From Synechococcus sp. PCC 7335 (lineage in GTDB: Bacteria; Cyanobacteriota; Cyanobacteriia; Phormidesmidales; Phormidesmidaceae), in NCBI RefSeq assembly GCF_000155595.1, contig NZ_DS989904.1, positions 4,457,987 through 4,521,986 on the forward strand: 64,000 nucleotides of DNA, given 5' to 3'. Made by a program: the position numbers and the translations under genes. The notes below the pieces were generated by a model. That model saw only the letters and a program-made list of their open reading frames with translations. It was not told the DNA's origin and did not search any database. Within the stretch, counting starts at the first letter, position 1. Each line of letters begins with the position of its first letter. Below, piece after piece: positions 1-64,000 of the stretch.

Positions 1-780
1 GGACTAGAAACCTTTACCGACGAAGAAGCAGAGAAGGCAACAGTGCCAGCGATCATAAACTCTGAACAGTCGAGATTAGATGAGACTATAGAAGAGACTA
101 GAATTGAAGAAACCAGTCCCCTAGACGCCAGGGTTGAAAACCTCGAGTCCGAGGCTCAAGCTGAGCAACCTCAGTCTACAGAGCCTACCCTTGACCAAAC
201 CACCTCCGATCAGACCAACATAGAACAGCCAAGCCAAGAGACAGCAGTCCCACTACCTACAGAAGGTACACCGAAGCGAAAATCTCTGTTTGAGAGATTC
301 TTTGGTCGAAAACAGAGTCCTCCAATTACTGAATCTATCACCAAACAGTCCGGCAAAGAGGAGCAGACAACGTCTTCTCAAGAAGTATCACCTTCAGAAG
401 ATTCCGCCTTAGACTCAACAACCTTAGACTCAACCGCCATAGAGCAAGTACCTTCACAGCAGGCACCTTTAAAGCTAGACACATCATCGAAAACAAACGA
501 CAGTGCTGTCTTAAGATCTGCTGAAGCGACTCAAGAGCCTATTGAAGATGATGCTGTCTCCGAAGAAATAACCGATACCGTTGAGCTTCCCACAGAACTT
601 TCAGCACCTTCTACGCCTACTGATAACCTGCTAGTACCTAAATCAGCGGAGCCAGTCATTGACGTACCTGGCATTGACAAGTTCGATATCATAAATCCTG
701 TAGATTTAGAATCTAAGACACTAGAAGAGAATATCAATAGCAAGCTAAAGGCCGACGACGAAGTCACGATTGGTGAATAG
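1..780 (+). CDS. C-terminal part of a disordered acidic protein (5' end outside window)
   Basis: The reading frame is open from the first base, so the gene begins upstream; a GTG at 43 is a possible start but nothing favours it. The visible 259 residues are rich in Glu, Ser, Thr, Pro and Gln, without hydrophobic segments or Cys, as expected for a disordered tail. One short basic/aromatic patch (KRKSLFERFFGRK, about residue 92 of the visible part) interrupts the acidic stretch and could be an amphipathic membrane- or partner-binding helix. I do not recognise a family and assign no function. It converges on gpsA, with a dispersed repeat between them. Confidence 0.55.
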   Translation, partial: GLETFTDEEAEKATVPAIINSEQSRLDETIEETRIEETSPLDARVENLESEAQAEQPQSTEPTLDQTTSDQTNIEQPSQETAVPLPTEGTPKRKSLFERFFGRKQSPPITESITKQSGKEEQTTSSQEVSPSEDSALDSTTLDSTAIEQVPSQQAPLKLDTSSKTNDSAVLRSAEATQEPIEDDAVSEEITDTVELPTELSAPSTPTDNLLVPKSAEPVIDVPGIDKFDIINPVDLESKTLEENINSKLKADDEVTIGE

Positions 781-817
781 CCAAAAGATTAGTGTCCTCT
801 AAAAGTCCAAGACTCTG

Positions 818-928
818 TATAGCTGACGTCAGATGATGCTCAAAGAGGCTAGGCCTACGGACGCTAGCTGGCCATCTAGCTCTATAGATATCAACGGTTT
901 CACCTAATGGAAATGTATAGCGCTAAGT
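818..928 (+). repeat. Dispersed MITE-like repeat, family A, copy 1
   Basis: This 111-bp stretch runs from TATAGC to GCTAAGTG and aligns along its length with 5550-5665. Shared blocks in order are TATAGC, GATG, CCTACGG, CGCT, TAGC, ATCAA-GGTTTCA, AAATGT and GCTAAGTG. The second half is an imperfect palindrome (TAGCTCTATA against TATAGCGCTA). It fills the gap between the convergent ends of the disordered-protein gene and gpsA, where it could also act as an RNA hairpin. Confidence 0.5.
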
Positions 929-948
929 GACCAAAGCTGTGACTAAAG

Positions 949-1875
949 CTATAGAACGCAGGATTCTGGCTTTAGCTCACGTTCCATCAAAGCTTCTACA
1001 GCTTCTTTGGGAGTGATACGACCTAAGAGCAGTCGATACACCTGTCTTGAAATCGGAACAGGAATCCCTTCACGGTTGGCGATCGCAATCAAAACATGAG
1101 CTGTATTCACCCCTTCAGCCGTTCCTCCTAGCTCTTCTAGTATCTGTTCTAGTGATTTGCCCTGCGCTAGCCCATAGCCAACCCGGTAGTTTCGACTAAG
1201 ACTGCTGCTACAAGTAGCAAGCATATCGCCTAGACCACTCAGACCATAGAAAGTCTCAACTTCGGTCGCACCTAGATGCAAGCCAACCCGGATCACCTCT
1301 GGCAGCGCCCGAGTAATCAAGGCAGATTTAGCATTAGTGCCTAAGTTAAGGCCGTCGCAAACACCTACAGCGATCGCCATTACATTTTTAAGCGTGCCGC
1401 CGAGTTCTGCGCCTAATGGGTCACCACTGGTATAGACCCTGAAGCTGTCTGAGGAGAAAAGCTGCTGAACAGTAGTAGCAGCCGTCAGATCTTTGCTAGC
1501 TAAAACAGTCGCGGCGGGAAGCCCACCCGATATCTCCTTAGAAAGGTTCGGACCAGATAAAACAGCGACGGGGTGGTCAGGAAAAGCGGATTGAAAGATC
1601 TGCGAAGGCGTCAGCGTAGTTTCTGGGTCTAGACCTTTTGTCGCAGTCACTAAGATAGCAGCAGGTGGAATCGATAGCTGACGTAGCTGCTGAGCTAGAG
1701 AAGTCACTCCCTTCATCGAGATAGCAGATAGAATCACGTCCGCATCAGCAATCGCTTCTTCTAGACTAAGTTCTCCTCGTCTCGACCATAGTTTGACCTG
1801 GTGGTGATTACTTTCTGCCAGGCGGGCAAGGGCGCTTCCCCATGCTCCTCGTCCCAAAACCGCTAGCTTGAGCAC
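949..1875 (-). CDS. gpsA: Glycerol-3-phosphate dehydrogenase [NAD(P)+]
   Basis: GpsA interconverts dihydroxyacetone phosphate and sn-glycerol-3-phosphate in the cytosol, supplying the backbone for lipids and here also the acceptor for glucosylglycerol synthesis. The product starts with a Rossmann nucleotide-binding motif (LGRGAWGSALA). Family signatures follow: GPNLSKEI, the LKNVMAIAVGVCDGL segment with its catalytic Lys, and GLSGLGDM. The frame extends upstream to 1953, but the GTG at 1875 sits behind a clear ribosome site (AAGGGG, about 6 bases upstream) and gives the usual length of 308 residues, so I chose it. It lies downstream of glpD on the same strand and is probably co-transcribed. 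Confidence 0.93.
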   Translation of the reverse strand: MLKLAVLGRGAWGSALARLAESNHHQVKLWSRRGELSLEEAIADADVILSAISMKGVTSLAQQLRQLSIPPAAILVTATKGLDPETTLTPSQIFQSAFPDHPVAVLSGPNLSKEISGGLPAATVLASKDLTAATTVQQLFSSDSFRVYTSGDPLGAELGGTLKNVMAIAVGVCDGLNLGTNAKSALITRALPEVIRVGLHLGATEVETFYGLSGLGDMLATCSSSLSRNYRVGYGLAQGKSLEQILEELGGTAEGVNTAHVLIAIANREGIPVPISRQVYRLLLGRITPKEAVEALMERELKPESCVL

Positions 1876-1962
1876 ACTTCTACCCCTTGATTGAATAGCT
1901 GAATAGCAATTGCAAGATTCCCTTAGCCCTACCAGCTCTAATAGGAATATCACAATCGCCCT

Positions 1963-3723
1963 TTAGCCTACCGCAACCTGCGAAACAACTTCACTTGCAG
2001 GGCGAGTTGAGTTTATTTTTTGCTGAGAACCTAGAACTTTCTCAAGGTCATAATCAGGGATGCAGTTCTCAGCCATCAGCGTTTTGTAGTTGGCGATCGC
2101 CTGCATGCAATCTTGTTCGCTCCAGCCACAATAGGTCTGTAGGGTTTGAGCAATCGTATCCAACGCATCCATACCGTAGTTTGCCTGCAAAGACAGCATC
2201 GTGCGGCGACGGCAGATATCGCCAAATGTCAGCGCCATTTCAGTGCGAACGGCATAGACAACCTGCGCTTTAATATCAGGCAATCCCGGCACAATCGGCT
2301 GTGCCAGCTCGGGTGATTCATCCACTAAAGTCAGTAGATCCACCGCCCGTGCGCCATAACGATGGAAAAGGTGATCGATTGCAGTAGTCGCCAAGAGCGG
2401 CGCATAGTTCGCGATCGCCTCTACAATTCGCTCATCCGTCGGCAAAATCGCCCCCGGCAGCCGATCTGTCCTAGTTTTGCACGGTGGTGCGCTTTGCTGA
2501 CGCCGCTGGTAGATCCACGTCACCATTTCCTCACCGACGCGCCGATGAGTCGTCAGCTTACCACCGATCAAGGAAACCATATTTACCACCCCGTCTTTGG
2601 CATGGTCATAGAGCAAATGATTGCGAGAAACCGCCCCTGGCTTCTTGCTTTCTGTGTAGGGCAGTGGACGAACACCAGAATAAGTAAACTTCACAGACTC
2701 CCGGCTCAGCCGCGCCGAGGGAAACACCTTATTCGTTTCTGCAATCAAATAGTCGATCTCGTCATCGTCGGCCTTCACTCGATCGAGATCGCCACTAAAT
2801 CGCAAATCGGTTGTCCCAATCAAATATTGTCCTAAGAATGGCAGAATGAAGAACGGTCTATTATCAGTCAACGCTTCTACATAGAAAGCCGCACCCGGAG
2901 CACCTGGGAAATTATCAACGACGATATGACTGCCCTTCGTACCGCCAATTTTTCGTGTCTTGCCAATAGGTGCAGGCGCTTCGTTCTTCGTTCCTTTATT
3001 ACACACCTCATCTACCCAAGGGCCAGACGTATTAACGATGACGCTTTGATCATGTGTCTGGATAGTGAAGGTTGAATCAGAGAATTCGTCTTTGCAAATC
3101 AGCTCAGTGATGCGATCACCTGTCCGCTTCAGTTGAATCACCTTTACATAGTTGAAAGCCGTTGCGCCAGCTTGCTGGGCACTCAATATATTTTCCAAGC
3201 ACAGTCGCTCCGCATACTCTACTTGCGCGTCATAATACTGCCCAGCGCCCTGTACACCGTCTGGATTGACCTCGCGAAACAGCTGCTTCAGCTTCGCCTT
3301 AGGCAGCATCCGATGATTCAGCAAGCTTTTATCAAAGCTCAAGAGGTCATACAGAATCATCCCCGCCCAAATTTCCCAATAGCTGCGAGATCCTTGAGCG
3401 TAAATCGGAATAGTCAGCTGCAAAGGATGCACCAGGTGAGGTGCGGACTTCAGTAAAATCTCACGCTCAGCGAGTGATTCACGAACCAAATTAAACTCAA
3501 AATACTCTAAATAGCGCAGTCCCCCATGCACCAAGCGCGAAGACCAGCTAGTCGTCCCACTCGCAAAATCACCTTTCTCAATCAGGATTGTCTTCAATCC
3601 CCGCAGAGCGGCATCCCTAGCTGTCGCGGCTCCATTGATTCCCCCGCCAATCACAATGACATCGAAAGCAGTAGATTCAATGGCAGAAAAGTCGCGAATT
3701 TTAGAAAATGTCTGTGAAGGCAT
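1963..3723 (-). CDS. glpD: FAD-dependent glycerol-3-phosphate dehydrogenase
   Basis: GlpD oxidises glycerol-3-phosphate to dihydroxyacetone phosphate and passes electrons to the quinone pool at the membrane. The N-terminus carries the FAD dinucleotide fold (VIVIGGGINGAATARDAALRG) followed by the family motif GTTSWSSRLVHGGLRYLE. Later family segments include GPWVDEVC and the GGKLTTHRR block near residue 390, then the C-terminal GlpD domain. The 586-residue length is normal. ATG at 3723 is preferred over an in-frame TTG two codons upstream. Its position between ggpS and gpsA suggests balancing of the glycerol-3-phosphate pool for osmolyte synthesis; in Synechocystis glpD is likewise reported close to ggpS. 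Confidence 0.93.
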   Translation of the reverse strand: MPSQTFSKIRDFSAIESTAFDVIVIGGGINGAATARDAALRGLKTILIEKGDFASGTTSWSSRLVHGGLRYLEYFEFNLVRESLAEREILLKSAPHLVHPLQLTIPIYAQGSRSYWEIWAGMILYDLLSFDKSLLNHRMLPKAKLKQLFREVNPDGVQGAGQYYDAQVEYAERLCLENILSAQQAGATAFNYVKVIQLKRTGDRITELICKDEFSDSTFTIQTHDQSVIVNTSGPWVDEVCNKGTKNEAPAPIGKTRKIGGTKGSHIVVDNFPGAPGAAFYVEALTDNRPFFILPFLGQYLIGTTDLRFSGDLDRVKADDDEIDYLIAETNKVFPSARLSRESVKFTYSGVRPLPYTESKKPGAVSRNHLLYDHAKDGVVNMVSLIGGKLTTHRRVGEEMVTWIYQRRQQSAPPCKTRTDRLPGAILPTDERIVEAIANYAPLLATTAIDHLFHRYGARAVDLLTLVDESPELAQPIVPGLPDIKAQVVYAVRTEMALTFGDICRRRTMLSLQANYGMDALDTIAQTLQTYCGWSEQDCMQAIANYKTLMAENCIPDYDLEKVLGSQQKINSTRPASEVVSQVAVG

Positions 3724-3959
3724 TAGCAAGGAGAAAGCTACGAAGTTATCCTATCGGACGCATCTTAAAATTGCCTGTGTACAAAGTACATTCTTTAGAA
3801 AAGACCCGTTCTAGAAAAAACTCGTTCTAAAGGCCTATGTCCATACCATAGTCGCAAGATAGTCGCAAAAAAGTGTGTCTAATAAGTTCGAGCGCCTGAA
3901 AGAGAAACCACCAACGCTACTCGATTTCTCTAGGAACTTTATTAATCACTGGTCCTTAC

Positions 3960-5462
3960 TCAAGACAGCAGCGATGCACTAGTCTGCACCGAAGTTGCTT
4001 TGGCCTCTCTAAACAAGTGATTTGCCCATTGCTGTACGTCATAACGGCAAATCGCTTTGTACAGTTTTGCCATTCGCTGCTTTTGCTCTTCAGGTGACAT
4101 CACCAACGCCGCATCAATACACTCGTCCATTCGAGTGGAAGAATACGGATTGGTCAGCAACGCCTCCGGAAGCTCTACGGCAGAGCCAGTAAATTCAGAG
4201 AGAATTAATACGCCATCTTCACCCCCGTGGGCAGCAACGTACTCTTTGGCAACTAGATTCAACCCATCTCGCAAAGGACAAATCCAGCAAATATCAGCCG
4301 TTTTGTAGAGTGCCATTAGATCCTCTTGCGGCAAAGGCTCAGTGAATAGAACAATCGGCGTCCATCCCAAACTAGAAAAACGCCCGTTAATCTGACCAAC
4401 TAGCTGCTCAATTGTTTGCTGCGCTTCTTGATACACTCGCATTCCAGCAGCCGCCTTCACCGCCGTCATCACTAGATTCACCTTGCCAACCATGATGGGC
4501 TGACGCTCTAGCAATCGCTCAAAACACTGCAGCATCTCCTTTGCACCTTTCACATAGTCCACCCGGCCCGCCGACACAATCAGCTTGTTATCGCCAATTT
4601 GCTCGCGGATTTCTTTGACTCGATTAGTAATTTCTTGAGTGAGCACTGTCTTACGGATGTTCTTGGGATTTGTACCAACTGGAAAGGCATCAATATTAAC
4701 AACTCTACCGTTGTAGCGAAGCTTAGTCGTCATTTCCGGTTCTGCTAACGCTGTACCCACTCTAGTGAAAGCTTTAGGAACGGGCATCGTTTCTAATATT
4801 TCTACCTCACGGCAGCTGCGGGCAGCACTGACGAAATTTTGTACGTAGCGCGGAATATGGAATCCGCACAGATCGCAACATAGCAAGCTATCAATAATTG
4901 CATTACGCCAGTGCAAGATGTTGAAAACGTCAGCAGCGGGAAAAGGCGTGTGGTGAAAGAAAGCAATTTTTACATTCGGCATTTTTTCACGAATGTAGAG
5001 CGGCGCTAGCCATAGGTTGTAGTCATGGATCCAAATTAGCGCATCGTCTGCGGCGTCTTCACAAGCCGCTTCAGCGAATAAGCGGTTGATGTTTTGAAAA
5101 TTCTCCCAGTCAGAGCTGTCGTAGGTAAAATGCTCTGGGAAAGAATGTAGAATCGGCCAAAAGGCTTCTTTTGAAGTGATGTAGTAAAAATTTCTGACTT
5201 GCTCAGCATTGAGCGGAATTCGCCGAACCACGCAGCTATCACTACCGCCCTCCATCGTCACCCGCTCTTCAAACCCTTCAGACTGCTCGGGCTTGATCTG
5301 CTTCCATGCGACCCAGGTGCTTTGATCCGCGTTAGAAAAGAAGCTCTTGAGCGTTGGGACAATACCGTTAGGACTCTTCTTCTCACGATAGTAAATCTTG
5401 CCGTTCTCTTCTACTTCGTCGTAGGGTTCACGGTGGTACAAAATCACTAGCGAAGACTTCAT
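3960..5462 (-). CDS. ggpS: Glucosylglycerol-phosphate synthase
   Basis: GgpS joins ADP-glucose and glycerol-3-phosphate to glucosylglycerol phosphate, the committed step in making the salt-stress osmolyte glucosylglycerol. It is a GT20 (trehalose-phosphate-synthase-like) enzyme. The N-terminus SSLVILYHREPYDE followed by REKKSPNGI is characteristic of GgpS rather than OtsA. Further GT20 marks are FHHTPFPAADVFNIL, the donor-binding GRVDYVKG and DGLNLVAKEY. Two ATGs compete: 5462 lies 8 bases after an AGGAAAAGGG ribosome site, whereas 5468 lies too close to it, so I use 5462 (500 residues). It is divergent from gghA and upstream of glpD-gpsA. The phosphatase ggpP is not in this window. Confidence 0.92.
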   Translation of the reverse strand: MKSSLVILYHREPYDEVEENGKIYYREKKSPNGIVPTLKSFFSNADQSTWVAWKQIKPEQSEGFEERVTMEGGSDSCVVRRIPLNAEQVRNFYYITSKEAFWPILHSFPEHFTYDSSDWENFQNINRLFAEAACEDAADDALIWIHDYNLWLAPLYIREKMPNVKIAFFHHTPFPAADVFNILHWRNAIIDSLLCCDLCGFHIPRYVQNFVSAARSCREVEILETMPVPKAFTRVGTALAEPEMTTKLRYNGRVVNIDAFPVGTNPKNIRKTVLTQEITNRVKEIREQIGDNKLIVSAGRVDYVKGAKEMLQCFERLLERQPIMVGKVNLVMTAVKAAAGMRVYQEAQQTIEQLVGQINGRFSSLGWTPIVLFTEPLPQEDLMALYKTADICWICPLRDGLNLVAKEYVAAHGGEDGVLILSEFTGSAVELPEALLTNPYSSTRMDECIDAALVMSPEEQKQRMAKLYKAICRYDVQQWANHLFREAKATSVQTSASLLS

Positions 5463-5513
5463 TGACATTTCCCTTTTCCTAACCCTTGAGTTAGCCCTTT
5501 CTGGCTAGTAGCA

Positions 5514-5542
5514 AGTATAGGGAATAATCTGCCGCTTACTAA
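5514..5542 (-). promoter_or_regulatory. Candidate promoter of ggpS
   Basis: On the minus strand, TTAGTA (5537-5542), a 17-base spacer and TATACT (5514-5519) form a sigma-70-like promoter with a good -10 and a weak -35. Transcription would start around 5507, about 45 bases ahead of ggpS. This is pattern recognition only. Confidence 0.35.
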
Positions 5543-5549
5543 AGTTAGT

Positions 5550-5665
5550 TATAGCAATGGCCGGATGCATACTCTGCGAGAAGGCAAAGCCTACGGTCGC
5601 TGCTGACTACTTAGCGCTTCCATGCATCAAGGGTTTCAGCCCTAGAAAATGTGAAGAGCTAAGTG
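5550..5665 (+). repeat. Dispersed MITE-like repeat, family A, copy 2
   Basis: This 116-bp copy runs from TATAGC to GCTAAGTG. Its first half (TATAGC through GGATGCATACTC to GAAGGC) matches the reverse complement of 57509-57564. Its second half, an imperfect palindrome from CTTAGCGCTTCCAT to ATGTGAAGAGCTAAG, matches 876-928 and the reverse complement of 40023-40075. It lies in the ggpS/gghA divergent region just upstream of the candidate ggpS promoter, so it may influence either gene. Confidence 0.55.
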
Positions 5666-5912
5666 GTGAGAGCGATATGTAGCAAGCTGCTTGATACATT
5701 GGCCAGCTTGCTAGTTAAGTTGCCTAATGCTAGGGGTGCTAGCAGATAAAAGTATCTTCATCTGTTAGGTGACTCTAACGCTAAAAAGACGTTAGAAAAG
5801 ATCTATTTTTATGCGCTTTTGTCACAACTGTAGATAAAAACATTAATGTGGTTTCTGGGGTTTCTAAGACGTAGGCCCACCAAATCCAATCACTTTTAGG
5901 GATAAATTTGCG

Positions 5913-8459
5913 GTGGTAGTTGCAGCAGCAAAACGGATTCGATTCATTGAAGACGAAACGCTCAGTCTGGTGGAATGGGCAGATAGTATTCAGCGCGATT
6001 CAACAACGACTTACTTCGAGAAAGCGCAGCGGATTGCCCATCGGCTAGGAACTAACTATCGCAGCGATCGCCTAACAGAAATTGGCTTTTGGACACCTGA
6101 GCTTGCCGGCGACATCATTCAGTCAGAGCACAAGCTAGAGCTAGAGATCTTTACGCCCATAGATCCGATCGATTTTCGGGCCAAAGAGCAGCAGGCGCGA
6201 TTTAGGCGATCGCGCATACCTGTCATCAAGCAAGGCGAGTACGTCTGGGCCGTTGTCTACGGACTTCAAGCAGGCACCCGCGACCAAGCAGGATGCTTCT
6301 ACTGGCTGCGCTATGAAGACGCCGATGGCAAAGTCCAAATTATCCGCGATCCGCTGGCCTACTCCTTACCCTATGGCGTCTTTGCCCCAGCCGAACTCTA
6401 CAACATGCGCAGACTCCAAAGAAAGCGCGCTGATCTGGCCTACTTCCGCCGCACCGGTAGCTCTACCAATCTTAGCGACACGACCATTCCCCGCATACCC
6501 GCGCCCACTAGCATTCTACAAATTCACGTTAATACGGCCTCTGCTGCTGGCACTCTAGAAGGACTGACCGAGATCTATCAGCGTATCTCAGACAAACTTG
6601 CGGACGGTCAAACGCTTGCCCCCGAAGAAGCTGTCTATGCTGGCTACGATGCCATCCAACTACTTCCAGTCGAACCGACTATTGAATATCGCCGCGAAGA
6701 TACCACTGGCGAACATCTCTTCTTCTCTATCCACTCCGCTCCGCCAAAAGCAGCTAAAGTCTTACCCTCATCCACCGAAGAAGACGTTCCCGTTCCTCCG
6801 GTTCCTCATGCCCTAACCTCAGACTTTTACCATAAGCCCACCGTTACCCTTCGTAAGCCCAACACCCAGAACTGGGGCTATGACGTGCCTATCTTAGGCT
6901 CTTCTGCAACTAATCCAGCCGTCCTCGGCAGCCTCAGGCCCGACGAAGTGATTGACTTTGTTGCTACGCTGCACAACTTCTCACAAGGCCCAATTCTGCT
7001 CATCTACGATCTGGTCTATGGCCATGCTGACAATCAGGCCTTGGACTTACTCAATCATCAGTTTCTCAAAGGTCCGAACATGTACGGACAGGATCTCAAT
7101 CACCAGTCGCCCCAGGTGCGAGCAATTCTACTAGAAATGCAGCGTCGGAAGATAAACACAGGCGCGGATGGCATCCGCATCGATGGAGGACAAGATTTCC
7201 GCTTCTTCAATCCTTTGACCGACCGTGTAGAGCAAGACGATACCTACCTGCTGGCTATGAGTGATCTAGCCCAAAACATTCAGGGCTACAGAAGGCTAAT
7301 GTTCACTATTTTTGAGGACGGTCGCCCCTGGCCCCAAGAAGGATGGGAAGAGATCTCGCGCTATCGAGAGCTAATCGAAAAGAAACCTGAGTCTTTCCAA
7401 TGGGGGCCGTTAATTTTTGCCCACAATACCCCAACGCTAGAAGGCTATTGGGACAAAAAGTGGCGACGTGCCTGCGAGGTGATCTTTCAGGGCAACCGCT
7501 GGATTACAGGCTGCGGCAATCACGATACCGTCCGCCGAGGCAATCAGATAAATCTTGACAAACCCATCAACTGGAACCTTGGTAGCTCTTTAGTTGAGGT
7601 ACTCAATACCGCCTACAACAACCCGGCCACACAGATTTGGGTACAGGGATTTTGTCCTGGGTTACCCATGGATTTTCTCAATGCCACGGTCGGGGCGTCT
7701 TGGGGCTTTTTCCGTAATACCGACGATCGCTATGGCGTCAAAGTCGCTTCAGAAGAAATTGGCTTCTTAGACTGGCAAGTCTCGCCAGAGATATACGAAA
7801 AAGAGACCAGCTTTGTGCAGATCAAGCAGCTTGGGTTCACCTCATTAGAGAAACTACGAGACTTTGGCAAAGCGCTACAGACGGCCATGGTAGAAACAGA
7901 CTATGACTTAGAGCAAGTAGCCAAGTTCTGTAGTCACTGTCTTGGCGAAGATCACGGGTTCTGCGAGGTGCCCGCTTTAGAAGATCTTAATGGACCCAAC
8001 CTACCTCGCTTTTTAGCGACCTTAGACGTCGCTAAGCTCAAGAAATTTGCAATGGCCTTCATGGAAGATAGTCATAATCTCTGCAAGGTAAGCAATTTCT
8101 TCGATCAAATCGATCCGACAACAGCGGCTTTTCATCTAGCGCTGCGTCACTATCGCCGTTCGCATTCCTGGCTACAAGACAACATCTTGGGATGCGATCG
8201 CTTCAACCGTATCAGTAACGACCAGCAAACGCTCTTTTATGGTCTGCGTTGTCATCCAGAAACTAGAAAACAGTCGATTGCCATGGCGACCCATATGGGC
8301 GGCTTGCCTTGCACTGTCAACTTAGATGAATGGCTACAGCTAGACATGACCCAGTGGAAAGTCGTTCTAGCAACACCTGGCATTCCTGAAGCAGCACTGA
8401 AGGATCTCAGGGCATTTGAACTGCGTGACGGTCAAGGTGTCTTGCTAGAGCCCATCTAA
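5913..8459 (+). CDS. gghA: Glucosylglycerol hydrolase (GH13-like)
   Basis: This enzyme is expected to hydrolyse glucosylglycerol to glucose and glycerol, the catabolic counterpart of GgpS when salinity falls. The 848-residue length and sequence fit the Synechocystis GghA (Slr1670) type. Catalytic features of the alpha-amylase fold are visible: the nucleophile in GIRIDGG (Asp about 424), the acid/base in TIFEDGRPW (Glu about 468) and the NHD motif (Asp about 538). There is no signal peptide, so it is cytosolic. The start is a GTG with a weak ribosome site. Divergence from ggpS over about 450 bp suggests coordinated but separate control. The assignment combines recalled family similarity with gene context. 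Confidence 0.85.
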   Translation: MVVAAAKRIRFIEDETLSLVEWADSIQRDSTTTYFEKAQRIAHRLGTNYRSDRLTEIGFWTPELAGDIIQSEHKLELEIFTPIDPIDFRAKEQQARFRRSRIPVIKQGEYVWAVVYGLQAGTRDQAGCFYWLRYEDADGKVQIIRDPLAYSLPYGVFAPAELYNMRRLQRKRADLAYFRRTGSSTNLSDTTIPRIPAPTSILQIHVNTASAAGTLEGLTEIYQRISDKLADGQTLAPEEAVYAGYDAIQLLPVEPTIEYRREDTTGEHLFFSIHSAPPKAAKVLPSSTEEDVPVPPVPHALTSDFYHKPTVTLRKPNTQNWGYDVPILGSSATNPAVLGSLRPDEVIDFVATLHNFSQGPILLIYDLVYGHADNQALDLLNHQFLKGPNMYGQDLNHQSPQVRAILLEMQRRKINTGADGIRIDGGQDFRFFNPLTDRVEQDDTYLLAMSDLAQNIQGYRRLMFTIFEDGRPWPQEGWEEISRYRELIEKKPESFQWGPLIFAHNTPTLEGYWDKKWRRACEVIFQGNRWITGCGNHDTVRRGNQINLDKPINWNLGSSLVEVLNTAYNNPATQIWVQGFCPGLPMDFLNATVGASWGFFRNTDDRYGVKVASEEIGFLDWQVSPEIYEKETSFVQIKQLGFTSLEKLRDFGKALQTAMVETDYDLEQVAKFCSHCLGEDHGFCEVPALEDLNGPNLPRFLATLDVAKLKKFAMAFMEDSHNLCKVSNFFDQIDPTTAAFHLALRHYRRSHSWLQDNILGCDRFNRISNDQQTLFYGLRCHPETRKQSIAMATHMGGLPCTVNLDEWLQLDMTQWKVVLATPGIPEAALKDLRAFELRDGQGVLLEPI

Positions 8460-8528
8460 ATATCGGCACACCGATACCAACATAAGTACCCACACTAGCA
8501 AATATCAACGTTTAGAAATATCTTCAGT

Positions 8529-8558
8529 GCGCTTTGATTCCCAAAGTTATCAAAGCGC
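8529..8558 (+). terminator. Hairpin downstream of gghA
   Basis: A perfect 10-bp inverted repeat, GCGCTTTGAT (8529-8538) and ATCAAAGCGC (8549-8558), encloses a 10-base loop about 70 bases after the gghA stop. No T-run follows, so it may be a stability hairpin rather than an intrinsic terminator. Confidence 0.45.
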
Positions 8559-8932
8559 TGTCAGCTACTCAAGCTTCGTATGAGCTGTTGGCTGTCAGTT
8601 CAGCTATCAGTTCATCAGTCTGCATCGATTCAGCCGCTGCGTTCTTGATATAGGCAGCAGACAGCCATCAACTTAAAGAATTGATACAAAAGTCAGCATC
8701 CGAAAAAGTATTCCCTCACCACAGTCACCGCCGAAGAACCTTAGCTGCAAAGTAATAATTGCTGACTAACCAAAAAACGTAACCTATACACGACGGTGGA
8801 TTGCTGCAGAGCTGATGCGGAATAAAATTAACTTTCGCTTAATATTCCCTACCGATTTACGTTATAAAACTTCTCACAATGCTAATATTCTGTAATGATT
8901 GCAGAGAGTAAACGGGAAGGAGACGCGACCAC
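8559..8932. other. Intergenic stretch without recognisable gene
   Basis: Apart from a loose inverted repeat (GTTGGCTGTC near 8589 and GACAGCCATCAAC near 8670), I see no coding frame with a ribosome site and no structured RNA I can name. The AT-rich end (about 8820-8900) probably carries the promoter of the next gene. Confidence 0.4.
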
Positions 8933-8995
8933 TTGCGTTTTAATCCTTCAGTTAGCATTTTGTGCTCAGTCGTTTTGGGTTGGGATGTTACAAGA

Positions 8996-9310
8996 ATGGA
9001 AAGGAAACTTAGAGAACTGATTGGCAAGCCGGGTGTCTGGCTGTACATTCAGAGCAGCAACGGTTGGTTTAAGAATGTTGAGATTTTGGAAGTCGGTGAC
9101 AATATGCTGACTTTCCGATACGAGTCCGAATCCGACACTGAACGCAAGATTTGGGAAAAAACGACACGCGTTGATAATGTTTCGGAAATTGAGGTGCGCC
9201 TAGTTGTCGTCCCTAAGTGCAACAACCCTCAACTAGCAGACATTCGCGGTCAGCTCTCTAAGTTACTACAAAAAGAGAGTAGCCCCGAGTTTGATGATCG
9301 GATGAACTAG
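8996..9310 (+). CDS. Conserved small hypothetical protein
   Basis: A 104-residue soluble protein starting MERKLRELIGKPGVWLYIQS, with an aromatic, beta-rich middle (WFKNVEILEVGDNMLTFRYE) and a charged C-terminal helix. I do not know its function. The start is uncertain: an in-frame TTG at 8933 lies 10 bases after a good AAGGAG (8917-8922) and would add 21 residues, whereas the ATG at 8996 has no clear ribosome site but begins where the sequence looks conserved. It is followed by a convincing terminator and so probably forms a single-gene unit. Confidence 0.7.
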   Translation: MERKLRELIGKPGVWLYIQSSNGWFKNVEILEVGDNMLTFRYESESDTERKIWEKTTRVDNVSEIEVRLVVVPKCNNPQLADIRGQLSKLLQKESSPEFDDRMN

Positions 9311-9341
9311 AAGGCAATTTAGAAATAAAGCAAAAGTCGGT

Positions 9342-9378
9342 AAGCAGGTTGTTCATCCGGATTACCTGCTTTTACTTT
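9342..9378 (+). terminator. Rho-independent terminator
   Basis: AAGCAGGT (9342-9349) pairs perfectly with ACCTGCTT (9364-9371) around a 14-base loop and runs into TTTACTTT. It lies 31 bases after the stop of the small hypothetical gene. Confidence 0.65.
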
Positions 9379-9411
9379 GAGCCTTTACGCTTGATTGGGA
9401 GAACCTTTTGA

Positions 9412-10455
9412 ATGGGAAAACGGAGCGGAGTTTTTATAGCGATCGCGGCTATCACCATGACCATACTGATCTGGGGCAATCCCATCACCCGGATCAGATC
9501 AGTTCTCCTTCCCGAGATTCCTGCGATCACGCCGTCTATTCAAACCTATAGCAACCTCAATCTAATCATTGACCAAACCCAGCTACTCAACCACGTTAGT
9601 AATGTCTCACAGACTAGAGCGACGCCAGATCAAAAGCCGCCTATCCGCAACTACATTACCCAAGTGCTTACCAGCTATGGTCTTTCACCTTTCACTCAAC
9701 GCTACAACCATCCCCAGACCGGATCGCTAGCCGCCGGAGGAATCAACATCATCAGCGAGCTAGCTGGCTCTGATTCTGCCGCAGGCGTGATTATACTAGG
9801 TGCTCACTACGACAGTCAGATGGGTTCACCTGGAGCAGATGACAATGGCAGTGCGATCGCCACTTTGCTAGAAGCCGCTCGTCTCTTCTCCGAAGCGAGC
9901 AGCAGCTCCCCTTTTACCAAGACACTCAAACTAGTCTTTTTTGACCAAGAGGAACAACAGCCAGACGGCAGCGGACTTCTAGGTAGCTTGGCCTTTACTC
10001 AGCTAGAGAGCAACATCGCCAACGTTCAAGGCGCAGTCATCTTAGATATGATTGGCTATGCTTGTCACGTTCCAGGCTGTCAACAGTATCCTGAAGGACT
10101 ACCGCTGCAGAACGTACCGAATACAGGTGATTTTTTAGCCGTACTAGGGCTATCTACTCACACAGAGCTTATCGGTGCCTTCCTCGGCTCGGCGCAAACC
10201 AATTGGCCGCTAGTGCTCAGCTTACCGATTCCACAAGCAACCCTGCGCTTCTTTCCCAACCTGCTACGCAGCGATCATGCCCCTTTTTGGGAAAGAGACA
10301 TTCCTGCCATCTTTGTGACAGATACTGCCAACTTTCGCAATCCAAACTATCACACCGCCAGCGATACGCCAGAAACGCTAGACCCTAGCTTTTTTACAGG
10401 CAGCGCACAGCATATCGTGAATGTAGTGGCCACATTACTCAGTCAGTCTTCCTAA
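9412..10455 (+). CDS. M28-family zinc metallopeptidase, exported
   Basis: A predicted aminopeptidase-like exopeptidase of family M28 acting outside the cytoplasm. A hydrophobic N-terminal segment (residues 7-22) acts as a signal or anchor. The di-zinc site is visible as GAHYDSQ (His about 132), GADDNGS, the catalytic FFDQEEQQ, VILDMIGYA and the C-terminal YHTASDTPETLD. The length of 347 residues is typical for compact M28 enzymes. It stands alone between two terminators. The substrate cannot be inferred from sequence. Confidence 0.85.
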   Translation: MGKRSGVFIAIAAITMTILIWGNPITRIRSVLLPEIPAITPSIQTYSNLNLIIDQTQLLNHVSNVSQTRATPDQKPPIRNYITQVLTSYGLSPFTQRYNHPQTGSLAAGGINIISELAGSDSAAGVIILGAHYDSQMGSPGADDNGSAIATLLEAARLFSEASSSSPFTKTLKLVFFDQEEQQPDGSGLLGSLAFTQLESNIANVQGAVILDMIGYACHVPGCQQYPEGLPLQNVPNTGDFLAVLGLSTHTELIGAFLGSAQTNWPLVLSLPIPQATLRFFPNLLRSDHAPFWERDIPAIFVTDTANFRNPNYHTASDTPETLDPSFFTGSAQHIVNVVATLLSQSS

Positions 10456-10469
10456 AGATCAACCATCGT

Positions 10470-10489
10470 AAAAAAGAGGTCTCCCCTCT
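10470..10489 (-). terminator. Terminator of the DUF2301/rhomboid transcript
   Basis: Read on the minus strand, AGAGG-GGAGA-CCTCT is followed directly by a run of T, 12 bases beyond the DUF2301 stop. It sits between convergent genes and also lies 15 bases after the M28 gene. Confidence 0.6.
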
Positions 10490-10500
10490 GACTCTCGCTT

Positions 10501-11148
10501 CTAAGCAGACTGCTGTCTCTCTTGTTCTAAATACTCAAAGACGCTTTTATCACCAATGTCAGGTGGAATTGGCTGAATTACTTTCCTAACGGCAAAGATA
10601 ACGAACAAAACAGCGATCGCTACCAACATTCCCTGCTCGCTAGCAGTAGATAAGACCCCCACCATATGACCCAACAGCAATCCGGGAACTAGAAAAACCA
10701 AAAACTTAGTCTCCAGACGATTGAAGCAGAAAGCTTCTTTGAAAAAGATGCCCGTCAGCGCAGCGAAGGTAAAGCCAATACCGAAAATGGTAAGTGGAAA
10801 TTGATAGGCAGTTAAGGCAAGCGGCGTAGGGTAGAGAAGAGCGATCGCAATACTAGCTAGTCCCCCAATCAACCAAAAGGCCTGAAGGACTCGGTGCAGC
10901 AGACGCAGATAAATATGAATTTTGAACAAGCTTAGTCCTAACGCGGCCCATAGTAAGACATAGCAAAGCGTTGCGACAGTCCCTAAGACAGTCGGTGCTA
11001 GAAAGCAACAGATAGTCGCAATCAGTAAACTACCTGCAGCAACAGCTAGTCCGGCGCGATAGAGAATCACCTCTTGGCGATCGCTTTGCTCAATCGTAAA
11101 AGACCCAAACTGGCCTTCGTAAACATCATTCAGCGTTTGTACAGTCAT
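10501..11148 (-). CDS. DUF2301-type integral membrane protein
   Basis: A 215-residue protein with about six hydrophobic helices (starting near residue 28) after a polar N-terminus. It matches my recollection of the cyanobacterial/plastid DUF2301 family, whose function is unknown. It lies 33 bases downstream of the rhomboid protease gene on the same strand, so the two are probably co-transcribed, but that does not fix a role. Confidence 0.75.
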   Translation of the reverse strand: MTVQTLNDVYEGQFGSFTIEQSDRQEVILYRAGLAVAAGSLLIATICCFLAPTVLGTVATLCYVLLWAALGLSLFKIHIYLRLLHRVLQAFWLIGGLASIAIALLYPTPLALTAYQFPLTIFGIGFTFAALTGIFFKEAFCFNRLETKFLVFLVPGLLLGHMVGVLSTASEQGMLVAIAVLFVIFAVRKVIQPIPPDIGDKSVFEYLEQERQQSA

Positions 11149-11181
11149 AAAATCTACACTCCCTGATTAAAACAATAGCGG

Positions 11182-11892
11182 TCAAAACCGATGATTATCC
11201 TGGCCCTTAGAGAACAGACCCAGCATCGGGCCTAAGATAGCGCCGAAGACAAACCCTCCCGCATGCGCCCAATAAGCGACGCCACCGGATGCACCCACAT
11301 CAGCAGTTGCACCTAGGCTCATCAAACTATAGAAAGTCTGCTGAATAAACCACCAGCCCAAAAAGAAGATAGCTGGAATTCGAAACGTCGTGATAAAGAC
11401 AAATAGTGGCACCAAAGTCAAAATCCGCGCCCGGGGAAATCGTAAGATATACGCGCCCATCACCCCTGCAACTGCACCGCTCGCACCTAGCGTTGGAATA
11501 GGAGAGGCCGGATCAAAAAACCACTGTGCAAGACCCGCTAGCACGCCGCACAGCAGGTAAAAGAATAAAAATTTAGCGTGGCCTAGCTGATCTTCGACAT
11601 TGTTACCAAACACCCATAGGTAAAGCATATTGCCTCCCAGATGCAGCAATCCTCCATGCAAGAACTGGGAAGAAATCAGCGTAAACCACTCTTGATCTAC
11701 GCCCGAGCCAAAAGAAGCCGTTAACTCAGCAGGAACAATCGCCCACTCGTTGAAAAACTGTTGCAAACCAGGTTCACCTAAGCTAGCTTGCAGCATTAGC
11801 TGATGAACAAAAATAACAACGTTCAGCGCTAGTAGCGCATAGACGACAACAGGAGTGATAGAAGTCGGATTGTCGTCTCTTAAAGGAACCAC
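11182..11892 (-). CDS. Rhomboid-family intramembrane serine protease
   Basis: This protein should cleave transmembrane segments within the bilayer. It has six or more hydrophobic helices. The catalytic serine lies in GASGAVAGVMGAY and the catalytic histidine in AYWAHAGGFVFG; the loop HLGGNMLYLWVFGNNVE is also typical of the family. The length is 236 residues and the start is a GTG. Its substrates are unknown. It is the first gene of a probable two-gene unit with DUF2301. Confidence 0.88.
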   Translation of the reverse strand: MVPLRDDNPTSITPVVVYALLALNVVIFVHQLMLQASLGEPGLQQFFNEWAIVPAELTASFGSGVDQEWFTLISSQFLHGGLLHLGGNMLYLWVFGNNVEDQLGHAKFLFFYLLCGVLAGLAQWFFDPASPIPTLGASGAVAGVMGAYILRFPRARILTLVPLFVFITTFRIPAIFFLGWWFIQQTFYSLMSLGATADVGASGGVAYWAHAGGFVFGAILGPMLGLFSKGQDNHRF

Positions 11893-12016
11893 GGCGCTAA
11901 TAAATTATGATTCCTTATTTTACAAGGTTTGCTAATAATCCGTGCGAACACCCTAATTCCTCTAATCCCTCGAAACATTAAGACGTCCAAGAATCCGACC
12001 TCAGTTTGCACTCTTG

Positions 12017-12982
12017 TCAAAGGCGATCGCCCTTGGTAGACATAGGCCAAGACAAAACGCCAGAATCAGCATCCAGCTTTGCAGACAAACCAACTGGCAT
12101 GGCCGCATTTTCACCGTCATGACCGAAAGGCAGACCCGATACGATGGGAATTTGCAAGTCGGCTAGGCGATCGCACATCACTGCTTCCACACTCAAAGTC
12201 GGCCCCGGTTTGGTGGGCTCACAACCGCTAAACCGCCCTAGCGCAATTCCTTTGACGCCGTCAAATCGGCCCATAGACCGCCATTGAGTCAGCATTCTAT
12301 CCAGCCGATACGGCGCCTCGCCAACATCCTCAAACGCCAGAATTACATCCGTCAGATTAGGTTCTGCCTCAGTTCCTAGCAGGTGCGTCGACACACACAA
12401 ATTCCCCGGCAGCAGCGCACCGCTGGCCACGCCACCGCAACCCCGCTGCGCCCAGCCACGCCCCTGCAAAGGCCGAATCTGATGCTGCTCTACCAGCGCA
12501 AACAGCCGTTCTATTGACTCAGTGGGTTCTGCTGCTAGCGTCGTCAGCACCGGGCCATGCACGCCAGCCACCCCCTGCCGGCTCAGGCTCCATAGCAAGC
12601 TGGTTATATCCGAAAATCCGATCAGCCATTTGGTCTCCTGGTTTGTGCTTCCCTGAGCAAGACTCGCCTGGGGCCACTGCCAGTCTTCTAGCAGCCGAGT
12701 GCCACCATAGCCGCCTCTAGAGCACAAGATCCCCTTGCACTCAGGATTGTTCAAAGCCGTCAGCAGCTGCGATCTTCGCTGTTCATCTGTCCCCGCAAGA
12801 TAACCCCAACTATGGTCATATCCCGGACTTAGGTGAATTTTGTATCCTCGCTGTCGCCAAATCGCTAGCCCTTCTTCGAATAGCTCAGTTGACTGTAGGC
12901 CACCGCTCGGTGAGATAACGCAGAGCAGATCACCAGGTACTAGCGCTGGCGGGAGCTGGCAGATAGTATGCGCAAATTTCAT
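12017..12982 (-). CDS. ldcA: LD-carboxypeptidase (muramoyltetrapeptide carboxypeptidase, S66)
   Basis: LdcA-type enzymes remove the terminal D-Ala from murein tetrapeptides during peptidoglycan recycling in the cytosol. S66 motifs are visible: VISPSGG at the N-terminus, CSRGGYGGTRLLE with the nucleophile region, GFSDITSLLW, HGPVLTTL and ILAFEDVGEAPYRLDRML with the catalytic Glu. There is no signal peptide. The 321-residue length is normal. The ATG lies 3 bases after the stop of the acyltransferase gene, so both should be translated from one mRNA. Confidence 0.88.
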   Translation of the reverse strand: MKFAHTICQLPPALVPGDLLCVISPSGGLQSTELFEEGLAIWRQRGYKIHLSPGYDHSWGYLAGTDEQRRSQLLTALNNPECKGILCSRGGYGGTRLLEDWQWPQASLAQGSTNQETKWLIGFSDITSLLWSLSRQGVAGVHGPVLTTLAAEPTESIERLFALVEQHQIRPLQGRGWAQRGCGGVASGALLPGNLCVSTHLLGTEAEPNLTDVILAFEDVGEAPYRLDRMLTQWRSMGRFDGVKGIALGRFSGCEPTKPGPTLSVEAVMCDRLADLQIPIVSGLPFGHDGENAAMPVGLSAKLDADSGVLSWPMSTKGDRL

Positions 12983-12985
12983 AGC

Positions 12986-14290
12986 CTACACAACTTCTGT
13001 TGTTGGGCGGCTCATCTTACCTAGATTGCGCTGCATAGTATCACGCAGATGATCTGAGAGCTGATCGATGGTGGCGGTGCGATCGCGCTGATAATCCTCT
13101 AGATAGTCTTTCAAATTGATCGGATCACCAATATAAAAACAAGCCTTGCGAGGGGCTTTCGGTGGAGCATGCTCTAGATGAAATACCTCTCGCTCTATCC
13201 GCGTCAACGTATCTAGAAACCGCTCTGGAGTTGGCGCTTCTGCCACATAGCCATCGTAGATCGCATCAAAGTTCAGCAAGCGCACCGTATCCCAATACAC
13301 TTCTTCACGGGTAAGCCCTTCAGGTCCTAACAGCTCCGTCCGCAGCGCCTTCTCATCTTCAGTAGGTTCAGTCTCATCTAGCATCGCCTGAACTCTATAC
13401 ACCCGCTCGCGCATTGGCACGTTCAAATTGGGCTTGATTTCTAACGCCGTCTCACACTTTTCAATAAAAATCTGCCTAAGCCGATTGATTCGTTGATTCC
13501 AATTCAACTGATCTTCGCTGACTAAACCTGCTTCCTGTTCAATCCTTAGAATGACCTGATTGGCTACCCGGCGGAGCCTGCGATAGTTACGTTTTTTAGT
13601 CTCACTGCTAGTGGTGAGATCGGGGGTAATCTTCAGCCGTTCTTCTAGCTGTGAGAGTGTCTTCTCGATCACCTGACGCATCGGCTGGCGATAGCGATAC
13701 TTCAGACTGATAGGAACGACAAAAACGTCAGGGGCTTGCTCAGGAGAGCTTGTCTTCTTGGCCATCTGCGCTAGCGCTGACATCGGTAGCTGAATTGCAC
13801 CTGGGCGAAAAGGCATAATCGTGTCGTTCTGATACGAACAGCCGCCTTCTGGGAAAATCACCAGCCGACAGTCAGGCTGCTTTAGCAAAGTCAGTGTTTG
13901 ACTAATGCTGGTGCGATCGCCCACACCGCGCCGAATAGAATAGCAGCCCAGCCGCTGAATAAACCACCCCATCAGTCCATCAAACGCCTCATACGCGACG
14001 ACGTAGTGAAACAGCTGCCCAATTCGAGCTGACAGTACAAATAGCGTCATACCATCTTCTAGCGTCGGATGATTGCATACCAACACCATCCTGGTATTGC
14101 TATCGATCGCCCTTACCTTAGCCACCGACTCTTCTGAGACCGATAGCTTAGCTTTATAAAGAATTCTGGCTAGCACATAGCTAATGCTCTGAACTAACCT
14201 AGCCATCAGCGGAATCTGCTTTGGAGGATAGAAGGTTTTAGGTTCCGTAGAACGCTCTACCAAACGAGCAAACAGTTGATCAGCAGCCAT
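12986..14290 (-). CDS. PlsC-like glycerolipid acyltransferase
   Basis: A predicted 1-acyl-glycerol-3-phosphate-type acyltransferase. The acyltransferase block is clear: CNHPTLEDGM (the HX4D catalytic pair) near residue 93, and IFPEGG near residue 147. At 434 residues it is much longer than simple PlsC proteins; a C-terminal charged region of about 200 residues (with EREVFHLEH and FYIGDPINLKDYLED) has no function I can assign. It heads a two-gene unit with ldcA, pairing envelope lipid and murein functions. The acyl donor and acceptor are not determinable. Confidence 0.78.
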   Translation of the reverse strand: MAADQLFARLVERSTEPKTFYPPKQIPLMARLVQSISYVLARILYKAKLSVSEESVAKVRAIDSNTRMVLVCNHPTLEDGMTLFVLSARIGQLFHYVVAYEAFDGLMGWFIQRLGCYSIRRGVGDRTSISQTLTLLKQPDCRLVIFPEGGCSYQNDTIMPFRPGAIQLPMSALAQMAKKTSSPEQAPDVFVVPISLKYRYRQPMRQVIEKTLSQLEERLKITPDLTTSSETKKRNYRRLRRVANQVILRIEQEAGLVSEDQLNWNQRINRLRQIFIEKCETALEIKPNLNVPMRERVYRVQAMLDETEPTEDEKALRTELLGPEGLTREEVYWDTVRLLNFDAIYDGYVAEAPTPERFLDTLTRIEREVFHLEHAPPKAPRKACFYIGDPINLKDYLEDYQRDRTATIDQLSDHLRDTMQRNLGKMSRPTTEVV

Positions 14291-14409
14291 AAAAAATGCA
14301 CGAGATCTGTGACCTCAATATATCGGTAGCCGTGTCATCCCAGCCGCTTCCTTTAGACAACGCTAGAATTGTCCTGCTAGGCTCTCATAGGGTCATATGG
14401 ATTTCATAG

Positions 14410-15837
14410 CTAACGGATAGTGCTAAAGCGTCGATGGGTCAAGCTGTAGAAACGTCCGATAAACATAGCGCCAGCCACAGCTGATCCGGTGTACTGTCCT
14501 ATCCACAGGCCCACCGCACCCCAGCCGACAAGAAAACAAAGCACATAGCCGCTGGTAATACCTATTCCCCAAAAGGCGATCGCACTCAAAACTACAGGCA
14601 CTTTAGTATCTTGCAGTCCGTAGAGCGCACTCATCGCCACCCGCTGTATACCATCGGGTACCTGAGCTACAGCCGCAATCAGCAGCAGATTCATCGCGAT
14701 CATGATCACCTCGGCGCTGCTAGCATCCTGCGCATCAATAAATAGAGCGATCAGCAATGGCCGGAAGATAAATAGAGCGATCGCGCTTGTCCCCAAAAAG
14801 ATAGCCACTGCACTTGTTGCGACTAAACCAGCTCGCCTGGCACCCCAGATATCACCTTGGCCAAACCACAGCCCGACTCTAGTCGTCACCGCCTGCGACA
14901 TCCCAATCGGCACCATAAAGATCAGCGCAATCACCTGAAACGAAATCTGATGCGCTGCTAATACCTCTGTGCCCAGACTACCCGCCATAAACGCTAACGT
15001 CGTAAACATGCCTAGCTCTAGAATTAGCGTCAGAGAAATTGGCGCGCCAACCGTCGCTAGCCGCCGCAGAATTTTACTATTTGGATACTGCCAGTCATGC
15101 CAAAACTGATACTGGCTCACCTCCGGATGTCGGAAAACGTAAACCGAAAAGAGCAAAAGCATCAGCCATAGACTGAGCGAACTGCCTATCCCTAGACCTA
15201 ACAGCTCCAAACGAGGAAAGCCAAATTTACCAAAGCCCAGGACATAGTTGCAGGCAATATTAAACGCCGTTCCAATCGCGACCACGCCCGTGACCACATT
15301 CGCCAAAGAGAACGCCGACAGATAGCCTCGCAGCATCGCAAACCCCAGGGCCGGCAGCACCCCAAACGCAATGCCGCTGTAATACCGCTGCGCTAAAGCC
15401 ACCACTGTTGCTGGCTGCTGTAGAAAAGTGAGCACGGTTGTCATCTGAGTTAGCAACAGCATGAAAGGAATTGCTAGCAGCAGAGACAGCCACAGCCCTT
15501 GTCTAGCTAAACCCGTCAACCGGTGCTTCTTATCTGCTCCATAGGCTTCGGCAGCAAGTACGCCTACAGACATTACAAAACCAGTGATGACCGTCAAAGC
15601 CATTTGAAAAGTGGTAGAGGCCAATCCACCAGCAGCTAGACTGGCTGTACCCAGGTGGCCCATCATAATCGTATCTACGAAGCTAACTGCGAACTGAGCA
15701 ACTTGGGCGATCGCCAGTGGAATCGCCAGCTTCAAGAATGCCTTGATCTCTAGAACCACACCAAATTTCGGACCTTTGCCAACCGCTCTTGCCCATGGTA
15801 CCGGCTTAGCCTTTTTCCTAGGGAATTTCCCTCTCAT
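14410..15837 (-). CDS. MATE-family efflux transporter
   Basis: A 475-residue inner-membrane protein with about 12 hydrophobic helices after a basic N-terminal tail (MRGKFPRKKAKPVPW). MATE hallmarks include FVDTIMMGHLGTASLAAGGLA in the first repeat and VTTRVGLWFGQGD between the halves. Such proteins export cationic or aromatic compounds using Na+ or H+ gradients. The substrate is unknown. It is transcribed alone, with more than 100 bases to either neighbour. Confidence 0.88.
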   Translation of the reverse strand: MRGKFPRKKAKPVPWARAVGKGPKFGVVLEIKAFLKLAIPLAIAQVAQFAVSFVDTIMMGHLGTASLAAGGLASTTFQMALTVITGFVMSVGVLAAEAYGADKKHRLTGLARQGLWLSLLLAIPFMLLLTQMTTVLTFLQQPATVVALAQRYYSGIAFGVLPALGFAMLRGYLSAFSLANVVTGVVAIGTAFNIACNYVLGFGKFGFPRLELLGLGIGSSLSLWLMLLLFSVYVFRHPEVSQYQFWHDWQYPNSKILRRLATVGAPISLTLILELGMFTTLAFMAGSLGTEVLAAHQISFQVIALIFMVPIGMSQAVTTRVGLWFGQGDIWGARRAGLVATSAVAIFLGTSAIALFIFRPLLIALFIDAQDASSAEVIMIAMNLLLIAAVAQVPDGIQRVAMSALYGLQDTKVPVVLSAIAFWGIGITSGYVLCFLVGWGAVGLWIGQYTGSAVAGAMFIGRFYSLTHRRFSTIR

Positions 15838-15987
15838 CGCTTCAGCCTGCTAGAAATCTTCGGTCCAAATCTCAAAACTAAAGTATCCACCCCTCAATCA
15901 CTCTTCCTAATTAGCGGCGCCGCTCTAGCTAGCGATACCTCTGATTAGGCACTTTTAAGCCAAACGCTGTATTGCTTCGCAACAATG

Positions 15988-17580
15988 CTAATCTGAAGCT
16001 TTACCATTAACAGCGCCACTACGCCGAGGATCTCCAGCACCTTCTAAGCCTAATTCCATTCGCCCCACTGTATGCACACCGCCAAAGAACATGTTGGCCT
16101 GCTGCCACTGCACGACTTCTTTAGTACCAAACAACGTAGTGAGATCTGACACAGCGGACGCGCTCACCGGCAAGTCCAATTCAGGCTCTAGATGAAACAC
16201 CCCATTCTCCCAGTGGATACGAGGCGCCTCCACGGCCTGCTTCATCGACATACCGAAGTCCAATACGTTGCAGATGACCTGCAAAATAGCGGAACGAATT
16301 CTATTAGAGCCTCCCGAGCCTAACACTAGCTGTGGTCTTCCGTCCTTTAATATTATGGTGGGTGCCATCATCGATGACATCCGCTGATCTAATGGCCAGC
16401 TATTAAAACCGTGTGGATTGAGATCTTCCTCTCCTAGCATATTGTTCAGCATGATTTGGGTACCCGGTACGACATAGGACGCCCCTTCACCATTCGAGCT
16501 AGTAACACTCGCCGCATTCCCTTCATCGTCCATTACACTGATATGAGTAGTACTACCCCACCGGTTAAGCCCTTTATCCATGAGGTCATTAAGCGGTTTG
16601 GCATATTTTTCGATGAGATCGACAGCTAGAAATTTATCGACAATAGCCGGATCAAAGAGAGATCCGTCTAGGTGCGATCGCCTTGCTTCATTCGTCCACC
16701 GCATCGCTTGGGAAAGCAAGGTCAAATGCTGCGCTGATCCAAACGTCATCGCACTCAAGTCAAACTGATTCAATAGCTCCAAGCAGAAAGCAATCAGCGC
16801 TCCGCCAGCGCTCGGTGGGGGGTTGGTTAGCATCTGAACCCCTCGATAGTTCACCTTCAGCGGCACGCGCTCAATCACATGGTAGTCGCGAAAATCAGCC
16901 AGCGTTAAATAGCCGCCCTGCGCTTGAGCGTCTTTCACAATCTGCTGGGCAATCTCGCCCTCATAGAAGGCCTTTCTCGCAGCTTGATCGCCTAAGCTAG
17001 CGAGGTATTCTAGGGTATCGGCAAACTGAGTCATCTGTAGCTGTTCGCCAGCTAGCAAGCGGTGCCCTCTTGGCGCATAGATCTCTCTAGACGCTGGTGT
17101 CGCCATCAAAATTGAATCTAGCAGTTCATAGCAGTAGCCCTGAAAATCACTCACCGTGACCCCTTTTCTAGCAAAGGCGATCGCGGGTTCAGCCACTACC
17201 TTTAGCGGTAATCGACCTAGCTTTTTATGCACGGCTAACGCGCCCGCTAATAGCCCCGGCACTGCGATCGAGGCTAGCCCGATATGAAACTCTTGAATCG
17301 TATCGCCAAAGTTCGCCTCAATGGGATAGAAATCAGGCTTAGTAGAAGTAGATCGAGTCTTGGGCGTCTGCGTGAAGAAATCAAACAGCGTATCTGTATG
17401 GCTCTTTGCCTGATGTGCTAGTAAAAAGCCGCCTCCGCCCAAAGAAGTCAGCGTCGGCTCTACAACACAAGCTGCTAGCAAAGAGGCGATCGCCCCATCG
17501 AAAGCATTGCCACCCACTGACAAAACTTCCTTTCCAGCCTCAGCCGTAAGCTCGTGGCCTGCCGCTACTACACCTGTCAT
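15988..17580 (-). CDS. ggt: Gamma-glutamyltransferase
   Basis: Ggt cleaves or transfers the gamma-glutamyl group of glutathione and related peptides. The proenzyme cuts itself before a Thr, seen here in WGSTTHISVMD, splitting it into large and small chains. Other family marks are the N-terminal AAGHELTAEAG and GGNAFDGAIA, NPPPSAGG, and the GSGGSNRIRSA oxyanion region. The length of 530 residues is usual, but no signal peptide is evident, so it may be cytosolic, unlike E. coli Ggt. It is the only gene of its unit. Confidence 0.9.
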   Translation of the reverse strand: MTGVVAAGHELTAEAGKEVLSVGGNAFDGAIASLLAACVVEPTLTSLGGGGFLLAHQAKSHTDTLFDFFTQTPKTRSTSTKPDFYPIEANFGDTIQEFHIGLASIAVPGLLAGALAVHKKLGRLPLKVVAEPAIAFARKGVTVSDFQGYCYELLDSILMATPASREIYAPRGHRLLAGEQLQMTQFADTLEYLASLGDQAARKAFYEGEIAQQIVKDAQAQGGYLTLADFRDYHVIERVPLKVNYRGVQMLTNPPPSAGGALIAFCLELLNQFDLSAMTFGSAQHLTLLSQAMRWTNEARRSHLDGSLFDPAIVDKFLAVDLIEKYAKPLNDLMDKGLNRWGSTTHISVMDDEGNAASVTSSNGEGASYVVPGTQIMLNNMLGEEDLNPHGFNSWPLDQRMSSMMAPTIILKDGRPQLVLGSGGSNRIRSAILQVICNVLDFGMSMKQAVEAPRIHWENGVFHLEPELDLPVSASAVSDLTTLFGTKEVVQWQQANMFFGGVHTVGRMELGLEGAGDPRRSGAVNGKASD

Positions 17581-17743
17581 CTCACACCCTCACAAAATAA
17601 ATCGAATAACCAAACTAGACACAAGATCCGATAAATAGAACGAGGAAAGTAGGACAAACGTATTACTTTTTCTTGTGAAACCATTATTCTCGGTAGTAAT
17701 AAATTAAAGTAAAAAGTAAGCAAAGAAAGGACACTTGCCGTAA

Positions 17744-18505
17744 ATGGCTATTATCGCTCTCAAAGCCTGGTATCTCAGCGACTACGAACCTATTCGCGAT
17801 CTAGAACAGCGCCCTCATGATCTACGGCTAGCCAAAAACAGCCTATTAAAATCAGCATTGCGAGCCGACTTTCTAGAAGATATTGAGGAAGTTAAGCAAG
17901 CCGAATGGTTTCAGCGCTATCTAGAAGGCGATCGCGTTGAATTTTATATCGAAGGCAGTGGGATCTACGCGATCGCCAATATCGACCTTATCAGCCACGA
18001 AATCTACTTCGCCAAGCAAGACTCTCTCTCCAATCTTGATCCCACTATCTTTTTTAGCTACCAAACCGAATATACCGACTCTAGTGACCTACTTAGAGAT
18101 GCGCTCGAAGCTTTCATCAAAAAGTTCAACAACAAATCTCGCCTCCCGATTAGTTTGGTTGAATCCAATCGACTCAGCCAAGGCGCAGTCAAGATCAACA
18201 GCAACCTCATGAGACAGGTGAGGCGATCGCTACTATTTATTGCCGATGGCACGCCTATCCACACCATCGACGGCACCCCGCCGCAGCTAGTCCCTAGCCC
18301 CAAAGTCTGCGTCGAGATGGGCTATGCTCTCCAGAGCAAACGCCCTGAGCAGCTGATCCTAGCTCAGATGGAACGCAAAGACATGCCTGGCCAGTTCCCC
18401 TTCGATACGCCCACTCGCAATCGACTAAGCTTCGAGAAAAAGTCTGAGTTGACCAAAGCACTCCCAGAACTACTGCACGAAAGGCTACAGCGATTTAATC
18501 TATAG
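17744..18505 (+). CDS. Protein with unknown N-terminal domain and C-terminal TIR-like domain
   Basis: A 253-residue soluble protein of two parts. Residues 1-100 form a domain I do not recognise, with helical segments and a beta-rich end. Residues 101-245 look like a TIR/nucleoside-deoxyribosyltransferase-like fold: a first strand and polar loop TIFFSYQTEYTDSSD, a helix, the strand SLLFIAD, then SPKVCVEMGYAL (Glu 191 in the place of the TIR NADase glutamate), the strand QLILAQM and a PFD motif near residue 220. Bacterial proteins of this kind (NPNV-ELGYA...PFD) include predicted NAD-cleaving or nucleotide-sensing effectors. Function here is inferred from pattern only. It stands alone, divergent from ggt, with no partner gene beside it. 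Confidence 0.6.
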   Translation: MAIIALKAWYLSDYEPIRDLEQRPHDLRLAKNSLLKSALRADFLEDIEEVKQAEWFQRYLEGDRVEFYIEGSGIYAIANIDLISHEIYFAKQDSLSNLDPTIFFSYQTEYTDSSDLLRDALEAFIKKFNNKSRLPISLVESNRLSQGAVKINSNLMRQVRRSLLFIADGTPIHTIDGTPPQLVPSPKVCVEMGYALQSKRPEQLILAQMERKDMPGQFPFDTPTRNRLSFEKKSELTKALPELLHERLQRFNL

Positions 18506-18577
18506 CAATTTACACTTAGCTAGCGGCCTATCCGAACGCTAGAACCTATGTTCTATAGAGCGTTCTATAGAGCTAAG
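18501..18577 (+). repeat. Possible diverged member of repeat family A
   Basis: The stretch begins TATAGC, contains CACTTAGC and ends GAGCTAAG, as family A does. Its centre is a nested hairpin (GAACGCTAGAAC at 18533 against GTTCTATAGAGCGTTC). The resemblance is limited to the ends, so membership is tentative. It overlaps the last codon of the TIR-like gene. Confidence 0.25.
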
Positions 18578-18859
18578 CGTTTAGCTTTATAGTGAAATGC
18601 AAGTGAAATACACACCCCTGTTTACCACAAGCTTGATGCTATAGCTAGATAGCACAAAATAGGCTCATCCGAGCTGTTGGTGAAACAACCCAATCGGAAT
18701 CGTTTACGACGATGCGCTACTTCCTGTTCGAGAAAGAACAGATAGCGCTCAAAACTGTTGCTTTCAGTGTCTGTGAGTCTCAAACAAAGAATCACAGTCT
18801 ACACCTTTTTGGGCTCTCGCTACACTGCTATACATGAAGCTAGACTGGGCATGCTAGAG

Positions 18860-18879
18860 ATGGCTAGCCTCCTAGCCAT
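18860..18879 (+). promoter_or_regulatory. Leader hairpin or operator before the propeller gene
   Basis: ATGGCTAG (18860-18867) and CTAGCCAT (18872-18879) form a perfect inverted repeat around a 4-base loop, flanked by direct copies of CATGCTAGA. It ends 12 bases before the AGGAG ribosome site (18892-18896) of the gene at 18906. The rest of the 400-bp gap from 18506 holds no gene I can support. Confidence 0.4.
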
Positions 18880-18905
18880 GCTAGAAATGATAGGAGTTTT
18901 TTTAG

Positions 18906-20888
18906 GTGGATGAAATTAATATCTCGTTTGGAACCCCTGGAAGTGACTATCTCTCAAAAATATTTGCGCACATACCTGCTAGCAACCTTTTACCGGGTGG
19001 AGAAGAATTTCAGATCGTCTTAGGTAGAGCCGGAAACGACACTCTCAACGTTTATGATCCGACTAGCGAAGCGCCTGATACGCCTAACGTTGACCTGCTT
19101 ATCGGTGACCTATTCGATAACACTCCAGAAGAGTTCAATGTTTTCTCCCAGATTTTAGCAGGCAACTTGTTTGCCATCTTAGCTGCAGACATACCGTCAG
19201 TGGGCGCAGACAGGTTTGTCTTGGGAAATGAGTCTCACGCTTACTACACCAACCCTAGCGCGCAGGCGCTAACAACAACAGATCCAGGTGGCTTCAATCA
19301 GTTTGCTATTATCTATGACTTTGACCCAGAACAGGACGTCATCCAACTACACGGTAGCCAAAGTAACTATGTTCTTCAGGAGCTTGAGGATTTCCCTATT
19401 GAAGGACTTGGGCTATTTTCAGGAGAAGCCATCTATTCAACGGAGACTGGCGCTGCTGATTTAGTGGGTCTAGTGGTATCTACACCGGAAGTTGATTTAG
19501 CTTTAGATGGTGACTATCTTCAGTATGTGGACAAAGCTGTTGAAGGTAAGCCAAAACGAAACAAAGGGCGAAGAGGACGAAAGTTCGGTACGCTAGCGCA
19601 GGATCAGGGATATGGCATTGCGGTAGATCCTAGATGGGGTCAGGTGTACGTTACGGGGATTACAACAGGCTCTTTAAATGGCCCTAATCAAGGCGCTACG
19701 GACGTCTGGCTAAGCAAAATTAGTCGTAAAGGTAGGCCGCGCAGAAGGAAGTCTTTTCAGCTAGGAACTTCTGGCGTGGATAGTGCCTACAACGTTGTTA
19801 CGGACGCAGACGGCAACTTTTATGTTGCAGGGGATACAGAAGGTAGTCTCTTCGGTAGTGATGATTCACCCAACGGTAGCGATGCCTGGGTTGCGAAGTA
19901 TGCTCGTAACGGAAAGTTTCTGTGGGGACAACAAATTGGCGAAAGTGTAACAGGTGGCTTTTCATCGACGAGCACAGGACTTCAGGTCGATGATGATGGC
20001 AACGTTTATCTATCTGGGCTAGCGATTAAAGCCAGTCCTAATCCTGCTTTTCCGATTCAAGATGACGCTTGGGTCGTCAAGCTTGACAGTTACGGCGAGC
20101 AGCAATGGTTCACTCAGATAAGCGATCCGCTTCAGCCTGACGATTCGCCGCTGGCAAACACTCCCTTCTTCGACGAAACCTATGATCTAGCGGTTGATAC
20201 CACTGGCAATTCTTATCTAGTTGGATGGACTCAAGGACTCACCGAGCCCGCTGATCCCTCGCGCTCTATTTTGCAGTATGATGCCTGGCTCTCTAAGGTA
20301 GCGTCCGATGGCACGATTGAATGGACCCAGCAGTTTGGTAGTACGGACGAAGCGCAGGAATTCGCTTGGGGTGTTGACACCGACAGCGAGGGGAATATCT
20401 ATGTTACGGGATGGACAACGGGTACGCTAGGAGATCAAAGCTTTGGATCATACGATGTCTGGCTTGCTAAGTTTACGCCTGACGGTGGCGATCCAGTTTG
20501 GAAAAAGCAGATTGGCTCTACTGGGGATGATGGTCAGCTTTTTGCAGACATCTTGATTGATAGCTCTGATAATCTTTTTGTCTCAGGCTACACCAATGGT
20601 GATCTAGATACTGACGAGTTGACTAACGGCGGCAGTGGTAATGACTACGATGCCTGGGTCGGACGTTTTGATCTCGATGGGACTACCCAGTGGATTCAGG
20701 AGTTTGGGCTTGAAGGCAAGGATGATTATGCGACTCGTCTAGCTATCGATGATAGAAGGGGCTGGCTCTATGCAACTGGGTTTACAGAAGGCCCGCTAGG
20801 TAACGTCGACCCTTGGGTGACTAAGCTAGATGCTTACAGCGGTCAACTCCAAAACTTTCCCCTTTCTCCATTAGACGGCGCTGTATAG
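18906..20888 (+). CDS. RTX-like / seven-bladed SBBP beta-propeller protein
   Basis: A 660-residue protein in two parts. The N-terminal 200 residues resemble RTX/hemolysin-type calcium-binding proteins (FGTPGSDYLSKI, GRAGNDTLNVYD). Residues from about 225 to the end contain seven recurring units of the form G-x-x-Y-V-x-G-x-T-x-G followed by D-x-W-[LV]-x-K, for example QVYVTGITTG, NFYVAGDTEG, NIYVTGWTTG and NLFVSGYTNG. This is the SBBP pattern, and seven units suit one closed propeller. Two very basic linkers (KPKRNKGRRGRK and RKGRPRRRK) stand out in an otherwise acidic protein. There is no signal peptide; RTX features suggest type I export, but this is inference. GTG start, AGGAG 9 bases upstream. 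A cell-surface or binding role is likely, ligand unknown. Confidence 0.72.
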   Translation: MDEINISFGTPGSDYLSKIFAHIPASNLLPGGEEFQIVLGRAGNDTLNVYDPTSEAPDTPNVDLLIGDLFDNTPEEFNVFSQILAGNLFAILAADIPSVGADRFVLGNESHAYYTNPSAQALTTTDPGGFNQFAIIYDFDPEQDVIQLHGSQSNYVLQELEDFPIEGLGLFSGEAIYSTETGAADLVGLVVSTPEVDLALDGDYLQYVDKAVEGKPKRNKGRRGRKFGTLAQDQGYGIAVDPRWGQVYVTGITTGSLNGPNQGATDVWLSKISRKGRPRRRKSFQLGTSGVDSAYNVVTDADGNFYVAGDTEGSLFGSDDSPNGSDAWVAKYARNGKFLWGQQIGESVTGGFSSTSTGLQVDDDGNVYLSGLAIKASPNPAFPIQDDAWVVKLDSYGEQQWFTQISDPLQPDDSPLANTPFFDETYDLAVDTTGNSYLVGWTQGLTEPADPSRSILQYDAWLSKVASDGTIEWTQQFGSTDEAQEFAWGVDTDSEGNIYVTGWTTGTLGDQSFGSYDVWLAKFTPDGGDPVWKKQIGSTGDDGQLFADILIDSSDNLFVSGYTNGDLDTDELTNGGSGNDYDAWVGRFDLDGTTQWIQEFGLEGKDDYATRLAIDDRRGWLYATGFTEGPLGNVDPWVTKLDAYSGQLQNFPLSPLDGAV

Positions 20889-20917
20889 TCTCTGTAGCTT
20901 TTGTAGAGTTGCTGAGA

Positions 20918-20959
20918 AGATTCCTGTTGGTTCAAACGGTTACAGAACAACAGGAATCT
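20918..20959 (+). terminator. Strong hairpin after the propeller gene
   Basis: AGATTCCTGTTG (20918-20929) pairs perfectly with CAACAGGAATCT (20948-20959) around an 18-base loop, 30 bases after the stop. There is no T-run, so termination may be inefficient or the hairpin may protect the mRNA end. Confidence 0.5.
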
Positions 20960-21068
20960 CACCTACAGCGATGCGAAGATCGCGTCACCGCACGGCGCTA
21001 GGGAACGCACATAAAGACAGCACAAGCATGTATCCTCATGCTGCTATGCAGAATTTGCTGTGAGCTGA

Positions 21069-21112
21069 AGTTACAAAAGTACTCACCTTAATCTATGGAG
21101 TCTTTTGTAACT
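21069..21112 (-). terminator. Hairpin overlapping the ferredoxin stop codon
   Basis: AGTTACAAAAG-T-ACTC and GAGT-CTTTTGTAACT form an about 15-bp stem with one bulged base. The right arm lies in the last codons of the ferredoxin gene and the left arm lies beyond its stop. It probably terminates or stabilises the transcript, though no T-run follows. Confidence 0.45.
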
Positions 21113-21317
21113 CCGGTTTTTCTTCTGGCAGGATCGCACCTTCTACGGGACAGACCTGAAGGCAAATGCCACAGTCAATGCAGGTGTCAAAGTCAATCCA
21201 GTACCAGTCAGTGCCTTTCTTGTTTTTCCCAGGACCTTCGTGAATGCAGGCTACTGGACAAGCATCGACACAATCGGCAACACCTTCGCAAACGTTGGTC
21301 ACAATAGTATGGGACAC
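21093..21317 (-). CDS. Bacterial-type 2[4Fe-4S] ferredoxin
   Basis: A 74-residue electron carrier. The second cluster motif is canonical (CIDCGICLQVCP) and the first is CEGVADCVDACPVAC, with wider spacing between its first two Cys. The insert GPGKNKKGTDWYWIDFDTC between the two motifs is typical of the conserved cyanobacterial form of this ferredoxin. Partner enzymes cannot be read from context. It lies 52 bases downstream of hisZ on the same strand and could be read through from it, though it probably has its own promoter. Confidence 0.9.
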   Translation of the reverse strand: MSHTIVTNVCEGVADCVDACPVACIHEGPGKNKKGTDWYWIDFDTCIDCGICLQVCPVEGAILPEEKPELQKTP

Positions 21318-21369
21318 AATTTTCTTTCACTTAAATAGGGAGCATGCGCAATTAGCCGCTCTATCAAGC

Positions 21370-22623
21370 TTAGTTAACAATCTCTATATCAGGCAAGCCT
21401 TGATCTGAAATCCACGCAATTTGGTTGATTTTGCGTTTGTGCGCGATCGCCCTTACTTCATCGGGTGATTGATTCAAGTCCAAACTCATCTCAACCCGCA
21501 CCACGTTGGCTGATTCTCGCGCTTTCTGTGCATAGCTTAGGGCCGCAGCGACCGCATTTTCATCCCTTGGCACAATCAACCAGTCACTGGGAGGTGTCTC
21601 TTTTGGCATCTGACTATCCGGCAGCAGCGCTCTGTGTAGCTGCTCGATATTGAGCACAAACCCAATGCCTGGAAATCCCTCGCTGCTTGGCACCGGATCA
21701 TAGACAGAGAGTAAGTCGTCATAGCGTCCGCCTTGTCCAACCCTTTGAGCACCGTTGATTACCTCGAACACGATACCCGTGTAGTAATCAAAAGGGCGGA
21801 TCAAACTGAGATCAAGGATAACTGACGGTATGCTGGCACCCTGCTGTCGTTGCCGGTTGAGCAAATCGATCAATGATTTGAGCTGAAAGGCGATCACCCG
21901 CTGCTCTTCATCAAGATCAAAATTCGCTAGCTTCGCAAAGATCTCATCTGGCGCCCCTCGCAAATCCATAAGCCGCAGCGCCAAACTCCGCAAGTCATCT
22001 GATAGCGCTAGGCCGCTAAGCGCAACGCGATCTAACTTTGCGATAGACTGCCGGACCGCTTCGCGCCGCTCTTCAGGGAAAGGAGACAGCAACGAATAGG
22101 TCAAAGCCGCCTCACCCAATACAATACAGGTATCAGATAGATTAAGCGCACTTAAGCAATCGGCCACCAGCAGCAGCACTTCTATATCTGCCATCAGACT
22201 GCTGCTACCCAACAGCTCTATCCCCGCCTGATGATATTCCTGCTGTCCACCCTGGGTCCCTGTCGCAGAACGCCGAAAAACATTCGCGTTGTAATAAAGT
22301 CGCTGCGGGTAGGTGACTGAAGCTAGCCGAGTGACCGCAGCCCTAGCAATCGAAGCTGTCAGCTCTGGACGCAACCCAAGTCGTTGGCCACCTAGCTGAT
22401 TCATCTGCAGTTCAAGCACCTCAATTCGCTCAATCGCACCGCCCGCCATCAGCGTATCCATCGTCTCCACAGTGGATGTAATGATGCGGTGATACCCCCA
22501 CCGACAGAAGACTTCTTCTAGCCGATCTTCTATCCAACGTTTTTGAACAACATCTAACGGGAGCAGGTCTCGGCCCCCTGTAGGAGGCTGGTATGTTTTT
22601 CCTTCTGGGTTCCCTTCCGGCAT
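21370..22623 (-). CDS. hisZ: ATP phosphoribosyltransferase regulatory subunit
   Basis: HisZ is a catalytically inactive histidyl-tRNA-synthetase-like protein that partners short-form HisG in the first step of histidine synthesis. The class II synthetase-like core is visible (GGRDLLPLDVVQ, LRPELTASIARAA, RPFDYYTGIVFEV, VGQGGRYDDLL). The length of 417 residues and the absence of an anticodon-binding domain favour HisZ over HisS. Its ATG directly abuts the stop of the J-domain gene, so translation is probably coupled. HisG is not nearby. Confidence 0.9.
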   Translation of the reverse strand: MPEGNPEGKTYQPPTGGRDLLPLDVVQKRWIEDRLEEVFCRWGYHRIITSTVETMDTLMAGGAIERIEVLELQMNQLGGQRLGLRPELTASIARAAVTRLASVTYPQRLYYNANVFRRSATGTQGGQQEYHQAGIELLGSSSLMADIEVLLLVADCLSALNLSDTCIVLGEAALTYSLLSPFPEERREAVRQSIAKLDRVALSGLALSDDLRSLALRLMDLRGAPDEIFAKLANFDLDEEQRVIAFQLKSLIDLLNRQRQQGASIPSVILDLSLIRPFDYYTGIVFEVINGAQRVGQGGRYDDLLSVYDPVPSSEGFPGIGFVLNIEQLHRALLPDSQMPKETPPSDWLIVPRDENAVAAALSYAQKARESANVVRVEMSLDLNQSPDEVRAIAHKRKINQIAWISDQGLPDIEIVN

Positions 22624-23610
22624 CTATTTTTTCTTTCCACCAAACAATCCAAGTAAAAGACCGCCTCCCTGCTTTCCCTTTTTTGTGCCCTTTTTTGTGC
22701 CCTTACTTTGGGCCTTGACATCAGCGTTGCCTTTCCTAGAGGCGGTCTGCTTACGACTTATTGGGTGCTTGCTTGCGCTGAGTTTGTCCTGTACCGTTTG
22801 GGCGGTTTGGTTCTCAGGCTCGATGGCAAGCGCTTGTTTCGCATGTATTCCAGCCATCGTTGCCTGCCCAGATCTAAGGTATAGATTAGACAAATAAGCA
22901 TGGCAAGGTGCACTTTTGGGATGGGAGCCGATCGCTTCTCGCAGTTCTAAAATACCGCGAGAGTAGTCACGCTGCGCTTCAAATTCTTTGGCCCGACGGA
23001 TATAGCTATCGATAATAGACGTTCGAGCTTGTCCGCTCATAGGCCGAACTCTAGTCGAAGAGACAGCTGACCCAGCAGTTGTAGACTCTGTAGTAGCAAG
23101 CTTCGAAGCGATAGGAGCTTTCTGAGTTCCTTTATTCAGGGTTCCTGTTCTGATTAGATAGACGGCATTAAGCTCACTCAACTCACCGATTACAGATTCC
23201 ACCAAGTCTAGAGTGTCAAACTGCGTACTGGCTATCTGTTTGATAGCAGCAGCATACTCAGCTTCTAACGGATTACTATCTAATAGCTTCCGAGCGCGAT
23301 CGCTGTTGAAGGAAACAAGGTCAGGCGCTCCGATGAGCTGTTGCTGCTTCATCTTCAGTAGAAATTGATGTTCTCTTAGCGGTTTACCTTTACTAAGCAC
23401 TTCATAGGCAGGATTCACTCGTTTAGAAAGCAGCTGACTAGCTAGCTGTCGCTGCGCTTCAGTAGCTTCGTGCAAACTGTCTGGATGGAGCTGGCGGGCA
23501 ATTTGTAGATAGCGTCTTCTAACTTGGCTAGGCTCTGCTGATAGAGAAAAACCTAGTATTGCATGGTAATCAATCATGCCAAGTTGAAAGAGCCCTGCTT
23601 GTATAGACAT
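22624..23610 (-). CDS. J-domain protein with TPR-like C-terminus
   Basis: A 328-residue DnaJ-like co-chaperone. The J-domain occupies residues 12-80 with the HPD motif (ARQLHPDSL) that stimulates DnaK ATPase. There are no G/F or zinc-finger regions, so it is a type III J-protein. Residues 205-275 carry TPR-like helices (RDYSRGILELREAIGSHP; the following LSNLYLRSGQATMAG). The C-terminal 50 residues are Lys/Gly-rich. The client is unknown. The stop codon touches the hisZ start, giving a two-gene unit. Confidence 0.85.
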   Translation of the reverse strand: MSIQAGLFQLGMIDYHAILGFSLSAEPSQVRRRYLQIARQLHPDSLHEATEAQRQLASQLLSKRVNPAYEVLSKGKPLREHQFLLKMKQQQLIGAPDLVSFNSDRARKLLDSNPLEAEYAAAIKQIASTQFDTLDLVESVIGELSELNAVYLIRTGTLNKGTQKAPIASKLATTESTTAGSAVSSTRVRPMSGQARTSIIDSYIRRAKEFEAQRDYSRGILELREAIGSHPKSAPCHAYLSNLYLRSGQATMAGIHAKQALAIEPENQTAQTVQDKLSASKHPISRKQTASRKGNADVKAQSKGTKKGTKKGKQGGGLLLGLFGGKKK

Positions 23611-23667
23611 AGCCTTTTATAGATCATCGATAGTGACCTCAGAGTGCCCTCGATCTGTGCGCGCTAC

Positions 23668-23703
23668 TTTGTGCGCTGTAGAATCTTTGTGCGCTATAGA
23701 ATA
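23668..23703 (+). repeat. Tandem 18-bp direct repeats in a divergent promoter region
   Basis: Two adjacent 18-bp units (TTTGTGCGCTGTAGAATC and TTTGTGCGCTATAGAATA) differ at two positions. A third partial unit (CTGTGCGCGCTAC) precedes them at about 23655. They lie between the divergent starts of the J-domain and YdeI-like genes and could be operator sites. Confidence 0.45.
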
Positions 23704-23746
23704 AATCGCTGTTTGTAGAGGGTTGTGCTATTCGTGGATTTTTGCT

Positions 23747-24322
23747 ATGTCCAAACTGAATGATCTAGAGCAGGTAGAAGTAGATAGTCGTCAGGCCTGG
23801 CGTAACTGGTTGAACGAAAATCAGTCTCGCTCTCAGAGCATTTGGCTAGTCACCTACAAAAAACATACAGGCGATCGCTACTTGCCCTATGACGCCATTG
23901 TTGAAGAAGCGCTGTGCTTTGGCTGGATTGATAGTTTGCCTAGAAAACTAGATGCAGACCGAAGTATGCTGTTGCTTTCACCGCGCCAGCCAAAAAGCGT
24001 TTGGTCAAAACTGAACAAAGAGCGAGTAGACAGGTTAGTTCGCGATGGCCTAATGACTCCAGCCGGGATGAAGAAAGTTGAGAGGGCAAAGGCAGACGGA
24101 TCTTGGAACTTCTTAGACGATGTGGAGGCTTTACAAATTCCAGATGATCTATCTGCGGCCTTGGCAGCAAACCCAACCGCTAAGCAAAACTTCGAAAAGT
24201 TTAGTCCATCTGGGAAAAAGGGGATCTTGCAGTGGATAAAAATGGCAAAGCGATCGCAAACCCGCCAGCAAAGAATTGAAAAAACAGTAGCGCAAGCTGC
24301 GCTCAATAAGAAGGCAGTTTAG
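23747..24322 (+). CDS. YdeI/OmpD-associated-family protein
   Basis: A 191-residue soluble protein with the pattern of the YdeI/OmpD-associated family: W-x-x-W at the N-terminus, WLVTYKKHTGDRYLPYDAIVEEALCFGWIDS, and SVWSKLNKERV. The C-terminal helical half ends in SPSGKKGILQWIKMAKRSQTRQQRIEK, also a family signature. Its biochemical role is not established. ATG at 23747 is preferred over an upstream TTG at 23723. It precedes mnmD by 35 bases and may share its transcript. Confidence 0.82.
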   Translation: MSKLNDLEQVEVDSRQAWRNWLNENQSRSQSIWLVTYKKHTGDRYLPYDAIVEEALCFGWIDSLPRKLDADRSMLLLSPRQPKSVWSKLNKERVDRLVRDGLMTPAGMKKVERAKADGSWNFLDDVEALQIPDDLSAALAANPTAKQNFEKFSPSGKKGILQWIKMAKRSQTRQQRIEKTVAQAALNKKAV

Positions 24323-24357
24323 AAGAAGACAGTCTTCTAGATTGACACAATCAAGAT

Positions 24358-25245
24358 GTGCGGATAAGAGAAGTGTTTACACCAGTCAGGACAGAAGACG
24401 GCTCAAATACGTTTTACTCAGACGAATTTGATGAATGGTTTCACAGCCGAGCAGGTGCCTACAACGAAGCCCAGAAAACCTACGTTGAAGCGTCCAACAT
24501 CGCTGGTAGAGCCAGACAGAATAGCCTATCTATACTCGATGTTTGCTACGGACTGGGATACAACACAGCAGCAGCGCTAGAAACAATTTGGGGAGTAAAT
24601 CCACAGTGTTTTGTGAATCTAAGGGCGTTAGAGATTGATGTAGAAGTCGCTAGAAGTGCGATCGCACAAAACCTAACCCAGAACTATAGTCCTTTAGCAC
24701 AGGTCCTAGAAGACTTAGCAGCCCACTACAGCGCCAAAAGAGCAACTCTATACGCACAATTAGTGTTAGGTGATGCCCGCCAGCAAATTCAGACCCTAGT
24801 TAATCAGGCATGGCAAGCAGATACCATCTTTCTAGACCCGTTTTCTCCTCCCCACTGCCCTCAGCTATGGACGCTAGAATTCCTAACGCTAGTTGCGCAA
24901 TGTCTCGATCCGAATGATGGAGTGCTCGTCACTTACTCCTGCGCAGCGGCTGTACGCTCAGCCCTACAGTCCATCGGTCTGACTATCCGCTCTACTGACG
25001 CAGGCAGTCGCAAATGGCCAGGCACTATTGCCAGCTTTTCCCCTGCCGCCCTACCGCTCTCATCTAGACAGCTCTCTAAGCAAGAACAAGAACACCTACA
25101 AACCAAAGCCGCCGTTCCCTACCGCGATCCGAGCCTGACCTCAACCGCCTCAGAAATACTGGCTAGGCGAACGCAACAACAGTTGGACTCCGATCTGATA
25201 CCCACTGGCCCCTGGCGGAAACGATGGGCCGCGTTCAAGCAATAA
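24358..25245 (+). CDS. mnmD: tRNA 5-methylaminomethyl-2-thiouridine methyltransferase (MnmD type)
   Basis: This SAM-dependent enzyme should perform the final methylation of the wobble uridine to mnm5s2U in certain tRNAs. The signature of the MnmC N-terminal domain is present: TFYSDEFDEWFHS, followed by AYNEAQKTYVE, a SAM-binding stretch LDVCYGLGYNTAAAL, and DTIFLDPFSPPHCPQLW. The FAD oxidase half of bifunctional MnmC is absent, so this is a stand-alone MnmD. The start is GTG at 24358; the overlapping ATG at 24356 runs into a stop after three codons. Confidence 0.85.
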   Translation: MRIREVFTPVRTEDGSNTFYSDEFDEWFHSRAGAYNEAQKTYVEASNIAGRARQNSLSILDVCYGLGYNTAAALETIWGVNPQCFVNLRALEIDVEVARSAIAQNLTQNYSPLAQVLEDLAAHYSAKRATLYAQLVLGDARQQIQTLVNQAWQADTIFLDPFSPPHCPQLWTLEFLTLVAQCLDPNDGVLVTYSCAAAVRSALQSIGLTIRSTDAGSRKWPGTIASFSPAALPLSSRQLSKQEQEHLQTKAAVPYRDPSLTSTASEILARRTQQQLDSDLIPTGPWRKRWAAFKQ

Positions 25246-25273
25246 TGATATCAACCCGCTAGTAGCTAAAGCT

Positions 25274-26107
25274 ATGGAAAAGTTCTCTTATCTTGCTGAC
25301 GTTCAATGGCTCTATGAACACCTAGATAGTCCTGATCTCGTCGTCATCGACACTCGCTTTTCTCTATCACAGCCACAGCAAGGCTACGAACAGTATCGAG
25401 CAGGCCATATTCCAGGCGCTTACTACCTAGATTTAAATCAAGATCTCTCCAGTTCCGTACAAGACCACGGCGGTCGCCATCCCCTGCCAGACTGGGATAC
25501 ATTTGTAGATAAGCTTGACCAGATGGGTATTCATTCAGACCAGCCAAGTGGACCTACCCAAATCGTCATCTATGACGATTCACGGTTTGCTTTTGCTGCT
25601 CGCCTATGGTGGATGCTCAGATATCTTGGCCACGAGCAGGTCGCCATACTAAATGGCGGTATCCAAGCTTGGAAATCAGCCGGGTTCGCCTTAAGTAAAG
25701 AAGTTCCTGTACAGAAATCAGGAAATTTCGTGCCAGATCCTCAGACTGATTGGATTGTAGATGTTGAAACGGTGCGGCAGCAAAAAGACAAGCCGGACGT
25801 CGTCATCATTGACGCTAGATCGCCTGAACGCTGGCAAGGAAAAGTCGAGCCAATTGATCCGGTTGCAGGTAGCATTCCTAGCTCAGTCAATTCATTTTGG
25901 AAGGACACCAGCACAGAAGATGGGCGGCTCAAAAGTACAGGTGAGCTAGCCGAACACTGGAACCGCTTAGAGCTGCCGCCCGAAACCATCGTTTACTGTG
26001 GATCAGGTGTGACGGCCTGTGTCAATCTCTTCTCACTGGTAATGGCAGGACACCCAATGTACAAGCTCTATCCTGGCGGCTGGAGCGACTGGTGCTCGTA
26101 TCTATAA
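25274..26107 (+). CDS. Sulfurtransferase with two rhodanese domains
   Basis: A 277-residue thiosulfate/3-mercaptopyruvate sulfurtransferase. The N-terminal rhodanese domain (residues 1-140) is inactive-type and contains HIPGAYYLDLNQDLSS. The C-terminal domain has the active loop CGSGVTACVN, with the catalytic Cys that carries persulfide. The loop reads CGSGVTA, which is seen in mercaptopyruvate-type enzymes, but the donor cannot be fixed from sequence. It lies 28 bases after mnmD, whose pathway uses thiolated tRNA; a link is possible but unproven. Confidence 0.88.
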   Translation: MEKFSYLADVQWLYEHLDSPDLVVIDTRFSLSQPQQGYEQYRAGHIPGAYYLDLNQDLSSSVQDHGGRHPLPDWDTFVDKLDQMGIHSDQPSGPTQIVIYDDSRFAFAARLWWMLRYLGHEQVAILNGGIQAWKSAGFALSKEVPVQKSGNFVPDPQTDWIVDVETVRQQKDKPDVVIIDARSPERWQGKVEPIDPVAGSIPSSVNSFWKDTSTEDGRLKSTGELAEHWNRLELPPETIVYCGSGVTACVNLFSLVMAGHPMYKLYPGGWSDWCSYL

Positions 26108-26182
26108 GCTAGTGGTCGTATTTACAGGAAGTATCTATGCCAGATTGTCCAGGTTGTTGGCAAATACACAGCTAGGTTGTAA

Positions 26183-26746
26183 ATGACAGTTCGAATCTAT
26201 GGCAATCGCGAAATCAAAACGCTAGCAGGGGAAGCAACCAGGCCAACTTCTGCAAGGGTTAGGGAAGCGGTGTTCAATATCTGGCGAGGGCGGGTTTTGG
26301 GTTGTCGCTGGCTAGATCTGTGTGCAGGGAGCGGGGCTATGGGAGCGGAAGCCCTGTGCCGGGGAGCAGCAGAAGTTGTCGGGATTGAGAAGTCGGCGGC
26401 AGCTTGCCGAGTTGTAGAGCAAAACTGGTTGAAGGTAGCCAAGACTAGCCAAAAGCAGCAAATCATCAAAGGTGATGTGGTACGTCAGATCAAAAAATTG
26501 ACCGGCAAGTTCGATTTGATCTACTTTGATCCGCCTTATGCGGCCAACTTGTATCAACCAGTGCTACCCATGCTGCTAGATCTGTTATCGCCTTTGGGCC
26601 AGGCAGCAATAGAGTGCGGTACGCGGCAGTGTCAGCTTGGTCCAATTCCTCAAGGGCTAGAGATTGCCAAGGAGAAGAAATATGGCAGTACCCACGTCTT
26701 TTTTTTGCGCTTTACTTCATTTGATTGCTCTAATAAGTATTTATAA
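26183..26746 (+). CDS. rsmD: 16S rRNA (guanine-966-N2)-methyltransferase
   Basis: RsmD methylates G966 of 16S rRNA on the assembling 30S subunit. Family marks are TRPTSARVREAVFNI, the SAM motif WLDLCAGSGAMGAEALCRGA and the catalytic DPPY in LIYFDPPYAAN. The length of 187 residues is typical. It ends the same-strand run that starts at 23747, and is separated from flv3 by about 190 bases that presumably hold the flv promoter. Confidence 0.92.
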   Translation: MTVRIYGNREIKTLAGEATRPTSARVREAVFNIWRGRVLGCRWLDLCAGSGAMGAEALCRGAAEVVGIEKSAAACRVVEQNWLKVAKTSQKQQIIKGDVVRQIKKLTGKFDLIYFDPPYAANLYQPVLPMLLDLLSPLGQAAIECGTRQCQLGPIPQGLEIAKEKKYGSTHVFFLRFTSFDCSNKYL

Positions 26747-26938
26747 CTAAAGCATCTATCACCCTGCTGACAGAGAGAACAATGGCTAGAAGCCTTATGT
26801 ATCAGCACAAAAAGCGACTTGTTGCCTCTGAGCCTAGCTAGGGATCGCTACATTTAGCCCTGCACAGATGAGCATTTTACGGCACAATATGAATTAAGAA
26901 ACATAAACGTTGCTAAAGTCGCTGAAGAGGGAATCAAG

Positions 26939-28681
26939 ATGGTTGCTACTGCTGTTGATGTCAAAGAGCCTACTCAGAAGCGCCTGTCTATGCAGGTTGC
27001 AAATATTGCCGAAGACACCACTACCCTGCGATCGCAAGACTGGGATCGTGATCGCTTTGACATCGAGTTTGGCCTACAAAACGGCACTACCTACAATTCC
27101 TTCATCATTCGTGGCCAGAAGACAGCGCTAGTAGACACCTCTCACGCCAAATTTCGTGAGCAGTATATGGCTGCGCTAAAAGGGGAAATCGACCCTGCCA
27201 CAATCGACTACATCGTGATTAGCCATACCGAACCCGACCACAGTGGTTTGATCCGTGATGTGCTGGCACTAGCCCCAGACGCAATAGTTGTCGGCGCTAA
27301 GGTTGCGATCGCCTTTCTCGAAGATCTCATTCATCAGCCCTTCGAGCGTCAGATAGTCAAAAGCGGTGAAACGCTAGATCTGGGCAATGGTCACGTCCTT
27401 GAATTTATCAACGCGCCCAACCTGCACTGGCCCGACACAATCTTTACCTTCGATCACAAAACCGGCATTCTCTACACCTGCGATGCGTTTGGCGCGCACT
27501 ACTGCGATGAAGATACCTTTGATGAGGATCTAGAGGCGCTTTCACCAGACTTTCGCTTCTATTACGAGTGTTTGATGGGCCCAAACGCGCGCTCGGTGAT
27601 CTCGGCAATGAAGCGAATGGACAAGCTAGATGGGAATATTACAACCATTGCAACAGGCCATGGTCCACTGCTGCGCCATCACTTAGAGGAGCTGACTGGG
27701 CGCTATCGAGAGTGGAGTCAGCAAAAAAACAACGCCGATACTCAGATCGCTGTCTTTTATGTATCTGACTATGGATTTAGTGATCGCATTGCTCAATCGA
27801 TTGCTAAAGGCATCGACAAAACCGGTGTGGGCGTTGAGATGATCGACCTGCGCTCAGCCGATGCCCAGGACGTTAACGAGGTCGTCAGCCGCTCTACTGG
27901 CATCATTATCGGGATGCCACCGTCTACAGGTAAAGGCTCAGAAGCCACCCGCGCGGCGCTTGGCACAATTCTAGCAGGGGTGAATAGCAAGAAGACCTTT
28001 GGCCTGTTTGAATCTTATGGCGGCGACGATGAACCGATTGATCCACTCCACACCAAACTGCAAGATTTGGATCTAAAAATTGCTTTCGAGCCGATTAGAA
28101 TCAAAGATACGCCGACTGAAGCCGTATATCAGCTTTGCGAAGAGACCGGAACTGACCTAGGTCAAGATTTAGCTCAATCTAAAAAGATTAAGAAGATTAA
28201 GGCGCTAGATGCCGATCTGCAAAAAGCCCTAGGCCGAATTAGTAGCGGACTCTACATCATTACAGCGACCAAAGGGGATGTTCAATCAGCTATGCTAGCC
28301 TCCTGGATCACCCAGGCCAGCTTTGAGCCTTTAGGCTTTACTGTTGCCGTAGCGAAAGATCGAGCGATTGAATCTTTGATGCAAGTTGGAGACACCTTCG
28401 TACTCAACGTTCTAGAAGAAGGCAACCATCTACCGCTGATGAAGCATTTCTTGAAGCGATTTCCACCCGGTGCGGATCGCTTTGCTGGCATCCGGACTAG
28501 ACCGGCAAACAACAACTCTCCTATCTTGGCAGATGCGCTGGCCTACCTAGAGTGCGAAGTCTCTAGTCGAATGGAACTTAGCGATCACTGGCTCGTGTAT
28601 TGCACCGTCGATGATGGAAAAGTTTCAAAGGAAGAAGCGATCACTGCAGTTCACCATCGCCGAGTCGGTAACTACTACTAA
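26939..28681 (+). CDS. flv3: Flavodiiron protein Flv3
   Basis: Flv3 with Flv1 reduces O2 to water using electrons from photosystem I, protecting it under fluctuating light. The domain order is metallo-beta-lactamase-like diiron (1-255), flavodoxin (from about 265, AVFYVSDYGFSDRIAQ) and C-terminal flavin reductase (from about 420). The diiron ligands are canonical: H96-x-E98-x-D100-H101, His in NLHWPD, Asp in CDAFGAHYCDED, His in ATGHGP. The N-terminal pattern (QKRLSMQVANIAEDTT, DWDRDRFDIEFGLQNGTTYNS) fits Flv3 rather than Flv4. It is followed after 138 bases by flv1 on the same strand, without the sll0218-type gene of flv4-2 operons. Confidence 0.9.
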   Translation: MVATAVDVKEPTQKRLSMQVANIAEDTTTLRSQDWDRDRFDIEFGLQNGTTYNSFIIRGQKTALVDTSHAKFREQYMAALKGEIDPATIDYIVISHTEPDHSGLIRDVLALAPDAIVVGAKVAIAFLEDLIHQPFERQIVKSGETLDLGNGHVLEFINAPNLHWPDTIFTFDHKTGILYTCDAFGAHYCDEDTFDEDLEALSPDFRFYYECLMGPNARSVISAMKRMDKLDGNITTIATGHGPLLRHHLEELTGRYREWSQQKNNADTQIAVFYVSDYGFSDRIAQSIAKGIDKTGVGVEMIDLRSADAQDVNEVVSRSTGIIIGMPPSTGKGSEATRAALGTILAGVNSKKTFGLFESYGGDDEPIDPLHTKLQDLDLKIAFEPIRIKDTPTEAVYQLCEETGTDLGQDLAQSKKIKKIKALDADLQKALGRISSGLYIITATKGDVQSAMLASWITQASFEPLGFTVAVAKDRAIESLMQVGDTFVLNVLEEGNHLPLMKHFLKRFPPGADRFAGIRTRPANNNSPILADALAYLECEVSSRMELSDHWLVYCTVDDGKVSKEEAITAVHHRRVGNYY

Positions 28682-28819
28682 CAACTTCTAGGTTGTTATT
28701 AACTAGTCGCTGATAGCGCTACGTTCCCCTACGGTTATTTCTCGTTTAGGTAGGGGTTCTTTAGGTCAAAGTCCTTAAACTCCCAAACCCTTAAGCTCCT
28801 AGATAGAAGAGAAACTATA

Positions 28820-30601
28820 ATGACTGCTCAAACGCCGACTGCTCAGACGCCGACAGACGAGAAGCCTGTAGAAGCGACCTCCTCCAGCTCGAGCAATTCC
28901 AATCGTCGCGATGTACAGATACTGCCAATCGCAGCAGATACGTTTGTCTTGCGATCGCGCTCTTGGGGCCGCCTACGTTTCGAGATTGAATATGCTTTAG
29001 AGAAAGGAACAACAGCCAACAGCTATCTAGTCAAGGGCAACCAGATTGCATTGATCGATCCACCCGGCGAATCTTTCTCTGAGATATTTATAGAAGCGCT
29101 AAAAAAAGAGATCGATCCGCATGCGATTGACTACATTGTTCTAGGCCATACCAATCCAAACCGGATCAAAACCCTCGAAACACTTTTAGAACTCACACCG
29201 CAAGCAACCATTGTTTGTTCCCTACCAGCAGCGCTTACGCTTGAATCAGCCAACATAGATCACCCAGTTCAACCTATCAAAGGAGGAGCAGAGAATGATA
29301 TTGATCTTGGGCAGGGTCACCACCTAGAGTTTATTCCGACCCCCACACCCCGTTGGCCCGACAGTTTGTGCACTTACGACAGCTACAGCGAAGTCCTTTT
29401 TAGCGACAAGTTCTTTGGCGCTCATGTCTGTAGCGAAGAAGCTTACGATCTAAACCAAGAGACGCTGCTAGAAGACCAACAGTATTACTTCGACTGCCTG
29501 ATGGCACCGAACGTCCGGCAGGTAGAAACAGCGCTAGAAAGGCTGACGGCCTATGCGCCCCGTTTGTACGCAGTAGATCATGGACCGTTAGTTCGCTACG
29601 GCGTTACGGAGCTAACGCAGCGCTATCACCAGTGGGCAGATGAGCAAAAGAAACGGTCGCTCTCTGTGGCTTTGATTTACGCCTCTGCCTATGGCAACAC
29701 AGCTACAATCGCTCAGGCGATCGCCCGCGGCATCACCAAAGCAGGCGTTTCGGTCAACTCCATCAACGCAGAACAAGCCACCACCGCGGAAATTCAGGCA
29801 GCCGCTGAAAACTCCGCTGGTTTCATTATGGGATCACCTACCCTAGGGGGGCACGCACCCACCCAAATCCAAACGGCGTTAGGCGTGGTGCTCTCTGCCG
29901 CGAGTAAGACTAAGCTCGCAGGCGTTTTTGGCTCTTTTGGCTGGAGTGGTGAAGCCATTGATCTACTAGAGAGCAAGTTCAAAGATGCGGGCTATAGCTT
30001 TGGCTTTGACCCGATTCGAGTCAAATTTACACCTGAAGCTAGCACCTTGCAATACTGCGAAGAAGCTGGAACAGACTTTGCTCAACAGTTGAAAAAGGCT
30101 AAGAAGAAAGCCGCTCCTAAGATATCAGCATCGTCTGTAGAAAAAGCGATTGGCCGTATCGTCGGCTCAATGTGTATTGTCACTGCCAAGCACGGCGATA
30201 TCAGCAGTGCTATGCTTGCTTCTTGGGTAGCTCAAGCAACATTTACCCCACCCGGCTTCACCGTAGCCGTAGCCAAAGAGCGCGCCATCGAGAACCTGAT
30301 GCATACAGGCGACAACTTTGTGCTCAACATCTTGGCCGAAGGCAAACACATAGGGCCGATGAAGCACTTTCTCAAGCCATTTGGCCCGGGTGAAAATCGA
30401 TTCGAAGGTGTTGAAACTCGCGAGAACGAAGATGGACAGTTAATTCTAGAAGAGGCGATCGCCTATCTAGAATGTCAGGTTGCCAACCGAATGGACTGCG
30501 GCGATCACTGGGTCATCTACGCCACCATCAGCGGCGGTGAGGTGATTGACAACGACGCTAAAACTGCAGTCCATCACCGCAAAACAGGCACACACTACTA
30601 A
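28820..30601 (+). CDS. flv1: Flavodiiron protein Flv1
   Basis: The partner of Flv3 in light-dependent O2 reduction. It has the same three-domain layout with a Ser-rich N-terminal extension of about 30 residues. Diiron ligands are replaced as is usual for Flv1: H110-T-N112-P-N114-R115 instead of HxExDH, Arg in place of His in TPRWPD, and Lys in place of Asp in SDKFFGAH. The protein therefore probably cannot hold a normal diiron centre by itself, which is why heteromers with Flv3 are expected. The flavodoxin domain begins near residue 275 and the flavin-reductase domain near residue 435. Confidence 0.88.
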   Translation: MTAQTPTAQTPTDEKPVEATSSSSSNSNRRDVQILPIAADTFVLRSRSWGRLRFEIEYALEKGTTANSYLVKGNQIALIDPPGESFSEIFIEALKKEIDPHAIDYIVLGHTNPNRIKTLETLLELTPQATIVCSLPAALTLESANIDHPVQPIKGGAENDIDLGQGHHLEFIPTPTPRWPDSLCTYDSYSEVLFSDKFFGAHVCSEEAYDLNQETLLEDQQYYFDCLMAPNVRQVETALERLTAYAPRLYAVDHGPLVRYGVTELTQRYHQWADEQKKRSLSVALIYASAYGNTATIAQAIARGITKAGVSVNSINAEQATTAEIQAAAENSAGFIMGSPTLGGHAPTQIQTALGVVLSAASKTKLAGVFGSFGWSGEAIDLLESKFKDAGYSFGFDPIRVKFTPEASTLQYCEEAGTDFAQQLKKAKKKAAPKISASSVEKAIGRIVGSMCIVTAKHGDISSAMLASWVAQATFTPPGFTVAVAKERAIENLMHTGDNFVLNILAEGKHIGPMKHFLKPFGPGENRFEGVETRENEDGQLILEEAIAYLECQVANRMDCGDHWVIYATISGGEVIDNDAKTAVHHRKTGTHY

Positions 30602-30655
30602 CGCGATCGCACAATGTGATTACAGCTCTGGCGCACTTCAGCTTCAGCTCTCGAC

Positions 30656-30687
30656 TAGCAAAGTAAGGTCGCATTCTTACTTTGCTA
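30656..30687 (+). terminator. Perfect hairpin between flv1 and dgkA
   Basis: TAGCAAAGTAAG (30656-30667) and CTTACTTTGCTA (30676-30687) pair over 12 bp around GTCGCATT. A very similar sequence lies at 59901-59932, so this is also a repeat. It is placed 54 bases after flv1 and may end that transcript, although no T-run follows. Confidence 0.5.
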
Positions 30688-30701
30688 CATCTTTAAAGCT
30701 C

Positions 30702-31079
30702 ATGTCTAATCAGTTTCGCACCCCTGGTTATAACCCTGTTCGCAAGCTAAAGACTATTCTTTCAGGATTGCATATTGCTGTCGTCACCGATTTCAGCGTT
30801 GCTTATAAAGTTGTTCTATCGATGCCTATTCTGGGCTTTTCCTTTTTCCTTCGTCGGTGGATAGATGTCAGCATCATCCTACTCGCTATGGGGCTGGTGC
30901 TAATTGCTGAATTGTTCAACAGCGCTATTGAGGTTCTATGCGATTTTGTGGAGCCCCAACACAATGAGCAGATCCGAATTATTAAAGACATTGCCGCCGC
31001 TGCTGCTGGTCTAAGTATCGGGGTATGGGCTGTAATTTTAGGCATAGAAATGATTCGTCTTTTCAATGCCGCAGCCTAA
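30702..31079 (+). CDS. dgkA: Diacylglycerol kinase (DgkA type)
   Basis: A small membrane enzyme phosphorylating diacylglycerol (or undecaprenol, as in some Gram-positives) to recycle lipid intermediates. It is 125 residues with three hydrophobic helices; the hallmark AELFNSAIEVLCDF holds the catalytic Glu and the metal-binding region. The frame is open further upstream into flv1, but the ATG at 30702 (MSNQFRTPG) gives the family length. The hairpin at 30656-30687 occupies its leader. Confidence 0.85.
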   Translation: MSNQFRTPGYNPVRKLKTILSGLHIAVVTDFSVAYKVVLSMPILGFSFFLRRWIDVSIILLAMGLVLIAELFNSAIEVLCDFVEPQHNEQIRIIKDIAAAAAGLSIGVWAVILGIEMIRLFNAAA

Positions 31080-31109
31080 GATAAAAATATCGCTTACGCA
31101 CTCACCCCT

Positions 31110-31942
31110 ATGGCATCTCCCTTTCCGGGCATGGATCCCTACTTGGAGCAACCCGCTTTTTGGTCTTCCTTCCATACGCGGTTAATAGTTGCGATCGCCG
31201 ACGCCCTAGCCGTCGACCTACGACCCACGTACTACATTGAAGTAGAAACCCGCTCCTACATGGACACACCAGAAGGTGAATTGCTAGTCGGTATTCCTGA
31301 TGCAGTTGTATTAAAAGACGCCCAACTTGATGACAGCATTCGCGAAGAGCGATCTTCTTTGGGAGAGTCTCCGCCATCGCAGCCAGCCTCTTCCGTCATG
31401 CTTGAACGACCACCTATACCCGTAACGGTACCAATTCCCATAGAAGTCAAAGAAAGGTATCTAGAAATTCGTAAAGTCACCGATGATACCGTCATTACGG
31501 TCATTGAGCTACTATCACCAGCTAACAAGCGTCCTGGAAAAGGGCGTGATACCTACGAAGCAAAACGTCTTTCTGTGCTAGGTAGTCGGTCTCACTCGTA
31601 GAAATCGATTTGCTACGAGGGAACCCACCAATGTTGATCAGGACTACGAATGGACTTTCTGATTACTATATTTTGGTGAGTATTGCTCAGCAACGTCCCC
31701 AAGCTCAACTTTATTCATTCAGCATCAAAGAAACATTGCCAAAGTTTCTGATGCCGTTGCAAAGAATGGACGAAGCGATCACTGTAGACATGCAAACAAT
31801 TTTTGTTGGCGTATGTGAACGTGCCAGCTATCCATCACGCATCGACTACAGCCAACCCATTCCAGCACCGACTCTATCGCCAGAAAACCAATTTTGGGCC
31901 GAGGCCTTACTCAAGCCCTATCAGCACTCAAGAAATACATAG
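31110..31942 (+). pseudogene. DUF4058-family protein, broken by a frameshift near 31596
   Basis: The first frame (31110-31601) encodes MASPFPGMDPYLEQPAFW, the start typical of DUF4058, through IELLSPANKRPGKGRDTYEAKR to a premature TAG. The expected continuation LVEIDLLRGNPPM lies in another frame from about 31598 and ends at 31942. Aligning both shows one base missing just after the His codon at 31593-31595. Only one frameshift is present and the rest is open, so it is either a recent mutation or a sequencing error. DUF4058 proteins are common in cyanobacteria and have no established function. Confidence 0.8.
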
Positions 31943-31967
31943 AGCCTGCTCTATTCCTTACTTCTAA

Positions 31968-32038
31968 AGGCGGCACCCAGATTCGAACTGGGGATAAAGG
32001 ATTTGCAATCCTCTGCCTTACCACTTGGCCATGCCGCC
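31968..32038 (-). tRNA. tRNA-Cys (anticodon GCA)
   Basis: A 71-nt cloverleaf on the minus strand. The acceptor stem GGCGGCA pairs with TGCCGCC, the anticodon loop TTGCAAA shows GCA, the T-arm reads CCCAGTTCGAATCTGGG, and the discriminator is U73 as expected for tRNA-Cys. CCA is not encoded. Confidence 0.95.
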
Positions 32039-32123
32039 GCTGAAGCACTAATATATCAAACTTTCGAGACCTCTATACCAAAGATTATCCAGGGCACTCC
32101 AATACATCTTCGAATCAGACCGT

Positions 32124-33011
32124 TTACGAAAGAATTTGAGCAATCATGCTATTGGCTTGACTTTCGTAGCTGCCACCGAAAAGGTTGTAATGATTGAGAA
32201 TGTGATACAGGTTGTAGAGCACTTTGCGCTGTCGATAGGCGGTGGCTATTGGCAAAACTGAGTCGTACGCCTGATAGAACTCATGCGGGAAGCGGCCAAA
32301 AAGTTCGGTCATCGCTAGATCTGATTCGGGGTCGCCATAGTAGGTGGCAGGGTCTAGAATAACGGGCTCTCCCTCTACGGTAATAGCAGCATTGCCGGAC
32401 CACAGATCGCCGTGCAAGAGAGAAGCCATAGGGGTATGTGCCCCAATCAGCCTAGGAATAGCGTTCATGAGTTCATCGCGCCGGGGAAAATAGCCACCTT
32501 TAGCATGGGCTAGCGAGAACTGGGGGCCGAGCCGGCGATCGCGCCAAAATTCCACCCAATCCTCACACCACTGGTTCTGTTGCGGCGTCGATCCAATCGT
32601 ATTATCCCGATGCCAGCCATATCCTTGCGTGCTAGTTGCTTTGTGCATCGCCGCCAGCTGCTCGCCCATTCGTCGCCAAGCGCCACCACTACACCCTCCA
32701 CCCAGCTCGAGCCATTCCATCACAATATAGCTAAGCGAGTGGGTTACGCCGCAGCACAATGGTTGTGGGACTCGAATTGAGCGGCTATCGTACATTTCTT
32801 GCAACCCATCCCGCTCGGCCTCAAACATAGCGAGCTGAGTAGCGTGATTAGTCTTGATAAAGAAAGTCCGTTTGCGATCAGAAACTTTAGCAGCTTGGTT
32901 GATACATCCACCGCTCACAGACTGCTGAGTCTCTATCTGAAAGGGCGCGTTGGTTACTTCGCTAATGTGCTTAGCAATTTGTTCGGCCACAGGTCCATTT
33001 AGGGGTGCCAT
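32124..33011 (-). CDS. Fructosamine/ketosamine-3-kinase family protein
   Basis: A predicted kinase that phosphorylates sugar adducts on proteins or free amines so that they fall off (deglycation). It has a kinase-like fold with the catalytic LLHGDLWSGNAAIT and the metal-binding VILDPATYYGDPESDLAM. The segment ELFGRFPHEFYQAY near the C-terminus is also a family mark. ATG at 33011 gives 295 residues, the usual length; the frame is open to 33056. It follows the M16 peptidase gene on the same strand by 110 bases. Confidence 0.85.
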   Translation of the reverse strand: MAPLNGPVAEQIAKHISEVTNAPFQIETQQSVSGGCINQAAKVSDRKRTFFIKTNHATQLAMFEAERDGLQEMYDSRSIRVPQPLCCGVTHSLSYIVMEWLELGGGCSGGAWRRMGEQLAAMHKATSTQGYGWHRDNTIGSTPQQNQWCEDWVEFWRDRRLGPQFSLAHAKGGYFPRRDELMNAIPRLIGAHTPMASLLHGDLWSGNAAITVEGEPVILDPATYYGDPESDLAMTELFGRFPHEFYQAYDSVLPIATAYRQRKVLYNLYHILNHYNLFGGSYESQANSMIAQILS

Positions 33012-33120
33012 AACTTCTACGCCATGTTCTTTAATATCAAGATCTCTAGACCACATCGGCTCTAAACGTCGGCTCTAAACGTTGGTTCAAATACAGTACT
33101 GGTACTCTAAGCCGTTTGGT

Positions 33121-34482
33121 CTAGACAGGCTTGAAGCTGACCACACCATAGGCATGGGTCGGTAAATAGCGCTGTACAGCCGCTTGAACGGCTTCAACAC
33201 TGACATCGCGGATGCACTGCGGATAGTCAATCGCATGGTTAATATCGCCTGTGATCGATTGATAATAGCCATAGAGACCAGCGCGATCGCTCGGCGTTTC
33301 GTTACCAAAGATAAATCGATTAGCCACCTGTATCTGCACTCGGCGCAGTTCGGCGGCAGTAACTGGTTCATCGTGTAGCCTTTGTAGATGCTCGATAATT
33401 GCTGCTTCGGCTACAGCCAACTTTTCGACTGACGTCCGCGCCGAAATTGAAAAGATGCCCTGGTTGCAAAAAGTCATATTGCTTGCCGAAATACTATTGA
33501 CGAGCTGGCGCTGTTCTCTAAGGTCATGGATCAATCTAGCCATTCGGCCCTGGCCCAAAATAGAAGCAACCACATCTAGAGGATACGTTTCTTCTAGAGA
33601 TTGCATCCCGGGTACCCGCCAATCCATCACCAGCCGAGCCTGTTGCAAAGACTCATCGATATACTCCATTCGGCAAATTTTGGGAAAGGGCAGTTCAGGA
33701 TGAGACGCGGGTACTTGAGACTTCATTTCATCGCTAGCATAGTTGCGATCGCTACGAGCCAGCGCCTGATCAAATCCCTCTTCAACAATTCGAATCAGCT
33801 CTTCTACTGGCAAATTGCCCACTGCCACCGCCGTCATATTCTGTGGTTGATACCAGGTGTGGTGAAAAGCTCTCATCTGCTCAGCGCTTAGATCTTCAAC
33901 CACGCTAGTAGGACCTAGCACCGGACGACGATACGGCAGCGTATCAAAGCTCATTTGCATAGAGCGATAGAACGCGCGCCTTTGGGGGCTATCTTCTGCC
34001 CTACGAATTTCTTCTAGAATGACGGGACGTTCTTTATCAAAATGATCATCTTGTAAGCTAGCGTTCAGCAGCAGCTCTATCTGCAAGGGGGCTAGCGTCG
34101 CAAAATCTGGGGGGGCAGTCGTGATGTAATAGTGCGTATAGTCCTGACTAGTCGCGGCATTCGTATGCGCGCCTCGCTCTTCGATTAGCCGTTCAAATTC
34201 GCCAAAGCCAAGGCGCGGCGTTCCCTTGAAAATCATGTGTTCTAGGAAATGTGCCATACCGTTGATAGCATCAGATTCCACCTTAGAGCCGATGTTGAGC
34301 CAAACGCTAAGATTGACGGCATCGATTGGCATGTGCTCGGCAATTATGGTCAACCCGTTAGCCAGACGGCGAATAGTCGGAGAAGTGATCTCACTTGAGG
34401 TATGACTCACCATGGGTTCAGCGAACCTAGCCTTAGATTTAGCTTTAGATGAAGTGATGTCTGGAACGGCGGAAGAAACCAT
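33121..34482 (-). CDS. M16-family zinc peptidase
   Basis: A processing-peptidase-like metalloprotease. The inverted zinc motif HFLEH (about residues 78-82) lies in GMAHFLEHMIFKGT, with the downstream third ligand region ILEEIRRAEDSP. The C-terminal half is the second M16 domain. It ends in GVVSFKPV. The start is uncertain: ATG at 34482 is used, with alternatives TTG 34503 and ATG 34413, none with a good ribosome site. The right end of a TnpB element lies only 40 bases upstream, so the native promoter may have been displaced. Confidence 0.85.
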   Translation of the reverse strand: MVSSAVPDITSSKAKSKARFAEPMVSHTSSEITSPTIRRLANGLTIIAEHMPIDAVNLSVWLNIGSKVESDAINGMAHFLEHMIFKGTPRLGFGEFERLIEERGAHTNAATSQDYTHYYITTAPPDFATLAPLQIELLLNASLQDDHFDKERPVILEEIRRAEDSPQRRAFYRSMQMSFDTLPYRRPVLGPTSVVEDLSAEQMRAFHHTWYQPQNMTAVAVGNLPVEELIRIVEEGFDQALARSDRNYASDEMKSQVPASHPELPFPKICRMEYIDESLQQARLVMDWRVPGMQSLEETYPLDVVASILGQGRMARLIHDLREQRQLVNSISASNMTFCNQGIFSISARTSVEKLAVAEAAIIEHLQRLHDEPVTAAELRRVQIQVANRFIFGNETPSDRAGLYGYYQSITGDINHAIDYPQCIRDVSVEAVQAAVQRYLPTHAYGVVSFKPV

Positions 34483-34528
34483 AGAAGTTGGGGCTTTGCT
34501 CAAGATTACTTTGCTCGTATTTTGACAC

Positions 34529-34562
34529 TCCCCACGGATGAATCCGGGGGATTCTTCATTCT
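34529..34562 (-). ncRNA. Predicted 3' end of the TnpB guide (omega) RNA
   Basis: The hairpin CCCC-GGA-TTCA-TCC-GT-GGGG begins just past the tnpB stop and is followed by AGTGTCAA. In characterised TnpB elements the guide RNA includes the 3' part of tnpB, this scaffold, and about 16-20 bases of flanking DNA. The flank here begins AATACGAGCAAAG, next to the M16 gene start. Confidence 0.5.
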
Positions 34563-35745
34563 ACGAGGCGACTTGCTCAGCAAAGCCGAGGCGCGGCTGA
34601 GTAGCGGTCATCTCTCCAGAAGCGTTTACTCTGTCTAGCAGAGTCGTTCCCACATGCCCTGTGGTACGTATTGCTGCACTAAGTACATTGACCGCTGCAT
34701 TTTTATCTCTATCTAGCCGACAGCCACACAAACAGGCATGAGTCCTAGTAGATAGAGACTTTTTCACTATCTCGCCACAGCTAGAACATTGTTGAGAAGT
34801 ATAGGCAGGCGGCACCGCTACGGTGATTCTGCCAAACACTTTCCCATATCGTTCTAGCCACAACCTGAACTGATACCAGCCTGCATCGCTAATCGACTTA
34901 GCTAAGCAGTGGTTCTTCAACATGTTTTTGATTCTTAAGTCTTCGTAGGCGATGAGGTCGTTAGATCTCACTACGCACCGCGCCAGCTTCACGGCGTGGT
35001 CTTTACGCTGCCTACTCACTTTCAAATCAAATCGCGCTAGTTTGTTGATAGCCCTTTTGCGATTGTTGCTTCCTTGCTTAGTTCGAGCTAACCGACGTTG
35101 CAAGCTGCGACGTTTAGCTTGACTCTTGCGATAGAAGCGGGGATTCTGTTCTTTATGCCCGTTGCTATCGGTGTAGAACGACTCTAAACCTACATCTAAA
35201 CCCAAGGTTGTACCCGTAGCCTCAAGTGACTCAGAGCGGTCTACCGCGATGCAGAACTGACAGTAGCAGCCATCTGCACGGCGCACTAGCCGCACCCGCT
35301 TAATTAGCTCTACTGGATAGCGAGCTAAGTCCCAAGTGCCCACCAGCTTCAAAAGGCCAATGCCTTTTTTATCGGTGAACTGGATTCGCTTAGCAGCAGT
35401 TAGCTTCCATCCAGAAGTTTTGTACTCAACAGAGCGAGCAAACTTCTTAAACTTAGGGAAGCCAACTGGCTTAATCCCTTTCTTACAGTTATCGTAGAAA
35501 CGGCTGATAGCTGCCCATGCCCGTTCAGCATGAGCTTGTCTAGCCATACTGTTGAGTTCATTCGCAAAAGGAAACTCCTTAGCCAGTTGTTTGCACAGCT
35601 TGCTTAAGTCATATTTAGACGCACCTCGATTGTCCATCCAATAGCGCAAAGCTTTGTTCTGCACAAACTGACCTGTGCGAATGGCTTCATCTATGGCGGC
35701 GAACTGTTGGGGCTTCGCCTTGACTTTGTACTCTACAATCAACAT
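34561..35745 (-). CDS. tnpB: TnpB-family RNA-guided endonuclease
   Basis: A 394-residue TnpB, ancestor-type of Cas12 nucleases. The RuvC catalytic residues appear intact: Asp in TTLGLDVGLESF, Glu in IAYEDLRIKN and Asp in LDRDKNAAVN. The zinc ribbon has CSSCG and CLCGCRLD. The N-terminal helix-turn-helix region begins VKAKPQQFAAIDEAIRTGQ. No frameshift is visible, so it may be active. TnpB proteins cut DNA matching the donor site next to a short motif and help retain the element. A short hairpin (TTACGCT/AGCGTAA, 35750-35772) sits just upstream of its ATG. Confidence 0.9.
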   Translation of the reverse strand: MLIVEYKVKAKPQQFAAIDEAIRTGQFVQNKALRYWMDNRGASKYDLSKLCKQLAKEFPFANELNSMARQAHAERAWAAISRFYDNCKKGIKPVGFPKFKKFARSVEYKTSGWKLTAAKRIQFTDKKGIGLLKLVGTWDLARYPVELIKRVRLVRRADGCYCQFCIAVDRSESLEATGTTLGLDVGLESFYTDSNGHKEQNPRFYRKSQAKRRSLQRRLARTKQGSNNRKRAINKLARFDLKVSRQRKDHAVKLARCVVRSNDLIAYEDLRIKNMLKNHCLAKSISDAGWYQFRLWLERYGKVFGRITVAVPPAYTSQQCSSCGEIVKKSLSTRTHACLCGCRLDRDKNAAVNVLSAAIRTTGHVGTTLLDRVNASGEMTATQPRLGFAEQVAS

Positions 35746-36104
35746 GCTATTACGCTAGCATATTGAGCGTAAAACTAAGGCAAGGTGCATACAAACATTG
35801 ATTGTTCGCTAACGCTCACCTAGCTTATATCCCCATGTCTGAAGCCAGGGGCTTTACGCTAGATCTTGGTAATGAAGAAACTAGGTAAGCGCCTTTGTCC
35901 AAGTACATTTGGACTAGGTATTGGACTATGCATATGCCTTACTCAGCCATTCGCTTAGCTATCTTTGGCTATCCAAAGCTACGCAAACGAGCGGTTGCGC
36001 TAGAAGTAGGCAGATAGCAAGTGAGCAAATAGCAGAAATGCTAGCCGAGCTGATGATCAATCAAGCGCTCATTCAAAACGTTTTAGCTAATAGCAAGTCA
36101 ACCT

Positions 36105-36989
36105 ATGCGTAATAAGATAGCGCTTACTCCGTACCTATTCTTAGCACCTGCGTTAATTGTGCTGATTTTGATGGTGTTTTGGCCCGCAGTGCAGGCTTTT
36201 CGCCTGAGCTTCATGGAATATGGATACGATGTAACACAGGCACCTGAATGGGTAGGTCTAAAGAACTTTCAGAGACTGTTCCAAGATAGGGTGTTCTGGC
36301 AGACGCTACGAAATACAGTACTGTACTTAGTTTGCGTAGTGCCCATATTGGCGATCGCACCCCTGCTCCTTGCTATTCTAGTTAACCAAAAGCTTAAGGG
36401 CATTCGCTGGTTCAGGGTGGCCTACTACACGCCTGTTGTGGTCTCAATGGTGGTTGCAGGTATTGCCTGGAAATGGCTGTATGCAGAAACTGGCCTACTC
36501 AACCAGGTTTTTTCTAGCATTAGTGGCAAAGCGATTAGCATTCCCTGGCTAACCAGTCCAAACTGGGTGCTATTTAGCGTGATGGCAGTCACGGTGTGGA
36601 AAGGGCTGGGCTACTATATGGTGATCTATCTAGCGGGATTGCAGGGACTGCCTGCCGATCTGTATGAGGCAGCAGCAATCGATGGCTCCGATGGCTGGCG
36701 TCGGCACTGGGATATCACGCTGCCGTTGATGAGACCATATATATTTTTGGTTGGAGTGATCAGTGCGATCGCCGCTACCAAAGTATTCGAGGAAGTCTTT
36801 ATCATGACGCAAGGCGGTCCTCGCAGTGCCTCCAAGACCGTTGTTTACTACGTCTATGAATCAGCCTTCAAAGATCTAGACATGAGCTATGCCTGCACTA
36901 TCGGGCTCGTTCTTTTCCTAATTATTCTGGCACTATCCTTCGTCCGATTAGCACTATCAAATCCAGCCGATGCAAGCACACAGCTTTAG
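36105..36989 (+). CDS. Sugar ABC transporter permease (MalF/UgpA type), orphan
   Basis: A 294-residue inner-membrane permease with six hydrophobic helices. The EAA loop that docks the ATPase is clear (EAAAIDGSDGWRRHWDITLPLMRP). Family N-terminus YLFLAPALIVLI and WVGLKNFQRLF are typical. The companion permease, binding protein and ATPase are absent here, so they must be encoded elsewhere if it works. Given ggpS/gghA in the window, a GgtC role in glucosylglycerol uptake is conceivable but the sequence does not show it. Confidence 0.85.
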   Translation: MRNKIALTPYLFLAPALIVLILMVFWPAVQAFRLSFMEYGYDVTQAPEWVGLKNFQRLFQDRVFWQTLRNTVLYLVCVVPILAIAPLLLAILVNQKLKGIRWFRVAYYTPVVVSMVVAGIAWKWLYAETGLLNQVFSSISGKAISIPWLTSPNWVLFSVMAVTVWKGLGYYMVIYLAGLQGLPADLYEAAAIDGSDGWRRHWDITLPLMRPYIFLVGVISAIAATKVFEEVFIMTQGGPRSASKTVVYYVYESAFKDLDMSYACTIGLVLFLIILALSFVRLALSNPADASTQL

Positions 36990-37058
36990 ACGCACGGTTT
37001 TAGACAGAGATCAGTCAAAGTACTTGCAGTTGAGCCATTATCCCCAGCTTGGTTCTCG

Positions 37059-37349
37059 TTAGACCATTCTCATGAGTCCCTGCTGCCCAACTAAGATCTC
37101 TCTTAAAAAGCTGACGATACCCACCCAGATAATTGGCGAAATATCTACACCACCAATCGGGGGAACTAGCTTGCGTACCGGAATTAAGAAAGGCTCAGTA
37201 GGCCAGGCGACCAAAGCCCACGGTAGCTTGTTCAGCTCAACTTCGGGATACCAAGTGAGAATGATACGAAAGAGAAATAGCAGGGTGTAGAGGCCAAGTA
37301 GTAGGCTAATTGCCAATATTACAGAGCCTGTAGAGAAAACATTTGACAT
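37059..37349 (-). CDS. YggT-family membrane protein
   Basis: A 96-residue protein with two hydrophobic segments and the YggT motif (LFLFRIILTWYPEVE, then PTEPFLIPVRKLVPPIGGVDISPII). In cyanobacteria and plastids relatives (YlmG/CCB3) take part in nucleoid or thylakoid/cytochrome b6f biogenesis; which applies here is unknown. It is transcribed alone, convergent with the ABC permease and divergent from psbX. Confidence 0.88.
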   Translation of the reverse strand: MSNVFSTGSVILAISLLLGLYTLLFLFRIILTWYPEVELNKLPWALVAWPTEPFLIPVRKLVPPIGGVDISPIIWVGIVSFLREILVGQQGLMRMV

Positions 37350-37572
37350 AAGAGAAAAAGCAAGGAAAAGATGAATTTCTATCTACTAGCTTAGTGCTTC
37401 ATCACAGGTTAGTGGAAACTTTGCAGCTCACACTTTGCCCGTAATTTACCAGTGATTGGAACTAACAATTACTAGCGGCTTTTGCTTTTCAAGGATGGCA
37501 ATTGCCGATATTATTAAGACTAATAAACAAATACTTTTGCTGCTCCTTGTGCTCAAGCCAAGGCATATTTCT

Positions 37573-37692
37573 ATGACTCCCTCTTTGACCAACTTTATGC
37601 TCAGCTTGTTAGCAGGTCTGCTGATTGTTGTAGTGCCTGCAACTATTGCACTGATCTTTATCAGCCAGCGTGACCAAATCAGACGTGGCTAA
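37573..37692 (+). CDS. psbX: Photosystem II protein PsbX
   Basis: A 39-residue single-span subunit of photosystem II near cytochrome b559 and the QB site. The sequence MTPSLTNFMLSLLAGL, one hydrophobic helix ending IALIFISQRDQIRR, matches cyanobacterial PsbX closely. The reading frame is open upstream to 37456, but the ATG at 37573 gives the exact PsbX length. The nearest strong terminator is 240 bases downstream. Confidence 0.93.
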   Translation: MTPSLTNFMLSLLAGLLIVVVPATIALIFISQRDQIRRG

Positions 37693-37931
37693 GTTGAGCA
37701 TAGCAATCAAGTCGCTAAAGCAATCAAGCCGCTTAAATGCTAGTGTCTATAGCTGCTATACGGAGTGCTGTGTGCAGTATCTTGGCTTGACAGCGTCTTT
37801 GTCTGCATCAGAATCTTTGTCTGCACTTTGTCTGCATAAGATTGACGCTACAAAGGTCGCCTAACATAGCTGTTGAGTGACTAGCAAGCCTGCTGAACAA
37901 TACAAGACTAAGCAGACAAAGAGGAAATCAT

Positions 37932-37966
37932 AACTGGGAGAACATGACTGGGTTCTCCCAGTTTTT
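37932..37966 (+). terminator. Strong Rho-independent terminator
   Basis: AACTGGGAGAAC (37932-37943) pairs perfectly over 12 bp with GTTCTCCCAGTT (37952-37963) around an 8-base loop and ends in TTTTT. It is the clearest terminator in the window. The 240 bases between psbX and this site hold no convincing gene; the transcript is either a long psbX 3' UTR or a separate small RNA. Confidence 0.8.
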
Positions 37967-38164
37967 GCGTATTTTGATTATGATCAGTAATTAGGTAGGC
38001 AGTAGCTTTGCGCTAATGTGACTTTGACTTTATAGAGGCTAAATAGGGCTTGATAAAATCACAAGTTAGAATAGATGACTGACATTGACCGTCTTCATGC
38101 TATTTGTAAGGGTCAATACCTGTTTGATGAGTAGGTTTTGCACGAGTAATAAGAGGATTCAGCT
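37967..38164. other. Promoter region of the Ycf66-family gene
   Basis: About 200 bases between the terminator and the Ycf66 gene. It is AT-rich (for example the stretch near 38041-38100) and without a coding frame; presumably it contains the promoter, but I cannot place it. Confidence 0.35.
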
Positions 38165-39157
38165 GTGAATTTTGGAACACCTGTTCCGCTATTAATAGGC
38201 ATCATTCTGATTCTAGGTGCGCTAGCGCTGTTTTTCTTAGAGAAGTTCAGACCTGGCTATGAGCGCGATTCGGATAAGGTATATGCCGTTCTGCTATTGA
38301 TTTCTGGCCTCTTTTTACTGGCTCATTTAGATATGGAGCTGCTAGCCTCTTTTCAACAACTGTTGATGGCGGGCATGCTCACGACGCTTTTAATCGAAAG
38401 TATTCGTAGCCGATTGCCAAAATCTGACCCACTGCGTCCGCCGATTGAGCCCATGGTTGATAGGCGTCCTCCTAGAAACTATGACAGGCCACCCGTGCGC
38501 CGAGGCTACCGAGCTGAGCTAGATGATAGGCCAGCATTTCGTGATCGCCCACCGGCTGATCTTCCGACTGTTCGTGCGACTACGCCTAGAATGAACCCAG
38601 CTCAAACAGCATACTGGCAAGATGACTACCCTAGCTACACCGACAATCGTACCCCTCGTCCACCCTACGAAGAATATAGAGGGCCTGCCGGTCGATTGCA
38701 GCCTAGCCCACCTATCAACAACGGCAGACCCAACAATAGACCCGACGACCGATTCGACCGTCCTCCCAACAATCAATACACAGACAACGCTCAATACGGA
38801 CAGCGTCCACCTGCGTCTCGTCCGCCTGCTCCGATCTCACCACGCCCCGACGAAGCACCTGAGCGTTCTCCTCAGTATCCACAAGAAAGACAGCCTAATC
38901 CTTACCAGCAGCGATCTTCCGAGAACAGAGCTGAGAATATAGCCGAGAGCCAATCCGGGAACAAAGCTGGCCGTCAGTCCACCGAAAGGTTGGATAGTCA
39001 ACCCAATAGAGCCTCCAACAGTACACCTCGACCATCCACCGGTCAGAATACTAACAGCGAGCGGATGCTCAACATTCGCCCCTACAGTGAGGCACCAAAG
39101 TTGGATGATGACTATCGTTCTGGTAATCCATCAGAGGAAACGCCATCAGGATATTAA
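38165..39157 (+). CDS. Ycf66-family protein with long Pro/Arg-rich tail
   Basis: A 330-residue protein. Residues 1-85 contain three hydrophobic helices and resemble Ycf66, a protein conserved in cyanobacteria and some plastids. The remaining 245 residues are disordered and very rich in Pro, Arg, Asn and Asp (repeated DRPP, RPPA, NNRP), with net positive stretches. Ycf66 has no settled function; a thylakoid membrane location is likely from its helices. GTG start at 38165 after AGAGGA. Confidence 0.75.
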   Translation: MNFGTPVPLLIGIILILGALALFFLEKFRPGYERDSDKVYAVLLLISGLFLLAHLDMELLASFQQLLMAGMLTTLLIESIRSRLPKSDPLRPPIEPMVDRRPPRNYDRPPVRRGYRAELDDRPAFRDRPPADLPTVRATTPRMNPAQTAYWQDDYPSYTDNRTPRPPYEEYRGPAGRLQPSPPINNGRPNNRPDDRFDRPPNNQYTDNAQYGQRPPASRPPAPISPRPDEAPERSPQYPQERQPNPYQQRSSENRAENIAESQSGNKAGRQSTERLDSQPNRASNSTPRPSTGQNTNSERMLNIRPYSEAPKLDDDYRSGNPSEETPSGY

Positions 39158-39333
39158 GCGGCATATTTGACTGAGCTGGACGCCTATTGAAATTAGCTAG
39201 TAACAGTAAGCTTGCAGAACGGTCCCTTCAAACTGCCCTCCAATTTGGCAGTGATATTGGAAGGCAGACTCATGCCCGCTGTACTACTAGGCTGTGCTAC
39301 TAGCAAGCACAGCCCTAGAGGCAGGGCGCCAGT

Positions 39334-39987
39334 CTACCGGGCGTAAGTGCGAATATTGTCAGGTAGCGATTGAGTATTTGATAGGCAAGGGTCTGGAATG
39401 GGCGCTTGTGGAGTGAGTGCTAATGGTAATACACCTGCCCAAACAGGTAGTGCGTAGTCGGCTTTAGCATCAACCGGTGGCCCAGTACGAACCTTAGCAG
39501 AAGCTTCAATGATTGGCAGGCTAAGCACGCAAGTCTCAGCAAGCTCCTTTGAATTAGGCGATCGCACCTGATCCCATCTCCCTTCGATAATATGCTCTGT
39601 AAACGCCTTTAGCGCCGTCATCTTCTCCGTCTCTTCAACCACTGTCTCTGCTTTACCGAACAGTACAACCGAGCGGTAGTTCATTGAGTGATGGTAGGCA
39701 GAACGCGCTAAGACCAGACCGTCTAGCAGTGTCACCGTAAAACAGACATCAATCCCTGTCTGTAGCGTTCTGATTAAGCGACTAGCACTCGCTCCATGAA
39801 TATAGACACGCTTACCAACGCGGCCATAGGCAGTTGGAATTACGAAAGGCTGACTGTCGACAACAAACCCGACCTGACAGACTAGCCCTTCGTCTAAAAT
39901 ATCTGTGATCGTTTTAAAGTCATAATGCCCGCGTTTGGGCACACGTTTGACTTGAGTTTTGGGCGTTTTGGTTATTTGTGATTTCAT
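39334..39987 (-). CDS. Pyridoxamine-5'-phosphate-oxidase-like flavin protein
   Basis: A 217-residue split-barrel FMN-binding protein. The pattern VCQVGFVVDSQPFVIPTAYG, YIHGASASRLIR, CFTVTLLDGLVLARSAYHHSMNYRSVVLFG is the common form annotated as pyridoxamine 5'-phosphate oxidase family. True PdxH activity is not implied. It is divergent from a MocR-type regulator, and such pairs are often regulator and target. Confidence 0.85.
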   Translation of the reverse strand: MKSQITKTPKTQVKRVPKRGHYDFKTITDILDEGLVCQVGFVVDSQPFVIPTAYGRVGKRVYIHGASASRLIRTLQTGIDVCFTVTLLDGLVLARSAYHHSMNYRSVVLFGKAETVVEETEKMTALKAFTEHIIEGRWDQVRSPNSKELAETCVLSLPIIEASAKVRTGPPVDAKADYALPVWAGVLPLALTPQAPIPDPCLSNTQSLPDNIRTYAR

Positions 39988-40022
39988 CGTGGTCTAGCCA
40001 AATAGTGAACCATAGCGTTTGC

Positions 40023-40075
40023 TACTTAGCTCTATATGATCGCGATAGGTAGAACCGTTGATGCATAGAGAGCTA
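40023..40075 (-). repeat. Dispersed repeat, family A, copy 3 (core palindrome only)
   Basis: On the minus strand this reads TTAGCTCTCTATGCATCAACGG and closes with CATATAGAGCTAA, matching the palindromic second half of copies 1 and 2. The first half of the family is missing. It lies in the divergent region between the flavin-protein and MocR genes. Confidence 0.5.
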
Positions 40076-40203
40076 AATATTTAGCAATTGCTAAATACAC
40101 TTGGCAATTGCTGTACTGCTAAGTTAGTCGTTAGATTGGCTACTTCCAAGAGCCAATTCCTACTTGGTTAACCAGTCCAATTTGTCTGGAGTATGACTGG
40201 AGT

Positions 40204-41811
40204 ATGAATAGTTTCTTCGATTGGGATCTAGTAATAGATCTCAGGCCAGACGCCGAGGTAGCGCTACATCGGCAGATCTACGATCAAATTCGGCAGGCAA
40301 TCTTGACAGGAAGGGTGCGATCGCACCAAAAGCTTCCAGCTAGTCGTCAGCTGGCTGAGCACCTAGGCGTCTCACGTACCACCGTTACTATGAGCTATGA
40401 CCAGCTCATTAGCGAAGGCTATCTACACCCCAAGCCAGGTGCAGGAACGTTTGTGTGCGCCCAGGTGCCTGATTCATTTCTCAATACGACCCTTAGTGCC
40501 CCTCCAGCGACTCTAGCAACTGCAACACCAACCATCAGTTACCAAGTAGTACAGTCACAACCCGCTACAGTGGAGCACTCACCGCTCATTGGGCTACTTT
40601 CGACCTATGGTAATCGCCTGTGCCAGCTATTAGAGCCCGCCGCAGAGCCTGATGAGGTTCTTAGCTTTCGTTACTGGCAGCCCGATGTCTCACTCTTTCC
40701 GACAGAACAATGGCAACGGTGCATCAACTATCATCGCACTAGGAATACAGCCTGGATGGGCTACAGTTCCGACAAACTAGGCTACGAGCCACTACGCGTC
40801 GAGATTGCCAACTACATCGCTCAGACTAGAGCTGTCCACTGTCACCCAGATCAAATACTCATCACTCAGGGCACCCAACAGGCACTGAGCTTGATTGCCA
40901 GAGTAATGTTGAATACTGACGATGTGATCGCCCTAGAAAATCCTGGCTATCTTAGCGCTAGAAAGGTCTTTAGCAGTCATGGTGCCACCCTTATTCCTGT
41001 TCCTGTAGACAACGACGGCCTGAAGATCTACGAACAGGATGGCTTAGCTTCCCATTCGGCATTCTCGCGAATCAAGCTCGTCTACGTCACACCATCCCAC
41101 CAGTTCCCGACTGGCGTTCTGATGGCGCTATCCCGTCGACTAGCGCTGCTGCAGTGGGCACAACAAACCAATGCTCTAATCATTGAAGACGACTACGATA
41201 GCGAGTTTCGCTATGGTGGTAGGCCCATTCCTGCGTTGCAAGGGCTCGACACATACCAGCGAGTCCTCTACATCGGCACTTTCTCAAAGGTGATGTTTCC
41301 AGGCATACAGCTTGGCTATATCGTGCTTCCGCCTGCACTTATTGCTGTATTTGCTCAAGCTAAATGGATATGCGATCGCCAAACCTCCCTAATTCACCAA
41401 GCTGCTCTTGCCGACTTCATCGCCCAAGGACATCTTGCCAGACACATCCGCCGGATGAGAATCGTATACGCTCAGCGCCGCGAAGTCCTGATCACTGCGC
41501 TAGAAGAAGCGACACAGTCAAATAGTTCATCCACAGTATCTAGATCGCTTGAAGTATTAGGAGACCCTGCTGGGCTTCACCTCATGGCAAGACTGACTAA
41601 AGTTGAACCGTTCAACCACCAACAGTCCGATCAACAGCTAGTTTCACAGGCAAGCAGACAGGGTGTAGCTCTCTTCAGCACTCGGCCGTATTATCTATCC
41701 CCACAGAAGCCCTCGTCTGCTGCATCAAACGGGGAGTTCATCTTTGGCTTCGGAGGACTCCAGCCAACACAAATCGTAGAAGCTATCAACAGAATTCAGC
41801 CATATCTCTAA
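40204..41811 (+). CDS. MocR-type GntR/aminotransferase transcription regulator
   Basis: A 535-residue fusion of a GntR winged helix (residues 20-90, with LHRQIYDQIRQAILTGR and LPASRQLAEHLGVSRTTVTMSYDQL) and a fold-type I aminotransferase domain. The PLP lysine lies in IGTFSKVMFPGIQLGY. The linker of about 75 residues is Pro/Ala/Thr-rich. Such proteins sense PLP or an amino compound and control genes of B6 or amine metabolism. The divergent flavin oxidase-like gene is the obvious candidate target. Confidence 0.88.
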   Translation: MNSFFDWDLVIDLRPDAEVALHRQIYDQIRQAILTGRVRSHQKLPASRQLAEHLGVSRTTVTMSYDQLISEGYLHPKPGAGTFVCAQVPDSFLNTTLSAPPATLATATPTISYQVVQSQPATVEHSPLIGLLSTYGNRLCQLLEPAAEPDEVLSFRYWQPDVSLFPTEQWQRCINYHRTRNTAWMGYSSDKLGYEPLRVEIANYIAQTRAVHCHPDQILITQGTQQALSLIARVMLNTDDVIALENPGYLSARKVFSSHGATLIPVPVDNDGLKIYEQDGLASHSAFSRIKLVYVTPSHQFPTGVLMALSRRLALLQWAQQTNALIIEDDYDSEFRYGGRPIPALQGLDTYQRVLYIGTFSKVMFPGIQLGYIVLPPALIAVFAQAKWICDRQTSLIHQAALADFIAQGHLARHIRRMRIVYAQRREVLITALEEATQSNSSSTVSRSLEVLGDPAGLHLMARLTKVEPFNHQQSDQQLVSQASRQGVALFSTRPYYLSPQKPSSAASNGEFIFGFGGLQPTQIVEAINRIQPYL

Positions 41812-41904
41812 CGCTGCCTAATTTTTTCGATTTCACTGTAATTTACTGCTAGTTTGCATAGCTCGAACAGGAATGACTCACAACCTATGCTCTAGCCCCT
41901 ACTG

Positions 41905-42031
41905 TATAGCAAAGTAAAGATAGCTCACTTTATCTTAGTAGGCGTTCCCCGTCTGGGTGAGCATCCCCTTAGCGCTGTCAAAGGGGTTTAGCCGATGAGC
42001 ATGTCCTCAGCAACTTTGCGAAAGCTATAGT
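41905..42031 (+). repeat. Dispersed repeat, family B, copy 1
   Basis: Starts TATAGCAAAGTA and ends TTAGCCGATGAGCATGTCCT...GCGAAAGCTATAG. Both ends recur in the same order and orientation at 59899-60013. Its ends are short inverted CTATAGC-like sequences. It overlaps the final codon of the EAL gene, so that stop codon is provided by the repeat. Confidence 0.45.
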
Positions 42032-43689
42032 AGCGATCGCGCTCGCTCAGCTTCTATCGCACTAGAAAAATAATTGCCCTGAACATAGCCGCAGCAGGTC
42101 TTCTGCAAAAACTGCCATTGGTCTAATCGTTCTATACCTTCAACCACCACGCAAATACCCAACGATGATGCCAACGTCAAGATAGAAGTCACAATTAACT
42201 CATCTTGCCGACTCGAAGCAACGGCTAGCTGCTTATACTCGCGTGAGCCATCCTCGGTAGACTGACCCAAACGGGAAACAAAGGAACGATCTATTTTCAG
42301 CACATCTACCGGAAACTGCTGTAGGTATGTCAAAGAAGAGTAACCCGTACCAAAGTCATCAAGGCTAATGCCTATCCCCATACTTCTTAGCTGTAGTAAC
42401 GTTCTGATAGCTCGACTAAGATCAGCAACGACCACACTCTCGGTGACTTCCACATTTAGCTGCCTCGGGTCAACCGGATAGTAGGCTAGCAGCTCATGGA
42501 TGTATTCTACCAAGTCGGATCGGCACAGGTGACTACCCGATATGTTGACGCTAACAGACGGTAGTAGCCCTTCCGCCTGCCATTTCACTAACTGCTCACA
42601 GACCTTTTTAAGCACCCAACGGTCTATCTTGAAGGTCAACCCTAACCCTTCTGCTACTGGCAAGAAATCGTCTGGCCTCATCAGCCCGCGTACAGGATGC
42701 TGCCACCGCACTAGCGCTTCAAACCCAACTGTTCGTCCTGTTTTGATATCGACGATCGCCTGATAACGCACCCGTAGTTGCTGCTGTTCAATCGCTGCCG
42801 ACATCGACTGCTGCAATCCAACTTTATTGGCGATCGCAGCCTTCATCTCTGGGCAAAACACCGCATACTGAGTGTCTCCGCCAAGTGGAGTACCCTCTGT
42901 CATTGCAATATTCGCCTGCAACAACAACTCGCTACAGTCAAAGACACTCCGGTCAAATGCTTGCCTCTGTTCGCGGCTACTAGTCCGCATCGCTTCGGCA
43001 AAGGCTATACCCAGTCTTCCCTGGACGTGCACCAATTGCGACTGAACCCGAAATGTCTGATGAATAGACGCCAAGATCTGATCTGCTATCTGACGACTAC
43101 GGGCCTCGTCGCCGGGACTAAGCAAAAGAGAAAATTCGTTGTCTCCGGTTCTTGCTAACACGTCCCGTGATCCCAGATAAGTCTGTATCCGCTGACCCAC
43201 TTGTCTTAGCAGCTCATCAGCAACCCTAAAACCAAAAGCATCGCTGACCGTCTTAAAGTGGTCGATGCCAATAGAAAGCAAGGCTACACTGACCTCAGGC
43301 CGCACATCTAGAAGCCGATTGCCCGCCGAAAGTAGCGCTGTGCGATTGGTTAGCCCAGTCAACGCATCAATTGACAAAATAGACTTGATGCATCGCTCCT
43401 TGCCTTTTAGTAAAGAAGTCAGTCGACGGATACGCAGACACAATAGGGCCAGCATCACGCTTAAACAGCATGTCAACAGACCCAAACCAACAGCTGGATA
43501 GCTAAGTACTAAAGTGTTTACTTGCCACATCTGAGCAGAAGGATGGTGGACGTTCACACCACCTCCTTGAACCGACTCAGATAAACCTGACCCCTCCGAA
43601 CAGGCCCAAGCATAGAAGGAAAGAAGATCGTAGGTAAAGAAGCGCACTCGATAGCTAACTAGCTGGTAGGTACTAGAAGACAATGACAC
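42025..43689 (-). CDS. Membrane GGDEF-EAL protein with degenerate GGDEF
   Basis: A 554-residue cyclic-di-GMP protein. One hydrophobic segment (about residues 60-83) anchors it. The GGDEF domain follows (DALTGLTNRTALL), but its active site reads RTGDNEF instead of GG[DE]EF, so synthesis of c-di-GMP is unlikely. The EAL domain looks complete: FEALVRWQHP, SVNISGSHL, NVEVTESVV, LDDFGTGYSSLTYL, KIDRSFV. It should hydrolyse c-di-GMP, perhaps regulated by GTP at the GGDEF site. The start is uncertain (GTG 43689 or ATG 43530). It stands alone. Confidence 0.82.
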   Translation of the reverse strand: MSLSSSTYQLVSYRVRFFTYDLLSFYAWACSEGSGLSESVQGGGVNVHHPSAQMWQVNTLVLSYPAVGLGLLTCCLSVMLALLCLRIRRLTSLLKGKERCIKSILSIDALTGLTNRTALLSAGNRLLDVRPEVSVALLSIGIDHFKTVSDAFGFRVADELLRQVGQRIQTYLGSRDVLARTGDNEFSLLLSPGDEARSRQIADQILASIHQTFRVQSQLVHVQGRLGIAFAEAMRTSSREQRQAFDRSVFDCSELLLQANIAMTEGTPLGGDTQYAVFCPEMKAAIANKVGLQQSMSAAIEQQQLRVRYQAIVDIKTGRTVGFEALVRWQHPVRGLMRPDDFLPVAEGLGLTFKIDRWVLKKVCEQLVKWQAEGLLPSVSVNISGSHLCRSDLVEYIHELLAYYPVDPRQLNVEVTESVVVADLSRAIRTLLQLRSMGIGISLDDFGTGYSSLTYLQQFPVDVLKIDRSFVSRLGQSTEDGSREYKQLAVASSRQDELIVTSILTLASSLGICVVVEGIERLDQWQFLQKTCCGYVQGNYFSSAIEAERARSLL

Positions 43690-44275
43690 AGCAAGTGTGA
43701 AAAACAGGCAGTGATTGAAAAAACTGCTTAAAACGAGTAGAGTCCCCCTATCAAGGCAGGGTACACCAAACAGGGCACCGCTATGAAACCCCTATTGGAA
43801 TGAGAAGTCTTACCTATCGAGAACCAAGTGCTTAGGCAGCATCTTGGCCAGAATGTAAACCTAATTTCTCGTCAAAGCCTACTGTCATTCAACCTACTTT
43901 TCTATGGGCAAGAAAGGTAACTACCAAGAGCGTGACGACTATGAAGGCCCTATCTCTAAAGATTAACCAACGGTAGACTTCACATAGCTAAAACCTTGTA
44001 GCCTTCAGCCAGCTTGAGACGTAGGTTTGTCCGCTAGCCACGCATATTATCACGTAGATAGTTGCAACAAACTGTGAGGCGTTGTTAAAGATCGTAGAAA
44101 GAAACTTCTTAAAGACTATAGGCGTCGCTAGCGACGCCCTTTCTCTTAAGTTCAAACCCTAGGCTATTGAGTCTAATCAACAGGGCATACCCGCCGTCTG
44201 GCCACAGAGCACGATATCCTGATAAAGAAGCTGATTTTCTGCGCTAATTCTCTGCGCTGCTCTATATCTATCATT
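43690..44275. other. Intergenic region with an 18-bp perfect palindrome
   Basis: The 586 bases between the divergent EAL and cysteine desulfurase genes contain a perfect palindrome GGCGTCGCTAGCGACGCC at 44121-44138. I see no gene with a ribosome site, no tRNA and no riboswitch pattern I can name. Confidence 0.4.
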
Positions 44276-45475
44276 ATGCAGATATATCTGGACTACAGTG
44301 CGACTACGCCCCTAAGACAAGAGGCGATCGCAGCGATGCAAACCGCCATAGCTCAGCACTGGGGGAATGCGTCTAGTCTTCATCAGTGGGGTAACCGAGC
44401 GGCTACCGTTCTAGAGAAAGCCAGGATCCAAGTTGCCTCTTTAATCAATGCGCCCGGCACAGAAAACCTAGCATTTACAGCGGGTGGTACCGAAGCCGAC
44501 AATCTCGCTATCTTTGGGATAACCCGTCAATATGACAAACCACAGCACATCATTGTTTCAGCAGTTGAGCATTCGGCAATTGCCGCGCCCGCTCGGCAGC
44601 TCGAAGCAAGCGGCTGGCAAGTCACCTGGTTAGCAGTTGATCAACAAGGTGCTGTAAGCCCTAATGACTTGAGATCTGCAATCAAAGAGAACACTGTTCT
44701 AGTCTCGATCATCTACGGACAGAGCGAAATTGGCACCCTTCAGCCGATTGCCGAGCTCGGTGCGATCGCGCAAGCTAGCGGCATTCCTTTCCACACCGAT
44801 GCTGTCCAGGTTGCCGGACGCCTACCGATCGATGTCCAGCAGCTGCCGGTTGATTTACTCTCTCTTTCCAGCCACAAAATCTATGGGCCTCAAGGGGCAG
44901 GGGCACTTTATGTGAAACCTGGAACCTCGCTCTCACCAATATTGTTTGGCGGCGGTCAAGAGAATGGACTGCGGTCAGGCACACAGGCTATTCCTAATAT
45001 TGCTGGCTTTGGGGTAGCCGCTGAGCTAGCGGCGACTGAAATGTCAACAGAGACTTTGCGATTGATTTATCTACGTGATCGCTTTTTTGCTCACATGGCT
45101 AGCGTTCCAGAACTCGTTCTCACAGGCGATCGACGCCACCGTCTACCGCATCACATCAGCTTCTGCCTACCCCGTAGCAAAATTACTGGCAAAGCGCTCG
45201 TTCGGCAGATGAACCTAGCAGGCATTGGTATCAGCGCCGGTTCGGCATGCCATAGTGGTCAGCTCAGTCCCAGCCCGATCCTAAAGGCTATTGGATATGG
45301 CGATCACGCTGCTAAAACCGGTATCCGTATTACGCTAGGCCGCCACACAACAGAAGCTGACATAGACTGGAGTGCTATGGCACTTAGGCAGATAATAGCC
45401 AGATCAGTAGCACCAGAAGCTAGGAACCAAGCAAAAGAGACAGCCCCTACCGTGCCCCTTGCCCCGCTTTCCTAG
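44276..45475 (+). CDS. Cysteine desulfurase (NifS/IscS-like)
   Basis: A PLP enzyme removing sulfur from cysteine as a persulfide for Fe-S clusters or thiolation. The family start YLDYSATTPLR, the PLP lysine in SLSSHKIYGPQGAGALY, and the catalytic Cys in ISAGSACHSGQLSPS are present. At 399 residues it is of NifS/IscS class. No iscU or suf gene is adjacent, so which pathway it serves is open. It may share a transcript with the DUF1995 gene 115 bases downstream. Confidence 0.9.
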   Translation: MQIYLDYSATTPLRQEAIAAMQTAIAQHWGNASSLHQWGNRAATVLEKARIQVASLINAPGTENLAFTAGGTEADNLAIFGITRQYDKPQHIIVSAVEHSAIAAPARQLEASGWQVTWLAVDQQGAVSPNDLRSAIKENTVLVSIIYGQSEIGTLQPIAELGAIAQASGIPFHTDAVQVAGRLPIDVQQLPVDLLSLSSHKIYGPQGAGALYVKPGTSLSPILFGGGQENGLRSGTQAIPNIAGFGVAAELAATEMSTETLRLIYLRDRFFAHMASVPELVLTGDRRHRLPHHISFCLPRSKITGKALVRQMNLAGIGISAGSACHSGQLSPSPILKAIGYGDHAAKTGIRITLGRHTTEADIDWSAMALRQIIARSVAPEARNQAKETAPTVPLAPLS

Positions 45476-45590
45476 CCTCTAATATCTCTAGCAACATCGA
45501 CATCCCTAATAGCCAGACTTAGACGATTCACATCTTCTTAATAGCTAAACGCAACCTGTTCAACTGCTCGCTCGATTCACCCATTCTTCT

Positions 45591-46337
45591 ATGTCCATAC
45601 CTACCACCATTCCAGAGGCCACTAAACAGGCGGAGATAGCCACTCAAGCTGCCCTAGACGCCGGCATCTCTCTTCTTCAGATCGAAATGGCCATCCCGGA
45701 ACTTAAGCACCAGCCAATTGCCCAGCAGTTTGTAGAACTCTTTAACGACCGACAGTTCAAAGTCCTTTTTCCAGATGCAGGCGCGGCAGCCCTCGCTAGA
45801 AGAGATTGGAACAATCCAGATTTTGTCATTCGAGGTCTAGGTGAATTGGCTCAGACCGTAGATCCTGAAGACGATCTCTATCTAATCGTCAATCCGTCAG
45901 CGGTTGAGGTCGATAAGGTAGAGGCGCTCTGTAATGAAGCGCTTGATCAGCCAGTGGTGTTACTTAATCCCCAATTAGAGGATGTGGCTGTTGTAGGTAT
46001 CGGATATGCGGCTAGACAGCTACGCGATCGCTTTCTTAGCCAGATCGAAACCTGCTACTACGTTCGTCCAATTGATCAAGGCGTTGTCTACCGAGCATAT
46101 CCTGGACCGTGGCAAATTTGGCGGGAAATCGGGCCTGACGAATACGAGCATGTACAAGATCTTTCGAATCGCCCCTCCAGTGAAGATATCGAGCGCATCC
46201 TGTACGATACCGCGCAGCCGGTTTCTGAAGAAGTCTCTAGTAAATCTCGAACCCAGAGTAATAGTCAGAGTAATAGCAGGAAGAAGAAAGGACTTTTTGC
46301 AGAACTTCAGCAGTTTTTGAAGGCCTTAAGTCAGTAG
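45591..46337 (+). CDS. DUF1995-family protein
   Basis: A 248-residue soluble protein with the DUF1995 pattern (PEATKQAEIATQAALDAG, FPDAGAAALARRDW, VVLLNPQLEDVAVVGIGYAARQLRDRFL). The family occurs in cyanobacteria and plants, where a relative (LPA3) assists photosystem II assembly; a role here is inference. The last 35 residues are Ser/Asn/Lys-rich. It lies 35 bases upstream of the DUF456 gene on the same strand. Confidence 0.8.
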   Translation: MSIPTTIPEATKQAEIATQAALDAGISLLQIEMAIPELKHQPIAQQFVELFNDRQFKVLFPDAGAAALARRDWNNPDFVIRGLGELAQTVDPEDDLYLIVNPSAVEVDKVEALCNEALDQPVVLLNPQLEDVAVVGIGYAARQLRDRFLSQIETCYYVRPIDQGVVYRAYPGPWQIWREIGPDEYEHVQDLSNRPSSEDIERILYDTAQPVSEEVSSKSRTQSNSQSNSRKKKGLFAELQQFLKALSQ

Positions 46338-46371
46338 GCTAAACGAGCTTTTCGCCTTGTTCATACTCTCC

Positions 46372-46935
46372 ATGTCTAATCATCTATTTATGACTATATC
46401 TTCACTGACCTTTCTCTACTGGTTTCTGGTGGCGCTGATGGGAGTTGGCATTGTAGGAGCCTTCGTTCCTGTGCTGCCGGGTACGAGTCTGATTGTAGGT
46501 GCTGTTTTGGTTTGGACTTTGGTCAGTCCAGCGGCAAGTAGTTTGCCCTTAATTGTTGCACTTATCGCGTTTATCTTGAGCTTAGGTGTTGGCTATTTAG
46601 CTACCTACATCGGCACTAAAAAAGTAGGCGCTAGCTCATGGGGACAAACAGGCTCAATCGTCGGTCTAGCTGTCGGCTTTCTTGGGTTATTACCTGCTCT
46701 ACCAGTAGGAGGTCCACTACTAGGAATCATAGTCGGCTCAATGTTAGGTGCTTTTTTAGGCGAATTTCTCTTTCGCAAAGAGCTAGATACAAAAGAGCGG
46801 ATTAAGCTTTCGTGCAAAGTTAGCTTAGCAGTCGTCGTTAGTTCTGTAGTCGGTACACTGCTTGAAGGACTGTTGGCATTTACAGCCGTCATAGTCTTTT
46901 TATGGAAGACCTGGCCAACTATTGCTGCAACATAA
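46372..46935 (+). CDS. DUF456-family membrane protein
   Basis: A hydrophobic 187-residue protein of about five to six helices with Gly-rich motifs (FVPVLPGTSLIVGAVL, GLLPALPVGGPLLGIIVGSMLGAFLGE) characteristic of DUF456. Its function is not known. ATG at 46372 is chosen over TTG 46357; ATG 46390 is also possible. Probably co-transcribed with the DUF1995 gene. Confidence 0.8.
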   Translation: MSNHLFMTISSLTFLYWFLVALMGVGIVGAFVPVLPGTSLIVGAVLVWTLVSPAASSLPLIVALIAFILSLGVGYLATYIGTKKVGASSWGQTGSIVGLAVGFLGLLPALPVGGPLLGIIVGSMLGAFLGEFLFRKELDTKERIKLSCKVSLAVVVSSVVGTLLEGLLAFTAVIVFLWKTWPTIAAT

Positions 46936-46993
46936 AACCAACAGCGATTATCTCTCAAAGGCTATCTCCTAGATCAAACTCTATCTTTCAAAC

Positions 46994-47030
46994 GGAATGG
47001 CCCTCAACCAATGCTGTCGAGGGCCATTCC
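46994..47030 (-). terminator. Shared terminator between DUF456 and amt genes
   Basis: GGAATGGCCCTC (46994-47005) and GAGGGCCATTCC (47019-47030) form a perfect 12-bp stem around a 13-base loop. On the minus strand a short GTTTG follows. It sits between convergent genes and can serve both. Confidence 0.6.
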
Positions 47031-47044
47031 CAGATTCAACCAGA

Positions 47045-47074
47045 TTTACACTAAGCAATTTTACACTAAGCAAT
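47045..47074. repeat. Perfect 15-bp tandem duplication
   Basis: TTTACACTAAGCAAT occurs twice in direct succession (47045-47059 and 47060-47074) downstream of amt. It looks like a simple slippage duplication. Confidence 0.6.
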
Positions 47075-47130
47075 AAATCCCAGATATGCCAGCCACTCCG
47101 ATGCAACTAGCACAAGCCTAGAGCATACCG

Positions 47131-48609
47131 TTAGATGATACCGCCCATATCACTAGTGTCCTTAAGGAAACCGCTGTAAGCTTCCATACCGTGCTCGCCG
47201 ATATCTAGGCCCTTGAGTTCTTCTTCAGAGCTAACCCGCAAGCCGATCAAAGACTTGATAATCACCCACAAAATACCAGTGACGACTACAGTGAACAAAC
47301 CAATAGCAACGATGCCGATGATTTGAGCAATCAGCTGCGTAATCCCACCGCCAAAGAACAAACCAGCTTCGCCATCGAATAGGCCAACGGCTAACGTGCC
47401 CCAGATACCACAAACAAGGTGAACAGAGGTAGCACCTACTGGATCGTCAATCTTGATGCTGTCAAAAAAGCCAACTGAGAAAACAACAATGATGCCGGCA
47501 ATTAGGCCCACTATTACTGCACCCCAGTAGCCGATGCCGCCACAGCCGGCCGTAATGCCAACTAGGCCAGCCAAGATGCCGTTGATTACCATTGATAGAT
47601 CGGGCTTGCCGCTAAGCGACCAGGCGGTGAACGTTGCACCGATACCACCTGCAGCCGCAGCCAAGTTGGTCACTAGCGCAATTTGAGGCACGTTCAAGCT
47701 AGCTGCTAGTTCAGAACCAGGGTTAAAGCCAAACCAGCCAATCCACAGGATCAAACAGCCCAGGGTAGCAATACTCATGTTGTGGCCAGGAATCGCATTA
47801 ACAGCACCATCTTGATACTTGCCAATCCGAGGCCCGAGGAAGATAGCGCCCATCAGCGCAGCCCAACCCCCAACCGAGTGAACCACAGTAGACCCAGCAA
47901 AATCGCTAAAGGCAACCCCCTCACCTAGGAAACTCATATCAGAAAGCCAGCCGCCGCCCCAAACCCAGTGCGCACTGATGGGATAAGAAATCGCCGTTAG
48001 CAGAACACTAAAGACAATAAAGCTAGAGAACTTCACTCGCTCTGCAACTGCGCCTGATACGATTGTGGCCGCAGTACCTGCAAACGCAGCCTGGAATAGA
48101 AAGAATACGGGCGTTGTTAAAGTCCCAAAGACCGGTTCAGTCGGATCGCTTCCCGCTAAGAAGAATCCACTTAGACCGAAAAGGCCATTGCCTTCTCCAA
48201 ACGCTAGTGCAAAGCCCAGTGCCCAGAAAGACAACGTTGCCAAAGCAAAGACAATCAAATTCTTCGCTAAGATGTTGACTGCATTTTTTTGACGACAAAA
48301 GCCAGTCTCTAACATGCCGAACCCAGCATTCATGAAGATGACTAAAATAGCCGCAACAACAATCCAGATGTTGTCTAAAACTATTTGAACATCGTCAGCA
48401 GTGACTTCTTGCGCATGAGCAGCAAATCCCCAAGTGGCTACGATAGTGAATGCCAGGGGAATGCAGGCTAACCAACCCCAAGCAAATCGACGGCCAAACG
48501 CACGGCTCAATGCTCGGCTAGCCATCTCTGTAAACGGAGGTACATTCGCATCCCAAGGCGACGCGCTGCGCCTCGGATACTTTCTTTTTCTCATTGTAAA
48601 ATTAGACAT
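47131..48609 (-). CDS. amt: Ammonium transporter
   Basis: An Amt-family channel importing ammonium. The 492-residue product has a long basic N-terminus, a signal peptide ending about AHA-QEV, then 11 hydrophobic helices. Family motifs are [56 protein letters not shown] and [10 protein letters not shown]; the conserved pore His lie in VVHSVGG and [12 protein letters not shown] 48609 is used, with 48525 also possible. A perfect NtcA site lies 137 bases upstream, so nitrogen-limitation induction is expected. No glnB gene is adjacent. Confidence 0.92.
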
Positions 48610-48717
48610 TATTGGTCGGGCGTTCCTAACGCAATTTCGACAGCAATCTATGGTCGCAAATAATAACCAAAACAAAGGCTATTGTTTGGTTGTGCGCCTG
48701 TCAAACTGATGGGTCTC

Positions 48718-48759
48718 ATTCCACCAAGTCTGAGTCAGGCATTCTGTATCGTCTGATAC
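48718..48759 (-). promoter_or_regulatory. NtcA-activated promoter of amt
   Basis: GTA-N8-TAC, the NtcA consensus, occurs perfectly at 48746-48759. On the minus strand it is followed after exactly 22 bases by TGGAAT (48718-48723) as -10. This is the class II layout of NtcA-activated promoters. Transcription would begin around 48711, giving a leader of about 100 bases. Confidence 0.7.
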
Positions 48760-49081
48760 CTTTAATGGGAGAACGGGTGCTGTCTTGCTGATTTCTAAAG
48801 CCGACTTTAGCGAAAGTTTACAAAATGTCTCTCAAATCCGAGAGTTTTAGGTATATTCCAGGTTGATATCGAGCAGTTTGTAGCATTTCTCAACATCAAT
48901 CAAACTTAGTACGTGACTAATTTCTCAGTATTATTACGTAGCTGTTCTGACACAGCTCTGACATATCTGACATACAGCTATTGTTACGAACCAAATATAA
49001 ACTGACATATATCAATCGACCCGCTAACCAATTAACTGGCTAGCGGTCTCACGCTAAGGCATTGCTTATTTCTGCTAGGAC
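48760..49081. other. Sequence between amt promoter and IS982 element
   Basis: AT-rich sequence with no gene I can support. A one-mismatch NtcA-like site (GTA-N8-TAG) lies at 48928-48941, too far upstream to be the main site. Confidence 0.35.
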
Positions 49082-49087
49082 TAATTA

Positions 49088-50062
49088 ACGTCAGTTCGGG
49101 ATAAGGAAAGCTCGAAGAAAGGAGGATAGGTAAGCTGAAGTTGTAAAACCCATCAGCCCTATCCTCCACTATGTTCAGCTTAGAAGAACTGTTCTGCCAC
49201 GTCGATGACTTCTGCCAAGTGTTTGAACCCCTCTGGCAGCGTCAACTGCTAAGCCACCATCTAAAGACGCGACAACGCGCTCGTTCGCTGAGCCTAAGCG
49301 AAGTGATGACGATACTCATCGGCTTTCACCAAAGCCACTACCGCACCTTCAAACACTACTACGTTCATCATGTATGCCAGTACTGGAAGCAAGCGTTTCC
49401 AACGCTAGTCAGCTATAACCGCTTTGTCGAATGGACGCCCTCTTGTTTGTTTCCCTTGTGTTGTTATCTGAAGCGCTGCTTCGGCCGTTGTACAGGCATT
49501 AGTTTTATCGATGCGACCAGTCTATCGGTCTGCCACAACCGTCGGATCTGGCAGCATAAGGTCTGCAAAGATACGGCAGCTAGGGGCAAAACCTCTGTCG
49601 GCTGGTTCTATGGCTTCAAGCTACACCTCGTGGTGAACGAGTGCGGTGAACTACTCAACCTCACCCTGACCCCGGGCAATACGGACGACCGTGAGCCCGC
49701 CTTTGACTTACTTACTGGACTATGGGGAAAAGTCTGCGCAGACAAAGGCTATGTATCGAAGCAGCTGGCCAAGCAACTACTCGACGCGTTCAACATCGAG
49801 TTCTTTGCTAAGCCTCGGCGCAACATGAAGAACCAGCTAGTGCGGCTAACTGACAAGCTACTCTCGCGCAAACGTTCCATCATCGAAACGATTATCGACC
49901 AACTGAAGAACATTTCGCAGATAGAGCATTCTCGTCACCGTAGTCCGGTCAACTGCTGGGTCAACATCCTCTGTGGACTGATTGCTTATTGCCACCAACC
50001 GAAGAAGCCTTCTCTCCATATGGAATGGGAACTTCCCCCTGCTGCTTAACCCGAACTGACGT
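49088..50062 (+). mobile_element. Complete IS982-family insertion sequence
   Basis: A 975-bp element bounded by inverted repeats ACGTCAGTTCGGG (49088-49100) and CCCGAACTGACGT (50050-50062), extended to about 18 bp with one mismatch. The terminal AC is typical of IS982. TAATTA flanks it directly on both sides (49082-49087 and 50063-50068), a 6-bp target duplication. Its matched ends and intact transposase suggest recent insertion. Confidence 0.88.
49171..50049 (+). CDS. IS982-family transposase
   Basis: A 292-residue DDE transposase. Likely catalytic positions are Asp in [12 protein letters not shown], Asp in [10 protein letters not shown] and Glu in [14 protein letters not shown]. The IS982-specific segments [18 protein letters not shown] and [10 protein letters not shown] are present. 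No stop or frameshift interrupts it, so it is likely functional. It fills nearly the whole element, between the amt and purE upstream and downstream regions. Confidence 0.92.
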
Positions 50063-50134
50063 TAATTAGGTAGGGCTGATTAAAGATGCAGCAGTTATGT
50101 ATTGAGCACTCACTCAAGTACTAACCTATGTATC

Positions 50135-50749
50135 CTATGTATTGATCATGTGCTTGAGATACTGCCGGGCGCCCAATCCAGAAAGATGGTTTTGTTTGTC
50201 ATTCACCATCAGCGCTAACTGTTGGCGATAGTCGAGGATTTTTGCTTGAAGCGTCTGGTCATGGGCCGCTAGCATCTGCACAGCAAGCAAACCCGCATTT
50301 TTAGCGTTGCCGATAGCTACCGTAGCTACTGGAATACCCCGAGGCATCTGGACAATAGAATAAAGTGAGTCTACCCCTGAGAGAGTGCTGGTTTTGACTG
50401 GAACACCAATAACGGGTAGCGGGCTGAGTGCGGCGACCATACCGGGCAGGTGTGCAGCTCCTCCCGCACCCGCGATAATCACCTTAAGGCCTCTGGTATG
50501 AGCTGCTTCAGCATAGGCAACCATCCGCTTGGGCGTGCGATGAGCTGAGACAATGGCAACCTCATGAGTAATACCAAAGTCTTCGCAAACGGCGATCGCG
50601 TCTATCATCGTCGGCAGATCCGAATCGCTGCCCATGATGATACCAACATCGACTGAGCCCTCATGTAAATCTGACTGCGTGTCTGGCTTAGCATTTGGCT
50701 GAGTGTCTGATTGGAAATTGGTCGGTGGCGCTGCCTGAGGAGTTGTCAT
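50135..50749 (-). CDS. purE: N5-carboxyaminoimidazole ribonucleotide mutase
   Basis: PurE moves the carboxyl group in N5-CAIR to give CAIR in purine synthesis. Signature motifs are [23 protein letters not shown] with the catalytic His, [12 protein letters not shown] and [15 protein letters not shown]. The core is preceded by about 33 polar residues rich in Gln, Asp and Pro. ATG at 50749 is preferred over an upstream in-frame start at 50800. It is divergent from nagA. The IS982 copy lies just beyond its 3' end. Confidence 0.92.
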
Positions 50750-50917
50750 AGCCCTAGGTGTCTTTCTACTTCTATAGTGGGTGGATATAGCCAGTATCAT
50801 GCATTAGGACATCGGCTAGTCGAGTTGCCCGCTGCCATACAACGGTTTCAGCCAATGAACCTGTCCTAAGCAGCTCGGCAGATGTTAGAGTATTCAATCT
50901 AGTCAGCGCTTTTGTTT

Positions 50918-52126
50918 ATGGCGGATAGTCGCGTTATTGTCAACGCTCGCCTGCCCCAACGATCAGGACTCCATCAGATCACAGTAGAGGCTAGGCGCAT
51001 TAGCGCGATCGCCACCCAAGCAGATCGATTGCCTCCTACAGCAGACTCCACAGGCAGTGAAATAGATGTTCAAGGCGATTGGATCTCACCGGGCGCAATC
51101 GATCTACAGATCAACGGGGCCAAAGGACTTGCTTTTCCTGATCTGTGCATTGAGCAACTTGATCGATTACAGGATATCTGCGAACTGCTGTGGCAGCAAG
51201 GCGTCAGCGGATTTTGTCCAACCCTAGTTACCACGTCTCTGAAAAACTTTCACAGAAGTCTAAAGGCGATACAAGCTTTCCAGGACCATCAAAAGCAGCA
51301 CTTATTGCCCAATAGCGCCACTGTTTTAGGGGCCCATTTAGAAGGCCCCTTCCTAAACCCAGCAAAGAAAGGGGCCCATCCTAGTGAACATCTACAGCCG
51401 CTTACATTAGAAAAACTTAAGCGCGTGGTAGATAAGTTCGCCCAAACTATTCGCATTATCACACTAGCGCCTGAAATAGGCACCGAAACAGACCTTATTC
51501 CCTGGCTAATAGAACAGAACATAACCGTTAGTTTGGGTCATTCACTAGCAACCGAAGAACAGGCAAACAAAGCTTTTAGCCAAGGGGCAACGATGGTAAC
51601 CCATGCTTTCAACGCCATGCCAGGGCTTCACCATAGAGAACCAGGTTTATTAGGAGCAGCACTGACTAACCCCAGCGTCTTTTGCGGCTTCATTGCCGAC
51701 GGTGAGCATATTAGCAAAACGATGCTTGATTTGTTGCTTCGAGCCGATCGAGCCAGCAGTTGGCAAAACAGCAACGATTCAGATAGGCAGAATCAAAGAA
51801 CGACTACATTGTTCCTAGTAAGCGATGCGCTTTCTCCACTAGGTTTGCCAGACGGTGTGTATCCGTGGGATAGCCGTCAGATCGCAGTGGTCAATGGCAC
51901 CGCGCGGCTATTAAATGGAACGCTTTCAGGAACCACGCTGCCGCTCATAGCGGGTGCTCAGAACCTGGTGCAGTGGGGGCTATGCAGCGTGGAAGAAGCA
52001 ATTACGCTAGTCACCACCACTCCTCGACAAGCTATTCACCACCCTGGGATCCAAATACATCAGCCTGCCCAACTTCTTCGCTGGTCATATCGAAGCGATC
52101 AGCTTCGTTGGCAATGGCTGTTATAG
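50918..52126 (+). CDS. nagA: N-acetylglucosamine-6-phosphate deacetylase
   Basis: NagA removes the acetyl group from GlcNAc-6-phosphate, feeding amino-sugar recycling. It is an amidohydrolase-fold enzyme; metal and catalytic motifs are LGAHLEGPFLNPAKKGAHP, VSLGHSLATEEQA, VTHAFNAMPGLHHREPG and LVSDALSPLG with the catalytic Asp. The 402-residue length is normal. The partner nagB is not adjacent. Confidence 0.9.
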   Translation: MADSRVIVNARLPQRSGLHQITVEARRISAIATQADRLPPTADSTGSEIDVQGDWISPGAIDLQINGAKGLAFPDLCIEQLDRLQDICELLWQQGVSGFCPTLVTTSLKNFHRSLKAIQAFQDHQKQHLLPNSATVLGAHLEGPFLNPAKKGAHPSEHLQPLTLEKLKRVVDKFAQTIRIITLAPEIGTETDLIPWLIEQNITVSLGHSLATEEQANKAFSQGATMVTHAFNAMPGLHHREPGLLGAALTNPSVFCGFIADGEHISKTMLDLLLRADRASSWQNSNDSDRQNQRTTTLFLVSDALSPLGLPDGVYPWDSRQIAVVNGTARLLNGTLSGTTLPLIAGAQNLVQWGLCSVEEAITLVTTTPRQAIHHPGIQIHQPAQLLRWSYRSDQLRWQWLL

Positions 52127-52186
52127 ATAGTAGCTGTTGGTAGCTGTCCACCTAGCGGCTGACCATCTAGTAACTGATCAGATCAA

Positions 52187-52933
52187 TTAGTGGCAAACGC
52201 TATAGTGCAAAAACACTTCATCTGCCTTTACCTGGCAAGACTTAAGTACCAACTGCGGCGTACGAGGCAGCGTAAACCCTAATCCACCAACTGGAGTAGG
52301 TGCTGTTTTCCCCCCAATCAGCAATGGGCAAACAGTGAGATACAAATCGTCTATCAGCCCATCGCTGAGCAAAGAGGCAACCAGTTCACCCCCTCCCATA
52401 ACCACCAAATTTTGAATAGCGGGGCGATCAGCCGCTGATGACAGAGCCGATTTTCCACAGAGCAAATCCTGCATAACAACGTGCCAGTTAAAGGGACGCT
52501 CAGTAATCAGAACATGTTCGAATGGCCGCTCAATATCTTTTCCTTTTCTGCCTTCGCGCCAGGACTGCATTCCTTCGAGCGTGGTAATTAGCCAACGAGG
52601 AACAGGCTGCTGAAAAAAAGGCCATCCGGGATCAAGGTTGCCAATAGCAGAGCAAACGATTTGAATAGGCTGATCGGGCTGCTGGCGCGATCGCCGATCT
52701 GCAATCAAAGTAGCATTCGTTACTGGTAGAGTTGTGCCATAAGCACGCAACGTTCCCGCTCCAAACAGCGTGGCATCAGCTTTCGCAATTTGCGCTTCTA
52801 AATGGGCCTTGTCTGCAACAGAAGGAAAACGAGCGGCTGCACGGCTAGCATCCGTGATTTTGCCATCCGCACTCATCGCAAGAACGACAGTAATTCGAGG
52901 ACGATTGAAGCTACGAGCAAGTGGTGACTGCAC
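52187..52933 (-). CDS. RibD C-terminal-domain reductase
   Basis: A 248-residue NADPH-dependent reductase of the RibD-C/dihydrofolate-reductase-like fold, with ITVVLAMSADGKITDASRAAARFPSVADKAHLE, ATLFGAGTLRAYGTTLP, and VVMGGGELVASLLSDGLIDDLYLTVCPLLIGG. It lacks the RibD deaminase half, so it may perform the riboflavin-pathway reduction separately or act on another pterin-like substrate. GTG at 52933 is chosen; TTG at 52966 is possible. It converges on nagA. Confidence 0.82.
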   Translation of the reverse strand: MQSPLARSFNRPRITVVLAMSADGKITDASRAAARFPSVADKAHLEAQIAKADATLFGAGTLRAYGTTLPVTNATLIADRRSRQQPDQPIQIVCSAIGNLDPGWPFFQQPVPRWLITTLEGMQSWREGRKGKDIERPFEHVLITERPFNWHVVMQDLLCGKSALSSAADRPAIQNLVVMGGGELVASLLSDGLIDDLYLTVCPLLIGGKTAPTPVGGLGFTLPRTPQLVLKSCQVKADEVFLHYSVCH

Positions 52934-53280
52934 AAAAAAAGGGCATATATTACAAAGTATAGGCAAGGCTGTGGTCTGTACGGGGTATCTAGGTTTTGCT
53001 CTACTAAGTCATATAGCTAAACCATAGATCTAATAAATCAAATAACCTACAGCCAACCTAGAGCAAGTTACTATTAGTTCTCGAAATATGAAAGTTGACC
53101 TATAAAATATTGGCCTATGAAAGTTCGGCTTGGGAAAGAGCCAGTCAAATACACCAGATATAGTTAACGTTCATAGTTAAATCTTTATCATCTTTGTATG
53201 AGCAGAGCACAACTTTAAAGCTTTACTAGTTGATCATACGGAATTGGTAGATAAACTAGTGAAAGCATTTTCTTTTGACT
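52934..53280. other. Divergent promoter region, RibD-C gene and sensor kinase
   Basis: About 350 bases, AT-rich, with a direct repeat of CTATGAAAGTT-like sequence (near 53087 and 53112). I see no gene in it and cannot place the promoters securely. Confidence 0.35.
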
Positions 53281-55419
53281 ATGGCCATTCGTCGACGTTC
53301 TTTTCGGCACAATCTACTAGTCAAAATATTAGGATTTAGCCTACCCATTCTGTTCGTTGGTCAAGTAATTACCATCGGCAAAGCGCGTAGTAGCTTACTT
53401 ATGAGCGCTCAGCAAAACTTGACTAGCAGTGCTATTCGTAAAGCAGAAGGACTCGAAACTGGTATCCAGGCTATAGATGCCAACATTGATTTACTAGCTC
53501 AGACAGAAGCCTTCCGCTCAAACGATCTAGAAGCAATACGAGCTACCTTAAACAAGGTAATTCAAGACACTACACCTTATGACATTAGCTGCGTAGAACT
53601 CAAGCCGCCTCAGTCAATGGCGGTAATCAATACATGCGATCGCACCATAGTCCCTGATGCCAAACAGGTCCCTTGGTTGCAGAGTGGTAGCGTTGAGATC
53701 TCAGATTTCTATGTATTTTCCCCTGGGGTAGAAGCAACCACTGGCTCTCAGTCGAATTCTGCTAAGACAATCTCAGAAGCGGCTTTAGAAGAAACGGTTT
53801 CGAATCCACTTTCTGAAGGCGAAGCGATCCTAGAAGACTCTACGCTCCTAGAAGAAACCTCCTCAGAAGAGATTCCAAAAGATAGAGCGCTCATCAAGTT
53901 TATTGTTGCTAGCCCTATCTATGGGAAAGACAACAGTTTGCGCTATACCCTAGCGATGGAAGTTGGATTGTTGCAATTGCAAGATACCACCCCACAATCG
54001 CTTGTCGGTGAGACGGTAGTCATCGATCAAAATCAAATCATTGTTACTCATCCTGATCCCGCACAGGTCGGTAAAAGCATCGCCGACTTAAGAGAAGCTG
54101 ACAAGTTCAGCAGCATCATTGAGAACATTAGAGTAGGCAAAAGTGATTTCATCGAATCCGATTCTCTTTCTAGAGAGAACGAGAATTGGTTTGTCGCCTA
54201 CAGTGGGTTTGATGTACCCGTTAGCCCAAAGCAAGATAGCGTGTGGACAGTCTTAGCGGTCACGCCTTCACGGCGTGCTCTGCATGGTCTTCGTGCGATT
54301 CGTCGAGTTCTTATAGTGTGGAATATAGGGCTTCTTATTGCCAGTATTTCAGTAGCGCTTATTGTCTCCAATAGTTTGTCTTTACCCATAGAGAAACTGA
54401 CTCGCTACACACAAAACGTCAAAGATCTATCGCAGCTACAACCAGCACCGCGAAACTCACATATCTGGGAGCTAGACTATTTAGGCACCGTGATTGAGCG
54501 TATGTTGCGCGGCTTGGAAAAAAATTCAAATGATCTCCGAAAGGCTTGGCAAGATGCGCAGACAGCTAACCAGCTGAAAAATGAGTTTCTAGCAAACACC
54601 TCACATGAACTTAGAACACCTCTAAACGGCATCATCGGCTCTATCGGCATTCTTAAAGACGGACTGTGTGATTCAAAAGAAGAAGAAAGAGAGTTCTTGG
54701 ATCAGGCTAACAAAGCCGCTATGCATCTGCTGTCAGTGATTGAAGATATCTTAAGTATTGCTAAGATCGAAGCTGGGACGCTGAAGATGAGCATCGCGCC
54801 AGTCGACTTACGTTCCGTATTACATGATGTGTTAGAAATGCAGGTGTTCCAGGCAAAACAAAAGGGCCTATTGATAGTAAGACCTGAGCTACTAGCACCG
54901 TTGATGGTTGAAGTTGATCACTTTCGGTTTAAACAAGTACTACTAAACGTAATTTCTAACGCAATTAAGTTTACAGATAAAGGAACAATCGACATTCAAA
55001 TTACCACCGATGAGAGCACTCAAACAGCTCCCAAAAATTGCGATCACCTCTCCCATAGAACCTTAGTCAGTAACGCTGAACTCTGTATGCCGCCGAAACC
55101 TTGGGTCAAAATCATGATCAAAGATTCTGGTATTGGCATCGATCCACAGCATCTACCGAAGCTCTTCAAGCCTTTTGTGATGGTTGATGGTTCTCATACT
55201 CGTTCATACGAGGGGACCGGTCTAGGACTAGCGATCTCTCAGAACTTCATGCGACTGATGCAAGGTGATATCACACTATCTAGTGAAGGCATTGGGAGGG
55301 GGACTACTGTCACGATTGTAATACCGCGTTTGGTTCGAGAAGTTAATCTAGAAGAAATAGACAAGGTGCCGCAGACAATCGTCAGCGATAGAGATGTAGC
55401 AGAGGTATCAACGAGATGA
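53281..55419 (+). CDS. Membrane-bound sensor histidine kinase with extracytoplasmic sensor
   Basis: A 712-residue hybrid-free kinase. Two hydrophobic helices (about 14-32 and 340-362) flank a 300-residue extracytoplasmic region resembling Cache sensors, with an acidic Ser/Glu-rich insert near residues 165-200. HAMP-like linker, then the HisKA box NEFLANTSHELRTPLNG with the phosphorylated His, and HATPase motifs: N-box LNVISNAIKF, G1 KDSGIGIDP, G2 GTGLGLAIS. No receiver domain and no adjacent response regulator, so its output is unknown. ATG 53281 preferred over TTG 53275. Confidence 0.88.
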   Translation: MAIRRRSFRHNLLVKILGFSLPILFVGQVITIGKARSSLLMSAQQNLTSSAIRKAEGLETGIQAIDANIDLLAQTEAFRSNDLEAIRATLNKVIQDTTPYDISCVELKPPQSMAVINTCDRTIVPDAKQVPWLQSGSVEISDFYVFSPGVEATTGSQSNSAKTISEAALEETVSNPLSEGEAILEDSTLLEETSSEEIPKDRALIKFIVASPIYGKDNSLRYTLAMEVGLLQLQDTTPQSLVGETVVIDQNQIIVTHPDPAQVGKSIADLREADKFSSIIENIRVGKSDFIESDSLSRENENWFVAYSGFDVPVSPKQDSVWTVLAVTPSRRALHGLRAIRRVLIVWNIGLLIASISVALIVSNSLSLPIEKLTRYTQNVKDLSQLQPAPRNSHIWELDYLGTVIERMLRGLEKNSNDLRKAWQDAQTANQLKNEFLANTSHELRTPLNGIIGSIGILKDGLCDSKEEEREFLDQANKAAMHLLSVIEDILSIAKIEAGTLKMSIAPVDLRSVLHDVLEMQVFQAKQKGLLIVRPELLAPLMVEVDHFRFKQVLLNVISNAIKFTDKGTIDIQITTDESTQTAPKNCDHLSHRTLVSNAELCMPPKPWVKIMIKDSGIGIDPQHLPKLFKPFVMVDGSHTRSYEGTGLGLAISQNFMRLMQGDITLSSEGIGRGTTVTIVIPRLVREVNLEEIDKVPQTIVSDRDVAEVSTR

Positions 55420-55623
55420 CCGCCAAGGCAATTACAGTGTTTCTCTGGTACAGTGCTTCTTTGGTGCAGTGCTTCTCTGAGGCATTGAAGGAACGCGATC
55501 TACTTAGTTTTTATCACATCAGGTTTTCAAGGTGGAAACTGTCCTTCAACCAAGGGACTGACACTAGTTCTCCAAAACGTTTAACAAAACGCTTTACCTA
55601 ACAAAACGCCTCACCCAACAAGA

Positions 55624-56211
55624 CTAGGAACGATCAGAGATAATCTCTTTTATCTTTTTAATCTGAGTATTATAGCTATCTGAATCAATAGCAGGATGGT
55701 CTGTACTTCCCTCTATGGGCTGATCTAGTGGCACCCATGAGCGGCAGCCACCATACAGTGCTGAGTTCCAGACAATCTCTACAGGCACCGATAGTTGGTA
55801 GGCCCGCAGCGCTAGGATATATAGGGGCTGCTTAGGTTTCCATTGCAAACGCTCTGTTGCTAACTGAGGTTGCCAGATATGAAAGTCACTCAGCGCAGAG
55901 ACCTGATCGGCTGCGGTGGTTAGGAAAATATCAGTAATCTGAGCCCAAACCTTGAGTGTAATTTTCTCTGGGTGCCAGCCAGAAGCAACTGGCAGGACTG
56001 AGTTTTGATAGTTGAAGCCTTTGTAATCGGACTTTAGCAGTTCCGGCTTTTGATGCTCGAAAGTAGGAAAAAGAACCACTTGGTCGGACTGGGTACGAAA
56101 ACGGCCCTGATCTTCTTTGATACCACCTTTTCGTAGCAAGATGACTTGAGTGCCCTGAGCGATCGCATCTACTGCTATTGACCATTCTTTCAAAGCTGTA
56201 TTGATCAACAT
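55624..56211 (-). CDS. DUF1802-family protein
   Basis: A 195-residue soluble protein with the DUF1802 pattern: LKEWSIAVDAIAQGTQVILLRKGGIKE, FPTFEHQKPELLK, and KPQPL-like KPKQPLYILALRAYQL followed by GGCRSWVPLDQPI. Function unknown. It is transcribed alone. Confidence 0.82.
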   Translation of the reverse strand: MLINTALKEWSIAVDAIAQGTQVILLRKGGIKEDQGRFRTQSDQVVLFPTFEHQKPELLKSDYKGFNYQNSVLPVASGWHPEKITLKVWAQITDIFLTTAADQVSALSDFHIWQPQLATERLQWKPKQPLYILALRAYQLSVPVEIVWNSALYGGCRSWVPLDQPIEGSTDHPAIDSDSYNTQIKKIKEIISDRS

Positions 56212-56352
56212 GCGAGCTTCCTATAGCGGGTGTGGACAGCGAAGACCTAGCGTAGGGGAAAACTGATAAAGCGTAATCATAAGAAAAGCACCCACAGCAA
56301 ACGTGCCAACAGTGTTATTAGAAACTAAACTAACTGCCGCAATCGATCAACA

Positions 56353-56706
56353 TTAGTTGCCGCAGCAACGCTCTATACCCAAACTATCTAGCAACAAGTC
56401 GCCAACCGCATTGGCTATAGCAAACTCACTGTAAAAACTTTTGGAGAAATCATACCCCTGCATCTCAGTCAAGATAGCTAGCACTAACGCATTCAAATTA
56501 TTTTCGCCTTCCATACGCTGCCGAACAAACACCTGAGCTGCTCGAGAAGCAATATGTTCATTAATCGTTTCTGGCAAGAACTCTTTATCTAGCCATTGGT
56601 GCAAAGTCGTCTTGAGCCATTGCCCTTCCTTAAGCGCGTCTTCAGCCGGGGGAAGCTCAATAGACTCAATCGGTTCAGCAAAGTCAGAATCAGACATATC
56701 CAGCAT
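56353..56706 (-). CDS. Conserved small acidic hypothetical protein
   Basis: A 117-residue, mostly helical protein of acidic N-terminus (DSDFAEPIESIELPPAED) followed by WLKTTLHQWLDKEFLPE, EHIASRAAQVFVRQRMEGENNLNALVLAILTEMQ and ending ERCCGN with paired Cys. It has the look of a cyanobacterial conserved protein but I do not recognise its family. It is downstream-facing from the same region as DUF1802, 141 bases apart. Confidence 0.7.
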   Translation of the reverse strand: MLDMSDSDFAEPIESIELPPAEDALKEGQWLKTTLHQWLDKEFLPETINEHIASRAAQVFVRQRMEGENNLNALVLAILTEMQGYDFSKSFYSEFAIANAVGDLLLDSLGIERCCGN

Positions 56707-56887
56707 ACTTAAAGATCAATTCTGCTATCTGTTGGCGAGCTACTTGTGTTTAAAGGCTAGAGGCTCAGAGCCTGTAGTAGTGTAAAAAGGGACTATTACG
56801 TTACGTACCTTTACTTTTTTGAGTGCAACCGCTTCTTATGATGAAAAGGGTAACTACGCAGGGGGAAGCGTACATCTATAGAAAGCT

Positions 56888-57466
56888 ATGGTCTATTCCG
56901 TTCCTCAAATTCTGCAATGCTATGCTCAAGGCTATTTTTTGATGGCTGAGGCTGATGGAAAAACGCTCAACTGGTATTCCAGCAATCAGCGAGCTATCAT
57001 TCCGCTCGATCACCGCTTTCGCTACCCCAAGTCTCTACAGCGGGTTTTGAACCAAAAGCGCTTTACCCCTGCGATTAATCGCAGCTTTGAAGCGGTGATC
57101 GATGGCTGTGCTGATCGCGATACTACCTGGATCTCGCCTCAGCTGAAGAAAATATATATGCAGTTGCATAGAGCAGGATATGCTCACAGCTTTGAAACTT
57201 GGCAAGGAGACGAGCTAGCAGGGGGGTTCCTCGGCATCTGCCTTGGCGGCGTGTTTATTGGCGAGTCAATGTTTTACCGAATTCCTGAAGGCTCGAAAGC
57301 AGCGATGGTGATGCTAGTGAATCATTTGCGATCGCGTCAGTTCACTCTCTTCGATGTCCAGATTCTCAATCCGCATTTGGCTAGATTTGGTGCTTTTGAG
57401 ATCGACAGAGCCGTCTACGAAGCCACCTTATACAACGCCATTCAACAGTCCTGCCAATTCGACTAG
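56888..57466 (+). CDS. aat: Leucyl/phenylalanyl-tRNA-protein transferase
   Basis: Aat adds Leu or Phe from tRNA to N-terminal Arg/Lys of proteins, marking them for ClpS/ClpAP by the N-end rule. The family opening GYFLMAEADG-LNWYSSNQRAIIPLD, TWISPQLKKIYMQLHRAGYAHSFE, GGFLGICLGGVFIGESMF and LFDVQILNPHLARFGA are all present. The length of 192 residues suits the short cyanobacterial form. Confidence 0.93.
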   Translation: MVYSVPQILQCYAQGYFLMAEADGKTLNWYSSNQRAIIPLDHRFRYPKSLQRVLNQKRFTPAINRSFEAVIDGCADRDTTWISPQLKKIYMQLHRAGYAHSFETWQGDELAGGFLGICLGGVFIGESMFYRIPEGSKAAMVMLVNHLRSRQFTLFDVQILNPHLARFGAFEIDRAVYEATLYNAIQQSCQFD

Positions 57467-57508
57467 ATCCGGTTTGGCCAAACGCTACCTAAGCAACCCT
57501 AGTGAGAA

Positions 57509-57564
57509 CTATAGCTTCGGCCGCGTGGCCTTCACGAAGAGTATGCATCCGCCCATGGCTATAG
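57509..57564 (-). repeat. Dispersed repeat, family A, copy 4 (first half only)
   Basis: This 56-bp stretch begins CTATAGC and ends GCTATAG, so it has perfect 7-bp inverted ends. Its reverse complement GGATGCATACTC and following bases matches 5550-5605 (first half of copy 2). It lies between the convergent aat and USP genes, ending just before the USP stop. Confidence 0.5.
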
Positions 57565-57567
57565 GTG

Positions 57568-58422
57568 CTAGCTTTCTATCCGGGTGAGTAGCACCGGACA
57601 ATTTGCATACACCCGAATATAGTCAGACAGAGACCCGCCCAGCAGCCGATCTAGATCCGGCAATCCCTTAGCAATTGTTGGACGCCGATCAGGTGAGCCC
57701 AAAACCAATAGATTGATATTTAGCTGATCGACTAGTTCACAGATACGTTCGCCAGGTTTACCCGCCGGAGCCAGACAGCGATACTTAATGCCCATACGCC
57801 GAACTTTGGAAACTGCCTCTGCAAGGACTGGATCATTTTCAGGGCGATCTTGAAGAACTTCTTCGAGCTTGCCACTGAGCTTAGAGATCGTATGGACTAG
57901 AATAATCTCGCTGCCTTCAATATCACGAGCAAAATCGATTGCCGCATCTAAACTGGCCTTCGCCGAGTCAGACTTATCAAGGGCAACTAGGATACGCCTG
58001 ATTGACTTAATCGCATATAGATCATCTTTAACTAGCAGCATTGGCCGTGACGAGAGCTGAAAAACGTATTGGCTCACAGAATTACCGATAATGGCTTGCA
58101 GACCTTGCAGTCCTCTAGAACCCATAACAATTAGGTCAGCGTTAATCTCGTCAGCGACCTTCCCTACGACATCTTTAGGCTCACCTTCACGCAAAATGGC
58201 GTTTACCTCAGCGGGGTTAAGACCAAGGCTATTCACTGCCTCGGCTAGAATTTTGCCACCTTTCTCCCAGCGTTCAGTCATAACCGCTGAAGTGGACTGA
58301 GAAGGAACAACGTGAAGAATGGTAAGACGCGATCGCTTGATCCTAGGAATCTGCATCAGCACCTTCATCATCGCTCTGGTATTACCAATGCCTGAGTCAG
58401 CTAGCAAGATATTTTCGATCAT
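57568..58422 (-). CDS. Tandem universal stress protein
   Basis: A 284-residue protein made of two USP domains. Each begins with a beta strand and Asp (ENILLADSG; RRILVALDKSDSAKASLD) and ends with an ATP-binding-type loop (LIVMGSRGLQGLQAIIGNSVSQYV; LLVLGSPDRRPTIAKGL). The G-2x-G-9x-G(S/T) motif looks kept in the first domain and altered in the second. The role is stress-linked and unknown in detail. ATG 58422 is preferred over a start at 58482. It is divergent from the thioesterase gene. Confidence 0.88.
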   Translation of the reverse strand: MIENILLADSGIGNTRAMMKVLMQIPRIKRSRLTILHVVPSQSTSAVMTERWEKGGKILAEAVNSLGLNPAEVNAILREGEPKDVVGKVADEINADLIVMGSRGLQGLQAIIGNSVSQYVFQLSSRPMLLVKDDLYAIKSIRRILVALDKSDSAKASLDAAIDFARDIEGSEIILVHTISKLSGKLEEVLQDRPENDPVLAEAVSKVRRMGIKYRCLAPAGKPGERICELVDQLNINLLVLGSPDRRPTIAKGLPDLDRLLGGSLSDYIRVYANCPVLLTRIES

Positions 58423-58513
58423 AGGTTTAGCCTGGTCACTTCTAGCTCTGATTATCTCTACTTCCAGGAGATACTGACTCAAGTAGTAAACAACTATTGA
58501 CGATTGAGATGTA

Positions 58514-58966
58514 ATGGCAAAGATAGATAGTCCTAAATGGTTCGAGTATCCGATTAGAGTTCAGCCTCATCACACAGACTATGGCGGCGTAGTTTGGCAT
58601 GGAGCATACATCACCTGGCTAGAATCAGCTCGTGTAGAGTGCCTACGCGCAGCAGATGTTCCCTTTGACCAGCTAGTAAGTTCAGGCTTTGACCTACCAG
58701 TAGTTGCACTAGAAGTTCGCTACCGACAACCGCTGACACTTGGAATGACCGCTATCGTCAGGACTCGACTAGCACCCGTAAAGGGGCTGCGATTGAACTG
58801 GCTATACGAGATTGTCACTGTCGACGCGAATGAGACTATTCAGGTATGTCTTACTGCTCAGGTGACCTTGGTTGCTGTGAGCGTACGCGATCGCAAAGTC
58901 ATTCGCCAGCTACCAGCAGCCGTCAAAAAGATCATCGGCCAAATTTCTCAATATTTTAATGAGTAA
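58514..58966 (+). CDS. Hotdog-fold acyl-CoA thioesterase (YbgC-like)
   Basis: A 150-residue 4HBT-family thioesterase. The catalytic Asp lies in HHTDYGGVVWHGAYITWLESARVE, with LPVVALEVRYRQPLTLG following. It could act on acyl-CoA or on DHNA-CoA in phylloquinone synthesis, but the sequence does not decide. ATG with a weak ribosome site. Confidence 0.82.
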   Translation: MAKIDSPKWFEYPIRVQPHHTDYGGVVWHGAYITWLESARVECLRAADVPFDQLVSSGFDLPVVALEVRYRQPLTLGMTAIVRTRLAPVKGLRLNWLYEIVTVDANETIQVCLTAQVTLVAVSVRDRKVIRQLPAAVKKIIGQISQYFNE

Positions 58967-59195
58967 GCGGAAGAAAGCGCAGGTTGTCAACTATAGACGC
59001 AGGTTATCAACCATATAAGAGGGGAAGTAGCGCAATACTCAGCAATCAGCTAAACGAAGTAGTTGCGCAGCGCATTTACTTCAAAGCGCTACATTCTCGC
59101 TGTGACGATAGCTACAAAACTCATCTCACTACTGTCGAAAACAGCAAAAACTTCATCACTATCATAAATTTACAACTCTTAGTATCCTAGAGTCT

Positions 59196-59291
59196 TTCTC
59201 CACAAGCTTTCCACAGGTTTTCCACAAGTCGATCGGAGGTTTTCCACAGGTGAGAATGAAACGAGGGGATCTCACTCCCAATTGTGGAATA
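59196..59291. promoter_or_regulatory. Cluster of five DnaA-box-like sequences
   Basis: Two perfect TTTTCCACA boxes (59218-59226 and 59240-59248), two one-mismatch boxes in the same orientation (TTCTCCACA 59196-59204, CTTTCCACA 59207-59215) and one inverted one-mismatch box (TATTCCACA, 59283-59291). TTTTCCACA is the typical cyanobacterial DnaA box. Weaker TCCACA sites follow near 59430 and 59474. The flanking 59330-59400 is AT-rich. The cluster may be oriC or another DnaA-binding locus; dnaN and dnaA are not in the window. The rest of 58967-59564 has no gene I can support. Confidence 0.6.
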
Positions 59292-59564
59292 CGCCAACTA
59301 GGATATTTCTGTCTGCTATCACGAAGGCAGTGTAAACTTGTGTAACAAAAACCGCCCTGAAAGCCACTTGCCTGAATTCTTTAAAAATCTATTAAGTCTC
59401 TATCAGTAGTTCTATCTGTTGCTATTTCTAGATGGATGCTCCACAATTGATGAACACATTCGTTGATCGCTTCGTTCCACACAGCATCTTGTAAAACAGG
59501 AGCTAAGGCATAACAAAGCGTGACATTTTTGAGTCTAAATAAATCAGTGGTAAGGAGTTCGTCA

Positions 59565-59798
59565 GTGCAACAAACAGTCAGCTTATCAGTGGAAATTCCA
59601 GAAGATTTACACGCTTCAATTCAACAGTATTTAGATGTGCGTTCTAGTTGGAGTCAGGACCGTTTGTTCTGCGCAGCGCTTTCGCTATTCCTTATGCAAA
59701 ATGGTGTGACTCATCGCCAGGTCAGTCGCATCTACCTAGACAGCCTCTTTGGTCAACAGCCAGGAAGCAACAAAGAAATGATTCGCTCAAATGCCTAG
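59565..59798 (+). CDS. DUF2811-family small protein
   Basis: A 77-residue protein with the DUF2811 pattern (LSVEIPEDLHASIQQYLD, SWSQDRLFCAALSLFLMQNG, SRIYLDSLFG). The N-terminal part suggests a ribbon-helix-helix-like or small DNA-binding fold, but that is not established. The frame is open to 59520, yet GTG 59565 has AAGGAG (59552-59557) 7 bases upstream and is clearly the start. Confidence 0.82.
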   Translation: MQQTVSLSVEIPEDLHASIQQYLDVRSSWSQDRLFCAALSLFLMQNGVTHRQVSRIYLDSLFGQQPGSNKEMIRSNA

Positions 59799-59898
59799 TA
59801 TATCTAGCATATTATCTTGCACGTAGAGCTTCAGCTGAGCATCGCTGTCAATGGTTGAGCAGGTGATCGCTAGATAGCCAATTTCTATGAGTTTCTGA

Positions 59899-60013
59899 TA
59901 TAGCAAAGTAGGGGTGCATTCTTACTCTGCATGTAGACTTTGTGGCTAGAGTTGTCTGTTATCCTGTAACAATGTTAGCCGGTGAGTATGTCCTAACTTC
60001 TACGAAAGCTATG
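59899..60013 (+). repeat. Dispersed repeat, family B, copy 2
   Basis: Starts TATAGCAAAGTA and ends with TTAGCCGGTGAGTATGTCCTA...TACGAAAGCTATGG, as in 41905-42031. The first 32 bases also resemble the hairpin at 30656-30687 (TAGCAAAGTA..GCATTCTTACT..TGC). The remainder of 59799-60271 holds no gene I can support. Confidence 0.45.
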
Positions 60014-60271
60014 GATAGGTTAATCTATCTGTTCTAATTCATTCTTCTTATTTAATTACAATATTACTCTTCGCTAGATGAATAGAGAACAAGCCGTTAG
60101 CATACTATTGCTAAAGTATTAGCCTGAAAACATATCAACCGTCAGAACACACCAGTTCATAAGCGAATCTGTTTTCTCTTAGGGAGTCATCGGCTGTCGC
60201 TGACTTAGCTATCAATAGAATTAGTCTGTATTTGTTGATCTTAGGAAAGTGACTTACCAAGCTACAATTAC

Positions 60272-61075
60272 CTATTTCCCAATTGCTTTGACTAGGCCAA
60301 TTCCACCAAAGTAAAGAAAAAGCACTGCACCTCCTAGCAAACTTTGCGTTATCGGATCTGTCGAAGGAGTAAGGACTGCCCCTAGAATAGCTGCGCCTAG
60401 CAGTACATAGCGCCAGCCAGATAGCATCTGCTTGGAGTCAACAATTCCCAGCAGGCCCAGCAGTAGCTGAATCACTGGGATTTGGAATGCTAACCCCGTA
60501 CTAAATAGCAGCAACAGCACAAACTCAAAGTATCGATCGATTGACCACATCTGCTCAACCACATCCGCACCGTAATTGATGAAGAAATTTAGAGCAGCCG
60601 GAACTAGGGCAATATAGGCAAATCCCAGCCCCGCAAAAAATAAGATGCTAGAACCTAGCACTACTGGACCAATCAATCGACGCTCTCGCCGAGTTAGTCC
60701 CGGCAACACAAACTGGATAATTTGGTAGAGGATAAACGGACTCGCAATCAAAATGCCACTGTAGCCTGCCACCTTAATCGAGACAAAGAAATACTCACCT
60801 GGCGATAGCTGCAGAAACTTTGCGCCTTGAGCCGGAATCTCTAGCAGTTCAACGATCTGCCGAACGCCAGCAAAGCAGCCGACAACACCCACTAGGATGG
60901 CAACCAGTGAATAGAGAATCCGCGTTCTAAGCTCATCAAGATGATCAAATAAAGACATCTCAACGTCATTCGGAATTTCGTCTAGAAAGGCTTCGTCCAT
61001 AGATTTGTTCACTGGCTCGTCTAGCACTGAGAGGTTGGCAGAAGGTGCTGTCTCAAGGTCAGAAGGAGGCGTCAT
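60272..61075 (-). CDS. tatC: Sec-independent protein translocase TatC
   Basis: TatC recognises twin-arginine signal peptides and forms the Tat translocon in plasma and thylakoid membranes. Six hydrophobic helices follow the conserved [15 protein letters not shown]-terminal motif; FLPxxP-like [39 protein letters not shown] and [11 protein letters not shown] are diagnostic. The N-terminus has a 35-residue polar extension. tatA/B are not adjacent. Confidence 0.93.
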
Positions 61076-61195
61076 GAGAAGTACGAAGCTAACAAAGTCA
61101 CTGGTGTCTATTGTATCGGTTGTACCGCTAGGTTGTAGTGGCTAAAGCTGCTTCTATCCAAGCGGTAACTAGCAAAGCGATACTTACTGCTAGAT

Positions 61196-62653
61196 TCACT
61201 GCTGCACAGAGTAGTCTTTACCGGAGGGAACACCACCTGCACCCAAGGGTTCTGCTGGCTGACCATTTTGCGAAATCATGAGTCCACCAGGATTGCCTGA
61301 GAAAACATTAATACTATTTTGCGCCTCCCAAACCACGCGATCGCCCGGATTGAGCGTTCCTTCGAAGAGTCTTTCTCCTCCATCTGCGACAACTGTTGTC
61401 CAAGCAGGCGCGGTCACCTCCACTTCTAAGAACAGAGGCGCATCACTGATAGGTGGCTCTGGCTCTACAGCAGGTTCTGGGACAGGCTCTGGTTCTGGCA
61501 GTTCTGGCAAGGCAGATTCTGTAGGTATGGGTTCTACAGACTCGGCTGGTGCGGGGGAGTCGGCAACAGTAGGTGAGCGATCGCTCCCCAACACATTCGC
61601 CAAAATCACGATACCTGCTGTCAGCACTGCCACGATTGCCGCGCCAATCGCAAAGGGTTTCAAATTAGGGGTGTCACGACTACTAGCGTCCAAATTCAAC
61701 GGCTGACTGCTGGTGTAGCTGATAGGAGAGGTAGTAAGCTGAGAGCTATTGGGCTTTCCCTTAGCTAGTGGTAAATCACTCACTAAAGGGGAGGGACTCT
61801 CTATAGATAGCTCGCTAGGGCGCTCATCAGATAGCTGATCTATAGGTGTCTCTGAATCTGTAGGTGTCTCTGAAGGAGGTACCTCTAGAGGTACTGCAGA
61901 ATCAACTTCAGTAGATTGAGCGACAGGTAAGCTATCTGAGCCGTCATCGAGCGAACCGATTTCAACCGAACCAATTTCGACCGGCGTCGGCTCAGCGACA
62001 TCATAAGTGCTTGGCTCAGAGTCAAGATCTAATTCTCTGGAGTCAAAAGTAGTGGGATCGTCAGCTGATAAATCATCAGCTAACTTTGGGTTTGGCAAAG
62101 GAGAAGAGTCAGAATCAGCCGTAGCCAAATCAGCTGTAGTCAAATTAGCCGTAGCTACTGTCTGTTGATCGGATAATTCCGTTTCTAGATCATCGTCATG
62201 CGCGACAAAAATCGGTACCTCGTCTGTAGTAGGCGATGCCAAACTAGGCGCAGTAGACTGACTGGCAAGATCAGGAGTTGCCTGACTAGAAGCTGAGTTT
62301 GGCGCAATACGAGTCAGCCGAGTAGTCGCACTATCTTCGGTCTTTGAGCTTCCAAACTTCGAATTCTGGGCAACTCTAGGGATAGAGGGAATAGAGTCAA
62401 CGGTAAACTGCTGAGAGATTTCGATACCTTTTAGTCCAAGCGTCTCAGCATAGCGACGGATAAAGCCCTGGACAAAGATAGGTTCTGGGAGCAAGTCAGG
62501 ATTGCCCGTCTCGATACCCGTCAGTAGCTGCGGCCTAATATAGGTACTAACGGCAATATCCTGCAAAGACTTTCCCTGTTGCTCACGATTCTCGCGCAAG
62601 AAAGCACCGATCTGCGCTAGTTGACTTTGTTGTGAGCCACTAAATTTAGTCAC
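61196..62653 (-). CDS. rodZ: RodZ-like membrane helix-turn-helix protein
   Basis: A 485-residue morphology-type protein. Residues 10-85 form a RodZ helix-turn-helix (IGAFLRENREQQGKSLQDIA, YIRPQLLTGIETGN, PEPIFVQGFIRRYAETLGL). A 220-residue Ser/Thr/Asp/Pro-rich linker follows, then a single hydrophobic helix (AIGAAIVAVLTAGIVILA) and a C-terminal periplasmic DUF4115 domain (LEVEVTAPAWTTVVADGG, GTLNPGDRVVW). RodZ links MreB to the membrane in rods; in cyanobacteria the role is less known. GTG start. Confidence 0.82.
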   Translation of the reverse strand: MTKFSGSQQSQLAQIGAFLRENREQQGKSLQDIAVSTYIRPQLLTGIETGNPDLLPEPIFVQGFIRRYAETLGLKGIEISQQFTVDSIPSIPRVAQNSKFGSSKTEDSATTRLTRIAPNSASSQATPDLASQSTAPSLASPTTDEVPIFVAHDDDLETELSDQQTVATANLTTADLATADSDSSPLPNPKLADDLSADDPTTFDSRELDLDSEPSTYDVAEPTPVEIGSVEIGSLDDGSDSLPVAQSTEVDSAVPLEVPPSETPTDSETPIDQLSDERPSELSIESPSPLVSDLPLAKGKPNSSQLTTSPISYTSSQPLNLDASSRDTPNLKPFAIGAAIVAVLTAGIVILANVLGSDRSPTVADSPAPAESVEPIPTESALPELPEPEPVPEPAVEPEPPISDAPLFLEVEVTAPAWTTVVADGGERLFEGTLNPGDRVVWEAQNSINVFSGNPGGLMISQNGQPAEPLGAGGVPSGKDYSVQQ

Positions 62654-62941
62654 GATACTCCATGGAAACCAACGACTGCTGAGGACCCAGATGTATGTAG
62701 CATTGACTACGCCGTCTTGGGTAATCCTTCAGGTAGCTTAAACTAGATAGGTAAAGCTGCAATACCAAAAGAAACTCTAGCGCTAAAGAGGCAAAGTAGC
62801 GAGCGAATATGTCTACTCATTTGTATCAATCTGCGTAGTATCGCTGTATTGGCCTTCGTTAAATTTTAACGTATCGATGTTCGACCGGATGGGACGGAAG
62901 ACTTTGAGGACGCTACTCTTAAAAGCGCTACGACGAAAGCG

Positions 62942-64000
62942 CTATAAAGCGGCAACTTTAGCAGCAATTTCGGGGTTGTAGATTCTTAGATAGTTCCAAT
63001 AGCCACCGAAAACTGACTCTACATAGCCTTGAGTTTCAGGGTAGGGAATGATTTCGACAAACTCATCGGCATTAGCAAAATCTTTTTCAGCTACCCAGCT
63101 AGAAACCGCGCCGGGGCCTGCATTGTAGCTAGCCACTGCAAATAGAGAGTTGTCGGCGAACTGACGATGCGTGTAGTCGAGGTACCATGTACCAAATTTG
63201 ACGTTATCTTTGGGGTCAAACAAGCGGTAGTCTGCCTGGTTAATCTGTTGGCTGATCCATTCGCCAGTAGCAGGCATAACCTGCATCAAGCCCACTGCAC
63301 CTACAACCGATGTGATGTCAGGTTCAAATCTCGATTCTTGTCGAACCAAAGCAGTGACTAACAGCGGATTGAGATTGTTATCCTCAGCGCGACCTGATAT
63401 CAGCTCAGAAAAAGGAAAAGGATAGATCGCCTGACTATAGGTTGAGGTCTGCTTAAGACGCTGATAGTCGGTAATTTCAGCAGGGCGATCGCGCCAGCCC
63501 AAACTAGAGACCATGAAAATGCCGTCCAGGTTATCTCCAATTCCTAATCGCAAAACGCCATCAGTAAATTGCTCAGCAACTGTTGGCATCTGTCTACTAT
63601 CAAACTCACTCTGCCACTGACTCCATGCCGTTTGGTCATGCCCGAGTAAATACAGCTCTTGAAGCGCATCAGAGCCAGCGGGCAACTGCTGCCTTCGTCG
63701 GGGCAAAACAATCTTTGGACGCAAGGTACGCACCGTATCGAAATCGCCAACGTTCCAACCAAGATGCACAGCTGAGCGCCAAGCGTAGTAGGACTCTGGG
63801 TGATTGACAATCACGTTTTCGAAGGCCTTTCTCGCCTGGTCAACCTGATCCTGCTGAGAGTGCCATTTACCTAGCCAAAATCCTGCTTCGGCAGCTCGCT
63901 CACCGCTAGGAGCCGCGTCCACTAGCTGCTGCGCCCAGCTGATAGCGCCGGTAAGATTATTCGCCTTCGCATTTTCCTTAGCTCGCTTCAGACGGATCTG
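62942..64000 (-). CDS. Soluble lytic murein transglycosylase, 5' end outside window
   Basis: The 352 visible residues are the C-terminal part of an Slt70-like enzyme cutting glycan strands of peptidoglycan to anhydro-muropeptides. A helical superhelical region with TPR-like repeats (GAISWAQQLVD, ARKAFENVIVNHPESYYAWRSAV) is followed by the lysozyme-like domain: catalytic Glu in LVRQESRFEPD, VGAVGLMQVMPATGEWI, and SYNAGPGAVSSW. The frame is open to the end of the window, so the gene's N-terminus lies beyond. A GTG at 63922 is only internal. Confidence 0.88.
   Translation of the reverse strand, partial: QIRLKRAKENAKANNLTGAISWAQQLVDAAPSGERAAEAGFWLGKWHSQQDQVDQARKAFENVIVNHPESYYAWRSAVHLGWNVGDFDTVRTLRPKIVLPRRRQQLPAGSDALQELYLLGHDQTAWSQWQSEFDSRQMPTVAEQFTDGVLRLGIGDNLDGIFMVSSLGWRDRPAEITDYQRLKQTSTYSQAIYPFPFSELISGRAEDNNLNPLLVTALVRQESRFEPDITSVVGAVGLMQVMPATGEWISQQINQADYRLFDPKDNVKFGTWYLDYTHRQFADNSLFAVASYNAGPGAVSSWVAEKDFANADEFVEIIPYPETQGYVESVFGGYWNYLRIYNPEIAAKVAAL

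Follow-up and report, generated by a model that had tools for sequence, protein, structure and literature searches.

The cluster of DnaA boxes described here is best explained as a conserved cis-regulatory array that is bound by DnaA and belongs to the gene for DUF2811, a cyanobacterial protein of about 60–80 amino acids that would itself act in the DnaA pathway. We assign this reading as a whole a probability of roughly 0.78. Across the sampled class, an array of recurrent geometry accompanies DUF2811, the gene tends to be lost together with dnaA, and the boxes decay in genomes without dnaA. An earlier note on this DNA had offered an unconventional oriC, a DnaA sink, or a regulatory locus that binds DnaA and might serve the DUF2811 gene. 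The comparison of genomes strongly supports the last of these proposals, since the array tracks the gene and not a chromosomal position.

The window, by which we mean the whole stretch of 64,000 nucleotides that was analysed (C1:4457987-4521986), comes from Synechococcus sp. PCC 7335. The genome of this organism comprises 5.97 Mb in 11 contigs, and the nearest named relative that we found is Cf. Phormidesmis sp. LEGE 11477. A one-mismatch scan recovered all five boxes that the earlier note had placed in the window (Table 1). Four of them have the same orientation and fit into 53 bp, two of these are perfect, and the inverted fifth box starts 35 bp past the end of box 4. The density had been called far above chance, and this judgement holds: the cluster has five one-mismatch boxes within 96 bp, and simulating the 64-kb window 40 times with a first-order Markov model gave a maximum of one (34 runs) or two (6 runs). 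Across the whole window, one-mismatch sites are only mildly frequent (21 observed, 14.2 expected), and TTWTNCACA is matched 4 times with 4.05 expected. Because these window-wide counts are near expectation, clustering and not word frequency is the unusual feature. Perfect boxes occur 50 times in the entire genome, compared to 57 occurrences of the backward control word. Since the backward word is no rarer, the enrichment lies in clusters and not in single boxes. The AT-rich neighbour of the cluster is also real, with 70% AT at 59140-59195 compared to 51.5% window-wide.

Table 1. Features of the DUF2811 control region and gene (positions counted from the first nucleotide of the window).
Feature	Position	Strand	Remark
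Upstream element TTTACAACTCTTAGTAT	59169-59185	+	conserved in aligned loci, 5' of the boxes
DnaA box 1, TTCTCCACA	59196-59204	+	one-mismatch scan of the window
DnaA box 2, CTTTCCACA	59207-59215	+	11 bp step from box 1
DnaA box 3, perfect TTTTCCACA	59218-59226	+	11 bp step from box 2
DnaA box 4, perfect TTTTCCACA	59240-59248	+	22 bp step from box 3
Inverted DnaA box, TATTCCACA	59283-59291	-	start 43 bp from start of box 4
Conserved TGTGTAACAAAAA element (TGTAACAAAAA form in the window and its relatives)	59339-59351	+	between array and promoter
Promoter-like TTGCTA-N17-CACAAT	59419-59447	+	179 bp after start of box 4; weaker -35
AAGGAG, likely ribosome-binding site	59552-59557	+	sequence
DUF2811 gene, GTG start, 77 aa	59565-59798	+	Pfam PF10929, E 2.9e-23

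The DUF2811 gene of the window matches its Pfam family with 82.4 bits (cut-off 26.6). The family is present in 282 of 289 genomes of the class, and among 14 control genomes the only match came from the cyanobacterium. We counted boxes between -800 and -150 from the DUF2811 domain in 104 loci, one per genome, which represent 36 families by label (37 for all 106 loci gathered). L015, with 400 bp of upstream sequence, and L141, with 618 bp and three boxes, were left out; L137 repeats L085, and 19 named loci were counted apart. This sample leans to strong family members, because the best-scoring matches were taken first and families still missing were added afterwards. At least one box was found in 99 of the 104 loci, at least two in 96, and at least three in 75. 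Of the 309 boxes in total, 295 point forward with the gene and 213 are perfect; the backward motif occurs three times. The flank from -1500 to -850 contains six boxes in 102 loci. The downstream interval from +250 to +900 contains 17 boxes in 67 loci, with at least two in six loci, five of one genus. L027, L028, L029, L037, and L039, all from one genus, carry an extra box pair at about +496 to +532 from the domain, and L031, from another genus, carries a downstream pair at about +754.

Forward boxes mostly follow each other in steps of 11 bp (33 cases), 21 bp (74), or 22 bp (44); in the window, the four forward starts are separated by 11, 11, and 22 bp. Of 102 loci, 57 have a longest upstream frame that shares the direction of the gene and 44 have one that opposes it; in one locus no such frame was found. 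Since upstream frames run both ways, the array follows DUF2811 and not an upstream partner. No more than one further DUF2811 gene was found in the same genome. A cluster lies upstream of it too (C1:1807568-1807618); its boxes are at -329, -308, and -287, and TTGACA follows at -102. As at DnaA-regulated promoters, the boxes lie in the control region of one gene and are conserved with that gene. Judged from this conservation, the array is almost certainly part of the DUF2811 control region.

In 48 relatives, 34 of 108 perfect-pair clusters, counted among the matches listed, lie within 1.5 kb of DUF2811, all in its orientation. Five of these 34 are downstream of the gene (G002, G004, G006, G007, and G011). 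The count was derived from 149 box pairs among the matches listed, with one pair of G000 omitted. Box clusters have other neighbours besides DUF2811. The 30 relatives with a listed dnaA place contain 75 such clusters: 26 at DUF2811, 13 at dnaA, and 36 elsewhere, some of which may be origins beside a separate dnaN.

When 100 loci from 35 families are aligned with the last forward box as zero, the alignment shows weaker TTTTCCCCA-like boxes (-65 and -54), an upstream element (near -90), and a degenerate inverted half resembling TGGGGAT (about +44). By a strict rule, 13 of the 106 loci gathered have an inverted box 43–46 bp on. The class-wide consensus of the upstream element is approximately TTTGCAATTCTTAT(T/C)NTT. 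In 48 of 100 loci, the word AATTCTTAT lies, with at most one mismatch, within the 80 bp that precede the first box; 3.9 such loci are expected from shuffles. The copy in the window is not significant alone, because it has three mismatches to the 14-base consensus. Of 59 genomes, 6 combine upstream element and box, each at a single place. Five of these places are upstream of a listed DUF2811 gene; the sixth is in G083, a genome without a listed DUF2811 place. The TGTAACAAAAA element between array and promoter resembles, we presume, half of an RpaB site. An Rfam scan of 58900-60300 for known RNAs returned one match, far below the gathering score.

In 85 of 100 loci, the stretch from array to gene contains a promoter-like sequence, TTGACA-N16..19-CACAAT with at most one mismatch; the same holds for 0 of 100 shuffles. 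The promoter-like sequence in the window (Table 1) is the counterpart of this conserved TTGACA-N17/19-CACAAT. The fixed spacing expected of a DnaA-regulated promoter was found mostly, not always: 54 of the 85 matches lie 181–184 bp past the last box, and the others 115 to 198 bp past it. Several of the deviating distances look shifted by roughly one helical turn or more, as though a different in-register box had been counted last. Between promoter and DUF2811 domain the distance ranges from 47 to 431 bp. The six loci of the small-genome family f2 have no promoter match (3–4 mismatches).

Five of the 104 loci (L031, L040, L085, L103, and L143) have no box by the rule, and three more have exactly one. 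L031 and L040 lie in genomes that contain additional copies of DUF2811, L103 has only TTTTCCCCA-like variants further upstream, and L143 comes from a dnaA-less genome. In L085 (G074, dnaA present), the array consists of three tandem copies of TTTTCCCCA in 11-bp steps together with the usual upstream element, which perhaps reflects a shifted DnaA specificity. Among the 19 named loci, L052 and L060 are boxless and four have one box.

Cyanobacteria that have lost DnaA provide a natural experiment. Of 289 genomes, six have no DnaA domain IV and seven have no DUF2811; five genomes belong to both groups. Expressed as frequencies, DUF2811 is missing from 5 of 6 genomes without this domain and from 2 of 283 with it (Fisher p 8e-9, uncorrected for kinship). 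G086 and G185 contain dnaA and gave no DUF2811 match. In a larger draw, 21 of 388 genomes have no DnaA domain IV. Twenty of the 21 were listed, and the 12 that are 99–100% complete were tested for DUF2811, leaving aside eight less complete genomes and the unlisted one. Nine of the 12 have no DUF2811, G368 carries a pseudogene with two stops, and the gene is intact in G184 and G388. By label, these 12 genomes fall into about six lineages, and DUF2811 is wholly lost in four. The co-loss counts are counts of genomes and not of independent events, and several of the dnaA-less genomes may be reduced symbionts.

The dnaA-less genomes with remains of the locus indicate what happens to the boxes. G184 has kept DUF2811, the upstream element, and the promoter match, and has zero boxes; its congener G292, which contains dnaA, has three perfect boxes in 22-bp steps. 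In the f28 pair without dnaA, G388 has one forward box, and G368 has no forward box and one inverted box. G306, a congener of both, has three CCACA boxes and one CCCCA variant. On these three genomes from two lineages (G184; G368 and G388), the boxes depend on the presence of DnaA. Because the arrays decay in all three, we tie the boxes to DnaA and not to another reader, and DnaA is very likely the protein that binds the array. Perfect box pairs are absent from 5 of 6 dnaA-less genomes and present in 12 of 12 dnaA-bearing genomes, the latter chosen by hand, some because arrays had already been seen there. In dnaA-less G281, box pairs at C2:18150-18200 are part of exact 21-bp tandem repeats that contain TTTTCCACA. 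In G176 (L145/L151), the DUF2811 frame is broken, and upstream boxes and dnaA are present; the broken frame may be a sequencing error or early decay.

The protein itself is strongly conserved, with 22 invariant columns among 18 relatives. An AlphaFold monomer model (mean pLDDT 79) contains helices at residues 13–25, 31–45, 51–62, and 70–76 and no strand; three helices make up its well-predicted part. Inspected by eye, the start of the sequence reads as strand-helix-helix, which we take to be ribbon-helix-helix-like. Foldseek, VIA-align, and a PDB profile search gave no clear structural match (best Foldseek E 2.8); the best structural Z was 4.1, to UPF0291 ynzC, with an rmsd of 5.1 over 48. No weak RHH match was found in Pfam for five DUF2811 members, and an RHH_1 search of 8 genomes returned three matches, too few for a comparison profile. 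Two members had no match in NCBIfam, and no relative was confirmed in the viral contigs searched.

Could the cluster nevertheless mark an unconventional or second replication origin? PMC4674748 gives TTTTCCACA as the cyanobacterial DnaA box and dnaN as the usual neighbour of oriC. The window site has a cluster of such boxes and an AT-rich flank beside it, and it is adjacent to neither dnaN nor dnaA. The earlier note had seen neither gene nearby, and indeed the window contains no match to the Bac_DnaA profile; dnaN, identified only as the gene beside dnaA, is 3.4 Mb off. The dnaA match is at C1:1120897, the window site at C1 4.517 Mb. Perfect boxes are grouped beside dnaA (six at C1:1122092-1122223), at 827792-827974, at 1807568-1807618, and at the window site. 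The gene past the dnaA-side boxes is dnaN (PF00712, E 2.6e-23), the interval between the two genes contains eight boxes by the one-mismatch rule, and its six perfect boxes follow steps of 21 and 11 bp. The comparison with the dnaN locus, proposed as a check, thus argues against an origin in the window. The GC-skew check came out mixed. Cumulative skew along C1, which is weak and was computed from sampled stretches, goes up over the first half and down later, with its minimum at the contig end and not at dnaA-dnaN; no farther than roughly 10 kb from the site, the skew moves from about -0.1 to near zero. The minimum toward the contig end and this kink would suit an origin, but the skew keeps its sign at the site, and at dnaA-dnaN it turns locally from negative to positive. 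The array also recurs upstream of the other DUF2811 gene. A dozen assemblies whose numbering begins at dnaA have the listed DUF2811 gene in scattered places, as judged by eye. This genome very probably has its replication origin elsewhere, and an unconventional or additional origin at the site seems to us most improbable. On a larger scale, C1 has strongly negative GC skew from about 4.34 to 4.51 Mb, which ends close to the site and is followed by a near-zero plateau.

Two other explanations accept the array and dispute its link to DnaA-controlled expression of DUF2811. The array could titrate or recharge DnaA, as do datA, DARS, and the DnaA-box clusters of Bacillus, which bind DnaA outside oriC, and DUF2811 would then be a mere neighbour. 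Such a role is compatible with the density, phasing, and mixed strength of the boxes, with the presence of several arrays in one genome, and with decay in the absence of dnaA. A sink would not require the array to keep to DUF2811 across families despite both orientations of the upstream frame, nor 295 of 309 boxes to share the orientation of the gene at a mostly fixed distance to the promoter, nor both DUF2811 copies of one genome to bear arrays, nor DUF2811 itself to go with dnaA. The known non-oriC clusters resemble the array in kind, but the latter is locked to the promoter of one gene, and a pure sink leaves this geometry unexplained. We therefore regard titration as unlikely. Alternatively, the boxes may be read by another protein that recognizes TTTTCCACA-like sequences, for example, DUF2811 itself. 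The small size of DUF2811, its presumed ribbon-helix-helix-like start, and the further conserved elements in the region would agree with this idea. Yet the fold matched no known structure or family in the searches above, and arrays are lost or reduced without DnaA even where DUF2811 stays (G184 and G388). Since the word is also the cyanobacterial DnaA box of the literature (PMC4674748), we consider a different reader very unlikely.

The favoured reading, DnaA control of DUF2811, can be worded as a mechanism. Two to five boxes of differing strength, placed one or two helical turns from each other, would be occupied cooperatively by DnaA. The boxes point in the direction of DUF2811, and some lineages add an inverted box about 44 bp further on. 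From there, DnaA would tune transcription from a sigma70-type promoter about 182 bp past the last box. An effect of DnaA on DUF2811 transcription is likely. The sign of this effect is about even, with a slight lean to activation because the array is too far upstream to occlude the matched promoter. DUF2811 could serve as a reporter of replication status or as a feedback regulator of DnaA, with an expression level that tracks free or active DnaA. This proposal is motivated by the co-loss and by the inferred DnaA control, both comparative, and we lean only slightly toward a function of DUF2811 in the DnaA pathway. A more speculative extension, to which we give somewhat less than even odds, pictures DUF2811 as a cyanobacterial co-regulator of DnaA under direct DnaA control that would feed back on DnaA or link initiation with light and growth. 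The two genes would form an ancient loop that is dismantled once a lineage gives up DnaA, boxes first and then the gene; where DnaA is dispensable for replication, this loop is perhaps its main remaining task.

Precedents for such control exist. In 2001, Burkholder et al. are said to have placed sda, a gene for a small checkpoint protein of Bacillus subtilis, under DnaA control. Common to sda and DUF2811 are a small protein, a cluster of DnaA boxes in the control region, and a possible readout of the initiation state; in contrast to sda, DUF2811 is cyanobacterial and unlinked to sporulation kinases, and the likeness is one of description. In Escherichia coli, nrdAB and dnaA have DnaA-regulated promoters. 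Further examples, mioC and fliC, are given in PMC4674748. These promoters also use boxes outside oriC for transcription. In the case of DUF2811, the array is about 182 bp upstream at a mostly fixed distance, occurs class-wide, and serves a gene that tends to vanish with dnaA. Cyanobacterial oriC shares the box word and similar steps with the array. The latter lies away from dnaA and dnaN, points mainly in one direction, and is followed by a promoter and the DUF2811 gene.

Neither DUF2811 nor PF10929 was mentioned in the literature searched, and publications on cyanobacterial DnaA and the box word contained nothing tying the boxes to DUF2811; most subscription journals and supplements lay outside the scope of both searches. 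According to PMC7198777, DnaA of three cyanobacteria binds oriC boxes in ChIP-qPCR, dnaA has been lost in several lineages, and the function of DnaA in species that replicate independently of DnaA and oriC is unclear. PMC6478999 attributes the regulation of DnaA activity in Synechococcus elongatus to as-yet-unknown factors. The array and the co-loss point to an unstudied partner or readout of DnaA. An array on one small gene throughout the sampled class, together with co-loss with the initiator, makes DUF2811 a named candidate that bears on both questions raised in these sources: what regulates DnaA in S. elongatus (PMC6478999), and what role DnaA has in cyanobacteria that keep dnaA and replicate without DnaA (PMC7198777). 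The case also illustrates that box clusters alone can mislead the prediction of cyanobacterial origins. Another cluster in the same genome, G000:C1:827792-827974 (L005-L007), lies between a recJ-like and a DUF4349 gene and is a possible third DnaA target.
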